Part shown: piece by piece, positions 1 through 64,000 of the stretch
Numbering within the stretch: position 1 is the first letter of the stretch
Layout of the letters: every line of letters begins with the position of its first letter
NCBI GenBank assembly: GCA_019359095.1
Contig: JAHHHZ010000022.1
Location: 1 to 64,000, forward strand
Direction: 5' to 3'
DNA length: 64,000 nt
Origin: Pleurocapsa minor HA4230-MV1
GTDB lineage: Bacteria > Cyanobacteriota > Cyanobacteriia > Cyanobacteriales > Xenococcaceae
The notes under the pieces: generated by a model
What the model saw: the letters and a program-made list of their open reading frames with translations, nothing else
What the model was told of the DNA's origin: nothing
Database searches by the model: none
Program-made: the position numbers and the translations under genes

Positions 1-56
1 TTTGGTGACAACTGATTGAGTTTTTCTAGTTCGTTTAACTTAGGTTCTTGGTTCAT
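1..56 (-). CDS. partial unknown protein, start only
   Basis: A minus-strand frame opens with ATG at 54-56 and leaves the window at its left edge. The 18 visible codons are rich in Glu, Lys, Leu and Asn (starting MNQEPKLNELEKL). No family can be recognised from so little sequence. It diverges from the brnT remnant and brnA, so the ~60 bp between them would hold both promoters. Confidence 0.3.
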   Translation of the reverse strand, partial: MNQEPKLNELEKLNQLSP

Positions 57-118
57 CTTACCGTTACATTACCCAGTTTTCTTAACGAGTGCAACCTTAT
101 CTCTCTTTTTAATACCTG

Positions 119-337
119 AATCCTTACGATTTTGCTGATGCTGTATCAGTCTTTTCTGACGAATTAGCAATCACTATTTTTGATGATCGCTTTGAGGAAG
201 AAAGATTTATTACCATTGGAATAGATCTTTTTAATAGGATTTTAGTTGTGGTTTACACTATGCGAGATGATGAAATTCGTCTAGTTTCTGCCCGTAAAGC
301 CAGTAAAAACGAGCGATTACAATATGAGGAAGGATAA
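119..337 (+). pseudogene. BrnT toxin remnant, N-terminus missing
   Basis: An open frame of 72 codons ends at TAA 335-337, three bases before the brnA start. Its residues (FEEERFITIG, then LVSARKASKNER and YEEG at the end) match the C-terminal two thirds of BrnT ribonuclease toxins. An in-frame stop at 110-112 and the lack of an ATG, GTG or TTG start mean that the usual first 20-25 residues, with the conserved EWD...KHG region, are absent. They were not found in another frame upstream. I infer a truncated, probably inactive toxin. A non-standard start cannot be excluded. Confidence 0.6.
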
Positions 338-340
338 AAG

Positions 341-598
341 ATGAACTCTGAATATGATTTTAGCCAAGGTTCGCGGGGCGCTGTTGAACCAATTCCACCA
401 GGCAAAAGCCGTATTACAATTCGCCTAGATGATGATGTTTTGGCTTGGTTTCGGGCGGAAGTCCACGAAAAAGGCGGTGGCAGTTACCAAGCATTAATGA
501 ACGAGGCACTGCGACAACATATCCAACAAAAACGTGAACCGTTAGAAGATACATTACGGCGAGTTTTGCGAGAAGAACTAAAGCAAGTAGAAAAATAG
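341..598 (+). CDS. brnA: BrnA-type ribbon-helix-helix antitoxin
   Basis: This 85-residue protein has the core motif RITIRLDDDVLAWFR at about residues 24-38, followed by GGGSYQALMNEALRQHI. This is the ribbon-helix-helix DNA-binding fold of BrnA/CopG-type antitoxins. BrnA proteins bind and neutralise the BrnT ribonuclease and repress their own operon. The C-terminal tail (about residues 63-85) is a charged helix. The ATG starts three bases after the stop of the upstream brnT remnant, the usual toxin-first order of this family. Because the toxin frame lacks its N-terminus, this looks like a surviving antitoxin. Confidence 0.8.
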   Translation: MNSEYDFSQGSRGAVEPIPPGKSRITIRLDDDVLAWFRAEVHEKGGGSYQALMNEALRQHIQQKREPLEDTLRRVLREELKQVEK

Positions 599-657
599 TT
601 AAAAGGGTCTAGCATTGCTAAACCCTTGGATGAAATATTTGATTTGAGATTATATTT

Positions 658-2064
<1,407 letters not shown>

Positions 2065-2104
2065 TTATATATCCTTTGATAACTAAATTAATTCTTTTAA
2101 AAAA

Positions 2105-2135
2105 GCTATCAGCCATCAGCTATCAGCTATTAGCC
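2105..2135. repeat. heptamer tandem array, GCTATCA type
   Basis: Four tandem 7-bp units (GCTATCA, GCCATCA, GCTATCA, GCTATTA) and a partial fifth lie between chlN and chlL. Such short 7-bp arrays recur throughout this window in intergenic positions. Confidence 0.75.
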
Positions 2136-2183
2136 AAAATATTTTCTACTGTTAGCGTAAAAATACAGCACAAATCTATAAAA

Positions 2184-2214
2184 GCTAAAAGCTAAGAGCT
2201 AAGAGCTAAAAGCT
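2184..2214. repeat. heptamer tandem array, GCTAAAA/GCTAAGA type
   Basis: Four 7-bp units (GCTAAAA, GCTAAGA twice, GCTAAAA) plus a partial unit sit just after the chlL stop codon, in the chlL-chlN spacer. The unit is the same as in the 15-copy array at 48466-48575, and the array at 32300-32334 is its reverse complement. Confidence 0.8.
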
Positions 2215-2219
2215 TTTAT

Positions 2220-3101
2220 TCAAACCATCATCATGTCTAATTCTTCTTCTTTATCTGGTTTACCCGCTTTATCTGCGGGAGGATTTAAGTAGTAATCAGA
2301 CAACAAGGAGAATAAATCTCTGTCCTGTGCTTCATTGGGGACAACTCCTTCTGGTGCCGCTAAGATCTGATCGGCGATGTTGAGATAGTAGTCACAAACA
2401 AAGTTGAGAGAAGGATCGCTTTCTGCCATTTCAAACAGAGTTTTGCCTTTAACGCGAGAAACACGAATATCTTCAATCAAGGGCAAGATCTCTAAAACAG
2501 GCATTGGTACATGCTCGATATACTTGTCAATCAAGTCACGTTTGGAAGTACGATTACCAATTAAACCTGCTAGACGAAGGGAATGAGTACGAGCTTTCTC
2601 TCTAACAGAAGCTGCAATCCGATTCGCTGCAAACAGAGCATCAAAACCGTTGTCGGTAACAATCATGCAGTAGTCGGCATAATTTAGCGGTGCAGCAAAA
2701 CCACCACATACTACGTCACCGAGAACATCAAACAAGATGACATCGTATTCATCAAAAGCATTTAATTCTTTAAGTAGCTTGACGGTTTCGCCCACAACGT
2801 AGCCACCACAACCAGCACCCGCAGGAGGGCCACCTGCTTCTACACAGCTAACTCCACCATAGCCTTCGTAGATTACATCTTCGGGCCAAATATCTTCGTA
2901 GTGAAAGTCTTTTTCCTGAAGTGTATCGATAATTGTGGGAATGAGAAATCCTGTCAGGGTAAAAGTACTATCGTGTTTAGGATCGCAACCAATTTGTAAA
3001 ACTTTTTTGCCTCTTTTTGCCAAAGCTGCGGAAATGTTGCAGCTAGTTGTGGACTTACCGATTCCACCTTTGCCATAAACTGCTAATCTAATCTGCCCCA
3101 C
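2220..3101 (-). CDS. chlL: light-independent protochlorophyllide reductase iron-sulfur ATP-binding protein
   Basis: ChlL is the NifH-like ATPase that passes electrons to the ChlN-ChlB complex in dark chlorophyll synthesis. The P-loop GKGGIGKST is at residues 10-18. The two cysteines that bridge the dimer's 4Fe-4S cluster are Cys98 (AGAGCGG) and Cys132 (GDVVCGG), with the family's usual spacing. Length (293) is normal, with the usual hydrophilic tail ending in MMMV. The start is GTG at 3099-3101, placing the first strand (LAVYGKGG) close to the N-terminus as expected. It heads the chlL-chlN operon. The enzyme class is oxygen-sensitive, so expression may matter mainly in darkness or low oxygen. 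Confidence 0.97.
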
Positions 3102-3761
3102 GTTATTTTCCTCTGCGTTTGTATATGAGAATTTATTTGAGATTAATAATGGCGACGCTGATTGTAGTTTTTTACTTTGCGTCTATATTGGCAATTATCA
3201 AGCAATTGATGGCGAAAACAAAGTTGTTTCGTCTTATAAAGTAGGCAATATTCCAAGTATTATCTGGTTAAAAGCTGTTGAAGCTTATATATTTTCTTTT
3301 AAGCTCAAAAATATCAATTTTACCCATAATAATATATTTTAGGTATTTTAAATATATAAATGTGGACAAAACACAAAAATTGTTTTGCGCCAATAGATTA
3401 AGAAAATCTTAGTCAAATTGATGATTCATCAGGGTTTATGCGTTAATGCTGTTTAAAGCTATCTTTGACAAGAGGTTGCAAGCTCAAGTCAAAGCACAAA
3501 GCGAGTAGAAAGACTCCTGGCGATCGCAAAATTGCTTAAATACATCCCTAGATAGGTTTGTCGTTCTTGTCATCAATCGTCAGGATCTAACATCAAGACT
3601 TTTGTTTAGTAAAGAAGAGTTAATTTTTTGTCTAGACGTTGAAAATGTCAACATTTATAAAGCTATAGAGCATCAAAACTATTTATGTATCAAGCTCGTA
3701 GTCGAAAAGGAGCGAGTTCAAAAATCCATTTGCGACTTAATATTTCAAATGGCATAACATT
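3102..3761. other. intergenic stretch upstream of chlL
   Basis: About 660 bp of AT-rich sequence lies between the chlL start and the first inverted-repeat element. It has one HIP1-like site and no credible ORF, RNA gene or clear hairpin. It must hold the chlLN promoter, but I cannot fix its position. Confidence 0.5.
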
Positions 3762-3874
3762 TATAGCCGTACAAAATTAGTTTAGGACAATTAGGGTTAT
3801 CGGCTCGTAGGTAGTAGGTAGTAGGTAGTAGATTTTAGTTAAAAAACGTCCTAACATTGTCTAGTATTGCTATA
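3762..3874 (+). mobile_element. 113-bp MITE-like inverted-repeat element, copy 1
   Basis: The element begins TATAGCCGTAC and ends GTATTGCTATA, giving imperfect terminal inverted repeats (TATAGCnnTAC). Its centre holds three TAGGTAG heptamers at 3808-3828. A nearly identical copy lies inverted at 20752-20864 and a diverged one at 14411-14544. There is no coding capacity. The TATA termini would suit insertion at TA by an IS630-like transposase, which is an inference because no transposase is present here. Confidence 0.75.
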
Positions 3875-4093
3875 ACAAGTAGATCGAGTAGATATTATCA
3901 GTTAAAGCAAAAAAATATAGCATCTATGTTACTCAATATATTTATTATTTCCCTCTTAGGTTTTGTGACTCTATATGTCCTGCGGGGGATCGGTATGATT
4001 ACTTTTATCTCGGGAGGAGTAATTACAATATTATTAATGACTACGGTGATCTCAGGTTTAACCTGGGGGATTTTAAAAACCAGAAGATATTAG
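3857..4093 (+). CDS. small two-helix membrane protein, unknown
   Basis: This short frame of up to 78 residues ends in two predicted membrane helices (about residues 25-45 and 48-70), then a short basic tail (KTRRY). It ends 18 bp before the YhiN-like gene. The TTG start at 3857 lies inside the end of the repeat element at 3762-3874. An ATG at 3926 would give a 55-residue protein with only the hydrophobic part. No clear ribosome binding site favours either. The family is not recognised. The element may have replaced or supplied the original 5' end. Confidence 0.5.
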   Translation: MSSIAITSRSSRYYQLKQKNIASMLLNIFIISLLGFVTLYVLRGIGMITFISGGVITILLMTTVISGLTWGILKTRRY

Positions 4094-4111
4094 ATATTTA
4101 GCGAAAAAAAA

Positions 4112-5347
4112 TTGAACGTAATTGTTATTGGTGGGGGTGCTGCGGGGTTTTTCGGCGCGATCGCTTGTGCTGAAGCCAATCCTCAACTTAAAGTCACCTT
4201 AATTGAAGCTGGAAATAAACCTCTAGCTAAAGTGCGCATCTCTGGGGGTGGCAGGTGCAACGTAACCCATCACTGTTTTGAACCTGCTCGTTTAGTAGCC
4301 AACTATCCCCGTGGTGGTAAAGCTTTGCGCGGTGCATTTTCCCGCTTTCAGCCACAAGATACGGTGCAGTGGTATGAATCCCGTGGGGTTAAGCTCAAAA
4401 CCGAAGCCGATGGCAGAATGTTCCCCATTACCGATAGCTCAGAGACGATTATCAATTGCTTAATGCGAGCAGCCGATCGAGCAGGAGTGGAGCTATGTAC
4501 AGGGGTAGGAGTAAAGACGGTTAAACATTACCAGGATGAGGGCCAGCAAAACTATTTCCAGGTTGAATTAAAAAATGAGCGAGTAATGAAATGCGATCGC
4601 CTGTTAATTGCTACAGGCAGCAATCCATTAGGCTACCGTTGGGCAAAAAACTTAGGACACAAAATAGAGCCTGCTGTACCTTCTTTGTTCACCTTTAATG
4701 TTCGAGATTCACGTTTAGAGGGTTTAGCTGGGGTTAGTGTAAGTAATGCCCAAGTTAAGCTTGGAACAGGTAAAAATAAGCTCGAACAAACAGGCGCGTT
4801 GCTAATTACCCATTGGGGTGTAAGTGGCCCAGCGATTCTCAAATTATCAGCCTGGGGCGCAAGATCTTTATTTGATTTTAAGTATAATTCTCCATTACAA
4901 ATTAATTGGCTACCTGAATCTAACCAGGAAGACTTAAGCCAGCTACTAACCGCCTTAAAACAAACCAATCCCCAGAAAAAAATCGTCAACTATTGTCCTG
5001 TGGAATTGCCCAAGCGACTTTGGCAGAGCCTAATTAAATATGTAGAGATTAACCCGAATAAAGTGTGGTCGGAAATTAGTAAAAAAGAGCTAAATAAATT
5101 AGTGGCAGAAATTGTGCAGGGACAATACGAAATTAAAGGAAAAGGCGTGTTTAAAGACGAATTTGTCACCTGTGGCGGAGTAAGCCTCAAAGAAGTCAAC
5201 TTTAAAACCATGGAAAGCAAAAAATGTCCTGGACTCTACTTTGCAGGAGAAATACTCGATATCGATGGAGTAACAGGAGGATTTAACTTTCAAAGCGCCT
5301 GGACAACATCTTGGCTGGCGGGTCAAGCGATCGCCTTTTCAAATTAA
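4112..5347 (+). CDS. YhiN/HI0933-type FAD-dependent oxidoreductase
   Basis: This 411-residue flavoprotein starts with a dinucleotide-binding motif, VIGGGAAGFFGAIA (residues 4-17). It also carries SGGGRCNVTH near residue 45, typical of the HI0933/YhiN family, and the closing FAD motif with CGGVSLKEVN and LYFAGEILDIDGVTGGFN. The substrate of this widespread family is not established. The start is TTG at 4112; no ATG lies between it and the Rossmann strand. It follows the small membrane ORF by 18 bp. Length and motifs are complete, so it is probably functional. Confidence 0.88.
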   Translation: MNVIVIGGGAAGFFGAIACAEANPQLKVTLIEAGNKPLAKVRISGGGRCNVTHHCFEPARLVANYPRGGKALRGAFSRFQPQDTVQWYESRGVKLKTEADGRMFPITDSSETIINCLMRAADRAGVELCTGVGVKTVKHYQDEGQQNYFQVELKNERVMKCDRLLIATGSNPLGYRWAKNLGHKIEPAVPSLFTFNVRDSRLEGLAGVSVSNAQVKLGTGKNKLEQTGALLITHWGVSGPAILKLSAWGARSLFDFKYNSPLQINWLPESNQEDLSQLLTALKQTNPQKKIVNYCPVELPKRLWQSLIKYVEINPNKVWSEISKKELNKLVAEIVQGQYEIKGKGVFKDEFVTCGGVSLKEVNFKTMESKKCPGLYFAGEILDIDGVTGGFNFQSAWTTSWLAGQAIAFSN

Positions 5348-5453
5348 ATTTGTGTGTTCTATATAGCTTATGCGATCGCGTTTTTGGACTGCTTTAACAA
5401 TCTCATATTATTTAGGTTGAATAGATTGCAATATCTGGCGATCAACATATTAA

Positions 5454-5723
5454 CTAATACACTTCATCGTGATTACCAATATCAATAAAAACGGCATTTC
5501 CATCATCTGTAAAGTAAAATAGAACTCGCTCGTCGTACTCTAAGCTGAAGCTCCATAAATCTTTCAGTTTTCCCGATAATTTATGAGTTCTGAGGCTTGG
5601 GTCAAAAGGATTATTGGTAAATACTTCTACTTTTGTCCAAAATCTAGATTCTAACTTTGTATTACCTTTAATTCTTTTTTTGAATACTCGAAGAAAAGAT
5701 GAACTAAAGCTAATTTTAATCAT
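5454..5723 (-). CDS. RelE/ParE-family toxin
   Basis: This 89-residue basic protein has the compact RelE/ParE pattern: an N-terminal strand (MIKISFSSSFLRVFKK), the middle segment FWTKVEVFTNNPFDP, and a C-terminal beta region (LWSFSLEYDERVLFYF, then IDIGNHDEVY). The sequence DPSLRTHKLSGKLKDLWSFS is typical of YafQ/YoeB-like cyanobacterial plasmid-stabilisation toxins. These inhibit translation by mRNA cleavage or, in ParE, act on gyrase. Which activity applies here cannot be read. Its start codon overlaps the antitoxin stop (TAATG), so the two are translationally coupled. Confidence 0.8.
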   Translation of the reverse strand: MIKISFSSSFLRVFKKRIKGNTKLESRFWTKVEVFTNNPFDPSLRTHKLSGKLKDLWSFSLEYDERVLFYFTDDGNAVFIDIGNHDEVY

Positions 5724-5929
5724 TAATCTTCAATTAGTTGTTTTAATTCATCAAGATTTGAGGAGAAGTTTAATTCACCTTTTTGCTCTTCACTGATGCT
5801 TTTTTGATAATTGTTATATATTTCTTCTCGTCGTTCTTCACGCAGGTATTGAGCCAATAAAGTTTGGATTTCCTGCTTTTCATCAAATGAAAGGTTTTTA
5901 ATTGTTTCAACTACATCGCTAAAGCTCAT
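5723..5929 (-). CDS. cognate antitoxin of RelE/ParE pair
   Basis: This 68-residue acidic helical protein has the pattern SDVVETIKNLSFDEKQEIQTLL followed by an ERREEIYNNYQ helix and an acidic tail (LDELKQLIED). It resembles small cyanobacterial antitoxins encoded before RelE/ParE toxins. The N-terminal half would bind the promoter or dimerise and the C-terminal tail wrap the toxin. It ends overlapping the toxin start by one base. The exact antitoxin subfamily is not clear to me. Confidence 0.72.
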   Translation of the reverse strand: MSFSDVVETIKNLSFDEKQEIQTLLAQYLREERREEIYNNYQKSISEEQKGELNFSSNLDELKQLIED

Positions 5930-6073
5930 AATTTGATGTTTAAATCTTTGATTTTGCTAAATTATAGCTTTGTTGTGGTATGCGTGGATTTTGGTTATTG
6001 AGACAACAGCGAGCGCAATTTTAACTCCTTTACAAAACTCAGGCGATCGCCTTGAATAATTACTGATTACTAT

Positions 6074-6118
6074 TCACTGCTCACTGCTCATTGTTCATTG
6101 CTCATTGCTCATTGTTCA
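6074..6118. repeat. heptamer tandem array, TCAYTGY type
   Basis: Six 7-bp units (TCACTGC twice, then TCATTGT, TCATTGC, TCATTGC, TCATTGT) plus TCA run exactly up to the stop codon of the DUF3288-like gene at 6116. Confidence 0.75.
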
Positions 6119-6406
6119 AGTCCAATCCTGGGTTTCTCCTGTTGCGGTGCGCCGATATACCGTTCCCTCGGCATGAATGGCACGGGTTTTTTGGTAAAGC
6201 TCTTCTTCAGTTAATTGCCAGTTATGCAAGGCTACTACTAAATCTCGCTGAATATCCCGTGCGCCAGGAAAATCACGATAGCGAATAATCAGACGCGCCA
6301 ATTCTACTAATTCGCGATCGCCAGGATTTGATGATGCTTTCAACAAATGATCGACTGTCAGCCGATCCTTCTGATTTTGAGGATGCTGCTGATCGATGTT
6401 TTCCAT
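6116..6406 (-). CDS. DUF3288-like cyanobacterial protein
   Basis: This 96-residue soluble protein has the features I associate with the cyanobacterial DUF3288 family: an N-terminal DQQHPQ, then ELARLIIRYRDFPGARDIQRDL at about residues 39-60 and WQLTEEELYQKTRAIHA at about 67-83. Its function is unknown. It is all-helical and charged, with no signal peptide. The next gene on the same strand, a small membrane protein, lies 29 bp upstream and the two may be cotranscribed. A heptamer array abuts its stop codon. Confidence 0.7.
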   Translation of the reverse strand: MENIDQQHPQNQKDRLTVDHLLKASSNPGDRELVELARLIIRYRDFPGARDIQRDLVVALHNWQLTEEELYQKTRAIHAEGTVYRRTATGETQDWT

Positions 6407-6435
6407 CGCTATATAATGTTAGCTATCTTGTCTGC

Positions 6436-6726
6436 TTACTTAGATGAGCGTTTGCTGGGAGTCAAAAGGGGTAATGGTTGGCGGGTTGAACCTGGAGGAA
6501 GATAATATCTGACGGGTTCAGTGGCGATCGCTTTTGGTTTCTTTTCTCCTTGTCGCCAACGCATCACAGCGCCTAATAGGGCAATTAATAGACCAATAGA
6601 TAATAAACTTTCACGTCCTCCCAGTCCACCAATGAGGGCGTCGGTTGCTCCTAAAATAAGAATAAAGCCAGAGACAGGTTCTTTGCGATACACTGATCTC
6701 AAAAATCTGGCGAATAAGAGATTCAC
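6436..6726 (-). CDS. small membrane protein, unknown
   Basis: This 96-residue protein has two hydrophobic segments (about residues 17-34 and 38-56; GFILILGATDALIGG and LLSIGLLIALLGAVM) and then a basic, proline-rich tail of about 40 residues (MRWRQGEKKPK, then PPGSTRQPLPLL). Probably an inner or thylakoid membrane protein with a cytoplasmic tail. No named family is recognised. It precedes the DUF3288-like gene on the same strand. Confidence 0.6.
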   Translation of the reverse strand: MNLLFARFLRSVYRKEPVSGFILILGATDALIGGLGGRESLLSIGLLIALLGAVMRWRQGEKKPKAIATEPVRYYLPPGSTRQPLPLLTPSKRSSK

Positions 6727-6853
6727 TATTTTTTGCTTACTTACAACTAAATGATGTCCAATAGGTTATCTCACAGATTAGCATAATTGCCAGATTATTA
6801 TAATCCTGCTTTAGTTTTAAGAGGGCAAACCCAGATTAAAGAGTAAAATTTCG

Positions 6854-8956
6854 ATGAATCGTCGTACTTTTTTAAATTGGCTCGGATTAGGCTGCTTAGT
6901 TAGTGTTTCGCCGACAATAATTGCCTTAATTATGACAAATACAAAAAATAGTCTCGCCACTAATCAAAATCCAGCAATTGTTTTTTATGTCTCTCCTGAC
7001 GGTAACGATGCCTGGAGTGGAAAACAACCAGCTGATCAAGCAGGAGATGGAGCATTTGCCACCATTGCTAGGGCGCGGGATGCGATTCGAGAACTAAAAC
7101 AGCAACAGGGTGGTATTCTCAAACAACCAGTAACGGTTTTCTTGCGCGGGGGAACATATTTTTTGCCAGACACCCTCAGTTTTACAGCAGAAGATTCTGG
7201 GAGCAAAGATTTTCTGATTACCTATAAAGCTTATCAACAAGAGAAACCCATTATCAGTGGCGGACGTATTATTAAAGATTGGAAAGAAGTCACTCTCAAT
7301 AGCAAAACTGTCTGGACGACTAATATTGCCACAGTAAAGTCAAAAACATGGTCGTTTCATCAACTTTGGGTGAATGGCGATCGCGCTCAACGTTGTCGCT
7401 ATCCAACCACGGGGTATCTAAAAGTAGATCAAGCACCAGATGTTACTCCAGATACGCCTTGGCAGGAAGGGCAAACTAGGTTTAAATTTCGAGCGGGAGA
7501 TTTACAACCATGGCAGGAAGTAGAGTCAGGAGAGGCAATTGTCATGACTCGTTGGTTAGAGTCTCGCTTGCCCATCGAGGCGATCGACCCAGCTAGTCGC
7601 ATCATCTCTTTTGACTATCCCAGCGCCTATCGGATCGATCCAGGCGATTCTGATTCTTCAGGCGCAGGGATTTATTATCTAGAAAACATTCGCGAATTTC
7701 TCACCGAGCCTGGCGAATGGTATTTAGAGCAAAAATCAGGTCAAATCTACTATCTTCCTTTACCTGGAGAGGATATTTCTCAAGCAGAGATAATTGCGCC
7801 TGTTCTAGCTAAACTCGTCGATCTCTCGGGTGATAAGCAAGCAAAACAATTTGTGGAATATCTCTGGTTTGAAAACTTGACCTTTGCTCATGGGGAATGG
7901 TACTACTCCCAAGATCAGCGACGAAGTTTGGGACAAGCTGCTGTCAAGGGGCTTTCTGGAGCTATTTATGCCAAGCAGGTTCGTTTTTGCACTTGGAAAC
8001 AATGCGCGATCGCTCATATCAGCAACTATGCGATCGATTTTGCAGATGTCTGTCTCAATAATAAAATCCTGGAATGTCAATTTTTCGACTTGGGCGCGGG
8101 AGCAATCAAAATTACTAATTATGGCAATCATCAAATTATCGGTTGTCATATCTACAATGGCGGACTAATTTTTCACGCTGCTGTGGCAATTTGGATCGGC
8201 AGTGCAGCAAATAATCTCGTCGCCCATAATCACATTCATCATTTTCACTACTCTGGTATTTCGGTGGGTTGGACTTGGGGTAGTGCCAATAATCCCACAG
8301 CTAACAATTTAATTGAATTCAATCACATTCACGATCTGGGTAAGCTTGCCGATGGTGAGCCTCTACTCAACGATAATGGAGGCATCTATACCTTGGGAGT
8401 TCAACCAGGAACAAAAATTCGTTCTAATCTGATCCACGATATTCAAGCTCACAACTTTGGTGGTTGGGGAATCTATCTCGATGAAGGGAGTTCGCAAATT
8501 ACGGTCGAAAATAACCTGGTTTACCGCACTAGAACTGGAGGATTCCACTTACACATGGGCAAAGATAATATCGTGCGCAATAACATTTTTGCTTTCGGTC
8601 AATTATCTCAGCTTGAGCGTACTTTAAAAGAAAATTCTTGGGATGATGAAGGGTATGAAAGTTTTACCTTAGAAAATAATATTATTTATTGGCAGGAGGG
8701 CAATCTGCTGGCAGGTAAATGGGCAGATGGACATTATGTCTCTAATCGTAATCTTTATTGGTATGATAGCGATCGCCCAATTCGTTTCGGCGGATTATCT
8801 TGGGAGCAGTGGCAACGAAGAGGCAGAGATACTGATTCCATAGTTGCCGATCCACTGTTTATTGCCCCAGAACGAGGAGATTTTCGACTCCAACCCAATT
8901 CTCCCGCCCTGAAAATGGGTTTTAAACCTTTGATAATAAGTACGGAAAACAGTTGA
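6854..8956 (+). CDS. Tat-exported right-handed beta-helix protein
   Basis: This 700-residue protein opens with a twin-arginine signal (NRRTFLNWLGLGCLVSVSP, residues 2-20). A DUF1565-like segment follows (FYVSPDGNDAWSGKQ, then GAFATIARARDAIRELK). Long runs of NNLIxxNxIHH-type repeats across about residues 400-620 are typical of pectate-lyase-like right-handed parallel beta-helices, as found in polysaccharide lyases, epimerases and glycosidases. The N-terminal third contains a beta-sandwich-like insertion (about 110-300). The substrate cannot be assigned; extracellular or periplasmic polysaccharide is likely. The ATG at 6854 puts the RR motif right at the N-terminus. Confidence 0.85.
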   Translation: MNRRTFLNWLGLGCLVSVSPTIIALIMTNTKNSLATNQNPAIVFYVSPDGNDAWSGKQPADQAGDGAFATIARARDAIRELKQQQGGILKQPVTVFLRGGTYFLPDTLSFTAEDSGSKDFLITYKAYQQEKPIISGGRIIKDWKEVTLNSKTVWTTNIATVKSKTWSFHQLWVNGDRAQRCRYPTTGYLKVDQAPDVTPDTPWQEGQTRFKFRAGDLQPWQEVESGEAIVMTRWLESRLPIEAIDPASRIISFDYPSAYRIDPGDSDSSGAGIYYLENIREFLTEPGEWYLEQKSGQIYYLPLPGEDISQAEIIAPVLAKLVDLSGDKQAKQFVEYLWFENLTFAHGEWYYSQDQRRSLGQAAVKGLSGAIYAKQVRFCTWKQCAIAHISNYAIDFADVCLNNKILECQFFDLGAGAIKITNYGNHQIIGCHIYNGGLIFHAAVAIWIGSAANNLVAHNHIHHFHYSGISVGWTWGSANNPTANNLIEFNHIHDLGKLADGEPLLNDNGGIYTLGVQPGTKIRSNLIHDIQAHNFGGWGIYLDEGSSQITVENNLVYRTRTGGFHLHMGKDNIVRNNIFAFGQLSQLERTLKENSWDDEGYESFTLENNIIYWQEGNLLAGKWADGHYVSNRNLYWYDSDRPIRFGGLSWEQWQRRGRDTDSIVADPLFIAPERGDFRLQPNSPALKMGFKPLIISTENS

Positions 8957-8962
8957 ATTAAA

Positions 8963-9012
8963 ACTCGCGCCCTAAAGGACTAGCTTCGCGTCGCAAAGAC
9001 GCAGAGGCGTTT
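8963..9012. repeat. dispersed palindromic element (CCTAAAGGA...TTCGCGTCG)
   Basis: This copy contains CGCCCTAAAGGACTAGCTTC followed by GCGTCGCAAAGACGC, which holds the short hairpin GCGTC/GACGC. It lies just after the beta-helix gene. The same core recurs at 10119, 12040, 13400, 29566, 34772, 45445, 51783 and 56131. No clear flanking direct repeat is seen at this copy. Confidence 0.7.
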
Positions 9013-9245
9013 ATCCCGCTTAGTTTGGGGCAAAGATTTTATTAGAAGTACTCAAGCGGACTTTATATGAGACAGCAATGTTAAAAATATTTTTTATTTT
9101 GCTCGATCGATAGTTTCTGAAGGACTTGAATTATTGAGCCTCGGCAGATATTAAAGCGGGAATTCCACACTTTAGACCGTAATTTATCAATTTTTCAGAT
9201 GATATACACTATGAGTAGACCCTAGTGAAATCGGAATTAAGACCA

Positions 9246-9638
9246 ATGGCCAATTTTGAAGATATTGCCAAAAAAGCTTTTTATATGGGGGTTGGTTTTG
9301 CCTCCTATGCCCAGGAAAAAGCCAGCGACACACTTAAGGATTTAAGAGTTCAAGCCCAAAAGCTAGCAGAAGAAATGGCTGAACGGGGTGAGATGAGTAC
9401 AGAAGAGGCACGTAAGTTTGTAGACGATATGATGGAACAGGCACAGCAGCAAACTGTACCAAGTCCGAAGAATTCAAGCGAAAGAGAGCCTCGTCGGATC
9501 GAAATTGTGGATGAAGTATCTACTTCACAACCAAATGAAACGGCAAAATCTTCTCGCTCAAATCCTAATGGAGATGATCTACGTCAGCAGGTGCAGTTTC
9601 TGCAAGAAGAGTTACGTCGGCTCAAAAAAGACATGTAA
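9246..9638 (+). CDS. phasin-like coiled-coil protein
   Basis: Starting at the ATG at 9246 (MANFEDIAKKAFYMGVGFAS), this is a 130-residue charged helical protein. A GTG at 9225 would add seven residues that look non-conserved. The N-terminal region has an amphipathic or weakly hydrophobic helix. Next comes a long Lys/Glu/Gln-rich helix (EKASDTLKDLRVQAQKLAEE, STEEARKFVDDMMEQAQQQ). A serine-rich linker leads to a C-terminal coiled coil (LRQQVQFLQEELRRLKKDM). This resembles phasin-family or granule-coating proteins, but the family call is tentative. It is 44 bp from the next gene and probably cotranscribed with it. Confidence 0.6.
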   Translation: MANFEDIAKKAFYMGVGFASYAQEKASDTLKDLRVQAQKLAEEMAERGEMSTEEARKFVDDMMEQAQQQTVPSPKNSSEREPRRIEIVDEVSTSQPNETAKSSRSNPNGDDLRQQVQFLQEELRRLKKDM

Positions 9639-9682
9639 GATAACTATTTAGACTAAATGACATCTGTTAACAGGGTTAATTT

Positions 9683-10111
9683 ATGAATAATTGGCAAGAC
9701 GAATGGTGGAAACAGATTGAAAAAACCGCAGCAGACATGGAAAAGTTTTTTGCTGAAGCGGGAGAGACTACCGAGTTGTTGGTAGACGAAATGACTGAAA
9801 ATGTTGGTTCTTTTTTAGCACAGTTTTCGGCAGACTGGGCCGAAGAAGTTGAAGACTTTATTCACAACTTTGTGGATGTAATTGTTACCACCAGCGATGA
9901 AATAGATGCCGCTCTCTCGAATGAGTGGGACAATTTTGTGGATGAGGATTTTACCAGTGTTAGCTATCATGCTCCATCTGCTAAAAATAATCCTGCTTGC
10001 GTTAATTGTGCTAACTATCATGGACAAAGTTACAATGGCAATCTTTTAGTTTGTGCCATGCATCCCAATGGTTATGACGATAGCACTTGTCCCGATTGGA
10101 CGCAAGAATAA
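9683..10111 (+). CDS. acidic protein with C-terminal cysteine cluster
   Basis: This 142-residue protein is strongly acidic in its first 90 residues (many Asp and Glu, amphipathic helices rich in Trp and Phe). It ends in a compact Cys/His-rich unit from about residue 105: ACVNCANYHGQ, then LVCAMHPNGYDDSTCPDW. Four cysteines and two histidines in this pattern could bind zinc or an Fe-S cluster. I do not recognise a named family, though the tail looks like a cyanobacterial conserved module. It is paired with the phasin-like gene upstream. A palindromic repeat element begins within a few bases of its stop. Confidence 0.65.
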   Translation: MNNWQDEWWKQIEKTAADMEKFFAEAGETTELLVDEMTENVGSFLAQFSADWAEEVEDFIHNFVDVIVTTSDEIDAALSNEWDNFVDEDFTSVSYHAPSAKNNPACVNCANYHGQSYNGNLLVCAMHPNGYDDSTCPDWTQE

Positions 10112-10118
10112 ACAATGA

Positions 10119-10190
10119 GTCCTAAAGGATTCACTAAAGTACTAGCTTCGCGTCGCCCTAAAGGGTACACCTTCGGATAAGCTTCGCGTC
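10119..10190. mobile_element. 72-bp palindromic element with 7-bp direct repeats
   Basis: A two-part copy of the dispersed element (TCCTAAAGGATTCACT..., then CCCTAAAGGG, then GCTTCGCGTC) is bounded by the 7-bp direct repeat ACAATGA at 10112-10118 and 10191-10197. The perfect repeat fits a target-site duplication. Confidence 0.7.
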
Positions 10191-10342
10191 ACAATGAATA
10201 GTAATTCAGTAATCATTTAAAGCGATCGCACTTAACCAACTAGCAAAATTGATTGCTGTAATCTTTTTTGCATTCCTGTTTACCAATCAAGCATGAGTGA
10301 TTACTATAGTTATTTTATTTGATTTCTGAAGGAATTATTCTG

Positions 10343-10720
10343 ATGGAATATATAGCTTTAGCAGCTCGGATCTGCCTCTGTCTAATTTTTTTTAAAGCGG
10401 GAATTAGCCACATCACAGGTTTTAGTGGGTTAGTAGAAACGATCAGCAGTCAGGGATTACCTTTAGCTAGCCTATTAGCAGCAGGAACAGTATTTTTCCA
10501 ACTATTAGGCTCGGTTTCTTTACTATTAGGTTACAAGACTAATATTGGTGCAATTTTACTGATCATTTTCTTGATACCTGCTACTTTACTATTTCATAAT
10601 CCGATCGCCGATCCCAGTCAAATCAACGACTTTCTTAAAAACATTGGTTTGATTGGTGGATTATTAATGGTTATCTATGCAGGTGCAGGAGCATTGAGTG
10701 TAGATGGTCAAAAAAAGTAA
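10343..10720 (+). CDS. DoxX-family membrane protein
   Basis: This 125-residue protein has four predicted membrane helices, the DoxX/DoxD fold. The first carries RICLCLIFFKAGISHITGF, and the segment FHNPIADPSQINDFLKN precedes the last helix, as in DoxX proteins. The ATG at 10343 follows an AGGA-type ribosome binding site; a TTG at 10319 would add eight residues. The family is often tied to quinone or thiol redox chemistry in membranes. Its last codons are CAA AAA AAG TAA, an A-AAA-AAG slippery heptamer at the stop. The following flavoprotein frame is -1 relative to it, so a DoxX-flavoprotein fusion of about 551 residues may also be made. Confidence 0.88.
   Translation: MEYIALAARICLCLIFFKAGISHITGFSGLVETISSQGLPLASLLAAGTVFFQLLGSVSLLLGYKTNIGAILLIIFLIPATLLFHNPIADPSQINDFLKNIGLIGGLLMVIYAGAGALSVDGQKK
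10711..10720 (+). promoter_or_regulatory. A-AAA-AAG slippery heptamer at stop codon
   Basis: Bases 10711-10717 read A AAA AAG in the DoxX frame and are followed directly by TAA at 10718-10720. This is the classic bacterial -1 frameshift heptamer, as in dnaX. Slipping back one base leads straight into the flavoprotein frame (GTA at 10717). A purine run AGGAG lies about 20 bases upstream, and a weak CCCAA/TTGGG stem could form about 35 bases downstream. An A7 run could equally allow polymerase slippage or reflect a one-base sequencing error. Confidence 0.55.
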
Positions 10721-11997
10721 CAGCGATTGCTAAAGCATCAAAAAAATTACCCAAAGTTGTAGTAATTGGGGCAGGTTTTGCAGGCTTGAGCGCCATCAAA
10801 CACTTATCTGATGCTGAAGCAGAAATACTATTAATCGATCGCCATAATTATCATACTTTTATTCCTCTGCTCTATCAGGTAGCCACAGGTTTTATTGAAC
10901 CCGAACTGATCGCCTATCCTCTACGTACTGCATTACGCAAGATTGATAATGCCGATTTTTTACTGGCACAAGTCCAACAGGTTGATTTGGAAGGTAAAAA
11001 AATTATTACAGATCGGCAAACGATCGCCTACGATTATTTGGCGATCGCTACAGGGAGTCAGGCTAACTTTTTGCAAGTGGCTGGCGCACCACAGCATACT
11101 TTCCCCTTGAGAACTTTAGCCAATGCCGTTGCTCTACGTAACCAGATCCTGAACTGTTTTGAACAGGCTGTAATAGCAAACGATCTTTCTCAACAAGCGC
11201 AATTAATGACCTTCGTTATTGTGGGTGGGGGTGCTACAGGAGTAGAAATGGCGGGTGCGTTGCAAGAATTAATCCAAAATTGCTTGACGAAAGATTATCC
11301 TCAATTAGACAAACGCCAAGCAAAAGTAATCCTCTTACAGTCTGGAGACACTTTACTTAGTACCTATCCAGAACCCTTGTCTAAATATACTTTACGTCAA
11401 TTACGCGATCGCCAGATCAAAGTACATTTCCAGAGTCGAGTCAAAGCAGCTACCGCCAAAGCAGTTATTTTAGAAGATGATACGAGTATTGCTACCTCGA
11501 CGATTATCTGGACAGCAGGATTAGAAGCTAATTTTCCTCAACCTCAATCAAATCTAATTACGGCTAGTAAAAATAAGCTGGAAGTTTTGCCCACTCTTCA
11601 ACTACCAAATCATCCTGATGTCTATGTTGCAGGAGATGCTGCCTATGTCGAACAAAATGGTGAACCTTTAGCGGGAATTGCTCCAGAGGCTCTACAGCTA
11701 GGAGGTGCAATTGCCAAAAACATCAAGCGACAATTAAAAGGGAAAACTCCCCAAGCTTTTAACTACTTTAACAAAGGTCAAGCAGCGATTATTGCTCGTA
11801 ATACAGGAGTAGCTTATTTATTGGGTAAAATTCCCCTGAGTGGCTTCCTAGCTTGGCTGTTGTGGCTTGGCATTCACGTTTACTACTTGCCAGGATTATC
11901 CAACCGCGGCAAACTTCTGGGTGCTTGGTTAAAAGATTATCTCTGGCGCGATCGCTCTATTAAACAGATTTTTACCTTTAATTATCTTAAAAAATAA
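10717..11997 (+). CDS. NDH-2-like NAD(P)H:quinone oxidoreductase
   Basis: This type II NADH-dehydrogenase-like flavoprotein has a first Rossmann motif KVVVIGAGFAGLSAIKHL, a second nucleotide motif FVIVGGGATGVEMAGAL, and the C-terminal FAD motif DVYVAGDAAYVE. The YLPGLSNRGKLLGAWLKDYL end is hydrophobic to amphipathic and suits membrane attachment. It transfers electrons from NAD(P)H to quinone without proton pumping. No ATG, GTG or TTG lies in frame before the first Rossmann motif: the first standard start (TTG 10786) would cut through GxGxxG. The coordinate given is where a -1 slip from the DoxX gene would enter. An ATT at 10726 is the only nearby alternative. Confidence 0.85.
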   Translation, partial: VTAIAKASKKLPKVVVIGAGFAGLSAIKHLSDAEAEILLIDRHNYHTFIPLLYQVATGFIEPELIAYPLRTALRKIDNADFLLAQVQQVDLEGKKIITDRQTIAYDYLAIATGSQANFLQVAGAPQHTFPLRTLANAVALRNQILNCFEQAVIANDLSQQAQLMTFVIVGGGATGVEMAGALQELIQNCLTKDYPQLDKRQAKVILLQSGDTLLSTYPEPLSKYTLRQLRDRQIKVHFQSRVKAATAKAVILEDDTSIATSTIIWTAGLEANFPQPQSNLITASKNKLEVLPTLQLPNHPDVYVAGDAAYVEQNGEPLAGIAPEALQLGGAIAKNIKRQLKGKTPQAFNYFNKGQAAIIARNTGVAYLLGKIPLSGFLAWLLWLGIHVYYLPGLSNRGKLLGAWLKDYLWRDRSIKQIFTFNYLKK

Positions 11998-12039
11998 CTT
12001 CTGGGTAGTTGGTCAATTAATTTTTTAAGTTTAAATCTC

Positions 12040-12129
12040 GCGCCCTAAAGCATACCGCAAGGGTACTAACTCCGTGTCGCCCTTATGCGAAGCGGTACCC
12101 TTTAGGGTTAGGGAATCCTTTAGGACTCA
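12040..12129. repeat. compound palindromic element
   Basis: The compound copy contains CGCGCCCTAAAGCATACCGC, CCTTATGCGAAGCGGTACC, CCCTTTAGGG and TCCTTTAGGA in turn, forming several nested inverted repeats. It lies between the NDH-2-like gene and the reductase gene. No exact flanking direct repeat is visible. Confidence 0.65.
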
Positions 12130-12211
12130 TTGAACAAAGTTGACTGATTTGTTTTGCTTGCTTTAATCTGTTAAAGGTTTGACAACAATCTTGAGACAGG
12201 TATTACTTGGT

Positions 12212-13342
12212 ATGTTTAACTGTATTATTGTAGGTGCTGGCCCTGCTGGTAGTAGTGCTGCTTATCATTTGGCAAAGCAAGGTCACTCGGTTTTGGTATT
12301 AGAAAAAGCAAATTTTCCCCGTGATAAATCTTGCGGTGGTGGGGTTTCTCCTGCGATCGCTCAATGGTTTGATTTTGATTTTTCTCCTGTAGTGCAGAAT
12401 CAGGTTTCTCAAGTTAAATATACTTTTAAAATGGGCGATCCTGCGGAAGTGGAGTTACAGGGAGTGACTCCAATGTGGATGGTGCAGCGGGGTCAGTTTG
12501 ATAACTTTTTAATGGAACAGGCAACAGGAAAAGGTGCGGAGTTTAAAAGCGGTGTAGAAGTTACGGGGGTAAGCCTACAGGGTGAAACTTGGCAGGTGCA
12601 AACTAATCATGGAATATTTGAGGGGAAGTATTTAATTGCAGCAGATGGAGCTAATAGTAACGTCGCCAGATTTTTAGGTATGGATGCCACGCCAACTGTT
12701 GCAGCAGCAAGTTTACAAGTACCTGGAGATGTTAGCGATCGCCATAAGATGACAGCGTTTTTTGACTTTGGCTCGTTGAAAAATGGTTTTATGTGGTGTT
12801 TTCCTAAAGCAGACGGTTATTCTTTTAGTGCTGCTTATGTGCGTGACTCTAAAGGTAAGCCTGATGAATTGAAAAAACAGCTAACTAAATACGCAGAATT
12901 GTTTAATCTAGATGCTAGTCGTGGAGAATATAAAGAGCATCCTTTAAACTTATGGCAGAAAGACCGTGCTTTACACAGCGATCGCGCTTTATTAGTCGGC
13001 GAAGCAGCAGGAATGGTCGATCCTTTAATTGGAGAAGGAATTCGTCCCGCTATGTTTACCGGAGTTAAAGCGGCAGATGCGATTATGGCTGCGCTACAAG
13101 GTGATGTTAATGCTCTAGCAAGCTATACAGAGTCCGTCAATCAAGAATGGGGTGCGAACTTGGCTAAAGCCGACTTTCTGGCTGGATTGTTCTTTAAAGC
13201 GCCTAAAATCGCCTATAAAATGGGAGTTAAACGCCCTGCTGCGGGTCAGTTGATGGGAAAAATTCTCTGTGGCGAATTGAGTTATTCACAAGTGGCAGAA
13301 AAAGCGACACAGAAGTTGAAGTTTATCCCTGGAATAGGCTAA
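12212..13342 (+). CDS. geranylgeranyl-reductase-family FAD protein
   Basis: From the ATG at 12212 this is a 376-residue flavoprotein starting MFNCIIVGAGPAGSSAAYHL, with the N-terminal FAD motif. It continues with FPRDKSCGGGVSP at about residues 43-55 and the second FAD motif RALLVGEAAGMVDPLIGEGI. This pattern defines the geranylgeranyl reductase family (prenyl or isoprenoid double-bond reductases related to ChlP). The motifs differ from ChlP itself, so the substrate may be another isoprenoid. A TTG at 12179 would add 11 residues before the Rossmann strand, which is less likely. Confidence 0.85.
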   Translation: MFNCIIVGAGPAGSSAAYHLAKQGHSVLVLEKANFPRDKSCGGGVSPAIAQWFDFDFSPVVQNQVSQVKYTFKMGDPAEVELQGVTPMWMVQRGQFDNFLMEQATGKGAEFKSGVEVTGVSLQGETWQVQTNHGIFEGKYLIAADGANSNVARFLGMDATPTVAAASLQVPGDVSDRHKMTAFFDFGSLKNGFMWCFPKADGYSFSAAYVRDSKGKPDELKKQLTKYAELFNLDASRGEYKEHPLNLWQKDRALHSDRALLVGEAAGMVDPLIGEGIRPAMFTGVKAADAIMAALQGDVNALASYTESVNQEWGANLAKADFLAGLFFKAPKIAYKMGVKRPAAGQLMGKILCGELSYSQVAEKATQKLKFIPGIG

Positions 13343-13381
13343 TTAGATGAAATCTACAAATGTTTGCTACAAATGGAAAAC

Positions 13382-13445
13382 TTGGGGACTTGGGGACTTG
13401 CCCTAAAGGACTAGCTTCGCGTCGGGGACTTAGGGACTTGGGGAT
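13382..13445. repeat. GGGACTT array interrupted by a 24-bp palindromic element
   Basis: Units of about 7-8 bp (TGGGGACT type) run on both sides of GCCCTAAAGGACTAGCTTCG plus CGTC (13400-13423). The 8-bp sequence GGGGACTT stands immediately left (13392-13399) and right (13424-13431) of this insert. The arrangement repeats at 51763-51850 with a related unit. Confidence 0.75.
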
Positions 13446-13509
13446 TATATATCTGTATCATTCTTATTTGTATTTCATATTAATTACCAAACAGCTTAGT
13501 TATATTAGG

Positions 13510-14376
13510 TTAGAGTCCTAAATACTCTTTTAAAGAATCACGCATCACATCGACGGGGACTGGTTGCTGAAGCCAGATTTGCAGAGCAGCTACTCCCTGT
13601 TGCAGGAGCATTTCCAAGCCATCGATCGCCGTTGCACCTTGAGCCTGAGCTAACTTAAGAAACTGGGTTGGATTGGGGGTATAAATAAGATCGTAGGCGA
13701 TCGCATTTGGTTTGAGTTTTTGCATTAAGTTCTCCTCGACAGGAGAAGCATCGACATGAGGGGACATGCCTACGGGGGTGGTATTAACCAGTAAGTCAGC
13801 AGCAGGAATCAGGCTACTTAAGTTATTCCAGTGATGAATTTTGAGTAACGAGATGATCTTAGGTGCGTGATGCCAGCTTTGGTAAAATCGCGCTAATCGA
13901 TCGGGGTTGCGTCCAACAACATGAATTTCTGGACAGCCTAAGTTAGTCAAGCCTGCAATTACAGCTCTAGCTGCACCGCCGTTACCGAGAATTACAGGAG
14001 TTGTTTTGCTCCAGTCACGAATTGCTTTTAAGGGTGCTATAAAACCCTCCGCATCTGTGTTTGTGCCTTTCCAACCTGATGCAGTACGCCAGACTGTATT
14101 TACCGCGCCAATATTAGCTGCATCATCAGAGATTTCTGTCAGCAACGGGATGATTGCTTGTTTGTGGGGAATGGTAATGCTAAATCCGACTAAATCGAAG
14201 GCGCTAAAACCTGCCAGTGCTGTGGCTAAATCTCCTGGTTTTACAGGGAAAGGGACGTAGATATAGTCTAGTCCTAAATTGGCGATCGCTGCATTATGCA
14301 TTACAGGAGACAGGGAATGTTCCACAGGATCGCCAATAATACCCAGCAGTTTAGTTTTGCCTGTAATTTGCTGCAT
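13510..14376 (-). CDS. aroE: shikimate dehydrogenase
   Basis: AroE reduces 3-dehydroshikimate to shikimate with NADPH in aromatic amino acid synthesis. At 288 residues it has the usual length. Visible motifs are the shikimate-binding region GDPVEHSLSPVMHNAAI (16-32), the conserved Lys in FSITIPHKQ, NTDAEGF, the NADP motif ILGNGGAARAV, NTTPVGMSP and the C-terminal DGLEMLLQQG. The ATG at 14374-14376 is followed by the expected MQQITGKTKLLGIIGDP. The 134-bp inverted-repeat element lies 34 bp upstream of the start and may touch its promoter. No operon partner is apparent. Confidence 0.95.
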   Translation of the reverse strand: MQQITGKTKLLGIIGDPVEHSLSPVMHNAAIANLGLDYIYVPFPVKPGDLATALAGFSAFDLVGFSITIPHKQAIIPLLTEISDDAANIGAVNTVWRTASGWKGTNTDAEGFIAPLKAIRDWSKTTPVILGNGGAARAVIAGLTNLGCPEIHVVGRNPDRLARFYQSWHHAPKIISLLKIHHWNNLSSLIPAADLLVNTTPVGMSPHVDASPVEENLMQKLKPNAIAYDLIYTPNPTQFLKLAQAQGATAIDGLEMLLQQGVAALQIWLQQPVPVDVMRDSLKEYLGL

Positions 14377-14410
14377 GATGCTGACCTTTGATTCAATGGT
14401 AGAGAGCTTA

Positions 14411-14544
14411 TATAGCCGTACAAAGTTAGATTATGACATTAATAGTAATCGGCTCGTAAGTAGGAAGTAAGAAATAGGAAATAGGAAATAGGAAATAGGA
14501 AATAGTATTTCAAAGATGTCCTAACGTTTTTACGTAGAGCTATA
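14411..14544 (+). mobile_element. 134-bp MITE-like inverted-repeat element, copy 2
   Basis: It begins TATAGCCGTACAAAG and ends TACGTAGAGCTATA, with the shared inner blocks ATCGGCTCGTA and GTCCTAACG seen in copies 1 and 3. The central heptamer array is different, however: several (T)AGGAAA units replace TAGGTAG. It lies upstream of aroE. Confidence 0.7.
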
Positions 14545-14598
14545 TCTTATTAAACCCTAATTCAACAACTGCTTCTAACTCTAAACTCTTAAAGCCTA

Positions 14599-15633
14599 CT
14601 ATTGCTTTTTTAATTCTTGATACATTTTATACATTTCAGGTAATCGCTTATACATGACAAATAGTTTACGATACAGCCGACTAGGGATATGAGGCATACC
14701 TGAAACCATCTCTCCCGCTGCTACATTGCCAGTAATACCTGTCTGTCCTGTGGCAATTACGCGATCGCCTACTGTTACCTGATTGGCAACACCAACTTGT
14801 CCTCCAAGCATGACTCCATTGCCAATAATTGCTCCCCCAGCTAATCCTACTTGAGAAGCCATGGCACAATTCTGTCCGATCTGACAGCCATGACCAATCT
14901 GCACTAAATTATCAAGTTTAGTATTGCGTCCAATGCGAGTTTCTCCCACCGCAGGGCGATCTACGGCACTGTTACAGCCAATTTCTACACCATCTTCTAA
15001 TACGGTAGAGCCTGACTGTTCCATTTTGTACCAGCCTGTTGCGGTTGGCACAAAGCCAAAGCCTTCTGAGCCGATTACCGCGCCACTATGGATGACACAG
15101 CCAGCGCCGATTTGAGTCCGTTCATGAATGGTACAGTTGGCATGGAGAATAGTATCGTTACCAATAGTCACATCAGGATAAATAACTACGTTAGGATGAA
15201 TTATCACGCGATCGCCAATCGTTACACCCTTCTGAATGACTACATTTGCGCCAATATAAACATCTTGCCCCACAGTAGTATCAAGCTCAATAACTGCACT
15301 AGAATGAATGCCTGGCGTTGGTTTGAAAGGCTGATAAAAAAGAGCGATCGCCTGGGCAAATAATAATCTGGGGTCAGAAGTAGCAATCCAAGCAATATTT
15401 CTGTCTGAGGCTTGGATTTGTAGAGTTTCATCTAAAGGCAAGATTAGAGCGATCGCTTGCGTCGTCGCCACCATGGCTGCAAACTTTCCGCCTTCAACGT
15501 AGCTTAATGAGCTACCATCTGCCCGATCAATTGCAGCTACTCCTTGTAATTCAGGATTCAAATTTTGCTGTTGATCGAAGCTGTTATGATTAGCTGCTGT
15601 ACCAAGTTTGCTGACAAGTTCTTGAAACTTCAT
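14599..15633 (-). CDS. lpxD: UDP-3-O-acylglucosamine N-acyltransferase
   Basis: LpxD adds the N-linked acyl chain in lipid A synthesis, from acyl-ACP. The 344-residue protein has the uridine-binding N-terminal domain (about residues 1-105; AIALFYQPF, PGIHSSAVI). A left-handed beta-helix of hexapeptide repeats (IGxx type) then runs from about 110 to 300, with the HANCTIHERTQIGAGCVIHS and IGSEGFGF segments typical of LpxD. A C-terminal helical part (YRKLFVMYKRLPEMYKMYQEL) follows. No lpxA or fabZ neighbour is present, unlike many bacteria. The assignment is firm. Confidence 0.93.
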   Translation of the reverse strand: MKFQELVSKLGTAANHNSFDQQQNLNPELQGVAAIDRADGSSLSYVEGGKFAAMVATTQAIALILPLDETLQIQASDRNIAWIATSDPRLLFAQAIALFYQPFKPTPGIHSSAVIELDTTVGQDVYIGANVVIQKGVTIGDRVIIHPNVVIYPDVTIGNDTILHANCTIHERTQIGAGCVIHSGAVIGSEGFGFVPTATGWYKMEQSGSTVLEDGVEIGCNSAVDRPAVGETRIGRNTKLDNLVQIGHGCQIGQNCAMASQVGLAGGAIIGNGVMLGGQVGVANQVTVGDRVIATGQTGITGNVAAGEMVSGMPHIPSRLYRKLFVMYKRLPEMYKMYQELKKQ

Positions 15634-15713
15634 GGCAGGGGATGATTTAGATGAACAAAGGCAAGAATTATTCTAAGCCATTATCAATGAGCAGTAATTA
15701 CTAATTACTAAGA

Positions 15714-15760
15714 TGCAAAATCTAGGCGACGCTAAAAATTCTTTGATGCCAAGAAGCGAT
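15714..15760. repeat. decayed copy of the gdhA 5' end
   Basis: Sequence around 15714-15760 (GATGCAAAATCTAGGCGACG, then CTAAAAATTCTTT and GATGCCA) closely resembles the start of the glutamate dehydrogenase gene at 17659-17708. It aligns over roughly 35-45 bp with a gap and few mismatches. It lies just before the two genes at 15873 and 16574, so the 1.9-kb segment between the copies may mark a local duplication or insertion. Confidence 0.5.
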
Positions 15761-15872
15761 CGCTATTAATTTTTTAAAGCCTTTTTTTAATCCGCAAAAG
15801 TAACTAGTTAATCTTTTCTTTGAATAGGGAATTCTCAGTTATAAGAAAAAATTTTAACTGAAAGTTTGATTT

Positions 15873-16520
15873 ATGACACAAGAACAAATATCTCAATATT
15901 CCTATACGCTTGAAACTAGCCCTAAATTTCCAGCTACTTTGTTTAGGTTTCAAGAATATAACATGACAAAAATCATAGCTTTGGGTTTGTTGTTATTTAC
16001 TTCTATATATACCTGTTTTAGTTGTCTTGCATTTTTAAAAAGCAACTATACGGATCGTTTAGCACCAATTCAATTACGTGAATGGTATTCTCCTATTTCT
16101 GCTTTTTTTGAGGCTTTTTATGCAATTTTTTCCAATCTATTTAGTATTTTTCACTTTGCTTTACTCTTAACTCCATTAGGAGTATCCATGCTGATAGCCT
16201 GGTTAGTTTTCGAGCCGAGAGAAGTAAGCAAATTCGTTCTCGGACTTATTCTAATTATTTTGGGAATTTTAGGAATTTTAAATCCAGCAGATGCAATTCC
16301 CGATTTTCTACCATTAATAGGAAATTTCGATGATGCCTTTAGCGGAGGAGGAATAGGTATAGGATCATGGCTCTTATCTATAGCAGCAAAACGCAAGGAA
16401 AATGATGACAAAATCACTAAGCAGCTAAAAGAGGGCAAAATCGATCAAACAGAAGGGCTTAACTTACTATTAGCCGATAAAGGAATTTCAATCAAAGAAT
16501 TAAAAGCAGCTAGCCAGTAA
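15873..16520 (+). CDS. membrane protein with DUF1232/YkvA-like motif
   Basis: This 215-residue protein has hydrophobic segments at about residues 30-52, 75-112 and 116-134. It carries the motif NPADAIPDFLPLIGNFDDAF near residues 136-155, very like the DxIPDxxP..G..DD signature of YkvA/DUF1232 proteins. The following segment (GGIGIGSWLLSIAAKRKE) may insert in the membrane, and a short cytoplasmic helical tail (KEGKIDQTEGLNLLLADKG) resembles SHOCT-type ends. The function is unknown. It is 53 bp upstream of the pentapeptide-repeat gene and could share its transcript. Confidence 0.65.
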   Translation: MTQEQISQYSYTLETSPKFPATLFRFQEYNMTKIIALGLLLFTSIYTCFSCLAFLKSNYTDRLAPIQLREWYSPISAFFEAFYAIFSNLFSIFHFALLLTPLGVSMLIAWLVFEPREVSKFVLGLILIILGILGILNPADAIPDFLPLIGNFDDAFSGGGIGIGSWLLSIAAKRKENDDKITKQLKEGKIDQTEGLNLLLADKGISIKELKAASQ

Positions 16521-16573
16521 CAACAACTAATCATAAATTTTCTAACTATATAATGTATGACTTAGGAGATAAG

Positions 16574-17554
16574 ATGCAGTCCTCAATTATCAGATTTATA
16601 TTACTTTTACTTGCAGTACCGATAATTTTATTAGGCTTGACAAATCCAGTGTATGCTTTTGTAAAAGATGATGTTTATAACCTTATCGAAACACAAAAAT
16701 GTGTTGGCTGCGACCTTTCTTCCTATCAAAAACTCAGTACTGAAAAAATAGGTTTAAATGATGCTAATCTTCAAAACTCCCATTGTGAAAGAACTAATTT
16801 TAGTGGGCTAGATCTTAATGGAGTTAATTTAAGTAATGCTAAATTAATTGAGGCTAATCTTTCCAAAGTAACAGCCTATGGTATTAACCTCAAACAAGCT
16901 CAATTGAATAATGCAGATCTTAGTGGTGCTAATCTTAATCAAGGAAACTTAACTAATGCCGATCTATCTCATGCCGATCTTAGGAAGGCTAAACTCTATC
17001 AAGCTAAGCTTAACAATGCTAATCTCAATGGAGCTAATCTAGGTCAGGCTTATTTAAGAGAGGCAAATCTGTATAATGCCAATTTAATCTCCGCTAACTT
17101 AAGTGGTGCCTTTCTCAATAGCGAAAACGATCGCCAAAAAACCGATCTCCGCCACGCAAATCTTCAAGAAGCTATCTTCACAGAAGCTAATTTAACCAAT
17201 ACAGATTTAAGTAAATCTATTCTAATTCATGCCAATCTAAGCAAAGCTAATTTAAGTTTAGCTAAATTGAATGATACTGATTTAGATAGGGCTGATTTGA
17301 GTAATAGTATTTTAAAACAAGCTGATTTAAGAAAAGCTATTTTGAGCAACGTCGTCTTAGTTAATGCCGATCTGAGTAATGCAGATTTAAGAGAGGCAAA
17401 CTTAATAGGGGCTAATATCGAAGGTGCAAATTTTAGCAATACTAATTTGGCAGGGGCGATTTTACCAGATGGTTCGACTTATAAATCTGATTCAGATGAT
17501 GTTAACTGGATAGAAGAAATTAAGGAAAAATTTCAACAACAGATACTACACTAA
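16574..17554 (+). CDS. secreted pentapeptide-repeat protein
   Basis: The ATG at 16574 follows a good TAGGAG ribosome binding site, so it is preferred over an ATG at 16553. The 326-residue protein begins with a signal peptide (SSIIRFILLLLAVPIILLGL, cleavage probably near VYAF). Next is a short CVGCDLSSYQ segment typical of cyanobacterial lumenal pentapeptide proteins. More than 40 A(D/N)Lxx repeats follow, running from about residue 55 to 305 and predicted to form a right-handed quadrilateral beta-helix. Likely periplasmic or thylakoid-lumenal; its role is unknown. Confidence 0.85.
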   Translation: MQSSIIRFILLLLAVPIILLGLTNPVYAFVKDDVYNLIETQKCVGCDLSSYQKLSTEKIGLNDANLQNSHCERTNFSGLDLNGVNLSNAKLIEANLSKVTAYGINLKQAQLNNADLSGANLNQGNLTNADLSHADLRKAKLYQAKLNNANLNGANLGQAYLREANLYNANLISANLSGAFLNSENDRQKTDLRHANLQEAIFTEANLTNTDLSKSILIHANLSKANLSLAKLNDTDLDRADLSNSILKQADLRKAILSNVVLVNADLSNADLREANLIGANIEGANFSNTNLAGAILPDGSTYKSDSDDVNWIEEIKEKFQQQILH

Positions 17555-17659
17555 TATTATTTATTGTTGAGAAACAAGAAGAAACAACGCTGACTTTTAT
17601 CGTGACTCAGGCTTACTGGTAAGTTGGGAAAAGATTACCGATCGTGATAAAAAATAGTG

Positions 17660-18961
17660 ATGCAAAATTCAGGTGACGCTAAAAATTCTTTACTATCTGA
17701 TGCCAGTAAAAGATTAGAACAAGCCTTAAAACATGTAGATATTTCCGAAGATGCGATCGCTCGTCTCCAGCATCCTAAGACTAGCCTGAGTGTTTCGATT
17801 CCTGTCAGGATGGATGATGGTAGTTTAAAAGTATTCTCTGGTTATCGGGTGCGTTATGACGACACTAGAGGCGCGGGGAAAGGCGGAGTACGTTATCATC
17901 CTGGGGTTAGTTTAGATGAGGTACAGTCTTTAGCTTTCTGGATGACCTTTAAATGTGCCTTATTAGATTTACCCTTTGGTGGTGCTAAAGGGGGTATTAC
18001 TGTCAATCCGAAAGAATTATCCAAAGCCGAGTTGGAAAGGCTGAGTCGGGGCTATATTGATGCGATCGCCGATGCAATTGGTATCGATGTTGATATTCTA
18101 GCTCCTGATGTTTATACTAATGCGGTAATCATGGGTTGGATGATGGATCAATACAGCATCATCCAGCGTAAGTTATGTCGTGGAGTAGTTACAGGAAAAC
18201 CACTGACCCTAGGAGGTAGTAGGGGTAGAGATACAGCCACAGCGATGGGAGCTTTTACGGTAATTCAGGCTATGCTACCGAAGTTTAATTTAATTCCCAC
18301 CCAGACTACTGTAGCCATTCAAGGTTTTGGTAATGCAGGGGCAACTTTAGCAGGCTTGCTGGCTGAGGCGGGATATAAAATAGTTGCCGTTAGTGACTCC
18401 AAGGGTGGGATTTATGCACCCCAAGGTTTAGATATTGCCAGCGTTAGCGAGCATAAAAATCAGAGTCGAGAGATGAAAGCGGTATACTGCCAAGATACGG
18501 TATGCAGCATTGTCGAACATCAGGCGATTTCTAATCAAGAGTTGCTGGCTTTGGATGTGGATATCTTGATTCCTGCTGCGTTAGAAAATCAAATAACTCA
18601 AGCTAATGCCCAGGATATTCAAGCTAAGTATATCTTTGAGGTGGCAAATGGCCCGATTAATTTTGCTGCGGATCGAATATTAGCCCAACAGGGAATTTAT
18701 GTTTTTCCTGATATTTTAGTTAATGCGGGTGGTGTTACTGTTAGTTATTTTGAATGGGTACAAAACCGCAATGGTTGGTATTGGACATTGTCAGAGGTTA
18801 ATCAACGTCTTCAAAGCAAAATGCAACTCGAAGCAGAACAAGTTTGGCAGATTAGTCAAGATTCCCAGATCGATCTGCGCACTGCTGCTTATGTTCAAGC
18901 TCTCAAAAGATTAGGTAAGGCTTTAGATGCCAAGGGCAACAGAAATTATTTTGTCAGTTGA
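17660..18961 (+). CDS. gdhA: Glu/Leu/Phe/Val dehydrogenase
   Basis: This 433-residue enzyme interconverts glutamate and 2-oxoglutarate plus ammonia. It shows the dimerisation/substrate domain RVRYDDTRGAGKGGVRYHPG and the catalytic lysine in LLDLPFGGAKGGI. NAD(P) is bound through VAIQGFGNAGATLAGLL near residue 215. The C-terminal stretch LVNAGGVTVSYFEWVQN is as expected. An adjacent GTG (17657) precedes the ATG (17660); I use the ATG. The length fits the hexameric class. It converges with the MscS gene, whose stop is only six bases beyond. A decayed copy of its 5' end lies about 1.9 kb upstream. Confidence 0.92.
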   Translation: MQNSGDAKNSLLSDASKRLEQALKHVDISEDAIARLQHPKTSLSVSIPVRMDDGSLKVFSGYRVRYDDTRGAGKGGVRYHPGVSLDEVQSLAFWMTFKCALLDLPFGGAKGGITVNPKELSKAELERLSRGYIDAIADAIGIDVDILAPDVYTNAVIMGWMMDQYSIIQRKLCRGVVTGKPLTLGGSRGRDTATAMGAFTVIQAMLPKFNLIPTQTTVAIQGFGNAGATLAGLLAEAGYKIVAVSDSKGGIYAPQGLDIASVSEHKNQSREMKAVYCQDTVCSIVEHQAISNQELLALDVDILIPAALENQITQANAQDIQAKYIFEVANGPINFAADRILAQQGIYVFPDILVNAGGVTVSYFEWVQNRNGWYWTLSEVNQRLQSKMQLEAEQVWQISQDSQIDLRTAAYVQALKRLGKALDAKGNRNYFVS

Positions 18962-18967
18962 ATTTGG

Positions 18968-20653
18968 TTAATTTTGATCGATATTATTAATCTTATTCAA
19001 TACTTTTTGCTGATCGAATAAGATTTGCTGCTGGGGAACGGGAATGGGAATACCCGCCTGATCGAAAGCAATTTTAATTCGGCGGCGAAATTCTCTGGCG
19101 ACATCCCATTGCTGTAGAGGTTCGGTTATAATCCAAACTCGAATCAAAATTCCCCGCTCACTAAATTGATCGACACCTAAAACAGTAGGAAACTCCCAGA
19201 TGCGATCGCGCCATTGACAATCTTCAGCTATAGCTTGAGCTACTTGATGGATTACTTCCAAAGCGCGATCGATATCAGTTTGATATGCCACAGGAATAAC
19301 TAAATCGGCTCTAGACCACTGACTAGAACGGTTTGACACAATCTCAACCGCACTATTAGGGATGGTAATCAATCGCCCTTCCGCGTCTCTTAACTGGGTA
19401 ATGCGAAGATTAATATTTTCTACCAAGCCACCAACCGCACCAATATCAACCACGTCGCCCACCGCATAGCGATCGTCCCAAATAATTATAAAGCCGTTGA
19501 TTGCATCTTTGATCAGGTTTTGGGAAGCTAAGGATAAAGCTAAACCAAAAATACCTGCACCAGTTAACAACGGTGCGAGGTTCACCCCATTGATCCAAAA
19601 AGCTGTCAGCACACCAATTCCCACCCAAATAATAGTTACGGCGCTACGCAAAATTCTCGTGGTGGTGTTAATGCGTAACTTCCCTCGCTGATTAACTTTT
19701 AGATCCCTAGACTGAGTATCGATCGCTGCTGCACTGAGTTTGGCAATCAGAAAATAGGTCAAACGAATTACGAAATAGGTCAATAATCCTACCAGAGTAA
19801 TTCGCAAGGGAATTCTTAAAGCAGCAATCAGCAAAAAAGGAATGATGCGCGTCTGGGGGTAAAGATTTAAAATTCCTAAAGCTCCACCACTCCACAAGAA
19901 GACCTGAACTAATTGCATCAAGCGATATTGAATTTCAGTTAGATTCCATTTTTGACGTTGATCTAACTGATCTGAAATCGGTAAATTTTTTAATTTTGCC
20001 GTGGGGGCAAGTTTTCTAGCGGATCTGCGTAAAACTCTAACTTTTCGATCTAGAGGAAAATTAATTAGCCAGACACAAAGCAAAATACAGAGTCCGATCA
20101 CTATCTGTCGGCGTATATGTTGTGGCGATCGCTCTTTTCTGGCTGTCTCCAAACCCTGCTCAATAGCAAATTCCAGCTGTCGCGTCCGCACAGGAACACC
20201 AACATCATTAGCCTCGGCATCAATAGTCGTCACGGTAAATAAACGCTCAGAGCGATCGCCAATAGTAATATATAAGTCCTGTAAATTACCGTTTGCTTTG
20301 ACAGTAACATCGCTCTGGCTATTTGGCACGGCTAAATAGTCTGCACTTACTTGGGCAAAACGCTTTTGAATCTCGCCAATCCGATCGGATAATAATTCAG
20401 GATCGGTAGCAGACAACTTAAATAAACAGCGTCCGTCTAAACGAATACAGGCAGAATTAAGTGAGTTGTCCTGCACTTGGCGGAGCAAGCGGGAATAGAT
20501 TGCTATATCTTGGATAAAGGGTAACTGTGCTAACTGTACTGCGTTAACGGGTAAAACCCAGGCGGTAATTCCTATAATTACAATCAAGATGGTGCAGAGT
20601 TTTTTCCTAAGCATATAACTGACAAAGTTTTGGTGGTAATTAGCGAAATCCAC
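18968..20653 (-). CDS. MscS-family mechanosensitive channel
   Basis: This 561-residue membrane protein has an N-terminal signal or anchor helix (LCTILIVIIGITAWVLPVNA). A periplasmic domain of about 150 residues follows, then several membrane helices from about 185 to 380. The pore-lining TM3 region is GAGIFGLALSLASQNLIKDA, followed by the beta domain (YAVGDVVDIG..GLVENINLRITQLRDAEGRLITIPNS) characteristic of MscS. It would release solutes under osmotic downshock. The large N-terminal periplasmic extension is like that of other long cyanobacterial MscS homologues. It converges with gdhA. Confidence 0.88.
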   Translation of the reverse strand: MDFANYHQNFVSYMLRKKLCTILIVIIGITAWVLPVNAVQLAQLPFIQDIAIYSRLLRQVQDNSLNSACIRLDGRCLFKLSATDPELLSDRIGEIQKRFAQVSADYLAVPNSQSDVTVKANGNLQDLYITIGDRSERLFTVTTIDAEANDVGVPVRTRQLEFAIEQGLETARKERSPQHIRRQIVIGLCILLCVWLINFPLDRKVRVLRRSARKLAPTAKLKNLPISDQLDQRQKWNLTEIQYRLMQLVQVFLWSGGALGILNLYPQTRIIPFLLIAALRIPLRITLVGLLTYFVIRLTYFLIAKLSAAAIDTQSRDLKVNQRGKLRINTTTRILRSAVTIIWVGIGVLTAFWINGVNLAPLLTGAGIFGLALSLASQNLIKDAINGFIIIWDDRYAVGDVVDIGAVGGLVENINLRITQLRDAEGRLITIPNSAVEIVSNRSSQWSRADLVIPVAYQTDIDRALEVIHQVAQAIAEDCQWRDRIWEFPTVLGVDQFSERGILIRVWIITEPLQQWDVAREFRRRIKIAFDQAGIPIPVPQQQILFDQQKVLNKINNIDQN

Positions 20654-20751
20654 CGCTAATCATAGTTTTGGAAAGTTAAATTCTTTGGGAGAAATTTTTT
20701 AGTCTAAATCTGGCTCTTTGATACTATTGGTCAGACTATTAAATTTTAGGC

Positions 20752-20864
20752 TATGGCAATACTAGACAATGTTAGGACGTTTTTTAACTAAAATCTACTA
20801 CCTACTACCTACTACCTACGAGCCGATCACCTTAATTGTCCTAAGCTAATTTTGTACGGCTATA
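20752..20864 (-). mobile_element. 113-bp MITE-like inverted-repeat element, copy 3
   Basis: Read on the minus strand this copy is nearly identical to copy 1 (about five differences over 113 bp, counted by eye), including three TAGGTAG heptamers and the ATCGGCTCGTA and CGTCCTAACATTGTCTAG blocks. It sits between the divergent MscS and phytol-kinase genes. Confidence 0.78.
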
Positions 20865-20899
20865 TATAGCCTCACTATTTTTTCTTGACTCTATAATTT

Positions 20900-21610
20900 A
20901 TGAGCAATCCAGAATCGCTTTGGTTACATCATACTTTGGTTAATCTTGCCGTTCCTTTGGGGGCTGTCTTTATATATCTAGCAATTCTCGTACTTGTAGC
21001 TGAGGGATTGAGTCGTTGGCTAACAAACGATCCTGAATTGACTCGTAAGGTGGTTCATATCGGCAGTGGCAATGTCATACTGCTGGCTTGGTGGCTAGAT
21101 ATTTCCCGTACAGTGATTGTTAGTGCAGCTTTCATCGCTGCGGCGATCGCTATTTTGTCTTATTTAACGCCGATTCTTCCCAGTATTGAAAGTGTCGGCA
21201 GAAAAAGTTTTGGCACCCTGTTTTACGCTATCAGCATGGGAATACTCGCTGCCTATTTTTGGCTCGATACCCCTCAGTATGCAGTAATCGGCATCTTGGT
21301 TATGGCATGGGGCGACGGCATGGCAGCAATTATTGGACAACGTTTTGGTAAACACAAGTATCAAGTAGGAACAATTAGCAAAAGTTGGGAAGGTTCTTAC
21401 GCCATGGCAGGTGCAGCTTTAATCGTTACAGTCGCAGTTCTTTTGTTAGTTGAAGGTAATAGCTGGCAAACATGGACAATTGCAGTAGTGGTTGCCTTGG
21501 TCGCCACTGTTGCCGAAGCTTTTTCTAAGCTAGGTATAGATAATCTTACAGTTCCTTTAGCTAGCGGATTTCTGTGTTTTTTAGGTGTTCAGGTATTATC
21601 ATTAAGTTAA
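20900..21610 (+). CDS. phytol kinase-like protein
   Basis: This 236-residue polytopic membrane protein has about six to seven helices. It carries the segment TRKVVHIGSGNVILLAWWL near residue 48, and MAWGDGMAAIIGQRFGKHKYQ followed by KSWEGSYAMAGAALIV near 135-170. These are the CTP-dependent lipid kinase motifs of the VTE5/dolichol kinase family. Members phosphorylate phytol or polyprenols, recycling chlorophyll phytol into tocopherol and related lipids. Phytol is the likely substrate in a cyanobacterium, but other prenols cannot be excluded. The DUF3285-like gene follows 48 bp downstream. Confidence 0.82.
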   Translation: MSNPESLWLHHTLVNLAVPLGAVFIYLAILVLVAEGLSRWLTNDPELTRKVVHIGSGNVILLAWWLDISRTVIVSAAFIAAAIAILSYLTPILPSIESVGRKSFGTLFYAISMGILAAYFWLDTPQYAVIGILVMAWGDGMAAIIGQRFGKHKYQVGTISKSWEGSYAMAGAALIVTVAVLLLVEGNSWQTWTIAVVVALVATVAEAFSKLGIDNLTVPLASGFLCFLGVQVLSLS

Positions 21611-21658
21611 ATCTGAAACAAATCTTAAACTATCTAAAATCACTTTGAATTTTAAATA

Positions 21659-21895
21659 ATGACAGAATCTACTTCTGAACCAAGGGAGCAAATTAAACAA
21701 GTCGCTGTTACGCCCGATAACGTAGCTGAATCAGACACGCTAGCACCTGTGGCGACCAAGCCAAAAGACAGCTATGTCAAATTAGCGATGAGAAATATGG
21801 TTCGCAAAGGCAGACAATCTTTGTGGCACTTTTTCTTAACTACAGCGGGTTTAGTCGGTCTTTTGATCGGTCTAGCATATTTAACCAAACCATAA
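21659..21895 (+). CDS. DUF3285-like small membrane protein
   Basis: This 78-residue protein has an acidic, disordered N-terminal half. It is followed by the conserved stretch DSYVKLAMRNMVRKGRQSLW and a single C-terminal membrane helix (FFLTTAGLVGLLIGLAYL). The pattern matches a cyanobacteria-specific small family that I associate with DUF3285. Its function is unknown. It ends seven bp before ybeY, so the two are very likely cotranscribed. Confidence 0.68.
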   Translation: MTESTSEPREQIKQVAVTPDNVAESDTLAPVATKPKDSYVKLAMRNMVRKGRQSLWHFFLTTAGLVGLLIGLAYLTKP

Positions 21896-21902
21896 ACTAA
21901 AT

Positions 21903-22427
21903 ATGAATGTAGCTGTTAGACAATCTATAAATAGCGATATTTATGTAGAAAATGACTACGAAGGAAATTTACCCCAGGAAGCCCTAAATCAGGTTAATTT
22001 GGTGGATTGGGTAGGTTGGTTTCAGCATTGGCTGAGTTTTCTCAACCCAATGGTCGATCTGCCTCAAGATTGCGAACTAAGTTTAAGATTAACAGGCGAT
22101 CGCCAGATTCAAGAATATAACTGTCAATATCGTCACCTAGACGAGCCTACAGACGTTTTAGCATTTGCTAGTACCGAGACAGATCTGGTTCTTCCTGCCG
22201 AGTTTACAGAACCTTTATATTTAGGAGACATAATAATATCTTTAGATACGGCGATGAGGCAAGCGAAGGAGCAAAAACACTCTTTAACTGTGGAATTAGC
22301 TTGGTTATCTAGCCATGGCTTATTACATCTTCTCGGCTGGGATCACCCTGATGACAAGAGTTTACAGCAAATGTTAGCTCAACAACAAGAATTAATCTAT
22401 TCTTTGAATACTGTCAAATCCGATTAA
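21903..22427 (+). CDS. ybeY: endoribonuclease YbeY
   Basis: YbeY is a zinc-dependent endoribonuclease acting in 16S rRNA 3'-end maturation and ribosome quality control. The 174-residue protein contains the signature SSHGLLHLLGWDH, the H-x3-H-x5-H zinc site. It also has the preceding YRHLDEPTDVLAFAS and YLGDIIISLDTA motifs. The N-terminal 30 residues are longer than in E. coli, as is common in cyanobacteria. The start ATG is at 21903. It follows the DUF3285-like gene closely; dgkA lies further downstream, a gene order common across bacteria. Confidence 0.93.
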   Translation: MNVAVRQSINSDIYVENDYEGNLPQEALNQVNLVDWVGWFQHWLSFLNPMVDLPQDCELSLRLTGDRQIQEYNCQYRHLDEPTDVLAFASTETDLVLPAEFTEPLYLGDIIISLDTAMRQAKEQKHSLTVELAWLSSHGLLHLLGWDHPDDKSLQQMLAQQQELIYSLNTVKSD

Positions 22428-22588
22428 TTACTCAGTTTTAGACTGTCTAATCTGAACATTTCAATTTATAACCCTTGAGCTAAGATTGCGTTATAAATTA
22501 AGTGCATATACGGATTAAAATTTTATCTGTCGCCATGATTGAATCGAGCAAAAGAGCCAATCCAACGCGGTTTTTATTAAATATAACT

Positions 22589-23041
22589 ATGAAATCTTCT
22601 ACTATTGCTCCTGCTGCCCCAGAATCTAAATCTAATCAGAAAATAATTCGAGACTTAGCCTGGCAAGTAGCCCCTAACTTATTTTTAAGCTTTAAATACG
22701 CTTGGGCGGGGGTGACATATGCCTTCGCTACCCAGAGAAATTTTCGGATTCATACTTTTGTCGGTATTTTTGCTGTCAGTATGGGAGCTTTTTTACAGGT
22801 AACGGCTGTAGAAATGGCAATTATCGCCATGACCTGTGCTGTGGTGATGGTTTTAGAATTAATTAATACAGCAATTGAAGCGGTGGTCGATTTGACGGTT
22901 AAGCAAAGCTATCACGAATTAGCTAAGATCGCCAAGGACTGTGCTGCTGGGGCAGTTTTGATTAGTGCGCTTGCTGCGGTAATTGTCGCAACCTGCATCT
23001 TGCTACCGCCATTGTTTCAGCGTATTATGCTGATGATGTAA
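22589..23041 (+). CDS. dgkA: diacylglycerol kinase, DgkA family
   Basis: This small trimeric membrane kinase phosphorylates diacylglycerol or undecaprenol. Three helices lie within about 110 residues. Recognisable motifs are FKYAWAGVTYAFATQRNFRIH near the N-terminus, MVLELINTAIEAVVDLTV with the catalytic Glu and metal-binding Glu/Asn, and AKDCAAGAVLISA. The ATG at 22589 is chosen because it gives the usual length (150 residues). Starts at 22502 (GTG) or 22535 (ATG) would add a poorly conserved extension. It lies downstream of ybeY and 13 bp before trpG/pabA. Confidence 0.9.
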   Translation: MKSSTIAPAAPESKSNQKIIRDLAWQVAPNLFLSFKYAWAGVTYAFATQRNFRIHTFVGIFAVSMGAFLQVTAVEMAIIAMTCAVVMVLELINTAIEAVVDLTVKQSYHELAKIAKDCAAGAVLISALAAVIVATCILLPPLFQRIMLMM

Positions 23042-23054
23042 TGGAGATCTAAAC

Positions 23055-23657
23055 TTGATCATTGTTATTGATAACTACGATAGCTTTACCTATAATTTAG
23101 TGCAGTATTTGGGTGAATTAGCTCAAGAATTGCCAGTAGCGTCGGATATTCGCGTTTATCGTAATGATGCGATCGACCTTGAGACGATCGCTCAATTAAA
23201 GCCTGATGGTATTTTAATTTCCCCAGGGCCAGGTCGCCCAGAAGATGCGGGGATCTCGCTTCAGTTAATTGCCCAACTCGGTTCAGAAATTCCTATTTTG
23301 GGAGTTTGTTTGGGTCATCAAAGTATTGGTCAAGTTTTTGGCGGAAAAATCGTTTCTGCACCAGTACTGATGCATGGTAAAACTTCCCCGATCTATCATC
23401 AAAACCTGGGAGTATTTGCGGGAATAGATTCACCTTTCACCGCCACCAGATATCACAGCTTAGTCATTGATTCTGAGACTATTCCCAATACTTTAGAGAT
23501 TACCGCCTGGGTAGAAGATGGAACAATTATGGGGGTGCGTCACCGAGACTATCATCATCTCCAAGGAGTGCAGTTTCACCCCGAAAGCATTCTGACGGAT
23601 CATGGAAAATCATTATTACGTAATTTTTTACAGTCTTTGGGTCAAGTAAAGATATGA
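23055..23657 (+). CDS. trpG: anthranilate/aminodeoxychorismate synthase amidotransferase
   Basis: This 200-residue class I glutamine amidotransferase starts IIVIDNYDSFTYNLVQYLGE. The oxyanion segment is SPGPGRPEDAG, the nucleophile Cys lies in LGVCLGHQSIGQVFGG, and the catalytic His/Glu pair is in GVQFHPESILTDHG. It supplies ammonia to TrpE (anthranilate) or PabB (aminodeoxychorismate). Many cyanobacteria share one subunit for both, so trpG versus pabA cannot be decided from sequence. The start is TTG at 23055. Its stop overlaps the next gene by four bases (ATGA). Confidence 0.92.
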   Translation: MIIVIDNYDSFTYNLVQYLGELAQELPVASDIRVYRNDAIDLETIAQLKPDGILISPGPGRPEDAGISLQLIAQLGSEIPILGVCLGHQSIGQVFGGKIVSAPVLMHGKTSPIYHQNLGVFAGIDSPFTATRYHSLVIDSETIPNTLEITAWVEDGTIMGVRHRDYHHLQGVQFHPESILTDHGKSLLRNFLQSLGQVKI

Positions 23658-24427
23658 AACGGCGAGAGTTAATCCGTTATGGTGGGATGAGTATGGCAAC
23701 GGCGATCGCTTCAGGTTTGCTGACTTACTCCCCAGCTACAGCTCAAGATACAGATGGAGTCACGATTCAATATTTAGGACATACCTGTTTTCTCTTTACA
23801 GGCAGTGGTTTAAAAATATTAGTAAATCCTTATCAAGCTGTTGGTTGTGCTGCTGGCTATACCCTACCCGACTTGCAGCCAGATGTAGTTTTGGTTAGTA
23901 GCTTTCTCATCGATGAAGGAGCAATAGACTTAGTTAAGGGAAATCCTGAAGTTATTACTCAACGTGGCGTGCATAATTTTGGTGGCATTAAGTTCCAGGG
24001 ATTTTCCCTCCCCCACGATCGCGAATCAGGTAGAAGATTTGGTCAGAACATAGCCTGGCGTTGGACTCAAGGAGGAGTCAATATTCTACATTTAGGTGGT
24101 GCTGCTGGTGCTTTAACCACAGAAGATAAGATTCTTCTCAATGGGGCGGATATTATGTTAACTCCCGTAGGTGGTGGCGTGAAAGCTTATAATCCTCAAG
24201 AAGCAAGAAAGGCCGTGAAAATTCTCAATCCCAGAATGGTCATTCCCACCCACTATCGCACTGCCGTGTCTAGTAAAGAAAGCTGTGATTTAGCTCCCGT
24301 AGATGAATTTTTAGCCTTAGCAGCAGATTTGGAAGTTGCCCAAGTAGGAAGCGATCGCTTTCAGGTCAAGAAATCATACTTAAAAAACGGTCAAACTTTA
24401 GTTAGAGTCTTAGACTACAGCTCATGA
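23654..24427 (+). CDS. Tat-exported metallo-beta-lactamase-fold hydrolase
   Basis: This 257-residue protein has a twin-arginine-like leader (KRRELIRYGGMSMATAIASG, cleavage near ATAQD). Its domain is metallo-hydrolase-like (YLGHTCFLF; VVLVSSFLIDEGAID; ILHLGGAAGAL; VIPTHYRTAV), related to the UlaG/YtnP-like branch. The canonical HxHxDH is not seen where expected: VSSFLIDEG stands instead, so metal binding may be altered or lost. It overlaps the upstream amidotransferase by four bases, implying cotranscription without an obvious shared function. Its substrate is unknown. Confidence 0.75.
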   Translation: MKRRELIRYGGMSMATAIASGLLTYSPATAQDTDGVTIQYLGHTCFLFTGSGLKILVNPYQAVGCAAGYTLPDLQPDVVLVSSFLIDEGAIDLVKGNPEVITQRGVHNFGGIKFQGFSLPHDRESGRRFGQNIAWRWTQGGVNILHLGGAAGALTTEDKILLNGADIMLTPVGGGVKAYNPQEARKAVKILNPRMVIPTHYRTAVSSKESCDLAPVDEFLALAADLEVAQVGSDRFQVKKSYLKNGQTLVRVLDYSS

Positions 24428-24491
24428 GCTTGATTGGATTTCCTAAGTAATTAAAGACCGAAGCAAGAAAACTAGAGCAACATCACACCGA

Positions 24492-24743
24492 TCAACCTTC
24501 GGCTTTTGCTGCATCATAGTTATCATAAATACTCATTTCAGGGCTATTCCAATCGTCTGAGAAAGTCGCTAGATTAGCACGTAGAGCTTTAGTTTGCTCT
24601 ATGTCAATTCCTTGAGATGCTAAGTCAATATCATTCGACGGTACAAAGGTCACAATGACACAAGTTCCCTCAGACACGTTATGAGGGGTTTCTGTAAGTT
24701 CTACACGACCATTGCGGTAAACCCCTTCAACACTTATGAGCAT
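24492..24743 (-). CDS. orphan antitoxin-like protein
   Basis: This 83-residue acidic protein begins with a small beta segment MLISVEGVYRNGRVELTE, then SEGTCVIVTFVPS. It ends with a helix and a tail (LATFSDDWNSPEMSIYDNYD) typical of cyanobacterial antitoxin-like proteins (DUF104/AF2212-like N-terminus). Such proteins usually precede a PIN-domain toxin. Here only 64 bp separate its stop from the neighbouring gene, so no partner is present. It may be a solitary antitoxin or have another role. Confidence 0.55.
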   Translation of the reverse strand: MLISVEGVYRNGRVELTETPHNVSEGTCVIVTFVPSNDIDLASQGIDIEQTKALRANLATFSDDWNSPEMSIYDNYDAAKAEG

Positions 24744-24900
24744 TTTTTTCTCTAAAACTTAGGCTTAACGAGATTATAGCTTGAACAAAAATCCACTTTT
24801 GAATTTCTTGGCACATGAGACCAAAAACCAATTTTATACCGCTGTAATGAAAAATATAAAACTGTAGAGGTTAAGCAATAGCCAACCTCCAATTAAATAA

Positions 24901-25491
24901 TTAATTTTTCTCGGCTTGAGGTTCTGCACCTTGACTTAGCTGCCAGGCGATCGCATTTAAAACCAAACTGCCGTTACCCGAACAGGTTGCTTGAAACTCT
25001 TCTTGTTCTGCGACGATTGAACCTAACCTTTCGATAGTTTTACCGTATTTTTTGTCTTTGGCGAGTTCTTTTTCCTCTGTAGTTAGAGGGCGCGAGCGCT
25101 CTAGGACAACCTGAATAATCGGTATATACTGTTCTGCCTGTTCTGATGCTTCTTGAACCTCTAGCTGTAGCTTGGTTAATTGGATGATTTCTTGAGCGCC
25201 CTGGACAATGGGCAACAATTCCTGACTATCTGACACGGTTTTGCTAGATTTTACTTGAGGACTATCGGTTGGGACATAAAAAATATGGTCTGGAGTCAAA
25301 CCGTCGGGAAAACGTTCAACATCGATTTCTTCTTTCTCCCACATCTCCTGGACAATATCTAAGGCTTTAGCTCGATTTTTTTGCGTATCTCCTGTTCCCG
25401 ATACTTCGATTAAAATGCCTTCTTGTTCTGTTACTGGCTTAGAAAGATCGCTAACTGCCACAAAATGAGAAACTGCTGAGGTTTTTGCCAT
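24901..25491 (-). CDS. hypothetical soluble protein
   Basis: This 196-residue protein has no signal peptide or membrane segment. Its N-terminal part (SHFVAVSDLSKPVTEQEGIL, TGDTQKNRAKALDIVQEMWE) is mixed alpha/beta. The central part contains a long charged helix (QEIIQLTKLQLEVQEASEQA), then SRPLTTEEKELAKDKKYGKT, and the end is NGSLVLNAIAWQLSQGAE. I recognise no family. Codon use and the HIP1 site inside it look native. It is divergent from the ABC transporter gene at 25569. Confidence 0.6.
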   Translation of the reverse strand: MAKTSAVSHFVAVSDLSKPVTEQEGILIEVSGTGDTQKNRAKALDIVQEMWEKEEIDVERFPDGLTPDHIFYVPTDSPQVKSSKTVSDSQELLPIVQGAQEIIQLTKLQLEVQEASEQAEQYIPIIQVVLERSRPLTTEEKELAKDKKYGKTIERLGSIVAEQEEFQATCSGNGSLVLNAIAWQLSQGAEPQAEKN

Positions 25492-25568
25492 CTTAAGTAA
25501 AAATCCGAAAATTCTAATATTATTGTACTACTTTAAATTAAATAAACTAAAAAAGGCTGAAACATAAT

Positions 25569-27377
25569 TTGACTTCTAGAAGACGATTTCAAGACATCCT
25601 GGTTAATATTTTCCTGCTGCTGCGTTTAGTCTGGCAAGCGACACCTCTTTATTTATTTCTCTCTTTGGTAATTCAAGGATTCCAGTCTTTGATTCCAGCT
25701 TTGATGTTGCTGATCAATAAGGCGATTATCGATTTAGTAATTGCTAACTGGGGTAATGCTAATTTTGTCTGGCGACCATTAATTGTGTTAGTGGCGCTGC
25801 GGTTTGGGGTTAGTTTTGTCCAGGCAGTATTGACTCAAACTAGTCTTTATGTGGGTCAGATTTTTAACGATCGCCTCAATCTTCATACCAAATTTGTTCT
25901 CCTGGAAAAGTCTGCTCAACTAGATCTGGGACATTTTGAATCTCCCGAGTTTTACGATACTCTAGCTCGCGCTCAAGATAGCGGTAGTAATCATCCTGTG
26001 CGGGTAATTCAAACGCTGACAGGTTTATTTGGTCAGGGAGTTACTTTAGTTAGTTTGTTAGGTTTGCTGTTGCAGTTTAATGTAGCTATTGTCCCGCTGT
26101 TATTTTTTACGGCTTTACCTTCTTTTTGGACGAGCATTGTTTACTCTGGTAGACGGTTTTGGATGACTCGCATGGAGACGGAAAGCGGACGTGTCTCGAA
26201 CTATATTCAGCAGGTGTTAACTAATCCTGAATTTGCTAAGGAAGTACGGTTATTTAACTTAGGTCAACACTTATTAGGACAGTGGCAGGATATTCGCCTC
26301 GATTTTAACCAGAAGTCAGCAGCGATCGCCTCAGAGTATACTAAAATGCGCGGTATAGCAGGAGTGTTAGTTGATAGTGGTTTTTATCTTGCCTATATCT
26401 GGACGTTAATTAAAACGATCGCGGGTCAAATTTCGGTGGGGGACTTTACGATGTATACGGGAGCATTTAGTCAAGCACAACAAGTACTGCCTGCAATCCT
26501 GGAAAATATTGCCCGTGTCTACGAATCTAATTTATACGTTGCGCAATATTTTGATTTTCTCAACTTACAACCCCAGGTAATTAATGCCGATCGTCCTCAA
26601 TCGTTTCCTCAACCAATTAAGCAAGGGTTATCTCTGAAAAATGTCAGTTTTACCTATTCAGGTGCGAGCAAGCCTACTTTAAGTAATTTAAATCTGGAGA
26701 TTAAACCAGGAGAAAGCATTGCCCTAGTCGGTTTAAACGGTGCGGGAAAAACAACTCTGTTGAAGCTAATTACTCGATTATACGATGTTGATTCAGGTGC
26801 GATCGCGATCGACGGTATTCCCATATCAGAAATTAAACTTTCAGAGTTACATCAAAACATTGGCGTTTTAAATCAAGACTTTGCCCGTTATCAGCTAAGT
26901 GTCAAGGATAATATCGGCTTTGGTAATTTACCTCAAAGAGAAAATCAGTCTCGGATCGAGCAAGCAGCGATCGATTCAGGAGCAGATCGTGTAATCGATA
27001 CTTTAAAAGAAGGCTATCAAACCCGTCTGGGCAAAATGTTCAAAGGAGGAGTCGATCTTTCAGGGGGACAGTGGCAAAAAATCGGTATGGCAAGAGCCTT
27101 TATGAGCGATGCACCGATCTTAATTTTAGATGAGCCGACTGCTGCTCTGGATGCGATCGCTGAATATGAATTATTTGAAAAGTTTCGTACTCTAACCCAA
27201 GGCAAGATGACCTTTTTTGTCAGCCATCGTTTCTCCACAGTACAGTTAGCGGATCGAATTGTGGTTTTAGAAAATAGCCAGATTGTCGAAGTTGGCTCTC
27301 ACCCAGAATTAATGAGCCAAAATGGTCTGTATGCTGAAATGTTTTTGAAGCAGGCATCTAGCTACAATTTGTCTTAG
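25569..27377 (+). CDS. ABC exporter, fused permease and ATPase
   Basis: This 602-residue ABC half-transporter has an N-terminal six-helix membrane domain (about residues 10-330). The ATPase domain shows Walker A VGLNGAGKTTL, Q-loop LNQDFARYQLS, signature VDLSGGQWQKIGMARAFM, Walker B LILDEPTAALDA and the switch His in FFVSHRFS. It probably works as a homodimer exporting lipids, peptides or other small molecules. The closest named types are multidrug/lipid MsbA-like exporters, but the substrate is unknown. The start is TTG at 25569. No partner genes adjoin it; holA converges downstream. Confidence 0.88.
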   Translation: MTSRRRFQDILVNIFLLLRLVWQATPLYLFLSLVIQGFQSLIPALMLLINKAIIDLVIANWGNANFVWRPLIVLVALRFGVSFVQAVLTQTSLYVGQIFNDRLNLHTKFVLLEKSAQLDLGHFESPEFYDTLARAQDSGSNHPVRVIQTLTGLFGQGVTLVSLLGLLLQFNVAIVPLLFFTALPSFWTSIVYSGRRFWMTRMETESGRVSNYIQQVLTNPEFAKEVRLFNLGQHLLGQWQDIRLDFNQKSAAIASEYTKMRGIAGVLVDSGFYLAYIWTLIKTIAGQISVGDFTMYTGAFSQAQQVLPAILENIARVYESNLYVAQYFDFLNLQPQVINADRPQSFPQPIKQGLSLKNVSFTYSGASKPTLSNLNLEIKPGESIALVGLNGAGKTTLLKLITRLYDVDSGAIAIDGIPISEIKLSELHQNIGVLNQDFARYQLSVKDNIGFGNLPQRENQSRIEQAAIDSGADRVIDTLKEGYQTRLGKMFKGGVDLSGGQWQKIGMARAFMSDAPILILDEPTAALDAIAEYELFEKFRTLTQGKMTFFVSHRFSTVQLADRIVVLENSQIVEVGSHPELMSQNGLYAEMFLKQASSYNLS

Positions 27378-27417
27378 ATTTAGATCTACGTATTGATAGC
27401 TAAAAGCTAATTCACAT

Positions 27418-28398
27418 TCAACGTATTAGACATAGCTCAATTATTTTAGTCTGCAAAACCGTCAAGGCTACTCCTCCAGACTTCAGGCTATATTCCAATT
27501 CTAATAAGATCGGCAAAGTAGCTAAAAGCCGTTGAGAATTGGTATTTTTTAGCTCTTGATTAATAAAATAAAGACGCTGAGGATTATTAATTCCTGCTGC
27601 GGTGGCGATCGCTTTGTCATCTCTCCTGACTGACTGCTGCATCAGTTTTATGATTGTCCAGGTACGAAACTGTCCTACTAAAGTGGCAACAATTTTTAAC
27701 GCAGGTTCATTGCGGTTGATTAAATCAGTAACTAACCCTAAAGCTTCATCGGTTTTGCCATCCCTAATCGCTGCTGCTAGCTGAAGACTATTTTGCGTGT
27801 TACATAGTACCAATTGAGCCACAGCTTTTTGATCTAGAGGCTGCTGATTATCTCCCCAATAGATCTTTAATTTTTCTAATTCATTCCATAGCTGACGAGT
27901 ATTATTCCCCACAGATTCCGTTAGCAGTTCAATCGCTCCTGGTGTTAACTTCAGCTTCTTTGCCTGGGCGACTTGCCTCACTTGAGCAGCAATTAAATCA
28001 GTTTTCCAGGGCGGAATCAGGCTAAAGTCCTTAACTACGGCATACTTGTTTAAAAGCTTAGTTGTATTTAATCTACCGTCGGGTTTTTTACTCGTAGTCA
28101 ATAAAAGATGAGAACTCTGGGGAATTACCTTCAAAGTACGCTCTAATTCATTTAGAATATCGGCATTAGGTTTTTGTTGACATAGATTGGTGTCCACTAA
28201 CCAGACTAGGCGATCGCCTAGACCAAATACAGGAGTCATTACCTGATTTAACCCCTCGATCGTCATTTCAGGGCGATCGCCTGGTAACTGATGATAATTA
28301 AACTGTAGCCAGTTGGGATCTAATACTTCATGTTGTAACTTTTCTACGGCTTGGGCGATCGCAAAATCATCCTCACCCCAGTATAAATATACGGGCAT
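27418..28398 (-). CDS. holA: DNA polymerase III delta subunit
   Basis: HolA is the subunit of the clamp loader that opens the beta sliding clamp. The 326-residue protein begins with YLYWGEDDFAIAQAVEKLQ, typical of HolA (the degenerate P-loop region). It continues with LVWLVDTNLC, LLTTSKKPDGRLNTTKLLNK, LTESVGNNTRQLWNELEKL and the C-terminal collar domain (LVGQFRTWTIIKLMQQ, LEYSLKSGGVALTVLQ). The length is normal. It converges with the ABC exporter 40 bp away. The assignment is good although HolA proteins diverge widely. Confidence 0.88.
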   Translation of the reverse strand: MPVYLYWGEDDFAIAQAVEKLQHEVLDPNWLQFNYHQLPGDRPEMTIEGLNQVMTPVFGLGDRLVWLVDTNLCQQKPNADILNELERTLKVIPQSSHLLLTTSKKPDGRLNTTKLLNKYAVVKDFSLIPPWKTDLIAAQVRQVAQAKKLKLTPGAIELLTESVGNNTRQLWNELEKLKIYWGDNQQPLDQKAVAQLVLCNTQNSLQLAAAIRDGKTDEALGLVTDLINRNEPALKIVATLVGQFRTWTIIKLMQQSVRRDDKAIATAAGINNPQRLYFINQELKNTNSQRLLATLPILLELEYSLKSGGVALTVLQTKIIELCLIR

Positions 28399-28520
28399 AA
28401 TTTCTGGTTACTGAATACTAAAGAACGCCAAATTATTGTTGATTATAAATTCAAAATAAAAATCACTCCATCGGTATTGGTATTTGATTTAAGATCTAAA
28501 TAATAAATTGGCACATGTAA

Positions 28521-29549
28521 GTGTTTCAGCTGAAGATGACGACAAAAGAAAAATCCTTCAAACCAGGAAGCATCTTGGTGGTTGAAGATCGCCCCCAGAA
28601 TATCGAATTGCTGACGGTCATTTTAAATCTTCAAGGATATAAAGTAGAACAGGCCAATCAAGGAAGTTTAGCGATCAGATCGGCTATGGCTCGACCTCCA
28701 GACATTATCTTACTAGATATTAGTCAGCCAGAAATGGATAGTTTTGCAGTTTGCCGTCATCTCAAAGCCGATCCTCATACCCAAGATATCCCCATTATTT
28801 TTATTAGTGCTGCCAACGAAGCCGAGCCTAAGATTAAAGCTTTCGAGTCTGGTGCTAGCGATTACATTACTAAACCGTTTCAGATTGAAGAAGTAATTGC
28901 GCGGATTAACAATCAACTACAAATAAGCCGTTTAAAAATCGAATTAAAAGCCAAAAACGCCCATTTAGAACGAGAACTTTTAAAGCGCCAATTAGCAGCC
29001 AAAAAACTATTAAGTCTTAATCAGCAATTAGGTAAATTAGCGGCGATCGATAGTCTTACCCAAATTGCTAACCGTCGTATATTTGATGAATTTCTGACGA
29101 GAGAATGGCAAAGAGGGCAAAGAGAACAGCGTTATCTATCTTTAATTCTTTGTGATATTGATTACTTTAAACTTTATAACGATAACCTAGGACATCACTC
29201 AGGAGACTTGTGCTTAAGACGAGTTGCTCAAGCAATAACCAAAGCCGTTAAGCGACCTGCCGATCTCGTAGCGCGCTATGGTGGAGAAGAATTTGCGATT
29301 ATTTTGCCACAAACCTCGGCTCAAAATGCTTTACGGGTGGCAGAAACAATTCGACTCAAGGTTAAGCAGCTTTATTTACCTCATCCCGAATCAACAGTAA
29401 GTAATTACGTTTCTATCAGTTTGGGTGTGACCTGTTTAATCCCCCAGCCAAGATATACTAAAAAGCAACTATTAGTTACGGCGGATAAGGCTCTTTATCA
29501 AGCAAAAAAACAGGGTCGCGATCGCTCGATCTTAATTACTGATTACTAA
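28521..29549 (+). CDS. response regulator with GGDEF diguanylate cyclase domain
   Basis: A receiver domain occupies about residues 18-135, with the acidic pair E22-D23, phospho-acceptor D66 (IILLDIS) and Lys in YITKPFQ. A coiled linker follows (KIELKAKNAHLERELLKRQL), then a GGDEF domain with the active-site loop ARYGGEEFAIILP near residue 260, so cyclic di-GMP synthesis is expected. No RxxD inhibitory site is seen just before GGEEF. The start is GTG at 28521 or ATG at 28536; both leave the receiver intact. No histidine kinase is nearby. Confidence 0.92.
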   Translation: MFQLKMTTKEKSFKPGSILVVEDRPQNIELLTVILNLQGYKVEQANQGSLAIRSAMARPPDIILLDISQPEMDSFAVCRHLKADPHTQDIPIIFISAANEAEPKIKAFESGASDYITKPFQIEEVIARINNQLQISRLKIELKAKNAHLERELLKRQLAAKKLLSLNQQLGKLAAIDSLTQIANRRIFDEFLTREWQRGQREQRYLSLILCDIDYFKLYNDNLGHHSGDLCLRRVAQAITKAVKRPADLVARYGGEEFAIILPQTSAQNALRVAETIRLKVKQLYLPHPESTVSNYVSISLGVTCLIPQPRYTKKQLLVTADKALYQAKKQGRDRSILITDY

Positions 29550-29892
29550 TTACTGATTACTGACGTTGTCCTTTAGGATAAGCTTCGCAAATGCGACACG
29601 AAGTTAGTCCTTTAGGGCTTTAGCATACACCTTCGGATATACCCTTGTGGTATTGGTGATCAAAATTATTTAAGCCCAAATGCTTGTGATTATTAGGTTC
29701 TAGGCAAATATCCACAGTAAAATAGCTCTCAAACTAACTAATAAATTGCTTTACTCAACTGATTTAGAAAAATGTAGGATATGCTGGGGAAAAAATAGCG
29801 GGAAAGCATGAGTTTTAAACCTAAAATTCAGCTAGTTCGCGGATTTAATCCCTAACCTATTTTTATTAGACAGAGCCTCGTAGGTACTTTGA
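29550..29892. other. intergenic region with a palindromic element
   Basis: The segment begins with TTACTGA/ATTACTA-type short repeats, then the dispersed palindromic element at about 29566-29655. After it come about 200 bp of AT-rich sequence leading to the SpkB-like kinase gene. No ORF or RNA gene is recognised. Confidence 0.5.
29566..29655. repeat. compound palindromic element
   Basis: It contains TCCTTTAGGATAAGCTTCGC, then ATGCGACACGAAG, a second TCCTTTAGGG, and CACCTTCGGATATACCC, all pieces shared with the copies at 10119 and 34772. Confidence 0.65.
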
Positions 29893-31461
29893 ATGAGCTA
29901 TTGCCTAAATCCATCCTGTCCTAAACCGATCAATAACCCCAAGTCCAAACTATGTGAAGCTTGTGGTGCCAAACTCCTGTTGCATGGTCGTTACCATTTA
30001 TTAAAAGGTCTGGGCAAAGGTGGTTTTGGGGCTACTTTTTTGGCAGCCGATCTCTCTCTTCCAGGCAAGCCTTTATGCGTAATCAAGCAATTACGACCTA
30101 ATACCGATAATCCTAATTTTTTGTCCATGGCACGGGAATTGTTTGAGCGTGAAGCCAAAACTCTCGGTATGGTGGGGAATCATCCTCAAATACCCAGACT
30201 ACTAGATTATTTTGAAGACCGTCAGCAATTTTATCTAATTCAAGAATTTGTCAAGGGTAATAATCTCCAGCAAGAAGTTAAGAAAAATGGAGTCTTAAAC
30301 GAAGCGCAAACCAGACAGGTACTCAAAGAAGTTGTGACTATCTTACGCGATATTCACATCCAAAAAGTGATTCATCGAGATATCAAGCCTGCAAATATTA
30401 TTCGTCGCGAAATAGACGACAGGCTAGTTTTAATCGATTTTGGCGTAGTTAAAAATCAGATCGATTCAGTGGCTGCTCATGAAACAGCCTTAACTGCTTT
30501 TGCTGTGGGTACGCCTGGATTTGCCCCCCCTGAACAATTGGCAATGCGTCCTGTATACGCTAGTGATGTTTATGCGTTAGGTGTTACCTGCATGTATTTG
30601 ATGAGTGGTAAAGCACCGAAGAACATGGAATGTGACCCGATTACTGGAGACATTAACTGGTTCAAATATGTAAATGTCAGCGATGGTTTTGCCAAAATCC
30701 TGACTAAAATGCTGGAGGTGGCGGTTAAAAGTCGCTATAAGACGGCTCAAGAAGTATTAGATGTCCTAGATTTAGAATATCATGGCGATAAACTAGCTGA
30801 AGGTATGCTGGGTCAGTCCACTATAACCGATAGTAACATTAGCACGAATAGAACTAAAATTGGTTCAACTCGTCGTGGTTCTAGTCAGTTAACCGACCGA
30901 ACTACTAATCGAGCAGGAGGCAAAAGTGCCGCTACTTCTAAATATCGTAGTGCCAGAACAGCTAAGTACAGAACTCGTGTTGGTCAGACGACTTCACTCG
31001 ATCAAGCTGCCAAAGGGCCTGCCAAACCCATAAAAATTTCAGCAGAAGAAATTTTGAGCGCTTATGATGCAGGTAGAAAAGACTTTGGCTTGAAAGATCT
31101 AAGTATGCAGGATTTACAAAAGGCTAACTTGTCTGAATCTAAGTTTTATGACTCTAAGCTAGTTAGAGTTAATTTTCAAGGGGCAGATTTAAATCGGTCT
31201 AACTTCAATAATTGCGATTTACGGCTGTCGATGTTCCGTAATGCTGATTTAAATAAGTGTGTGTTTCATTCTTCTAATTTAGAAGGAATTGACCTACGGA
31301 GCGCAAATTTAAGCGGTGCGAATTTCAAAAATACAAAGTTAAAAGGCGCAAATCTTTGTGGGACAAATCTGAGTGAAACTAACTTAACTAAAGAACAGCT
31401 AGAAGAAACGAAAACTAACTGGATGACCATCATGCCCAGCGGTAAACGTGGTTTTTGGTAA
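29893..31461 (+). CDS. spkB: SpkB-like Ser/Thr kinase with pentapeptide repeats
   Basis: This 522-residue protein has an N-terminal zinc-ribbon-like motif (C4, C9, C21, C24). A Hanks-type kinase domain follows, with the GKGGFGATFLA nucleotide loop, IKQL Lys, HRDIKPANI catalytic loop, LIDFGVVK (DFG) and TPGFAPPEQ activation segment. A Ser/Thr/Arg-rich linker (about 310-385) leads to a C-terminal block of pentapeptide repeats (about 405-510). This order is that of SpkB in Synechocystis, where the N-terminal cysteines have been linked to redox control. The symbol rests on architecture. The Arg- and Ser-rich linker is a possible autophosphorylation region. Confidence 0.85.
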   Translation: MSYCLNPSCPKPINNPKSKLCEACGAKLLLHGRYHLLKGLGKGGFGATFLAADLSLPGKPLCVIKQLRPNTDNPNFLSMARELFEREAKTLGMVGNHPQIPRLLDYFEDRQQFYLIQEFVKGNNLQQEVKKNGVLNEAQTRQVLKEVVTILRDIHIQKVIHRDIKPANIIRREIDDRLVLIDFGVVKNQIDSVAAHETALTAFAVGTPGFAPPEQLAMRPVYASDVYALGVTCMYLMSGKAPKNMECDPITGDINWFKYVNVSDGFAKILTKMLEVAVKSRYKTAQEVLDVLDLEYHGDKLAEGMLGQSTITDSNISTNRTKIGSTRRGSSQLTDRTTNRAGGKSAATSKYRSARTAKYRTRVGQTTSLDQAAKGPAKPIKISAEEILSAYDAGRKDFGLKDLSMQDLQKANLSESKFYDSKLVRVNFQGADLNRSNFNNCDLRLSMFRNADLNKCVFHSSNLEGIDLRSANLSGANFKNTKLKGANLCGTNLSETNLTKEQLEETKTNWMTIMPSGKRGFW

Positions 31462-31484
31462 CTTGCCGTAATTAGGATCATTCA

Positions 31485-32252
31485 TCAGTCTAGATCTAGG
31501 AGAAACGACAAAGGGTTGCTCATATTAGCTGCAAAACCCAGAATATTGCGATCGCGATGTTCATAGAGTAATTTTCCTCCTGCATCAAACAAAAAAGTAG
31601 CACCTCGTTGGGTTAAATAACTGGCATCAGGCACATAGGTATTCCAGTTGCTTAATACTTCACTCATATTTCTAAGTCGTAGAGTAGCTAATTCAAAAGG
31701 ACGCTGAAAACCAGAGCCACCAGCCAGTTTGAACATGGAGCCTTTAATCGCTGGTAATGGTGTATCTTCTACCACTTGCTCGTCAGCAATCAGTTGGGGT
31801 GCAGTGCGATCGCCTCGATAACCTCTAAATACTTCAGAAAGCGTCCCAGGACTACCAATACCCGCACACATCAGCATTAAATTCAGTAAAGCGCTATATT
31901 TTGCCGATAAAAAGGGAAATTTAACCGTTAATCCCTGATATAAACCTAATTGTCGATGTAACTCAGCAGTGGGATCGACGTATAAACAGTCTGGGGGAAA
32001 ACCTGTATATTGACAGAACTTGATTCCCGAATTGCGATCGCCAATACCAATTGCTTTGACACTAATTCCTGCTGCTTTAAGCTGCTGCGACTCTCTATCT
32101 AGCCACCAGGCATATTCCAGATTATCAAAATCTCCAAGCTGCGACCATAGTAAAACCAGGGTTTTACGATCATTGCTCACAAAAATTGGCTCAAGATTTC
32201 CGCTGCTTACCAGCTCTCGTTGAGTTTGCTTGAGGATAGAATAGATAGTCAT
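31485..32252 (-). CDS. AhpC/TSA-family (peroxiredoxin-like) protein
   Basis: This 255-residue protein has a thioredoxin-like fold pattern: TLVLLWSQLGDFDNLEYAWW, KAIGIGDRNSGIKFCQYTGF, then PPDCLYVDPTAELHRQLGLY. A C-terminal half with RGATFLFDAGGKLLYEHRD follows, as in AhpC/TSA-like plant and cyanobacterial proteins. The canonical peroxidatic Cys position (after LLLW) is Ser/Gln here, so classic peroxidase activity is doubtful; two cysteines (in FCQY and PDCL) remain. It lies downstream of catalase and the ankyrin gene on the same strand, separated by a 210-bp spacer. Confidence 0.72.
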   Translation of the reverse strand: MTIYSILKQTQRELVSSGNLEPIFVSNDRKTLVLLWSQLGDFDNLEYAWWLDRESQQLKAAGISVKAIGIGDRNSGIKFCQYTGFPPDCLYVDPTAELHRQLGLYQGLTVKFPFLSAKYSALLNLMLMCAGIGSPGTLSEVFRGYRGDRTAPQLIADEQVVEDTPLPAIKGSMFKLAGGSGFQRPFELATLRLRNMSEVLSNWNTYVPDASYLTQRGATFLFDAGGKLLYEHRDRNILGFAANMSNPLSFLLDLD

Positions 32253-32299
32253 TCTAAGTACGCTTAATGTGAATTACCTTCGTTCTAATTTACTAGTTT

Positions 32300-32334
32300 T
32301 TAGCTCTTAGCTCTTAGCTCTTAGCTTTTAGCTT
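32300..32334. repeat. heptamer tandem array, TTAGCTC/TTAGCTT type
   Basis: Five 7-bp units (TTAGCTC three times, TTAGCTT twice) lie between the ankyrin gene and the AhpC-like gene. The unit is the reverse complement of the GCTAAAA/GCTAAGA arrays at 2184 and 48466. Confidence 0.8.
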
Positions 32335-32462
32335 TGGAAAACTACTTATGTGAAAAGTTAGTCAGCGTATTTATTCGCTCACAAGTCGAAAACTAAGGTT
32401 TTTCTAGCGCGAGCTATCCTAAAAGCCAGTTTTAATAATTTACATTAGACGTTCTAAGTAGT

Positions 32463-32921
32463 TTACTCTAATAGTGCAGCTAACTGTGGTAGACCCTGAA
32501 ACTTAGCCTGCATATAGGCGGTATTGCCTCTAACGTCTTGTACCGTTTTGTCTGCGCCTTTTTCTAACAATAACTTGGCGATTTCGGTCTGATTAAAGGT
32601 AGCTGCATAGATCAGTGCCGTAGCTCCGTTAAAATTACGTACGTTGACATCTGCTCCATACTCTAACAATAAAGTGGCGATCGCTTTATAGCCTTTAAAG
32701 CAAACCCCCATCAAAGCCGTATTGCCAGCAGGATCTTGAGCATCTACTTCTGCCCCGCGATCGAGAAAGTATTGCGTAATATCGTACTGTTCATTGTAAC
32801 TTGCTAGTATAAGTGGCGGATAGCCTTTAGGGTCTTTAACCTCTAATATCTTGGGTTCTGCCTCAACTATCGGCTTTAATTGCGCCATTTCTCCCCAACG
32901 AATTAAGTCAAAAAAATCCAT
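32463..32921 (-). CDS. ankyrin-repeat protein next to catalase
   Basis: This 152-residue protein is built almost wholly of ankyrin repeats: four are visible (for example GYPPLILASYNEQYDITQYF, GNTALMGVCFKGYKAIATLL, GATALIYAATFNQTEIAKLL and GNTAYMQAKFQG). It has no signal peptide. It lies 88 bp downstream of the catalase gene on the same strand. Catalase-ankyrin neighbours are known, for instance katB-ankB in Pseudomonas aeruginosa, where the ankyrin protein supports full catalase activity and peroxide resistance. A similar helper role is an inference here. Confidence 0.82.
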   Translation of the reverse strand: MDFFDLIRWGEMAQLKPIVEAEPKILEVKDPKGYPPLILASYNEQYDITQYFLDRGAEVDAQDPAGNTALMGVCFKGYKAIATLLLEYGADVNVRNFNGATALIYAATFNQTEIAKLLLEKGADKTVQDVRGNTAYMQAKFQGLPQLAALLE

Positions 32922-33009
32922 ACCAACTTTTCCAAAATTCTTAATTTAGTTTTTATTGTCCAGAGAATGGCAAATGTGTCATTCCCTGGGATAACTATTT
33001 CAATTCAAC

Positions 33010-34473
33010 TTATACCGCAGTCTTTTGCTTGCTTGCTATTCCTAAAGCTACTCTTACCCCATCACCGTAGGCAGGATCTACTCGATCAAAGTGCGCTAGC
33101 TGTCGCTCAATAATTTCTGTGGGTACGCCAGCCATTGAATTAGCTATATTGCTAAACAAGCGTTGTTTTTGCCCATCATCAAACATATTAAACAGATCGC
33201 GGGGTTGAGTATATATGTCTGTCTCTTCCTCATACTCATACCGCGCAATATCGCCAGATATTTTCAGTGGTGGTTCTTCCACACTAGGATCGGCAACTGG
33301 TCCACCAAAAGAGTTTGGTTCGTAATAAGCATCGGTGTTTCGATTAACGTAATATTGCATTAGACCGTCTTTGTGGTAGTGTGCCACCTCTGATTTTGGT
33401 CGATTAATCGGCAAGGACTCATAATGTGCGCCTAAACGATAACGATGGGCATCGGCATAGGAAAAGATCCGCGCTTGAAGCATCTTATCTGGAGAAAAGC
33501 CAATACCTGGGACAACATTGGATGGCGAATAGGCAGCATTTTCAATATCTGTGAAGTAATTATCTGGATTTCGATTCAACTCTATTTCCCCCACGTCAAT
33601 CAATGGATAATCAGCATGAGGCCAAACTTTAGTTAGATCAAACGGATTGTAGGGAGTCTTTTCAGCATCTGCTTCGGGCATAATCTGAATTTTAAATTTC
33701 CATTTAGGAAACTCGCCTCTATCGATCGCACCAAACAACTCTTCTTGGTAGCTTTCTCTAGATTCACCGATGACTTTTTTCGCCTCTTCATTGGTATAAA
33801 ACTTGTGTCCCTGCTGGGTTTTAAAGTGGAACTTCACCCAATATCTTTCACCATCGTTATTCCAAAAGCTGAAGGTATGAGAGCCATAACCGTTCATATA
33901 CATAGGTGCAGTTGGCAAACCTCGGTCAGACATCAAAATTGTTACTTGATGCAGACTTTCGGGCATCAATGACCAAAAATCCCAGGCGGCAGTATTAGAT
34001 CTTAGGTTGGTTTTGGGATGTCTTTTCTGAGTTCTGATAAAGTCAGGAAATTTATAGCCATCTCTAACAAAGAACACGGGGGTATTGTTGCCCACCATAT
34101 CCCAGTTTCCTTCTTCGGTATAAAACTTGATTGAGAATCCTCTGACATCTCGTTCGGCATCCGCAGAACCATGCTCCCCAGCTACAGTGGAGAATCTGGT
34201 CAGAATAGGAGTTTGTTTACCTACTTCAGAAAATAATTTAGCGCGGGTGTACTTAGTGATGTCATGAGTAACTGTAAAAGTACCATGAGCGCCCCAACCT
34301 TTGGCATGGACTACTCGCTCTGGTATTCTCTCCCGATTTTGATGGGCTATTTTCTCAAATAGTTTATAGTCTTGAAGGACAACAGGGCCCCTTTTTCCAG
34401 CCGTAAGAGAATTGTCGTTATTGCCTACAGGCGCACCAGCAGAAGTAGTTAGTCTTGGTTTTTGCTCTGACAT
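33010..34473 (-). CDS. katA: monofunctional heme catalase
   Basis: This 487-residue small-subunit catalase decomposes hydrogen peroxide to water and oxygen. The catalytic His is in [15 protein letters not shown] (about residues 51-65). The catalytic Asn is in [15 protein letters not shown], and the heme-ligand Tyr is in [17 protein letters not shown] near residue 335. The segment [20 protein letters not shown] is intact. The length fits clade 1/3 small-subunit enzymes with NADPH binding. Many cyanobacteria have only the bifunctional KatG, so a typical catalase is notable. It heads a catalase-ankyrin group on the minus strand. Confidence 0.95.
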
Positions 34474-34703
34474 AAAATTTAAATACTTGTGAATGAGTTT
34501 ACAAACATTTATTTCATCGCTTGATAAATATCATAATCGTTATGACTACGAGTTAGTTGAATATTGCGAAAATTTAAGATTTTGTTAGATGAAAGCTTAA
34601 AAATATGACCTAGAAGTTGTCGGTTTTGGCTGAAATTATATTTTGTTCTTCACCACAATCATCTAAGTAGGTGGGTGTAATTAAATTGGAAATGAGGTTA
34701 GGG

Positions 34704-34771
34704 AGTAACAAGTAACAAGTAACAAGTAACAAGTAACAAGTAACAAGTAACGAGTAACGAGTAACGAGTAA
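34704..34771. repeat. heptamer tandem array, AGTAACA/AGTAACG, nine units
   Basis: Six AGTAACA units (34704-34745) are followed by three AGTAACG units (34746-34766) and a partial one. The last variant resumes beyond the adjacent palindromic element (CGAGTAAC at 34912-34919), so the element splits the array. Confidence 0.85.
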
Positions 34772-34911
34772 TATGCGGAGCGGTATGCTAAAGCATTTGC
34801 CCTAAAGGATTCCCTTTGGTCACGAAGCTTATGCTAAAGCATTTGCCCTAAAGGATTCCCTTTGGTCACGAAGCTTATCCTTTAGGACTAGCTACGCGTC
34901 GTCCTTTAAGA
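34772..34911. mobile_element. 140-bp compound palindromic element splitting a heptamer array
   Basis: It contains two exact 46-bp tandem units (34785-34830 and 34831-34876) carrying ATGCTAAAGCAT, GCCCTAAAGGATTCCC and CACGAAGCTT. Next comes the standard TCCTTTAGGACTAGCTACGC-type core. The 7-bp sequence CGAGTAA stands on each side (34765-34771 and 34912-34918). Confidence 0.7.
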
Positions 34912-35083
34912 CGAGTAACAAATAGCTCTAAGGGTAGGGGTTTGATCAATTATTTTGCCTACCTACTTAGGAGTGCTATAGAATATGATTATGGTGAATG
35001 CAGTTTATATTCTGGCTTAAATGTTCAGTTCTTTTCAAGACAACTAATAACCATCTATAATCTCTCTCAAACTTGAAACTATC

Positions 35084-36439
35084 ATGAGTAACAATAGCTA
35101 CGAAGTTGTCATTATTGGTGGTGGAGTTTGCGGTACGGCATTACTTTATGTTTTAAGCAACTATACCAACGTTAAGCGAGTCGCTCTGATTGAGAAAGAA
35201 GCAGATGTAGCTTTAGTTAATTCCTTTACTAACAGCAATAGCCAGACTCTTCATTTTGGTGATATTGAAACTAACTACACTTTAGCTAAAGCAGAGAAAG
35301 TAAACGCAGGAGCTAGTTTAGTCAAAAATTATTTGTTGACCAAAGATCCAGAACAGGAAATCTACACCAAATATCACAAGATGGTTTTGGGCGTGGGTGC
35401 AGAACAAACAGAGCAATTAAAAGCTAGATATCAACAGTTTAAGTCTCTTTTTCCTGATTTAAGGTTGTTAGATCGAACAGAAATTGCAGCCAAAGAACCA
35501 AAAGTATTACTCGATCGCCCAGAAGATCGAGAGATCGTGGCTTTATATACCGATGAAGGTTATACCGTAGATTTTAATCGTCTGGCAAAGTCATTTATAG
35601 TTAATTCTGGGCAAAATACCGAGGCGAAAATAGATTTACTATTTAATACCAAAGTAAAGCGAATTACTAAACAGCCAGAGGGGTATCAAATCAAAACATC
35701 AGACCAAACCATTACTAGTAAGGCGATCGTGGTGGCAGCAGGAGCGCACAGTTTACTCTTTGCTAAATCCCTCGGTTACGGTCTAGATTATGCTTTACTG
35801 AGCGTAGCGGGAAGCTTCTATTTTGCGCCTCAGTTCCTCAATGGTAAGGTATATACCGTACAGCAGGAAAAATTACCTTTCGCTGCCATTCATGGCGATC
35901 CTGAAGTCCACGATCGCGCGATCGCTCGTTTTGGGCCAACTGCCAAGGTTCTACCGATGTTAGAACGTCATCACTATGGCAGCATAATTGAATATTTCCA
36001 AACTGCGGGTTTGAGCTTTAAGGCAGTTCTGAGCTTTACCAAAATCTTGTCTGACCCGATTATTTTTAAATATATTGCCCTCAACTTCATTTATGACTTT
36101 CCCATTATTGGTAAAAGACTGTTTATCAAAGAAGTAAGCAAAATTATCCCTTCAATTAAATTAAAAGATCTTACCTATGCTAAGGGTTACGGTGGAGTTC
36201 GTCCCCAGGTTGTGAACCTTAATACCCAAGCATTAGAGATGGGAGAAGCTAAAATAACTGGCGAGCGGATCATTTTTAATATTACCCCTTCTCCTGGTGC
36301 TTCTACCTGCCTCCAGAATGCTTTAGAAGATACCACTCGATTGATCGATTTTTTGGGAGAAGGCTATCAGTTTAAGCGTCAACAATTTCTTGATGATTTA
36401 TCAACCAACAGCGAACAATTAGTCGATCTTAATTCCTAA
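35084..36439 (+). CDS. malate:quinone-oxidoreductase-like FAD protein
   Basis: This 451-residue flavoprotein begins YEVVIIGGGVCGTALLYVLS (FAD motif). Mqo-like segments follow: VALIEKEADVALVNSFTNSN, then SQTLHFGDIETNYT, GYTVDFNRLAKSF, SKAIVVAAGAHSLLFAKSLG, ARFGPTAKVLPMLERHHYG and KGYGGVRPQVVN. Mqo enzymes oxidise malate and feed electrons to quinone at the membrane surface. The match is to the general family; it is shorter than typical Mqo (about 490-540 residues), so the substrate could be another 2-hydroxyacid. It is divergent from the catalase gene across the repeat-rich spacer. Confidence 0.75.
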   Translation: MSNNSYEVVIIGGGVCGTALLYVLSNYTNVKRVALIEKEADVALVNSFTNSNSQTLHFGDIETNYTLAKAEKVNAGASLVKNYLLTKDPEQEIYTKYHKMVLGVGAEQTEQLKARYQQFKSLFPDLRLLDRTEIAAKEPKVLLDRPEDREIVALYTDEGYTVDFNRLAKSFIVNSGQNTEAKIDLLFNTKVKRITKQPEGYQIKTSDQTITSKAIVVAAGAHSLLFAKSLGYGLDYALLSVAGSFYFAPQFLNGKVYTVQQEKLPFAAIHGDPEVHDRAIARFGPTAKVLPMLERHHYGSIIEYFQTAGLSFKAVLSFTKILSDPIIFKYIALNFIYDFPIIGKRLFIKEVSKIIPSIKLKDLTYAKGYGGVRPQVVNLNTQALEMGEAKITGERIIFNITPSPGASTCLQNALEDTTRLIDFLGEGYQFKRQQFLDDLSTNSEQLVDLNS

Positions 36440-36457
36440 TTTTCTCCTGCCTTGCCC

Positions 36458-38164
36458 CTATTTTATTTTGCTTGCCTGTAACTGCCACTTTTCTCCTGAC
36501 TGCATTTCTAATACCCAACGATGATATTGAATTAAACTAGGACGATGTCCCACGCTAATAAAAGTAGTATTGGTATCTAGCAAATATTGGTAGAGAAGTG
36601 CCTCATTCTTAATGTCTAAGGCACTGGTGGCTTCGTCTAAAACAACATAGCGTGGTTGGTTAATTAAAATTCTGGCGAAGGCTAATCTTTGCTGTTCTCC
36701 CAGAGATAAAATTTCATCCCAGTCTTTTTCGATGTAAAAACCGCCTGAGCGTTCGGCTAAGTCTGCTAAATTAACTTTTTCTAGGGCATGGTTCAGCTTA
36801 TCTTCGGAAATTTCTAAATTATCGTGAGGATAGATTAACTGGCTGTGCAACGTACCCAGGATCATGTAGGGCTTTTGAGGCAAAAAAAGCATTTGTGATA
36901 GGTTAGGGCGATAGATAGCACCGCTACCAGAGTCCCATAATCCAGCGATCGCTCTGAGTAAAGAACTCTTACCACAGCCACTAGTACCAGTGATCAGTAA
37001 TCCTTCTCCAGTGGGTAAGTTGACGGATAAATCCCTGATTAGAGTTCTTTGGTAGTTAGGAGTTTGTAGCGTTAGATTTTTGATTGCTAGGTTATTTTGC
37101 TTGATGGTATTAATGGTAGGACGAGCTAAAATATCTCGATCGACAACAGCTTGAGGATGGTCTAGATAAACTTTGAGACTAGATAAACGCTCAACACTAG
37201 CAGCAAATGCTGTCAACGATTGGAATTGCTCAACAATAAAATTTAGTGAATGAAAAATAACGGCAAATGCGCCAGCAGCTTCAGTAACTTTGCCTACTTC
37301 TAAATTACCAGATATCACTTGGGGAGCAATGATTAGGGCGGGGAGAATATAAGGGAAAAAATTATAGGCATGACTAAATAAGCCTAAATATATTTCTTTC
37401 CACAGCACTAATAAATTAAAGTTTTGAAAAACTTCTTCAAACTTACGTTTAAGACTTTGATTTTCTTGATCTTCTCCTTGGTAAAAAGCGATCGATTCAG
37501 AGTTTTCTCTAATTCTCACTAAGCCAAAGCGAAAATTAGCTTCTTTCTTAATTTGGTTAAAGTTAATTTTGACCAGTTTTCTGCCAAATACACCAACAAC
37601 GATTACTGAGCCAAATAGAGCATAAACAAGTAAGATATAAACTAGACTTGAGGAAATTTGCCACAGAGCAAAGCTAAAAGCAATAACCTGAAAAACCGAA
37701 CTAACTATCGCCAGTAAAAAACCGAGAGAATCAACGGTAAAACCTTTAATATCCTCAGCAATTCTTTGGTCTGGGTTGTCAAGATCGGTATTAAAGTTTC
37801 CCAGTTTATAAAAAGCACGTTGACTAAAATAACGATTTAAAAATGAGTTAGTTAACCATTTACGCCAATAGTTACCTAATATGCCCTGTACATAACCAAA
37901 ACCAGCATATAAAGGAACATAAATTACGAGAATAATAAAAAAAGTTTTAATAGTTGCTTGAAATCGCTCAATTTCTCGGGCAGAAAGAGAAGAGATAATG
38001 TTGCCCTGTTGCTGATTTAACAGAACACTAAGTTGGGTATAAGCAACTAAGAGAAGAAAGAGAAGAAACAACAGAGTCAAGGCACCTTTTTTTTCATTTC
38101 CCAGCCAATATAGCTTTGCCAGCGACCAAAATTGCTTAAATATTTTAAAATTGAATCGATTCAT
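36458..38164 (-). CDS. ABC-D/YddA-type ABC transporter
   Basis: This 568-residue half-transporter has an N-terminal membrane domain with the SbmA/YddA-like segments WRKWLTNSFLNRYFSQRAFY, NPDQRIAEDI and RIRENSESIAFYQGE, which are the hallmarks of the ABC-D family (peroxisomal ABCD and bacterial BacA-related). Its ATPase domain shows Walker A TGTSGCGKSSLLRAIAGLW, signature LSLGEQQRLAFARILI, Walker B YVVLDEATSALD and the switch His in FISVGHRPS. The substrate is unknown; fatty acyl or peptide-like compounds are possible. It is downstream of a phosphatase gene by about 60 bp on the same strand. Confidence 0.87.
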   Translation of the reverse strand: MNRFNFKIFKQFWSLAKLYWLGNEKKGALTLLFLLFLLLVAYTQLSVLLNQQQGNIISSLSAREIERFQATIKTFFIILVIYVPLYAGFGYVQGILGNYWRKWLTNSFLNRYFSQRAFYKLGNFNTDLDNPDQRIAEDIKGFTVDSLGFLLAIVSSVFQVIAFSFALWQISSSLVYILLVYALFGSVIVVGVFGRKLVKINFNQIKKEANFRFGLVRIRENSESIAFYQGEDQENQSLKRKFEEVFQNFNLLVLWKEIYLGLFSHAYNFFPYILPALIIAPQVISGNLEVGKVTEAAGAFAVIFHSLNFIVEQFQSLTAFAASVERLSSLKVYLDHPQAVVDRDILARPTINTIKQNNLAIKNLTLQTPNYQRTLIRDLSVNLPTGEGLLITGTSGCGKSSLLRAIAGLWDSGSGAIYRPNLSQMLFLPQKPYMILGTLHSQLIYPHDNLEISEDKLNHALEKVNLADLAERSGGFYIEKDWDEILSLGEQQRLAFARILINQPRYVVLDEATSALDIKNEALLYQYLLDTNTTFISVGHRPSLIQYHRWVLEMQSGEKWQLQASKIK

Positions 38165-38224
38165 GAGGTTGTTTTGTCTAACAGAAATGCTTTTAAAAAA
38201 TCAATAGGTGTAATAGGTGTTTAA

Positions 38225-38716
38225 CTAAATCTTGGCTTGATACTCTGCGGAATCAACCACATAATTTAATAGGCCAGCACAGGCATCGTAAAGGAGATCG
38301 ATTACATAGTCAAAACCATCTGCACCACCATAATAGGGATCTGGTATCTCCTTATCGGCTTTTTTTGTAGCGAAATCGCAGATCATGTGGATCTTGTCTT
38401 CGTACTTACCTTCGCGATCTAGATATAAAATGTCTTGATAGTTTTCTCGATCCATTGCCAAGATTAAATCAAAGCTTTGTAAGTCGGCTGGTTTTAATTG
38501 TCTAGATTGTCCGATTAATTCAAGCCCTCTTTTCTTCGCAGCCGTACTCATACGTCGATCTGGTGCAGCACCAACATGATATCCAGATGTTCCTGCCGAA
38601 TCGCAAATAATTTTTGTTGATAAACCAGCTTCTGAGATCAGGTGGTTCATAATATTTTCTGCTGATGGTGAGCGACAAATATTACCCAAACAGACGAACA
38701 ACAATTTATAGGTCAT
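38225..38716 (-). CDS. low-molecular-weight protein tyrosine phosphatase
   Basis: This 163-residue cytoplasmic phosphatase has the P-loop VCLGNICRSPSAE (nucleophile Cys9, Arg15) near its N-terminus. The general acid Asp is in EIPDPYYGG near residue 127. The length and the ILAMDRENYQDI segment are as in the family. It removes phosphate from tyrosine or arginine side chains; bacterial members often act with tyrosine kinases in polysaccharide export. No such kinase is nearby. It precedes the ABC-D transporter gene on the same strand. Confidence 0.92.
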   Translation of the reverse strand: MTYKLLFVCLGNICRSPSAENIMNHLISEAGLSTKIICDSAGTSGYHVGAAPDRRMSTAAKKRGLELIGQSRQLKPADLQSFDLILAMDRENYQDILYLDREGKYEDKIHMICDFATKKADKEIPDPYYGGADGFDYVIDLLYDACAGLLNYVVDSAEYQAKI

Positions 38717-39107
38717 AAATAATAAAAGACAACCGACTTAATAATCTGGTTGCTGATGATACGTTTCATAATCTCTGCTTTGGTAAATGTACCACAGAGT
38801 TATATCTAAAGACTGACAGAACAAACTTAACAGTTTAAATAGCAATTTTTGACGACTAATGGGGAAAGATAAATCCAGTTAAGTTGAGCATCAGCAGCCG
38901 ATCTAGCTAAAAAATAATGGGCGATCGAGCAAATTTTAGTTAAAGATTTCCAGTTATTTAGATACCTGTGATAGAACATTAGGATTAAAGATATGCTGCC
39001 AGGTGGCGACTGAAAATAAATTTTATTTGTATCAAATTACTCGACGCTGAAATATTCAAGGCGATCGCTCTCATCTATCTATAATTAATTAGCAGGAAAG
39101 TAGTTGC
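38717..39107. other. intergenic region without recognised features
   Basis: About 390 bp lie between the divergent phosphatase and SGNH-protein genes. It has one HIP1 site near 39060 and AT-rich sequence suited to two promoters. I see no ORF, repeat array or hairpin of note. Confidence 0.4.
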
Positions 39108-40550
39108 ATGTTTAAGTCTAAAGTCAAACAACGTCCCATGTTTACACCTCGCCGACGAGCGCGCCGACGTTTTTCTTTGTTGGGAGCGATTATTACTGTC
39201 GGGCTATTTCTTGTATCTTTAGAGCTATTAACGCGGATTTTTTTCGATCTGGCTGGTAATCAAACCGAGTTTGCTCAAATAGACAAATCAAATCCAATTG
39301 ATGCCTATAAGTTAGATTTCAAATCAGGAGATCCCAACAATCAGGCTAAAACATCAGACTTTTTGTTAGCTAAAAGCAATATGTCTTTAGGATATAGTTT
39401 GGTAGAAAATCAACAGCATAAATTCTGGCAGATTAACGCCCAAGGTTTTCGCGATCGCGATCCTCTTCCTCTAGTTAAACCCCAAAATGAAATCAGAATT
39501 TTCTTATTGGGTAATTCAACTGCTTTTGGTTACGGTAGTTCTAGTAACTCTAAGACAATTAGCGATCGGTTGCAAACTCGTCTGCAACAACGTCTAGAGC
39601 AACAGCAGGCTACTCCTGAAATTTATCAATCAGATTTGCCACTGACTGACAAAGGCAAACAACCAAAAAACTTGGCAAATCCACCTAAAACTAAACAACA
39701 AGAGAATTTAGCCAAGCCACCCAAAATCAAACCTGGCAAGTACCGTATTATTAATGCTGCTGTTCCTGGTTATGCTTCAGGTAATGAGTTGGCACAGATT
39801 GCTTTACAGGTGCTGAAATACCAGCCTGATTTAATTATCATGCTAAACGGCTATCAAGACTTAATGTTGCCAAGCGATCGCAAAGCGACTCAAATTCCTG
39901 TGGCTCAAGTTGCTCAAAACGAGCAACCTAATAGCTTAGGTACTTATCTAGATCGACTGATTGAACCCCTGCTCAAAGAAAGTTATTTGGCGAAGGTAAC
40001 TGCTAAATACTGGGACAAATCACAACCCGAAGATGTTAAAGCAGATTTTCTCCTAGATGAGCAAACTTCTAACCTAGTTAGGCATTTACCCCAAAACAAA
40101 CCAGAACTGGAAAAAAGAATAGCTCGCTATGTGGAACATCAAAAACAAATTCTTAATTTGAGTACCGCAGCACAAGTACCTTTATTAATTGCCATCCAGC
40201 CAGAAATTACAGGACGAAATCCCAGTAAACTAGATTCTACTGAAGGAGAAATCATCACCGAACTAGGTAGAACCTATATTGAGAAAGTTAGATCGGACTA
40301 TCCCGCCTTTACTAATGCTGCTTTCAAGCTGGCACAATCCTATCCCAATAATATTAAGGTACTGAATTTATACAAATTGACCGATAAATATCCTTCCCCT
40401 AGTTTTATCGATTCAATTCATCTTAGTGAAGTAGCTAACGAGAAGTTGGCAGAACAGCTTTACTATGGCATTGCTAGTATACCGAAAATGCAGCAAACAC
40501 CTCCGCCAGCAAAAGCGTTACAGCCTGTATCTGCTCAAGATAGTCAGTAA
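39108..40550 (+). CDS. membrane-anchored SGNH-hydrolase-like protein
   Basis: This 480-residue protein has a basic N-terminus (TPRRRARRR) and one membrane helix (about residues 24-45), so the rest is likely periplasmic. SGNH features are IRIFLLGNSTAFGYGSS (block I Ser near residue 137), LIIMLNGYQDLML (block III-like Asn) and FIDSIHLSEVANEKLAEQL (block V Asp/His near 445). A Gln/Lys/Pro-rich insertion (about 165-200) interrupts the domain. Such proteins act as esterases or polysaccharide O-acyl modifiers. The substrate is unknown. The dynamin cassette follows after a 178-bp gap. Confidence 0.78.
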   Translation: MFKSKVKQRPMFTPRRRARRRFSLLGAIITVGLFLVSLELLTRIFFDLAGNQTEFAQIDKSNPIDAYKLDFKSGDPNNQAKTSDFLLAKSNMSLGYSLVENQQHKFWQINAQGFRDRDPLPLVKPQNEIRIFLLGNSTAFGYGSSSNSKTISDRLQTRLQQRLEQQQATPEIYQSDLPLTDKGKQPKNLANPPKTKQQENLAKPPKIKPGKYRIINAAVPGYASGNELAQIALQVLKYQPDLIIMLNGYQDLMLPSDRKATQIPVAQVAQNEQPNSLGTYLDRLIEPLLKESYLAKVTAKYWDKSQPEDVKADFLLDEQTSNLVRHLPQNKPELEKRIARYVEHQKQILNLSTAAQVPLLIAIQPEITGRNPSKLDSTEGEIITELGRTYIEKVRSDYPAFTNAAFKLAQSYPNNIKVLNLYKLTDKYPSPSFIDSIHLSEVANEKLAEQLYYGIASIPKMQQTPPPAKALQPVSAQDSQ

Positions 40551-40560
40551 AGTAGCAGCG

Positions 40561-40605
40561 CGTTGCACAGAAGAGGTAGTAAGCTCACCCACGGCTAAAA
40601 GCGCG
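40561..40605. repeat. edge motif left of the dynamin cassette
   Basis: CGTTGC at 40561-40566 and CGGCTAAAAGCGCG at 40592-40605 are matched by CGTTGC at 45330-45335 and CGGCTAAAAGCACG at 45356-45369, on the far side of the three-gene cassette. The middle differs and here forms no clear stem. Confidence 0.45.
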
Positions 40606-40728
40606 CGATGCTCTCGCCAACCGCTAAACCTTGGTGTTTCAGTAGCCCCAAATCTATCGGACAAGCCAATAAATCCGAACCTCGGAGAAGGCTTACAACC
40701 CCTCCAATAATTCTCACTCCGTAAATTT

Positions 40729-43140
40729 ATGACAACAGAAATTAATGCTCTATTTGAGCAAGTTAGCGATCGCTTGAAACAATTAGGTAATGGTGTTGCT
40801 GACTTGGCTCAAAACCACGCAGATATTTTAGATAGTCTAACTATCCAAGATTCTTTACTAAAGTTTCGACAGGCTTATGAAGAATCAGTAGGTAGGTTAG
40901 CCAATCCTAATTTCACTATTGCTACTATTGGCACGACTTCTTCGGGCAAATCAACGATTGTTAATGCGTTAATTGGGCGTAAAATTGCTCCTATCGAAGC
41001 AGGAGAAATGAGTGGGGGCATATTAACTATTAAGCATTCCAAGGAGTTTAAATTATTAATCGAAGAGACAGAGGGAGCGCAATGGTTAACGGGAGAGTGG
41101 AAAGACATAAGTGAAAGAGAAATATACGCCCGCATCCGCAACGGGGTGATGTTTCCCTATCATCAAGCTCGACAACAACAAGAATTGATTGCACCACAAG
41201 TTACGGCTTATGTTCCGATTCTAGCAGCCGAAGATTCTAGTTTATTAGGCTTGCCCGAAGGGATAGGTATTGAATTTATCGATCTACCAGGATTAAAGTC
41301 AATTCAAGATCGCGATAATCTTAAAGTGATTCAACAACAGGTTCATAAAGCCTTTAGCTTGGTTGCACTTGATTATTTACAAGTAGACGATCTCCATCGT
41401 AAGCGTTTGTTAGAAGAATTAAAAAAGGTTGTCGAGTATTTACAAGGACGTACTGACTCGATGATTTTTATTCTTAACCGAGTAGATCAAAGGGGACAAG
41501 ACGATATTACGATCGCCGAAAGAATTGAACAATTGCAGTTAGAAATACAGGCAACTCTAAATTTAGAGCGGTTACCCGATATTATTCCTTTAAGTGGTAG
41601 ATTTATTTACTATGCTCAGTGTGCTTGGGGAACAGTACCTCTTAATAATAATTCTGCTGTAGATGCTGCTACACGTCGACAATACTTGAGCGGAATGTTA
41701 AAAGACTGTTCTAGTTTAATTCGCTCTCATGTTTCCGAAGATAAAACCCTCAAAAAGTGGTTTAGGGATATAGAAGATCGGGTGGATGATAGCGATACTA
41801 TAGATGACGAAAGTATGCGAAAAATACTCCGTCATGTCAATAGTTGGAGTGGAGGTGATCGCCTGTGGCAATGTATGCGCGATCGCGTTCGAGAATCTTT
41901 TTCGGAATTGGTTGTTTTACCTGCTTTAATCGATGTCCTTGAAAACTACAAGCATTTAGTTAATACCATTAATGTAGAAGTCAATATTAAAAAGATTGGC
42001 AAGAAAGAAGAACTAGAAAACAAACAGCAGAATATTATCGATGGTAGCGAAAGATTAATTAGAGAGGTTGAAAATATCCGCGATCGGTTTCAGCATGAAA
42101 TAAAAACAATAATCGATCTCTTAAAACAAGATAGTCAAACCGCTCGCAATACTCTAGAACAAAAAGGTATGAAAGGCTTTGATTCTTTTTACGATGCTGT
42201 TCGACAAGTTGAAGAAGATTTAGTAGTAGAACTTATTTCTCCTGTAAGAAATGCTTTTGAACAAGATCAAGGAACTTATGAATTAGAAGAAGAATTAACT
42301 AAAGTTGTTACTCCTCCAAAAGCCAGAGCGATTGCTAAAGCTTACGATTTAGTAAACCGCAAATTAAATAAATTTAAGTCAGATGATTCTGGTTATTTTA
42401 TTAGACAAGTTCGCCACGACAATCAAGAAAAAATTCGTAGTATGGAACACGCTGAAAAAGCAGTTCGTTCTCTTTATTATACGATGCGTAAAGCTATTTC
42501 TAGTAGGGCAGAATTTACTTTGCAAGGACAAACTAAACAATTCGAGATAGGATTACTATCTTTATTTAATCAATTAATTGAAGAACTAAAAAATGTTTGT
42601 GAACAAGCACTTCCTGATCTCGATCTAGATAAAGTAATTATCTCTGATTTTCATAATCATCTTACTCAGAACCCGCCTCAACTACCAGAAGAACTGTTTA
42701 GCTTCTCGGATACTATTAAACAAAGTACTACTAGTAAGCGAGAAGTAGTAGGTAACAAAAAAGAAACCCAACACTATACAGAAGGTAGTTGTTTTAAACA
42801 GGAAAAAACCCGAACTGTTACTAAAAATATCTATGACGATATTGAATATCGAGAATTAAAGCTGCCAGACTATAAAAATATGGCGAGACAGTGGGCGAAT
42901 GGAATTACTGAAGAAAAACAAAAACTTTGGGATATTCTTGATGATTGGATTAGTAAGTATCTAGAGCGAGTCACTAAAGAATTCAACTTGGCTATTGATA
43001 AGGCAATTAAATCTACAGAAAAGGCTTTCGACAAACAATTACAAGATATTGAAAGAGATGCGGTTAAGCAGGAAGAATCTTGGCAACAATTTGAACAAGA
43101 ACTAAATTCTGTTACTGAAATTTATCAACAACTTAGATAA
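40729..43140 (+). CDS. dynamin-family GTPase
   Basis: This 803-residue large GTPase has the P-loop ATIGTTSSGKSTIVNALIG (about residues 65-83), a switch-I stretch GEMSGGILTIKHS, G3 motif FIDLPGLKS (about 183-191) and G4 motif ILNRVD (about 248-253). A long helical, coiled-coil-rich remainder includes KEELENKQQNIIDGSERLIR. No membrane-spanning paddle is evident, unlike BDLP-type bacterial dynamins. Dynamin-like proteins remodel membranes or assemble at sites of membrane stress. The two membrane-associated genes that follow within 13 and 15 bp may anchor it. HIP1 sites occur in this gene but I saw none in the next two. Confidence 0.86.
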   Translation: MTTEINALFEQVSDRLKQLGNGVADLAQNHADILDSLTIQDSLLKFRQAYEESVGRLANPNFTIATIGTTSSGKSTIVNALIGRKIAPIEAGEMSGGILTIKHSKEFKLLIEETEGAQWLTGEWKDISEREIYARIRNGVMFPYHQARQQQELIAPQVTAYVPILAAEDSSLLGLPEGIGIEFIDLPGLKSIQDRDNLKVIQQQVHKAFSLVALDYLQVDDLHRKRLLEELKKVVEYLQGRTDSMIFILNRVDQRGQDDITIAERIEQLQLEIQATLNLERLPDIIPLSGRFIYYAQCAWGTVPLNNNSAVDAATRRQYLSGMLKDCSSLIRSHVSEDKTLKKWFRDIEDRVDDSDTIDDESMRKILRHVNSWSGGDRLWQCMRDRVRESFSELVVLPALIDVLENYKHLVNTINVEVNIKKIGKKEELENKQQNIIDGSERLIREVENIRDRFQHEIKTIIDLLKQDSQTARNTLEQKGMKGFDSFYDAVRQVEEDLVVELISPVRNAFEQDQGTYELEEELTKVVTPPKARAIAKAYDLVNRKLNKFKSDDSGYFIRQVRHDNQEKIRSMEHAEKAVRSLYYTMRKAISSRAEFTLQGQTKQFEIGLLSLFNQLIEELKNVCEQALPDLDLDKVIISDFHNHLTQNPPQLPEELFSFSDTIKQSTTSKREVVGNKKETQHYTEGSCFKQEKTRTVTKNIYDDIEYRELKLPDYKNMARQWANGITEEKQKLWDILDDWISKYLERVTKEFNLAIDKAIKSTEKAFDKQLQDIERDAVKQEESWQQFEQELNSVTEIYQQLR

Positions 43141-43153
43141 AAACTATTTCGAT

Positions 43154-44041
43154 ATGAACTCTGGTTATCGCTTAACTCCTTTTCATTTTCTGGAAAAATT
43201 TGATTTTATTTTAGAGCAACTTTCTGAAAATCGAAAAAATTCAAATTTAGATGCAGCTATTATTGCTTGGTGTAATGAATTATCCTTAGATGAAATTTTT
43301 CCAAAAGTATCTCAAGAAATTATTGCAAATCAAAATTTATGGATACAACAAAATAAAATTTTGAAAAATACATTGAAATTATATCGCCAACTTTTAGTAA
43401 TAACAGATAAAAAAATAACTGGAGGAATAGGTAACTCATTTAACACACTTGACAATATTTCTAGCAAGGATTTTTATCATAATATTCAGGAGGTAAAACA
43501 AAAAATGAATACTAAATCAATAATTATTGTTGCTTTTGTTCTTACAGGTGTAGGCTTATTACTTTATCTTTTAAATAAGAAAGGTAGTAATTCTAATCTT
43601 CAATCCAAAAATCAAACCACTAATTATTCTAATTATATTCTTCCAATTGAAGAAAAATATATTTTGGCTTTGCTGATAAAAAGTGATCGCTATCAAGATT
43701 TGATTCATTCATTGAAGAATAACAGTCGCTTACAACCAGAAGATAGCTCTAAACTATATGGTGCAACTCAAGGTTTATGGATTGAAACAACGAGCAAATT
43801 TGAGCAGTCACAAATTAAACAAGAATTAATCAATTGTAAGACAGTTGGCACAACATCTGAATACGACGTTCATTTTGTCACCATAGAATTAGATGAAGAT
43901 GATTCTAGATTCTATCCTAATGTTAATCCAATGGATCGTAGAGATGCCTTTATCGACTTAGGAAAGCGATCTCCTCAAGTCACAGTCTCTCGCAGATTAT
44001 CGTGTAAAGCTTATGAAAATACAGAGTTTTACAGTCGCTAA
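43154..44041 (+). CDS. single-span membrane protein, dynamin cassette gene 2
   Basis: This 295-residue protein has an N-terminal helical region of about 120 residues. One membrane helix follows at about 122-140 (SIIIVAFVLTGVGLLLYLL). The C-terminal soluble domain of about 130 residues contains acidic and Tyr-rich segments (VHFVTIELDEDDSRFYPNVN) and a short cysteine-bearing end (SRRLSCKAYE). No recognised family. The gene is strikingly AT-rich and I saw no HIP1 palindrome in it, unlike most neighbours. Spacing of 13 bp to the GTPase and 15 bp to the next gene implies a single transcript. Confidence 0.72.
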   Translation: MNSGYRLTPFHFLEKFDFILEQLSENRKNSNLDAAIIAWCNELSLDEIFPKVSQEIIANQNLWIQQNKILKNTLKLYRQLLVITDKKITGGIGNSFNTLDNISSKDFYHNIQEVKQKMNTKSIIIVAFVLTGVGLLLYLLNKKGSNSNLQSKNQTTNYSNYILPIEEKYILALLIKSDRYQDLIHSLKNNSRLQPEDSSKLYGATQGLWIETTSKFEQSQIKQELINCKTVGTTSEYDVHFVTIELDEDDSRFYPNVNPMDRRDAFIDLGKRSPQVTVSRRLSCKAYENTEFYSR

Positions 44042-44056
44042 TTTGAGATAACACTG

Positions 44057-45289
44057 ATGATAATTAATCCTACTTTTTTAATTCAAGATCCTGCCATAAT
44101 TCAAGGTTTAATTAATGGTACTTTAACGCGATACGGTGGTGTCATCAGGGAAGCAGCAACGGGTCAAATTGTTCGTCATTTAGTAGAATCTCCAGGACTT
44201 ACAGGCAATTTAATGACTGTTGTTGCTAATCCCATTTTAGGAAGTGCCAATTTAGCTACTAATGCAATCGGTCATGGTATTAGTATTAATAAACTTAACC
44301 AAATTCAACGAGTACTGCCCTCAATTTTACAAATGTCTCAAATAGCAGCAGGGGCTAGCGTACTAAATATTGGCATTAGTGCGGTAGGATTTGCTTATAT
44401 GGGTTATAAACTACACAAAATCCAAAGTTCTTTGGGTCAAATTCAGCAGTCAATGGAAGCTGGATTTAAAAATATTGACCAACGTTTGGATGCTTTATCT
44501 GGACAATTAGCATATTTACATTTACTGGTACAAGAAAATCGACAAGGACAAGTTCAACTTGCAGATGCTATAAGCCAACTCCATCGCACGATACTATTTA
44601 AGGAAATCGCCGAATTACGTGCTGAATTGATTGAGAAAAGTCGTTTCCCCGATACTTCTGTTAAGTCAGCCTTAAAAGTTGCTTCTAAAGTACGCATGAT
44701 AATGTCCGACCAAGTATGGCAAATCGTCCCCGAATTAGAACCTCAAAAGATGTTATTAGCTGATGTTGCTACTCAAGGGTGGGCAGTAGCTACAGCAACA
44801 GAAGCACATTTATTACTAGAAGTGGGGATGTTTGAGGAAGCACAAGAATTACTAAGTTTAGAAGTTCCAAAATTCAAACAAAATGCCGAACAATGGGCAA
44901 ATAATTTATTAAGTACAGAACGTCTCGAACTAAATACAGCCTATCGATTTACAGCCCCAGTATTTAAGCAGCATATTAGTCAAGAAAGAGTAAATAGAAT
45001 CGTCAATGTTTCTTCAAGTGATCGTAAATTACCTTTAGACAAAAAACAAGAAAAGCAAGATGATATCGCCGTTGAATTTCAAATGTCTTATGCTTCTCAA
45101 TTTGACGGCAGTTGGATTTATCAACAAGTAGCAGTAGCTGAATATCTTGATACTTTTAGTGAATTATCTGCTAGGTTAGAAACCTTACAAGATTTTACGA
45201 CTCTGTGCCAAAAAAATAGAGTTAAAAGTAGTCTTGAGCTATTACCTAAGGCACAAAACGATAATAGTTGGTACATACTACCAAGTTAA
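44057..45289 (+). CDS. hydrophobic/coiled-coil protein, dynamin cassette gene 3
   Basis: This 410-residue protein has an N-terminal segment IIQGLINGTLTRYGGVIREA, then a glycine-rich hydrophobic stretch at about residues 96-118 (QIAAGASVLNIGISAVGFAY). A coiled coil follows (about 120-160; KIQSSLGQIQQSMEAGFKNI), with a mainly helical C-terminal half. The hydrophobic stretch could insert into membranes, hairpin- or pore-like. I do not recognise a named family; similar layouts occur in bacterial proteins of unknown function. As the third gene of the cassette it may be the partner or effector that the GTPase controls. That is an inference. Confidence 0.72.
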   Translation: MIINPTFLIQDPAIIQGLINGTLTRYGGVIREAATGQIVRHLVESPGLTGNLMTVVANPILGSANLATNAIGHGISINKLNQIQRVLPSILQMSQIAAGASVLNIGISAVGFAYMGYKLHKIQSSLGQIQQSMEAGFKNIDQRLDALSGQLAYLHLLVQENRQGQVQLADAISQLHRTILFKEIAELRAELIEKSRFPDTSVKSALKVASKVRMIMSDQVWQIVPELEPQKMLLADVATQGWAVATATEAHLLLEVGMFEEAQELLSLEVPKFKQNAEQWANNLLSTERLELNTAYRFTAPVFKQHISQERVNRIVNVSSSDRKLPLDKKQEKQDDIAVEFQMSYASQFDGSWIYQQVAVAEYLDTFSELSARLETLQDFTTLCQKNRVKSSLELLPKAQNDNSWYILPS

Positions 45290-45329
45290 AAATATTTTCG
45301 GTATAAACTAAAGTACCTTTTAAAAGCCC

Positions 45330-45369
45330 CGTTGCCGAGTCGAAATTCCGTGACTCGGCTAAAAGCACG
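45330..45369. repeat. hairpin motif right of the dynamin cassette
   Basis: A perfect 8-bp stem (GCCGAGTC 45334-45341, GACTCGGC 45352-45359) with a 10-base loop lies 45 bp after the third cassette gene. TAAAAGC plus CGTTG occurs on both shoulders. No T-run follows, so it is a weak terminator candidate; parts of it match the motif left of the cassette. Confidence 0.55.
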
Positions 45370-45444
45370 TTGGCTTCCTTTCTCCCGTCTATCTCAGTGA
45401 GTGGCGAGTAGTAATATTTAAAATTTTAAGTTTATTGCTCACTG

Positions 45445-45475
45445 TGACGCGAGCTTGCGAGCTAATCCTTTAGGA
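45445..45475. mobile_element. 31-bp palindromic element inside the CDF gene end
   Basis: The sequence TGACGCGAGCTTGCGAGCTA followed by ATCCTTTAGGA is bounded by the 7-bp direct repeat CTCACTG at 45438-45444 and 45476-45482. It supplies the present stop codon of the CDF transporter gene. Removing the element and one repeat gives a frame ending one codon later at TAA. Confidence 0.7.
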
Positions 45476-46401
45476 CTCACTGGTAATTGCTTTTTTCCTA
45501 GCAGAGATAGATTTGGCTTCGATAAAAATATTTTGAATCTCCAAGTGCTGAATTCTAATGGAACTTTCTAAACGTTCAACGGCGATTTCTAATTCGTCGG
45601 TTTCGAGATCATCGACAAAGTTAATTTCTAGGTTGAGTAAAATCTCTTGAGGGCCAAAATGGAGGGTGAGAACCTTAATTACATTTTCTACTGCGGGGTC
45701 ATCATTGATAATCTTTTTAATACTAGCTATAGTTTCGGCGGTGGCTCCTTCCCCAATTAATAAACCTTTACTTTCTATCGCCAGTAAAGATGCTACTCTG
45801 CACAAAATTACGCCAATGACAATTGAGGCTACTCCATCCAAATAAATATTACCTAACAAATGCCCACTCAATACCCCTACAAAGGCGACAAACAGACCAA
45901 TTAAGGCTGCGGTATCTTCAAACAAGATGGCAAATACTGTCGGATCTTTACTAGCACGAATTGCTTGCCAAAAGTTATCTTCACGTTTACTGGCCAAAAA
46001 TTCCTGTAGCGCCACATTCCAAGAATAACCTTCAAAAATCACAGCTAACCCCAACACCCCGTAATTCCAGCGCGGATCCGTTAAAGGCTGAGGATGTCTA
46101 ATATGTCCAATTCCTTCATAGATCGACATTCCGCCACCAATGGCGAAGATAAACAGAGCCACAATTAAAGTCCAGAAATAAAGCTCTTGACCATAGCCAA
46201 AAGGATGGCTGTCATCTGCTGGTTGTTTACTCAAGCTCCTAATAACAGTAGCAATTGATTTCCCGTATCAACTACAGAATGAATTCCTTCGGAGAGCATA
46301 GCCGAACTTCCAGTAATTGAAGCGGCAATAAATTTAATTATGGCGATCGCAAAATTGGCAGCCATCGCTGCATAGATGGTCTTTTTAGCTGAACCAGACA
46401 T
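45470..46401 (-). pseudogene. CDF-family cation transporter split by a frameshift
   Basis: The first part (46401 to about 46231) starts [20 protein letters not shown], has two membrane helices and the metal-site pattern [20 protein letters not shown], then hits TGA. The rest (from about 46234, -1 relative) resumes [20 protein letters not shown], with four more helices, LDGVASIVIG and a cytoplasmic domain (VENVIKVLTLHFGPQEILLN). Joined, they make one normal cation diffusion facilitator of about 310 residues that exports Zn, Fe or Mn. A one-base indel, a sequencing error or split translation through the TTGA overlap are the options. The C-terminus is altered by a repeat element. Confidence 0.8.
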
Positions 46402-46569
46402 TATTACTCTAAAAGTATTGTTTAAAATTATGAGGTAGAAAAACTGCAATCAGATTAAGCTTTACTAGTACGTAAGTGTAAAGTGACAATATGTAATATA
46501 TTTAAAGCAGATGAACTACGTAAATTGTTATGTATCGTAAGATTATATAGCTCGGTAGGTTTGATAAAC

Positions 46570-46599
46570 TTGACGTTGAAGTTCAATGGCTCTTATTTT
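46570..46599 (+). promoter_or_regulatory. candidate psaE promoter
   Basis: TTGACG at 46570-46575 and TATTTT at 46594-46599, spaced 18 bp, form a plausible sigma-70-type promoter about 95 bp upstream of psaE. A good AGGAG ribosome binding site lies at 46680-46684. Confidence 0.4.
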
Positions 46600-46695
46600 A
46601 TGTAGTCATAAAACCAAAAAAATTAAGAAAGTTGCCTTTGGTATTTTTCTTGATTAAAACAACATTAAAATTCATTTTCAGGAGACTAATCAATT

Positions 46696-46926
46696 ATGGT
46701 TCAACGAGGTTCTCAGGTCAGAATTCTTCGTCCAGAATCCTATTGGTATAACGAAGTTGGCTCAGTTGCATCGGTAGACCCAAGCGGTATTCGCTACCCT
46801 GTAGTCGTGCGCTTTAACAAAGTTAATTATGCGGGCGTAAACACAAATAATTATGCAGAAGCAGAATTAAAAGAAGTAAGCCCACCTGCCAAAAAAGCAG
46901 CTAAAGCCCCAGCTAAAGATAAATAG
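46696..46926 (+). CDS. psaE: photosystem I subunit IV
   Basis: PsaE is a small peripheral protein on the stromal or cytoplasmic face of photosystem I that helps dock ferredoxin and supports cyclic electron flow. The 76-residue sequence shows the SH3-like fold signature: [40 protein letters not shown] and [19 protein letters not shown] short Ala/Lys/Pro-rich tail follows. It is monocistronic, with a strong ribosome binding site and a hairpin terminator after it. The assignment is certain. Confidence 0.97.
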
Positions 46927-46973
46927 CTCAAACAAGGTTAGTTTTAGTTTTAAATTAGCTAGCTTTTCATGAT

Positions 46974-47005
46974 CCCTCGGTAGCCAAGTTTTACTGGGGG
47001 TTTTT
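46974..47005 (+). terminator. psaE rho-independent terminator
   Basis: CCCTCGGTA (46974-46982) pairs with TACTGGGGG (46992-47000) in a nine-pair stem that includes G-T pairs. A TTTTT run follows at 47001-47005. It lies about 50 bp after the psaE stop. Confidence 0.75.
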
Positions 47006-47128
47006 AGTCAATGAGCAATGAACAATGCAACAGTAAGCAATCAGTTGTAGGGTGGGCATCGTCAATCAAAATAACAAAGACTGGCTACTTTAGATAATGC
47101 CCACCAGTTTTGTCAATAATCAGTAAGA

Positions 47129-48193
47129 TTATTGTTGATGACATAAAAAAGGAACAGAAATGAGTTCTCCCCTCGCTTCGCCAACTTTGACCTGTAGACC
47201 TTCTCCGCCAGCTTTCGTGCGGATATAGCCTAAGCCAAAAGAGCCAGTGGGAGTGTCAGTATAGCTAGTTAAGATGCCAATTTTACTATCTTCTAGAGTA
47301 ATTGGTGTTTGGGGTTCAACAGGCTGGTTTAATTTAATGCCCCACAACTTCTGTTTGACTCCCTTATAAGTATTTAAACGGGCAATAGTTTCCTGTCCAA
47401 TATAGCAGCCCTTTTCAAAAGATATAGTCTGCCAAAGTCCTGCCTCCAGTGGATTATAGTCTTCTGTTAATTCTCGATCTGGAGTTGGTCTACCCTGTTG
47501 GATCCGCAGATTTTCCCACAGGCGATCGCCAAAAGGAACAGCTCCTTCGGCATTGAGTTTCGACCAAACTGCTCCAGCAGCATTGCGATCCATGATTAGA
47601 GTATATCCAGGAGTTACTAAACCACTTCCTTGGGCAACTCTTAGCGCAACACCAGCAATATTCACAAGCTGGTTATCTGCTACATCCGTTAGGGAAATAG
47701 TCTCAGAAGTTAAGTTTGATAATAAAGTTTGGCTTTGTTGACCTAGAAGGCTAAATATAGCTGTATTTTCTGAAATGTCAGTTAATTCAACTCGATCAAA
47801 GGGAAAAATAAAGCGATCGAGCCAAGCCAGAAGCTGCTGACGACGATGGGGGGAAACTAAGACTAAAACAGCATCTTCGGTAACATATGCCGTAGCCAAA
47901 TCTAAAGTTCTGGCAGTAGAAGTTACAAATACCGTATCACAACCTTGTCCTGGCTTGAGTTTTTCAAAGTCATTAGTGCTTTGATTGTGGAGATAGCGCA
48001 GTCGATCTGACCCAGTAATTTGCAGTAAACCCCAATGAGAGCGATCGCTAATTGCCACACCACGATCTATTGCAGCTAAAGCTTGGTCATCATGACCAAA
48101 ACCCAGAACAACCCCCTGGTTATCAAAAATTGCGCCCGCTGATGCTTGTATTTGTTTTAATTCCATTACGCTCATGATTGATTTCGCTCTCAT
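47129..48193 (-). CDS. ygfZ: YgfZ/GcvT-family folate-binding protein
   Basis: This 354-residue protein is related to the T-protein of glycine cleavage. It has the YgfZ signature KGCYIGQETIARLNTY near residue 255, plus GLLQITGSDRLRYLHNQSTN in the N-terminal folate-binding domain. YgfZ proteins assist iron-sulfur enzymes (such as MiaB) in a folate-dependent way. Three starts are possible: 48193, 48175 and 48166; the last (MELKQIQASAGA) fits the family best but no clear ribosome binding site decides it. It converges with psaE. Confidence 0.87.
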   Translation of the reverse strand: MRAKSIMSVMELKQIQASAGAIFDNQGVVLGFGHDDQALAAIDRGVAISDRSHWGLLQITGSDRLRYLHNQSTNDFEKLKPGQGCDTVFVTSTARTLDLATAYVTEDAVLVLVSPHRRQQLLAWLDRFIFPFDRVELTDISENTAIFSLLGQQSQTLLSNLTSETISLTDVADNQLVNIAGVALRVAQGSGLVTPGYTLIMDRNAAGAVWSKLNAEGAVPFGDRLWENLRIQQGRPTPDRELTEDYNPLEAGLWQTISFEKGCYIGQETIARLNTYKGVKQKLWGIKLNQPVEPQTPITLEDSKIGILTSYTDTPTGSFGLGYIRTKAGGEGLQVKVGEARGELISVPFLCHQQ

Positions 48194-48641
48194 TGTGATG
48201 AGACTATTTACTATTTATTATCTTGCGATAATTACCAATAATTTTGCTGATGACCGTAAAATCTGACTAGTCTGACAAGATTTGCTTATTGATTCCCTTC
48301 ACAATCTGACTGAGTAGGATTAATTAGATTAAAAAAGTTACAATTATTTAACAAAGGCTATTTAGTTTTTAGCTCAATGGGTCTAAGTAGACGCGGACAA
48401 TTCTTTAATATCTCAAAGAGATCGAAAGTCTGTAATAAAAACTGGTCTAAATTTATTTTTAATTGGCTAAAAGCTAAAAGCTAAAAGCTAAAAGCTAAAA
48501 GCTAAAAGCTAAAAGCTAAAAGCTAAAAGCTAAAAGCTAAAAGCTAAAAGCTAAAAGCTAAAAGCTAAAAGCTAACCGCTGCGCGGTCTTAATCACCGTA
48601 GCTAATTTTCAATTACTCTAACCTCTAACTAAATTTTTGTA
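48194..48641. other. 448-bp intergenic region with a long heptamer array
   Basis: It lies between divergent ygfZ and ribBA. Apart from the 15-unit GCTAAAA array at 48466-48575 it holds plain AT-rich sequence. No flavin riboswitch fold was recognised upstream of ribBA. Confidence 0.5.
48466..48575. repeat. GCTAAAA heptamer array, 15 perfect units
   Basis: Fifteen uninterrupted GCTAAAA units occupy 48466-48570 and a partial GCTAA follows. No base departs from the unit, so the array is recent or actively homogenised. It ends 66 bp before the ribBA start. Confidence 0.95.
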
Positions 48642-50321
48642 GTGGATACCTCTCAAACCAATTCCGTCACTTTCGACTCTATAGATTCAGCTTTGGCTGA
48701 GATCAAAGCAGGGCGTTCAATAGTTGTCGTCGACGATGAAAACCGAGAAAACGAGGGAGATTTGATCTGTGCGGCTCAGTTTGCCACCCCCAGTATGATT
48801 AATTTTATGGCAGTGGAGGCAAGGGGGTTAATTTGTTTAGCGATGACAGGCGATCGCCTTGACGATCTCGATCTGCCCTTAATGGTTAGCAAGAATACCG
48901 ATAGTAATCAAACTGCTTTTACCGTGAGCATTGATGCATCCCCCAAGTTGGGTGTCACCACGGGAATCTCCGCCGACGATCGCGCCCGCACTATTCAAGT
49001 GGCAATTAATCCCGCTAGTATTCCTGAAGATTTGGTTCGCCCTGGACATATTTTTCCGCTGCGCGCTAGGAATGGTGGAGTGTTGAAACGAGCGGGACAT
49101 ACGGAAGCAGGAGTCGATTTAGCTCGATTAGCAGGGCTATATCCTGCGGGGGTGATTTGTGAAATTCAAAACCCTAATGGTTCAATGGCACGTCTACCTC
49201 AGTTGGTTGAGTATGCCAAAGAACATGACCTTAAATTAATTAGCATTGCCGATCTTATTAGCTACCGCCTCAAGCACGATCGCTTTGTCTATCGAGAAAC
49301 TGTATGTCAGTTTCCCAGTCAATTTGGTGACTTTAAAATTTATGCCTATCGTAATGCTTTAGATAATACAGAGCATCTGGCGATCGTTAAGGGAGATCCT
49401 AGCGAGCTAGCTACTAAACCAGCAATGGTTAGGATGCATTCAGAGTGCCTCACAGGAGACGCTTTAGGTTCAATGCGCTGTGACTGTCGAATGCAGCTAC
49501 AGGCAGCTTTAAAGATGATTGAAGCTCATGGTTTGGGAGTGGTGGTATATCTGCGTCAAGAGGGTAGAGGGATTGGTCTAGTTAATAAGCTCAAAGCCTA
49601 TACCTTGCAGGATATGGGTTTAGACACCGTAGAAGCCAACGAACGCTTAGGATTCCCTGCCGATCTGCGGGATTATGGGATGGGCGCGCAAATTTTAAAT
49701 GACTTAAGCATCAAACAGATCCGCCTGATTACCAATAATCCGCGCAAAATTGCTGGTTTGAAAGGCTATGGGTTAGAAATAGTCGATCGCCTCCCTCTGT
49801 TAATTGAAGCCACTGATTACAATTCTCAATATTTGGCAACTAAAGCCAAAAAACTAGGTCACTTATTACTCCAAACATATTTAGCTACCGTCGCGGTTTC
49901 TTGGTCAGAGGGAACAATCTCCCCTGAAGCTCAGTATGAAAAGCTCGATAAAATTCGCTATCTAGCTAAGGAACAGGATTTCTTAGTCCAGGAAGAAGCT
50001 AGACCCATTGCGATCGCTTTATTTAGTGATGCTAATTTGATCTTTCATTTGGGTTTCGATCAGCCAAATTTAGCTGACGCTAGTTGGTATCAAGACTGTA
50101 ATCATCCTTATCTAGCAGGGGTGTTAAAAATACTCGACCAGCTAACTACCTGGCAAGATATTAGCCGTTTAGAGTTTTTAATCGCTCCTGGAGACGATCC
50201 TATGTCTAGTTTACAAATCAAGTTAGATCGTCAGCATCACCATTTAACTCAAAAGCCGTCTCAGTTGTGCAAGGCGATCGAAAATCAAATGATTTATAGT
50301 TTTAGCCACGAGCATAAGTGA
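48642..50321 (+). CDS. ribBA: bifunctional riboflavin synthesis enzyme RibBA
   Basis: The N-terminal domain (about residues 1-210) is 3,4-dihydroxy-2-butanone-4-phosphate synthase (VDDENRENEGDLICAAQFAT; HTEAGVDLARLAGL). The middle domain (about 215-410) is GTP cyclohydrolase II (MHSECLTGDALGSMRCDCRM, the zinc cysteines; LRQEGRGIGL). Together they make both riboflavin precursors. A C-terminal extension of about 150 residues follows, common in cyanobacterial RibBA but without known function; it contains SRLEFLIAPGDDPMSS and a His-rich piece. The start is GTG at 48642. Confidence 0.95.
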   Translation: MDTSQTNSVTFDSIDSALAEIKAGRSIVVVDDENRENEGDLICAAQFATPSMINFMAVEARGLICLAMTGDRLDDLDLPLMVSKNTDSNQTAFTVSIDASPKLGVTTGISADDRARTIQVAINPASIPEDLVRPGHIFPLRARNGGVLKRAGHTEAGVDLARLAGLYPAGVICEIQNPNGSMARLPQLVEYAKEHDLKLISIADLISYRLKHDRFVYRETVCQFPSQFGDFKIYAYRNALDNTEHLAIVKGDPSELATKPAMVRMHSECLTGDALGSMRCDCRMQLQAALKMIEAHGLGVVVYLRQEGRGIGLVNKLKAYTLQDMGLDTVEANERLGFPADLRDYGMGAQILNDLSIKQIRLITNNPRKIAGLKGYGLEIVDRLPLLIEATDYNSQYLATKAKKLGHLLLQTYLATVAVSWSEGTISPEAQYEKLDKIRYLAKEQDFLVQEEARPIAIALFSDANLIFHLGFDQPNLADASWYQDCNHPYLAGVLKILDQLTTWQDISRLEFLIAPGDDPMSSLQIKLDRQHHHLTQKPSQLCKAIENQMIYSFSHEHK

Positions 50322-50839
50322 TTTGGCAGTTAATATTTCTGATTGAATCAACATCAGCTATAAATTATTTACTGACGTTACGCAGGGAAGAATTAGTAAT
50401 TACAATTATGTAGGGAGACAGGGAGATCTTACAAGGGTAGGTTTTTTACAATCAGGAAATCTACAACTGACAATCTGTTTCCAATCTTTGAGATGTTGAT
50501 TTGATTTTATCTCTCAAGCATTTTATTTAGTTTCTTATTTTACTTTTATCTCTTTTTTGAGCCTTTACTCACACCTTGGTAAAAAACCTACCCTTGTGAG
50601 GAATCATCAAGTCCCCCATTACTCCTCTACCAGTAAAGCTTTGAACTTGCTTGTTACCCCGTTAGGCGATCGCTCAAAGAAAAACCATCTCAATCAAGAG
50701 TTTTTTCGGCTATTAGCTATTAGACAAATATGTCACCAGAATGAGATAATTTCTAGCATACTGTTTATTAAGAAAGCCTTAAGACAAAAGATTTTTTAAT
50801 ATCGGCAATATTGAGGGTGAGCAAAACACAATTTTATCA
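50322..50839. other. 518-bp intergenic region before fabD
   Basis: The region contains the 167-bp inverted-repeat element at 50431-50597. A low-quality ORF (50557-50799, TTG start) overlaps the element's end; its Ser/Lys/Ile-rich product has no family features and is not called. The last 240 bp precede fabD and may contain its promoter. Confidence 0.5.
50431..50597. mobile_element. 167-bp element with 19-bp perfect terminal inverted repeats
   Basis: ACAAGGGTAGGTTTTTTAC (50431-50449) is repeated exactly inverted at 50579-50597. The 129 bp between hold no gene. The form is that of a MITE. No convincing target duplication is visible in the immediate flanks, and no other copy was noticed in this window. 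Confidence 0.7.
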
Positions 50840-51742
50840 ATGACGAAAACAGCGTGGGTCTTCCCTGGGCAAGGTTCTCAGGCAATAGGAATGGGAGTGG
50901 AGCTACAGGATCTTCCTGTTGCCAAAGCAAAATTTGAACTAGCAGAAAAGATATTAGGTTGGTCTGTTTTAGATATTTGCCAGGGAGACGAAACAACTTT
51001 AGCCTGTACTCTTTATACTCAGCCTTGTTTATATGTTGTTGAATCTATTTTAGTCGATCTTTTGCAGGAAAAAGTTGAGCTACCACAGTTAGTTGCAGGT
51101 CATAGTTTAGGCGAATATGTGGCTTTATATGCAGCAGGAGTCTTCGATTTTGAATCTGGATTAAGGCTAGTTAAGAAAAGAGCTGAATTAATGGATAGTG
51201 CCGATGGCGGTAAGATGGCAGCATTAATGAAGTTCGATCGCGCTCAATTAACTACAGCTTTAAACAATACTCCTGACGTAGTTCTGGCTAATGATAATAG
51301 CGAAGCTCAAGTAGTTATCTCTGGTACTCCTGAAGGGGTAGAAAATGTCTTGAGTCAAGTCAAAGCCAAAAGAGCGATCGCTTTGAATGTATCTGGTGCT
51401 TTTCACTCTCCTTTGATGCAGGATGCGGCTGAACAATTCATGACAGTCTTAGAATCGGTCGAATTTAAGCCAGCAAAAATTCCCGTGCTTTCTAATGTTG
51501 AACCTAGTCCGACAACCGATAGCCAAGTATTAAAAACCAGGCTAACTCAACAAATGACTAGTTCTGTTCGTTGGCGCGAAACTATGCTCCAATTCTCCCA
51601 AGCTGGGGTAACTGAAATTAGCGAAATTGGGCCAGGAAAAGTCTTGTGTGGCTTAATTAAAAGGACTTGCCCAGAAATTGTCTTAGAAGCGATCGCGACA
51701 GCAGAACAGTTAGAGGCCAAAACACCTGCTTTAGTTTCTTAA
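50840..51742 (+). CDS. fabD: malonyl-CoA:ACP transacylase
   Basis: FabD loads malonyl groups from CoA to acyl carrier protein for fatty acid elongation. The 300-residue protein has FPGQGSQAIGMG at the N-terminus and the nucleophile Ser in GHSLGEYVALYAAG near residue 91. The catalytic His is in VSGAFHSPLMQDAA near 197, and the end is EIGPGKVLCGLIKR. Length and motifs are complete. It is not clustered with other fab genes in this window. Confidence 0.95.
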   Translation: MTKTAWVFPGQGSQAIGMGVELQDLPVAKAKFELAEKILGWSVLDICQGDETTLACTLYTQPCLYVVESILVDLLQEKVELPQLVAGHSLGEYVALYAAGVFDFESGLRLVKKRAELMDSADGGKMAALMKFDRAQLTTALNNTPDVVLANDNSEAQVVISGTPEGVENVLSQVKAKRAIALNVSGAFHSPLMQDAAEQFMTVLESVEFKPAKIPVLSNVEPSPTTDSQVLKTRLTQQMTSSVRWRETMLQFSQAGVTEISEIGPGKVLCGLIKRTCPEIVLEAIATAEQLEAKTPALVS

Positions 51743-51762
51743 ACAAGACCCTGTATTCTATT

Positions 51763-51850
51763 GTTTAGGGATTTGGGGATTTGCCCTAAAGGACTCCTAA
51801 AGGATACCGCTTCGCATATAGCTTCGCGTCGGGGATTTAGGGATTTGGAG
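51763..51850. repeat. GGGATTT array interrupted by a 48-bp palindromic element
   Basis: Units of the type TTAGGGA/TTTGGGG flank GCCCTAAAGGACTCCTAAAGGATACC...GCTTCGCGTC (51783-51830). The 8-bp repeat GGGGATTT abuts both sides (51775-51782 and 51831-51838). It lies between convergent fabD and folP. Confidence 0.75.
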
Positions 51851-51876
51851 CAATAATTATATTATCTTCCTATTTC

Positions 51877-52713
51877 CTATTTTCTTTCGATCGCGTCTGC
51901 TACCCGACAGACATCATACATTTGCTGCACATCGTGAACTCGTAGAATATCTGCACCTCTGGCGATCGCTCCATAACAAGCAGCAGCCGTCCCCCAGATT
52001 CTCTCTTTGGGGTCGTTTTGATGCAGAATCGGCCGCAGAAAACTTTTGCGTGATACCCCCACCAACATGGGTAAAGAAAAGGCTTTTAATTCATTTAAAC
52101 GCTGGAGCAATTCAAGACTTTGTTCGGCTTGCTTGGCAAAGCCAATCCCAGGATCGATGATGATTTTAGAGCGAGAAATACCAGAGGCGATCGCTTTATT
52201 CACCTGAGTAGTCAAAAATTCGGCTACTTCTGAGACTACATCTTGATAGTCAGTCAAAGACTGCATCGTTTGCGGATTACCTCGAATATGCATCAAAATA
52301 ATTGGCACATTTAACTGAGCTACGGTGGTAAACATTTGAGCGTCAAAAGTCCCGCCAGAAATATCGTTGACAATATCTGCACCAGAAGAGATCGCTTGCT
52401 GTGCCACTTGAGCTTTGGTTGTATCGATCGAGATCGGAATTGAACTAATTTGCCGTAGCTGCTCAATTACAGGAATAACTCGTCGTAACTCTTGTTCTAT
52501 TGACACTGATTCGGCATGAGGACGAGTCGATTCTCCACCAATATCAATAATGTCTACGCCGTGAGCAATCATGTCTCTGGCTTGATTTAAGGCAGTTTCA
52601 ACACTGTCGAATTGACCACCATCACTAAAACTATCGGGAGTTACGTTGAGAATTCCCATCAAGTAAGTTTTTTCTCCCCAGTTAAAAGTGCGATCGCGAA
52701 TTTTCCAAGCCAT
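51877..52713 (-). CDS. folP: dihydropteroate synthase
   Basis: FolP joins p-aminobenzoate to the pterin pyrophosphate in folate synthesis. The 278-residue protein shows LMGILNVTPDSFSDGGQF near the N-terminus and IDIGGESTRPHAESV, with the Thr/Arg loop that binds pyrophosphate. ISIDTTKAQVA, NDISGG, IIIDPGIGFAKQ and VGVSRKSFL follow. All DHPS motifs are intact. It converges with fabD; a heptamer array lies upstream of its start. Confidence 0.95.
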   Translation of the reverse strand: MAWKIRDRTFNWGEKTYLMGILNVTPDSFSDGGQFDSVETALNQARDMIAHGVDIIDIGGESTRPHAESVSIEQELRRVIPVIEQLRQISSIPISIDTTKAQVAQQAISSGADIVNDISGGTFDAQMFTTVAQLNVPIILMHIRGNPQTMQSLTDYQDVVSEVAEFLTTQVNKAIASGISRSKIIIDPGIGFAKQAEQSLELLQRLNELKAFSLPMLVGVSRKSFLRPILHQNDPKERIWGTAAACYGAIARGADILRVHDVQQMYDVCRVADAIERK

Positions 52714-52718
52714 ATTTA

Positions 52719-52757
52719 AGAAATAGGAAGTAGGAAATAGGAAATAGGAAATAAGAA
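52719..52757. repeat. heptamer array, TAGGAAA type
   Basis: About four to five 7-bp units (AGGAAGT, AGGAAAT, AGGAAAT) lie just upstream of folP. They match the heptamers inside inverted-repeat element copy 2 at 14411-14544, but without that element's ends. Confidence 0.65.
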
Positions 52758-52909
52758 AGATAATGGGTAATTAAACTAGATCTAAAACCTTAGTCGGATA
52801 CCAAAAGAAAGATATTTATCGACAATAACCAATAAAGTATTGATTATTTTACTGTAACCAACATCCTCAGTTGCAATCAATATTTAGTATTTTATATTTA
52901 ATCATCATA

Positions 52910-54496
52910 ATGAAAGAAATAGCCGTAGCCAGAATCAGCGATCTGCAAAATGGGCAAATGCAGCAGATTGAAGTAGAAAACTCGCAAATATTATTATCTA
53001 AAATCAACGATCAATATTATGCTACTAGCGCATTCTGTACCCACTATGGCGCACCTTTAGCTAAGGGAGTATTATCTGGCGAAAGAATAGTTTGTCCTTG
53101 GCATAATGCTTGTTTTAATGCGATCGCAGGACAGCAGTTAGAACCTCCTGGCTTAGATTCTTTGACTCATTTTGCGGTGAGAGTTGAGGGAGAGCAAGTA
53201 TTGGTCAAACTACCTGACGAAATACCCCAGAAACGTACTCTGTCAATGGCAAGACATGAACCAAGTGTAGATTCTCGTACTTTTGCCGTTTTAGGTGCAG
53301 GAGCAGCAGGTATGGCAGCGGTAGAGATGCTGCGTCAACAGGGTTTTCAAGGCAAAGTGGTTTTAATCAGTGCTGAATCAAAGTTACCCTATGACCGTAC
53401 TAAGTTAAGTAAAAACTATCTTCAAGGCAATGCTAAGGCAGATAGCTTACCTGTACGAGACTGCCAATTTTATGATGACCACAACATTGAATTACGTTTT
53501 GGTCAAGCGGTAACTGAAGTTGATGCTTTAAATAAAAAAATTACTTTTGCCGATCATTCTGAACTCGAATTTGATTCACTACTATTGGCAACTGGTGGTT
53601 TGGCGCGAAAACTAGATATTCCTGGCTCTGATTTGGCTAATATTTTTACTATCCGTCAGCCTGAAGATGTTGATTCGATCTTGGCTGTAGTAAAAAATGC
53701 TCAACAAGCGGTGGTAATTGGCTCTAGCTTTATCGGTATGGAAGCAGCAGCTAGTCTGACTCAGCAAGGATTAGATGTTATGGTAATTTCTCCCAGCAAA
53801 GTTCCTTTCCAGAAAATTTTAGGTGAGCAACTCGGCAAAATGTTTCAGCAGGTTCACGAATCTCAGGGAGTTAAGTTTCAGTTTGAAACTAAAGCGATTG
53901 AGTTAATTGGCAATGAGCAAGTTGAGTCTGTGGTTCTAGATAATGGAACGCAAGTAGCTGCCGATCTGGTTATTGTCGGTATTGGTGTTGAACCAAATAC
54001 TAGCTATCTTACAGGAGTCAAACTACACGAAAAAGATCACAGTATTCCTGTTAACAATTATCTGCAAACTGAAATAAACGATATTTATGCTGCGGGGGAT
54101 ATTGCTCGGTTTCCTTATGCGCCGATGAATAAATCGACACGTATTGAACATTGGCGTTTAGCAGCACAGCAAGGCAGAATTGCTGCGGCTAATATGCTTA
54201 ACAGTAATCAACGGCAAGAGGTGGAGCAAATCGTACCATTCTTTTGGTCAGGTCAATACGATCTTAAACTGCGTTATGTCGGTCATGTAGAGGAGTGGGA
54301 TGAGATTAAAATAGACGGAGACTTAGAATCAGCATTTCTGGCTTACTACCTTAAAGATGAACAAATTATGGCAGTGGCAGGAATGAATCGCGATCGCGAA
54401 TTGGCAGCAATTTCCGAATTAATGCGTCTCCAAAAAATGCCCCAGGCAACGGCTATCAAAGATACAGAAATTAATTGGCTCGACATGATTCGATAA
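52910..54496 (+). CDS. Rieske-type FAD-dependent reductase
   Basis: From ATG 52910 this is a 528-residue protein. The N-terminal Rieske 2Fe-2S domain has the ligand pairs CTHYGAP and CPWHNACF at about residues 45-72. An FAD/NAD reductase domain follows (TFAVLGAGAAGMAAVEMLRQ; second motif AVVIGSSFIGMEAAASL; DIYAAGDIARFPY). This order matches AIFL-type or ferredoxin-reductase-like Rieske flavoproteins. A TTG at 52871 would add a hydrophobic 13-residue leader, less likely. It lies 51 bp upstream of the GMC gene on the same strand, so the two probably form an operon. Confidence 0.87.
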   Translation: MKEIAVARISDLQNGQMQQIEVENSQILLSKINDQYYATSAFCTHYGAPLAKGVLSGERIVCPWHNACFNAIAGQQLEPPGLDSLTHFAVRVEGEQVLVKLPDEIPQKRTLSMARHEPSVDSRTFAVLGAGAAGMAAVEMLRQQGFQGKVVLISAESKLPYDRTKLSKNYLQGNAKADSLPVRDCQFYDDHNIELRFGQAVTEVDALNKKITFADHSELEFDSLLLATGGLARKLDIPGSDLANIFTIRQPEDVDSILAVVKNAQQAVVIGSSFIGMEAAASLTQQGLDVMVISPSKVPFQKILGEQLGKMFQQVHESQGVKFQFETKAIELIGNEQVESVVLDNGTQVAADLVIVGIGVEPNTSYLTGVKLHEKDHSIPVNNYLQTEINDIYAAGDIARFPYAPMNKSTRIEHWRLAAQQGRIAAANMLNSNQRQEVEQIVPFFWSGQYDLKLRYVGHVEEWDEIKIDGDLESAFLAYYLKDEQIMAVAGMNRDRELAAISELMRLQKMPQATAIKDTEINWLDMIR

Positions 54497-54547
54497 AAAA
54501 AGTAATAATACTTAATAATTAAGCAATCAAGTAATCAGTAATCATTA

Positions 54548-56062
54548 ATGAATCACTACGACATAATAATCATCGGTGCAGGTGCAGGTGGCGGAACTGT
54601 GGCATATTCCCTCGCACCTACAGGTAAACGTATTTTAATTATCGAACGTGGTGGATATCTCCCTAAAGAAGATGATAATTGGAATCCAGAAGCAATTTTT
54701 CAGGGTAGAAAATATCAGGTAGAGGAGCAATGGCTAGACCATCAAAACAATAGTTTTAGACCCCAAGCTTTCTATAACGTCGGGGGAAATACCAAAGTCT
54801 ATGGTGCAGCCTTGCAAAGAATGCGTGAACAAGATTTTGGGGAAGTACAACATCATGGGGGAGTTTCCCCAGCCTGGGAACTGACTTATCAGGACATGGA
54901 GTCTTATTACACTCGCGCTGAAAGTATTTTTAAAGTTCACGGAACAAAAGGCGAAGATATTACCGAACCACCAATGTCGGCAGAATATCCTTTTCCTGCG
55001 CTACCTCACGAACCACGAATGCAGGAGGTAGCCGATGAATTAGGCAAGTTGGGTCTACATCCTCATCACTTAACCCTAGCAGTCGATCGCAATGTTGATG
55101 ATCCCGATAATAGTCCCTGTATTCGCTGTAGCACTTGCGATCCCTATCCTTGTAAAATCGATGCTAAATTAGATGCGCAAATTGCCTGTGTCGATCCTGC
55201 TACGGCATACGATAATGTAGAAATTATGATCGATACCTTGGTAACTAAGTTAATCACTGACGCTAGTGGTCAGAAGATTACCACAGTTGAGGTTGAGGTA
55301 AATGGTAATCAAGAACAATATAGCGCCGATACTTTCATTGTTTCTTGTGGTTCGATTAATTCCGCCGCTTTACTATTGAGATCGAAAAACGAACATCACC
55401 CCGATGGCTTAGGTAATTCTTCAGGAATGCTGGGTCGCAACTTGATGTTACATAACCATTCTTCCATAGTAGCGATCGCCGAAAAACCCAATCCAGTCAA
55501 ATTTCAAAAAACTCTCGGCTTTAACGACTTCTATTTTGGCAGTCCCGATCATGACTATCCCCTCGGACAAATTCAAATGACGGGTAAGTCTAAATGGAAT
55601 CGTCTGGCACTCTTTGCCCCTGGTTCTATCCCTCAACCTACTTTAGAATATATGGCAGACCACGCTGTAGACTGGTGGCTGACCAGCGAAGATTTACCCG
55701 ACCCCAATAACCGCGTAACTGTAACTGAGGAAGGCAAAATTAAAGTCGATTTCACCCGCAATAATCTTAAAGCTCATGAAGATTTTGTCGATATGTGGCA
55801 AAGCTATCTCCGTAAGGTAGATTTCTTCCTCTTTATGGTGAACACAGTTCCTCTATCGGCGGTGTGGCATCAGGTCGGTACTTGCAAATTTGGTTCAGAC
55901 CCCAAAACTAGCGTCCTTAACCTCAATTGCCGTACTCATGATCTTGATAATCTCTATGTGGTTGATGGCAGCTTCTTCCCATCTATGGGTGCAGTAAATC
56001 CCACCTTGACCATTGTGGCAAATGCTTTACGAGTAGCGGATCATCTCAAAGATAGTCTATAG
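54548..56062 (+). CDS. GMC-family oxidoreductase
   Basis: This 504-residue flavoprotein has the FAD motif IIIIGAGAGGGTVAYSLA. Its ADP-binding partner YVVDGSFFPSMGAVNPTLTI (catalytic region) lies near the C-terminus, and the His of SAVWHQVGTCKFG near residue 447. It also has a cysteine-rich segment CIRCSTCDPYPCKIDAK near residues 195-212, unusual for simple alcohol oxidases but seen in some gluconate- or sorbitol-dehydrogenase-like members. It would oxidise alcohols or polyols. The electron acceptor may be the Rieske flavoprotein encoded just upstream; that is an inference from adjacency. Confidence 0.87.
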   Translation: MNHYDIIIIGAGAGGGTVAYSLAPTGKRILIIERGGYLPKEDDNWNPEAIFQGRKYQVEEQWLDHQNNSFRPQAFYNVGGNTKVYGAALQRMREQDFGEVQHHGGVSPAWELTYQDMESYYTRAESIFKVHGTKGEDITEPPMSAEYPFPALPHEPRMQEVADELGKLGLHPHHLTLAVDRNVDDPDNSPCIRCSTCDPYPCKIDAKLDAQIACVDPATAYDNVEIMIDTLVTKLITDASGQKITTVEVEVNGNQEQYSADTFIVSCGSINSAALLLRSKNEHHPDGLGNSSGMLGRNLMLHNHSSIVAIAEKPNPVKFQKTLGFNDFYFGSPDHDYPLGQIQMTGKSKWNRLALFAPGSIPQPTLEYMADHAVDWWLTSEDLPDPNNRVTVTEEGKIKVDFTRNNLKAHEDFVDMWQSYLRKVDFFLFMVNTVPLSAVWHQVGTCKFGSDPKTSVLNLNCRTHDLDNLYVVDGSFFPSMGAVNPTLTIVANALRVADHLKDSL

Positions 56063-56102
56063 TAGCCTATCAATTTTGAATTGAGGAATTGAGGTGAAAA
56101 AA

Positions 56103-56163
56103 TAGGTAGTAGGTAGTAGGTAGTAGGTAGTCCTAAAGGATAAGCTTCGCAAATAGGTAGTAG
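56103..56163. repeat. TAGGTAG array interrupted by a 23-bp palindromic element
   Basis: Four TAGGTAG units (56103-56130) are followed by TCCTAAAGGATAAGCTTCGC plus AAA (56131-56153), then TAGGTAG again (56154-56160). The unit equals that in inverted-repeat copies 1 and 3. Confidence 0.78.
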
Positions 56164-56168
56164 GCAAA

Positions 56169-56732
56169 CTAAACGCTCTTAATAACTCGACAAGGATTGC
56201 CAACTGCAACAACATTGTGGGGTATATTTTTAGTAACTACGCTACCTGCACCAATAGTAGTATTTGAGCCGATAGAAACCCCAGGACAGACAATTACCCC
56301 ACCACCAAGCCAAACATTGTCACCAATCGTAACTGGCGCTGCTAGCTCTTTACCAGATAGTCTTAAATTAGGATCGGTAGGGTGATAGGCAGTGTAGATT
56401 TGAACTTTGGGTGCAAGTAAAACGTTATTGCCCAAATGTACTTCGTTACAATCAAGAATCGTACAGTCAAAATTAATTAATAAGTTGTCCCCAGCAAAAA
56501 TATGGCAACCATAATCACAGTAAAACGGCGGTCTAATCGCCAAGTTAGTCCCGATTTTGCCAAATAGCTGAGAAATTATCTGCTGGTGTTGTAAGGGATC
56601 GGGAGGAGAAAAGTTAAAGCGATGAAGTAGTTGGCTTGCTCTTAACTGCATCCGAGTCAATTCTTCATCCGTTGCTAAATACAACTCGTTACTTAGCATT
56701 TTCTCTCTTTCAGTTTTCTCTGGCATATCCAT
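56169..56732 (-). CDS. sugar O-acetyltransferase, Maa/NodL type
   Basis: This 187-residue acetyltransferase begins with the helical Maa domain (EKMLSNELYLATDEELTRMQ, QLLHRFN). A left-handed beta-helix follows, with the hexapeptide pattern IRPPFYCDYGCHIFAGDNLL, then IYTAYHPTDPNLRL, IGDNVWLGGGVIVCPGVSIG and GAGSVVTKNIPHNVVAVGNP. It would acetylate maltose, glucose or related sugars from acetyl-CoA. The catalytic His is in TAYHPTDP. It diverges from the DUF1349 gene, only 29 bp away. Confidence 0.92.
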   Translation of the reverse strand: MDMPEKTEREKMLSNELYLATDEELTRMQLRASQLLHRFNFSPPDPLQHQQIISQLFGKIGTNLAIRPPFYCDYGCHIFAGDNLLINFDCTILDCNEVHLGNNVLLAPKVQIYTAYHPTDPNLRLSGKELAAPVTIGDNVWLGGGVIVCPGVSIGSNTTIGAGSVVTKNIPHNVVAVGNPCRVIKSV

Positions 56733-56761
56733 GTATAAAACTCTTTAGCATTAATTAAATT

Positions 56762-57316
56762 ATGCAATGGCTCAACGAACCCTCGAATTGGAAAATTAAA
56801 GACAGAATAATTGAAGTTACCTCAACTCAAAATACAGATTTTTGGCGTAAAACCCACTATGGATTTATTAGAGATACTGGACATTTTTATTATCAACAGT
56901 TCACAGGAAATTTTATCGCAGAAGTAAAAGTTAGTGGCAAGTATCAAGATCTCTACGATCAGGCAGGATTAATGGTACGTCTGGATGAAAATAATTGGCT
57001 TAAATGCGGCATTGAATTAGTCGAGGGAGTACAGCAGATCAGCGCAGTAGTAACCCGTGACTATTCTGATTGGTCTGTTGTCCCAATGCCACATAATCCT
57101 GCTTCAATTTGGCTTAGGGTAACTCGTCGAGATTCAGCCATAGAAATACATTACTCTCTAGACGCTCAGCAATATACGATGCTGAGAATGGCTTATTTGA
57201 CTTTAGCTGCGACGGTGGATGTAGGAATTATGTGTGCTTCACCAGAGGGAAAAGGTTTTACAACTGTCTTTGAACAATTCAAGATTCAATCTGAGTTTGC
57301 AGTTAAAAATGATTAA
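56762..57316 (+). CDS. DUF1349 concanavalin-like protein
   Basis: This 184-residue soluble protein has the DUF1349 pattern: MQWLNEPSNWKI at the start, TDFWRKTHYGFIRDTGHFYY, the core segment KYQDLYDQAGLMVRLDENNW followed by LKCGIELVEG, and VGIMCASPEGKGFTTVFEQF. The fold is concanavalin-A/lectin-like. Fungal and bacterial members have no settled function. It has no signal peptide. It lies upstream of glgA with a 129-bp gap. Confidence 0.87.
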   Translation: MQWLNEPSNWKIKDRIIEVTSTQNTDFWRKTHYGFIRDTGHFYYQQFTGNFIAEVKVSGKYQDLYDQAGLMVRLDENNWLKCGIELVEGVQQISAVVTRDYSDWSVVPMPHNPASIWLRVTRRDSAIEIHYSLDAQQYTMLRMAYLTLAATVDVGIMCASPEGKGFTTVFEQFKIQSEFAVKND

Positions 57317-57445
57317 AAATAGAACATAAATACTAAAATTTGTAGCGATTAAACATCTTTTATCCAAATCCTCATCTTACCTGTCCCCTCAGACCTATAT
57401 AATCACACAGGAAGCCATAGGCAAGATAAGCACCCATAGTAATCA

Positions 57446-58870
57446 ATGCGGATTTTATTTGTATCAGCAGAAGTAGCGCCGATCGCCAAAGTAGGTGGAT
57501 TAGGGGATGTCGTCGGTGCATTACCCAAAATCCTCAGAAAGCTAGGTCATGATGTCCGTATTTTTATGCCTTATTACGGTGGTTTATCAAAGAAGCTTGA
57601 TATTCCCTCCGAGCCGATGTGGAAAGGTGCTGCGATGTTTAATCCCTTTGCGGTATATGAAACCTTACTGCCAGACAGTGATGTCCCGTTATATTTATTT
57701 GGTCATCCTGTTTTCGATCCCGATCGCATTTACGGAGGGGAAGATGAACCCTGGCGCTTTACATTTTTTAGCAATGGCGCAGCTGAGTTTTGCTGGAACT
57801 ATTGGAAACCTGAAATAGTTCATTGTCACGATTGGCATACGGGAATGTTGCCAGTGTGGATGAATCAAGCACCTGATATTGCTACTGTTTATACCATTCA
57901 TAATTTAGCTTATCAAGGCCCTTGGCGCTGGTATTTAGAGCAAATTACCTGGTGTCCTTGGTATATGCAGGGACATAATGTGATGGCTGCTGCGGTACAG
58001 TTTGCCAATCGGGTAACTACTGTTTCTCCGACCTACGCTGAACAGATCAAAACTATAGAATATGGTGAGAAGCTAGAGGGTTTACTATCATTTATTAGCG
58101 GTAAAACGAAGGGGATTCTCAACGGCATTGATGTAGATAGTTATAATCCTGCCACCGACAAGGCTTTAACCGAGAATTTTACCCATAATTCTCTAGCTAA
58201 AAGAGCCATAAATAAAGCTGCACTTCAAAAAGAATTAGGTTTAAATGTAGACCCAGATGTCTTTTTAATGAGCGTTGTCTCGCGGTTGGTAGATCAAAAA
58301 GGGATTAGCTTGCTGTTGCAGATCATCGATCGCTTTATGGCTTACAGCAATTCTCAACTGGTAGTTTTAGGAACTGGCGATCGCGAATTGGAAACTCAGC
58401 TATGGCAGCTAGCAGCACGTTTCCCAGGCAGAATGTCGGTACAGCTACTTTATAGCGACACTCTAGCACGCCGAATTTATGGTGGTTGTGATGTCTTTCT
58501 GATGCCATCTAAATTTGAACCCTGTGGCATTAGTCAGATGTTAGCCATGCGCTATGGTTGCATTCCGATAGTTAGGCGTACTGGCGGGTTAGTCGATACA
58601 GTAAGCCACCACGAACCAATGAATCAAAAAGGCACTGGCTACTGTTTCGATCGCTATGAACCGTTGGATCTATTTACCTGTATGGTGCGTGCCTCCGAAG
58701 GTTTTAGCTATAAAGATAAATGGCAAGAACTTCAACAAAGAGCAATGCTGCAAGACTTTAGCTGGGTCAAATCAGCTTTGGAATATATCAAAATGTATAA
58801 AGAAATCTTGGGACAGTCTACGGATTTAACAGTAGATGAACAGAAAAAGCTGGAGGCGTTAAGCTCGTAG
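57446..58870 (+). CDS. glgA: glycogen synthase
   Basis: GlgA transfers glucose from ADP-glucose to glycogen. The 474-residue GT5 enzyme has the ADP-glucose-binding [14 protein letters not shown] at residues 15-28. [14 protein letters not shown] and [11 protein letters not shown] lie in the N-terminal domain, with [16 protein letters not shown] and the C-terminal catalytic motif [15 protein letters not shown] plus [10 protein letters not shown]. The length is normal. Cyanobacteria usually have two isoforms; which one this is cannot be told. It is preceded by a small promoter-sized gap. Confidence 0.94.
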
Positions 58871-58941
58871 TTACTATAATACGTCTGATGTGAATTAGGA
58901 AAAAGTAACGATCGTTATGCTAAGATTGCAATCAACCAAAG

Positions 58942-58963
58942 TGCAACCAAAATGCAACCAAAA
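58942..58963 (+). promoter_or_regulatory. 11-bp direct repeats before the antitoxin start
   Basis: TGCAACCAAAA occurs twice in tandem (58942-58952 and 58953-58963), ending at the A of the antitoxin ATG. A related TGCAATCAACCAAAG lies just before. The 11-bp spacing, about one helical turn, fits an autoregulatory operator. Confidence 0.45.
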
Positions 58964-59202
58964 TGCCCAACATAACTATTAAGAATATCCCTGAAAATCT
59001 TTTACAAAAAATTAAAGAAAGTTCTGTTAATAACCGTCGAAGTATGAACGCAGAAATCATTTTTCGACTAGAGCAAGGATTAGTTGAAAACAAACGTAAA
59101 AAACTGAGCTTAGATAAAATACGCTCTTTGAGAGCTACTACACAACAGCATTTCCTGACAGAAGTAGAGTTGACCAAAATTAAAGATGAGGGTAGAGCGT
59201 GA
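58963..59202 (+). CDS. FitA/VapB-type antitoxin
   Basis: This 79-residue protein opens with the ribbon-helix-helix motif PNITIKNIPENLLQKIKES, then NNRRSMNAEIIFRLEQGL, as in FitA/Arc-like antitoxins. Its C-terminal tail (TEVELTKIKDEGRA) would bind the toxin. Its last codons overlap the toxin start by four bases (GTGA). Two 11-bp direct repeats directly upstream may be its own operator. Confidence 0.85.
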   Translation: MPNITIKNIPENLLQKIKESSVNNRRSMNAEIIFRLEQGLVENKRKKLSLDKIRSLRATTQQHFLTEVELTKIKDEGRA

Positions 59203-59609
59203 TTGTCGCAGACACCAATCTGATTGCCTACTTATTTATTGAGGGAGAATTTACTCTTCAAGCAGAATCGATCTATCAATTTGATCCTGACTGGGTTGCC
59301 CCGTATCTTTGGCGTTCTGAGTTTCGCAATATATTGACTCTTTATCTAAGAAAAAAAATTTTATCTTTAGCAGAAAGTAGAGCGATCGCCGATTTGGCAG
59401 AAGATCTTCTTTTAAATAACGAATTCGAGCTAAATTCAGATGCTATTTTAGATTTAGCTTTTTTTAGCTCTTTGTCAGCCTATGACTGTGAATATGTAGT
59501 GTTAGCTCAAAAACTAGGAATTAAGCTGATAACTAACGATAAAAAAATACTCCGCCTCTTTCCCGATCTGACTATCAACCTAGCAACATTTGAAAAGCGC
59601 GAAAATTAA
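59199..59609 (+). CDS. PIN-domain ribonuclease toxin, VapC-like
   Basis: This 136-residue PIN-domain protein has the acidic active-site residues in MIVADTNLIAYLF (Asp5), RSEFRN (Glu41), SAYDCEYVVLAQ (Asp, about 94) and ITNDKK (Asp, about 113). Such toxins cleave tRNA or mRNA. The start is GTG at 59199, overlapping the antitoxin stop. The pair is complete and looks functional. It follows glgA with its own promoter-sized gap. Confidence 0.85.
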   Translation: MIVADTNLIAYLFIEGEFTLQAESIYQFDPDWVAPYLWRSEFRNILTLYLRKKILSLAESRAIADLAEDLLLNNEFELNSDAILDLAFFSSLSAYDCEYVVLAQKLGIKLITNDKKILRLFPDLTINLATFEKREN

Positions 59610-59868
59610 AGGTTTTTTATGATTGTTCCCAAACCGAAATTGATTTTTAGCGATCGCAACCCAGATTAAAGCAGGAGGTAAAAAGCGATCGCTCTGTGTA
59701 CTGTGATGGAAAATGCGATCGACCCTAAAACAAAATACTGGTGCGAAAACTTTTCCGATAAATTTAGACATTGCTTTACCAGAAAACACATGTGCGATCT
59801 CATTGTGATTTATGATTACAAACTAAAAAAACTATCCCTAAATTTACCAATGCCAATATTTTTGTTAA

Positions 59869-61044
59869 ATGATTGATGACTTTAGTTTAGATAAATTACC
59901 TTCAATAAACCTTTTAAATAGAGATAAATTACCGCAAAGAGCAGGTATCTATTTTGCTGTTGATGACAAAAAGCGATTGTTATATGTTGGAAAAGCACAA
60001 AATCTTTATAAAAGATGGTTGAATCATCATAGATTCGCTCAGCTAGAGAAAATTAATAAAAAAAATACCATTATGCTGAAATGGTACGAATGTGAAAACA
60101 AAGAAGAAATTCTTACTTCACTAGAAAATTATTTTATCGAGACTTATTTTCCTGAACTCAATCAAACAAAAGTTGAATTAAAGCGAATAATTCCTGCCGA
60201 AATAACTTTAAGGGAAACATTAGTTAAAATATCTAAATATGTGATTATTTGTGGTTATGAAGAAAATAGTATTATTTTTGGATTGCCAACAGTATTTTTG
60301 AAATATGATTCACTTTCTTATAATCCCGCAAGAATTCTCAGAAGAATATTCAACGCCGATAGTAAAAAAGGCTATTTGAAATGGAGTTATTATAGCAGAA
60401 GGCAAACTACTCCTATTTGGCAAACCAAATGCAATGGAATAGCTATAGTAATAGGTTGTGACATGAATATTAATTATTATATTCAGCATGGACAAATTAC
60501 AACCTTAGCTGGGATTTCGTTATTAAGTCTTGCAGAAGAAAACTATCAGCAGTGCATTTTGGAGCGAGATTGGTCGCAATCTTATCATCCGAATATAGAA
60601 GCATATGATAAAGATCCGATTTCTCTATTGTGGTCAAAAAACTTAACATTTAATCAACTTGACGCAAAAACTATTAAAAAATTTAATCAAAAAAGAACCG
60701 AATCAAAAATAGGAAAAGGTAGAGTTAGAGGTAAACAAATAGAAGTCTACTGTGAAGCTATTGGTAGAGGAAAATTTGCAATAAAAGCTTATCAAGAAGC
60801 AATAGATTGGTTTGGTGGTTGTGAAATATTGGGATTAGAAAAAGCTGATTATACATCCTCAAAAATCAACTCTGCTCCCAAGTGGTTTAAATCTCATAAG
60901 ATCACAGTGAGAATTTTAGAAGAAAGTAGCTACAGATCATTATCCGCTCCAATTAGTGCAGCAAATCATGCCGAATTAGAACAAAGACTAGAGCAGATAA
61001 GACAAATTAGCCCTTGGCATCAAAAAATTAAGTTTAAACCGTAG
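59869..61044 (+). CDS. GIY-YIG endonuclease-domain protein
   Basis: This 391-residue protein has an N-terminal GIY-YIG domain: AGIYFAVDDKKRLLYVGKAQ with GIY at 26-28 and YVG at 39-41, Arg49 in NLYKRW, and the catalytic Glu in ENYFIETYFPELN. The C-terminal 270 residues are of unknown type, with a basic stretch (RTESKIGKGRVRGKQIE) that may bind DNA. It is AT-rich, has no HIP1 site that I could see, and stands alone between a VapBC pair and comB. It might be a restriction-like, repair or homing-type nuclease; the choice is open. Confidence 0.7.
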   Translation: MIDDFSLDKLPSINLLNRDKLPQRAGIYFAVDDKKRLLYVGKAQNLYKRWLNHHRFAQLEKINKKNTIMLKWYECENKEEILTSLENYFIETYFPELNQTKVELKRIIPAEITLRETLVKISKYVIICGYEENSIIFGLPTVFLKYDSLSYNPARILRRIFNADSKKGYLKWSYYSRRQTTPIWQTKCNGIAIVIGCDMNINYYIQHGQITTLAGISLLSLAEENYQQCILERDWSQSYHPNIEAYDKDPISLLWSKNLTFNQLDAKTIKKFNQKRTESKIGKGRVRGKQIEVYCEAIGRGKFAIKAYQEAIDWFGGCEILGLEKADYTSSKINSAPKWFKSHKITVRILEESSYRSLSAPISAANHAELEQRLEQIRQISPWHQKIKFKP

Positions 61045-61244
61045 AGAAATCTCCAATTATTTTTTTATTGTAAGGTCGCCCTGCGAGAAGACTTTGCGAT
61101 CGCTTTTCTCATAACATTACAATTACGATTGGCATGAGAAGTAACTGAGCAATAAGAACTGCTTCTACCATAGCAATTACCATTACTTCCGTGGCACTAC
61201 CAGAGAAATCTAAAGAACATTCAATTGCGATCGCAAACTAAAGC

Positions 61245-61979
61245 TCAGTACTTAACTAAAACTCCAGGCTGCTTTTGAATTGGTAAAACATCTAAAATAT
61301 CAGTCTGAGAACAGTAATCAAGATCTTCATCTCCATTAAGTTTTAATAGCCTTTGTCCATGGCTACACTGACGAAAAACATTTAAGAGATTGTCTTTCCA
61401 CTGTTCATAAAGAGCGATCGCACCAATCACCTCATCATTCCCAAATAGGTCGAGCAAAGACGTATCACTTTGCTGTAAAATCGACTGGGCGATCGCTCCT
61501 GCACAAGCTGTATCTTCTACGGAATAGTCTCCTTCCCAACCTGAACCGATAATCCACACGGTTTCTGGTTGAGTTTCTAGTAAATAATTAACTGCTGCTC
61601 GGCGATTGATCTGCGCTGCGGTGATTACTTGGGGTGAATGTTCGACTCGTTGCAGAGCGCGAGTCCCATTAGTTGTAGTTAGAAATAATCGTTTATCTTT
61701 GACTACGGAAGGTTTACAGGCGAGGGGAGAATTGCCCATCTCAAAGCCTTCTACCGTCATACCACCTCTTTCTCCTGCTCGCAAACGCTTATCCGCAGAC
61801 CACGATTCCGCTTGACGCATCAGTTCTTCTATGTTACTAAATGTTTGAACAGCCTCAGCGCCAGCATCAAGAGCAGTGGCAATGGTGGTGGTTGCTCTTA
61901 AAACGTCAATAACTACCGCACAATCAGGTAGTCTATCTGTCGGAGTTCTCTCAGGAGTATGATAAACAAATAATTTCAC
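61245..61979 (-). CDS. comB: ComB-family 2-phosphosulfolactate phosphatase
   Basis: This 244-residue protein begins with a segment typical of ComB ([20 protein letters not shown]). It includes [44 protein letters not shown], and [20 protein letters not shown]. ComB dephosphorylates 2-phosphosulfolactate in methanogen coenzyme M synthesis. Cyanobacteria carry homologues whose true role is unclear. It is a complete and normal-length member. No other com genes are nearby. Confidence 0.9.
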
Positions 61980-62171
61980 GCTGGCACAAGTAAATAATTA
62001 AATACAGTCAAATACAGTCATCAAAACTTACGCAATTATACGTTATTTATCTAACCTAGATATTATTTACCGCAAAGAAGAATAACTTTGCAGTCTAAAC
62101 ACTCAAAGTAATGCTTGTTACTCTCCTTTAAGTCTAATTTAGCAATCTCATTTACCCTCAGAAGCGAAATT

Positions 62172-63740
62172 ATGGAAAGCAGCGATTGTCACACCAACCC
62201 AAAACTGAGCTTGAGTTTACGCCAGTTATCGCGACTAAACCGATTGACTAATTTGCTCCTGATGGCATCGATTATTACTTTGTCCTGTAGTATTGTCCTG
62301 CAAGCCAATCCAATCATGGCACAAGAGATTGCTCAATCTCCTTCTTTAGATAAAAATAACAATACTATTTATGTCGATCCTCAAGGCGGTGATGATAATC
62401 GACTAGGTAAAAAAACATCTCCCCTGCAAACCATTACTCAAGCATTAAAAGTAGCTGCTGCTGGCAGTACGATTCAGTTAGCCAGTGGGACATATAGCGA
62501 AGCAACAGGAGAAACCTTTCCCCTGGTACTTGATAATCAGATTGTTCTCCAAGGCGATCCCCAAAATCAAGGATACAAAACAATTATTCAAGGAGATGGT
62601 TACTTCCTCAGTCCTACAGGTGCAGGACAAAATGTAGCGATCGCTGCACTCAAAGATGCAGGCGGAATCACTGGTATTACTGTCACCAACAATCACTCTA
62701 GGGGACACGGTATTTGGGTTGAATCTGCTAGTCCCCAAATAGTCAGCAATACCTTAACCCGCAATGGTAATACAGGCGTTTCTGTTAACGGTCAAAGTTC
62801 TCCATTAATCGAAAATAATTATTTTTACAACAATTTGGGTAACGGGTTACTAGTCTACGGTGATTCTCAACCTGAAGTAATTAAAAATACCTTTGAAGAA
62901 ACAGGGTTTGGTATTAGCTTAGTGCAACATGCTGCTGCTAAGATTAGCGAAAATCTCTTTGATGGCAATCGCATTGGGATTATTTTGGAAGGTAGTTCCC
63001 AAGGAATTTTGCGCCAGAACGAAATTATTAATTCTGGTGAAGCTGGCTTAATGGCGATCGCTGAATCTCGCGTCGATCTTGGCACTGATGATGAACCTGG
63101 TAACAATGTCTTTCGCAGCAATAGAAAGTTAGATATTCAAAACGCTACTAGTAGCGAAATTGTGGCAGTAGGCACAGAAGTTCAAGGAGAAACCCAAGGG
63201 GACATTAATTTTGTTCAAGGAACATCTGTTGTAAGTAATGTAAGTAACGATAATTCCTTGAAGGATTTAGCACCTTTACCTCCTCTACCTCCTCGCCGAG
63301 ATCTGCCACCGCCTGTAGCTCAACCTGCAACCCCCACATCAATAGAACCCGCGCCAGCCGATTTACCGGCACCGCCACCTGTAATAGCCAGCAGCACTAG
63401 TGACATTAATACAGATAACAATAATAAAGAGTTAGTATTTAGATCTTCCTCAGATTCTCTAGAAACTGCCGAGCCAGAAAATTCCCATGTCTTACCCGTA
63501 CCATCCCCACCGACTATTAGCAGCTCTTCTAGCACAGCTCAAGTTAAATACAAAGTCTTAGTAGAAGTCTTAGATGATGAAGAAGCAGATGAAGTGCGAT
63601 CGCTTTATCCTGAAGCTTTTGAAACCATTTTAGGCGGGGAATCTTGGCTACAGGTAGGTGCTTTTAGTAATCGGGATAAAGCCAAACGAGCAGAACAAAA
63701 CTTGGTCGATCTGGGTTTAGCAACTTATCTTTTAGAATAG
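62172..63740 (+). CDS. secreted beta-helix protein with SPOR-like C-terminus
   Basis: From ATG 62172 this is a 522-residue protein. A signal region (LTNLLLMASIITLSCSIVLQ) precedes a DUF1565-type domain (IYVDPQGGDDNRLGKKTSPL) and right-handed beta-helix repeats to about residue 340. A Pro-rich linker (PLPPLPPRRDLPPP) and a Ser/Thr-rich stretch follow. The last 70 residues (SWLQVGAFSNRDKAKRAEQN) are SPOR-like, a fold that binds denuded peptidoglycan. It probably sits in the periplasm or outer envelope. A TTG at 62115 would add 19 residues. Confidence 0.82.
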   Translation: MESSDCHTNPKLSLSLRQLSRLNRLTNLLLMASIITLSCSIVLQANPIMAQEIAQSPSLDKNNNTIYVDPQGGDDNRLGKKTSPLQTITQALKVAAAGSTIQLASGTYSEATGETFPLVLDNQIVLQGDPQNQGYKTIIQGDGYFLSPTGAGQNVAIAALKDAGGITGITVTNNHSRGHGIWVESASPQIVSNTLTRNGNTGVSVNGQSSPLIENNYFYNNLGNGLLVYGDSQPEVIKNTFEETGFGISLVQHAAAKISENLFDGNRIGIILEGSSQGILRQNEIINSGEAGLMAIAESRVDLGTDDEPGNNVFRSNRKLDIQNATSSEIVAVGTEVQGETQGDINFVQGTSVVSNVSNDNSLKDLAPLPPLPPRRDLPPPVAQPATPTSIEPAPADLPAPPPVIASSTSDINTDNNNKELVFRSSSDSLETAEPENSHVLPVPSPPTISSSSSTAQVKYKVLVEVLDDEEADEVRSLYPEAFETILGGESWLQVGAFSNRDKAKRAEQNLVDLGLATYLLE

Positions 63741-63807
63741 ATGTCTAAACAGAGGTAGATGCTTTGTCCTCATCAACTCTGATAATCAATTAATTACTGG
63801 AAAAACA

Positions 63808-64000
63808 ATGACCACAATTGTTAAGCACCGTCGCACAGGTAACGAATATATTTTGTTAGGCATTAATGGTGAGACAAACAAAGCTAATCCATCTCGCTTT
63901 ATTAGTGAGCTGTTTAATCAGGAAAAGTCAGAAGTATCTTGTTCAGCAACAGTTTGTGATGTTCAGGGCAATATTTTTCTTGCTTATATTGATGATCTGG
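63808..64000 (+). CDS. partial unknown protein
   Basis: This frame opens with ATG at 63808 after a 67-bp gap and runs off the right edge (64 codons seen). Visible residues include TTIVKHRRTGNEYILLG, then NPSRFISELFNQEK and VCDVQGNIFLAYIDDL. It resembles a small cyanobacterial family with a beta-rich fold. The family is not recognised. Confidence 0.55.
   Translation, partial: MTTIVKHRRTGNEYILLGINGETNKANPSRFISELFNQEKSEVSCSATVCDVQGNIFLAYIDDL

Follow-up and report, generated by a model that had tools for sequence, protein, structure and literature searches.

A candidate −1 frameshift at a conserved A-run may join DoxX to a start-less NDH-2-like flavoprotein in Pleurocapsa minor

How is a flavoprotein gene translated when it has no start codon of its own, and lies in the −1 frame directly behind the gene for a DoxX-family membrane protein? 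This question is raised by a locus in Pleurocapsa minor HA4230-MV1 (genome G000), found within the window, by which we mean the whole stretch of 64,000 nucleotides analysed here (positions 1 to 64,000 of contig JAHHHZ010000022.1). The features of the locus, each with its basis, are:

10343..10720, plus strand: DoxX-family membrane protein, 125 aa, frame 0 (Pfam, hydropathy)
10704..10706, plus strand: third-frame ATG, one codon 5' of the A-run (sequence)
10710..10716, plus strand: run of seven A (sequence; A9 in the related genomes G024 and G014)
10711..10717, plus strand: slippery heptamer A_AAA_AAG, in phase with DoxX (sequence)
10717..10749, plus strand: linker, 11 codons in the NDH frame, ahead of CCC AAA GTT (sequence)
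10717..11997, plus strand: NDH-2-like flavoprotein ('NDH'), 426 residues from shift to stop, −1 frame (Pfam, solved relatives)
10718..10720, plus strand: TAA stop of DoxX, adjoining the heptamer on its 3' side (sequence)

The DoxX open reading frame (ORF) opens with the ATG at 10343, matches Pfam DoxX (E 4.3e-18; 66.2 bits against a cut-off of 23.6) and encodes about four hydrophobic segments, as judged by hydropathy. Its 3' end reads CAA AAA AAG TAA, and letters and coordinates alike bear out the first-pass annotation, which had placed A_AAA_AAG directly at the stop; the letters across the junction are GTAGATGGTC-AAAAAAA-GTAACAGCG. That annotation had also described a −1 frame running unbroken into an NDH-2-like Rossmann motif without a start of its own, and this too is what we find: relative to DoxX the NDH frame is −1, it is open from 10639 to 11997, and it holds no ATG, GTG or TTG ahead of the first GxGxxG, the first such codon being a TTG at 10786, within the first Rossmann motif itself. 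The length of 551 residues given for the product of a slip is arithmetically correct (125 + 426 residues).

The NDH frame matches Pfam Pyr_redox_2 (E 1.2e-44), and its best solved relatives, which span most of its length, are type II NADH dehydrogenases (9mqy, YjlD and the S. aureus enzyme); the match to 9mqy reaches E 7.7e-67 over residues 14–412 of 428, with the best sulfide-quinone reductase at only 1.6e-13. Two dinucleotide-binding motifs, GAGFAG and GGGATG, are present. The earlier assignment as an NDH-2-like oxidoreductase therefore agrees with the sequence, which is closest to NDH-2 entries and has both motifs, whereas quinone activity is a family expectation: from its relatives, NDH would be expected to oxidise NAD(P)H at the membrane with reduction of quinone. 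Matches to NDH occur at four other places in the 5.64 Mb genome, at 27 to 35% identity. The linker in the window is lysine-rich (KKVTAIAKASKKLPK), with fewer lysines in the linkers of relatives; by the positive-inside rule, this is in keeping with a flavoprotein that faces the cytoplasm.

As regards the surroundings, a 142-aa ORF at 9683-10111 has no Pfam match, and a close homologue of it sits directly upstream of DoxX in two related genomes, G016 and G017. Inverted copies of a dispersed repeat lie on either side of the DoxX-NDH pair (10113-10137 / 12108-12132; 25 nt, 96% complementary), with further inverted-repeat arms at 10156-10181 / 12082-12107; the repeat's core, GAGTCCTAAAGGATT, has 29 copies in the window's genome. 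No listed pair of the flanking repeat sequence surrounds the DoxX-NDH genes of G024 and G014.

A survey of NDH homologues across 27 genomes of the family gave matches at E 1e-100 or better in 22 of them, at 26 places, and none in the other five. Two genomes of the same genus as G000, namely G024 (78% NDH identity) and G014 (69%), have the same layout as the window: NDH follows DoxX immediately, in the −1 frame and lacking a start codon, and A_AAA_AAG is in phase. Their run is A9-G where that of the window is A7, the A9 differing from the window's TC-A7 by substitution and not by length. The junctions read GGA AAA AAA AAG AGA TAA in G024 and GGA AAA AAA AAG ACT ATC TAA in G014, such that one and two codons, respectively, separate the heptamer from the stop; in all three genomes the DoxX stop thus falls zero to two codons past the heptamer. 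The search of relatives for a conserved slippery site, which had been suggested as a check, has accordingly found both the site and the missing start in three genomes. Linker length varies (11 codons in the window, 5 in G024, 9 in G014 and 11 in a remnant in G016), and yet the NDH frame is kept, so that ribosomes most likely read this stretch in the NDH frame from the A-run onwards.

Association of the site with a start-less NDH is strict in our sample: among 49 distinct DoxX ORFs, A_AAA_AAG is in phase in only three, namely those that a start-less NDH follows. The 49 were drawn from 62 loci, with the first match taken at each, comprising the best-scoring DoxX loci of the order together with those near NDH, as opposed to every DoxX gene. 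Seven more DoxX ORFs, not counting those of G016 and G017, have six A in a row close to their end, but out of phase or without the G.

In a tree of 34 rows (the 26 NDH places and 8 from the order), NDH has its own start codon, 9-16 codons ahead of GxGxxG, in all 28 other assessable rows, a count that leaves out G154, G043 and G091, where the aligned piece started past the first motif. An independent start codon in relatives had been named as grounds for refuting the frameshift; such starts do exist outside the three genomes, but no A-run junction accompanies them, so that the slippage model is not refuted for the locus described here. What these homologues do show is that members of this enzyme family normally function with no DoxX joined to their N-terminus. 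In 14 of the 34 rows a same-strand DoxX follows NDH, and in the G006 row a distant DoxX is found 244 nt ahead of an NDH that has possible starts. G000, G024 and G014 form one clade with G013 (support 100/100), and the three start-less cases are hence not independent. In G013, NDH starts with an ATG behind a leader containing AGGAG, and no DoxX match was found at E 1e-15. We do not take G013, which belongs to the same genus as G000, as a proven 'reversion' to an own start: the best tree nests it in the start-less clade (support 94/84), but a placement outside is not rejected (p-AU 0.104).

The DoxX proteins nearest to that of the window, at 94 and 95% identity, belong to G016 and G017. Behind DoxX in G016 is a remnant of NDH, in the same −1 phase and then cut off, and the heptamer now reads A_AAA_AAT; in G017 NDH has gone without a remnant, and the run is A6-G. 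The heptamer is thus changed in both genomes in which NDH is lost. In each, the site of loss is followed by a 112-aa ORF, presumably encoding an alkyltransferase-like protein. The clade amounts to a 'natural experiment', in which the heptamer is lost along with NDH, and NDH starts from its own codon in a close relative where no DoxX adjoins it.

By a simple counting method, dN/dS for NDH is 0.14 (G000/G024), 0.13 (G000/G014) and 0.08 (G024/G014), at dS values of 1.03, 1.63 and 2.40, respectively; for DoxX, dS is 2.41 (G000/G024), 1.49 (G024/G014) and beyond saturation (G000/G014). Such codon comparisons indicate that DoxX and NDH are both under purifying selection, and the high dS at both genes means that the A-run has outlived much synonymous change. 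Part of the run simply follows from lysine residues, as AAA is the commoner lysine codon in these genes (AAA:AAG of 28:5 in G000, 20:12 in G024 and 23:7 in G014), and three related sequences provide no strong statistic for its persistence. Within ORFs of at least 100 aa, A_AAA_AAG occurs in phase 4 times in G000 (144 kb), 5 times in G024 (160 kb) and 6 times in G014 (160 kb), and within the last five codons 2, 1 and 1 times, one per genome being that of DoxX; its presence at the DoxX end is more than chance. The pattern GATGGNNAAAAAAAG is found somewhere in 189 of 388 genomes, and twice in that of the window; being so widespread, the motif alone means little, and it is its place that counts. 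A minus-strand ORF elsewhere in the window (14599-15633) also has an in-phase A_AAA_AAG, at 14605-14611, one codon ahead of its stop.

The site and the missing start, shared by three genomes, support a conserved frame change at the A-run, as do the loss of the heptamer alongside NDH, the frame-keeping linkers and the purifying selection on both genes; on these sequence grounds the change is very probably real and kept. We propose a model for how it might come about, which we regard as probable though far from assured, wherein DoxX and the start-less NDH-2 share one message and a ribosomal −1 slip on A_AAA_AAG generates a 551-residue fusion alongside an excess of DoxX. The two coding regions, for DoxX and for an NDH-2-type NAD(P)H:quinone oxidoreductase, would be co-transcribed and read from a single mRNA. 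Most ribosomes would presumably pass through A_AAA_AAG into the stop, releasing free DoxX, while in a minority tRNA-Lys would re-pair on AAA AAA one base further back, and these ribosomes would continue via the short linker into the flavoprotein to produce the 551-residue enzyme. We suggest that the fusion would be the working product, with its DoxX portion serving as a membrane 'tether', and that free DoxX would be present in excess.

The sole tRNA-Lys found among at least 35 confirmed tRNAs (150 of 380 candidates scored) is tRNA-Lys(UUU), which is the situation that makes A_AAA_AAG shift-prone in E. coli, as described in an excerpt of PMC5009743; chelatase cassettes with 7, 9 and 11 A are reported in part of PMC3711429 to shift at 10, 40 and 63% in E. 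coli. Folding of the downstream RNA (40, 60, 80 and 110 nt, in the three genomes) for hairpins, as opposed to pseudoknots, gave z-scores of −1.05 to +1.40 against shuffles, none of them remarkable, and no Shine-Dalgarno-like site upstream is common to the three, with AGGAG present in the window alone. In one E. coli study (PMC4066793), heptamers lacking stimulators did not exceed roughly tenfold the background of 0.055%; the same paper also mentions a proven −1 frameshift case for which no stimulator is established. A stimulator is common, but not universal, among genes with programmed −1 frameshifting, and is not a defining feature. The first-pass annotation had gathered heptamer, stop and missing start into a single slip model, of which the conserved frame change at the A-run stands, whereas the ribosomal route and the fusion are what we infer, given the lack of a detected stimulator, the A9 of the relatives and the ATG at 10704.

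The slip could instead be made by RNA polymerase, which, by adding or dropping an A, would bring a fraction of the mRNAs into frame: one A more would give the DoxX-NDH fusion, and one A fewer would give NDH from the ATG at 10704, which the missing base would bring into the NDH frame. Overall we consider this somewhat unlikely, but in the A9 genomes, G024 and G014, it is a serious rival to the ribosomal slip, since nine is the length used in Thermus dnaX, and IS elements of Nostoc have 8-10 A at such sites (part of PMC1088944); the failure to find a ribosomal stimulator, among hairpins and in the upstream sequence of the three genomes, also counts in its favour. Against this, E. coli RNA polymerase is described in an excerpt of PMC6260861 as slipping only on at least seven T, or on a still longer run of A, so that the A7 of the window is short for it, which favours the ribosome there; moreover, the phase of A_AAA_AAG and a tRNA-Lys(UUU) as the only one found are just what a ribosomal mechanism needs. 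We infer that slippage at the junction is mainly ribosomal and not a matter of RNA polymerase. The same ATG allows for DoxX and NDH as separate working partners, with free NDH made from 10704 when a base of the run is passed over, whether by a +1 shift on AAA or because the mRNA is one A short, and with this coupled to the DoxX end. An ATG does precede the A-run in all three genomes, near the expected start of NDH, and the separate DoxX gene downstream of NDH in 14 of 34 rows would suit such an arrangement. We nevertheless think it quite improbable, as it would place 15-21 residues ahead of GxGxxG where 28 homologues have 9-16; as GATGG stands ahead of the A-run not only in G000, G024 and G014 but also in G016 and G017, where, with no functional NDH behind, it is still there because it encodes Asp-Gly of DoxX; and as one A less in the DNA would suffice for a direct start, yet is seen in none of the three. 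A rather unlikely, if appealing, extension is a 'two-way outlet' at the A-run, in which one shift would yield DoxX-tethered NDH-2, the other free NDH-2 from 10704, and no shift DoxX alone. Slippage would then decide how the output divides among tethered enzyme, free enzyme and anchor, with the off-phase kept by selection even though a single-base indel would fix either form. Runs of A mutate often by single-base changes, and yet the sole phase kept is that in which neither DoxX nor the ATG at 10704 leads into NDH, which suggests that the off-phase may be useful.

The same mutability, with an A-run exactly at the junction, would accord with phase variation, whereby run length varies in the population and all three assemblies happened to catch the same off state. 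This is very improbable: the three genomes and the G016 remnant are all in the same one of three phases, and A9 and TC-A7 differ by substitution, not by a change in length. Under-called homopolymers are a common error of sequencing and assembly, and a true run of A8 (A10 in the relatives) would make this a plain fusion; alternatively, NDH might be a decaying pseudogene. Both are most improbable in our estimation, since purifying selection on NDH argues against decay, and a miscall would require one shared error across three assemblies, which is unlikely; runs of 7 or 8 A/T are, furthermore, maintained deep within intact ORFs of at least 200 aa (28 in G000, 30 in G024 and 28 in G014, over 144, 160 and 160 kb), although none of length nine occurs among the A/T runs inside intact ORFs of these genomes, which leaves the A9 junctions without a direct control. 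Lastly, translation of NDH might begin downstream of the A-run at a codon other than AUG, for which an ATT at 10726 in the window, and ATA and ATT in G024, would be candidates. We give this next to no likelihood, because in G014 the first such codon is an ATC, codon 11 after the A-run and already in the Rossmann strand, and because the frame is kept from the A-run onwards despite changes in linker length. Near-cognate starts were thus discarded: none is common to the three genomes, and none lies ahead of the Rossmann strand in G014.

To our knowledge, few genes outside mobile elements have a confirmed change of frame. If the ribosomal −1 slip proposed here is correct, a membrane protein would be joined to a respiratory-type flavoenzyme in phototrophs, and decoding would set how much tethered enzyme is made relative to free anchor. 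Automatic annotation might easily treat such a locus as two genes, or as a pseudogene.

In itself, a frameshift or slip at an A-run is well known, from dnaX, IS elements and the magnesium chelatase gene chlD. We found no report of an A-run frameshift for DoxX or for NDH-2 in the literature covered, which consisted of the main texts of largely open-access papers; DoxX is nowhere named in the main text of PMC3711429 or in the examined part of PMC5009743. The dnaX gene of E. coli uses the same heptamer, A_AAA_AAG, and a rarer dnaX layout resembles the DoxX junction in having the zero-frame stop directly behind the site, with the longer product made by the shift (both from an excerpt of PMC5009743); the genes themselves are different, however, and DoxX-NDH has no detected downstream hairpin or conserved Shine-Dalgarno. 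In chlD, as here, two ORFs are joined at an A-run and in-frame fusions exist in other species, with shifting demonstrated in E. coli on runs of A7 to A11 (part of PMC3711429), whereas in-frame fusions of our pair have the opposite order, with NDH first. The orfA/orfB arrangement of IS elements, including the A8-A10 runs of Nostoc, likewise has a downstream ORF that is reached via a slip on an A-run (part of PMC1088944), but neither ORF of the window's pair is a transposase (Pfam DoxX and Pyr_redox_2).

Closest in terms of the families involved are the NDH-2-like and DoxX genes of other cyanobacteria. NDH and DoxX adjoin in many of those examined, and in three genomes they form an in-frame NDH-DoxX fusion:

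G357, L240 322-2016: 564 aa
G214, L241 419-2146, minus strand: 575 aa
G299, L242 495-2222: 575 aa

Natural fusions, which the first-pass annotation had proposed searching for, do therefore exist, albeit in reversed order. In G022 (an uncultured Pleurocapsa; L019/L033), where DoxX is downstream of NDH, a TAA breaks the DoxX frame, and the gene is possibly a pseudogene. That the two are so often neighbours, and are sometimes fused in frame, makes a working partnership likely. The same two families thus lie side by side or fused, but in those neighbours NDH has its own start and DoxX comes after it (the 14 of 34 rows above), whereas here DoxX comes first and NDH is start-less; relative to the in-frame fusions, the window's pair has its order reversed and its link optional.
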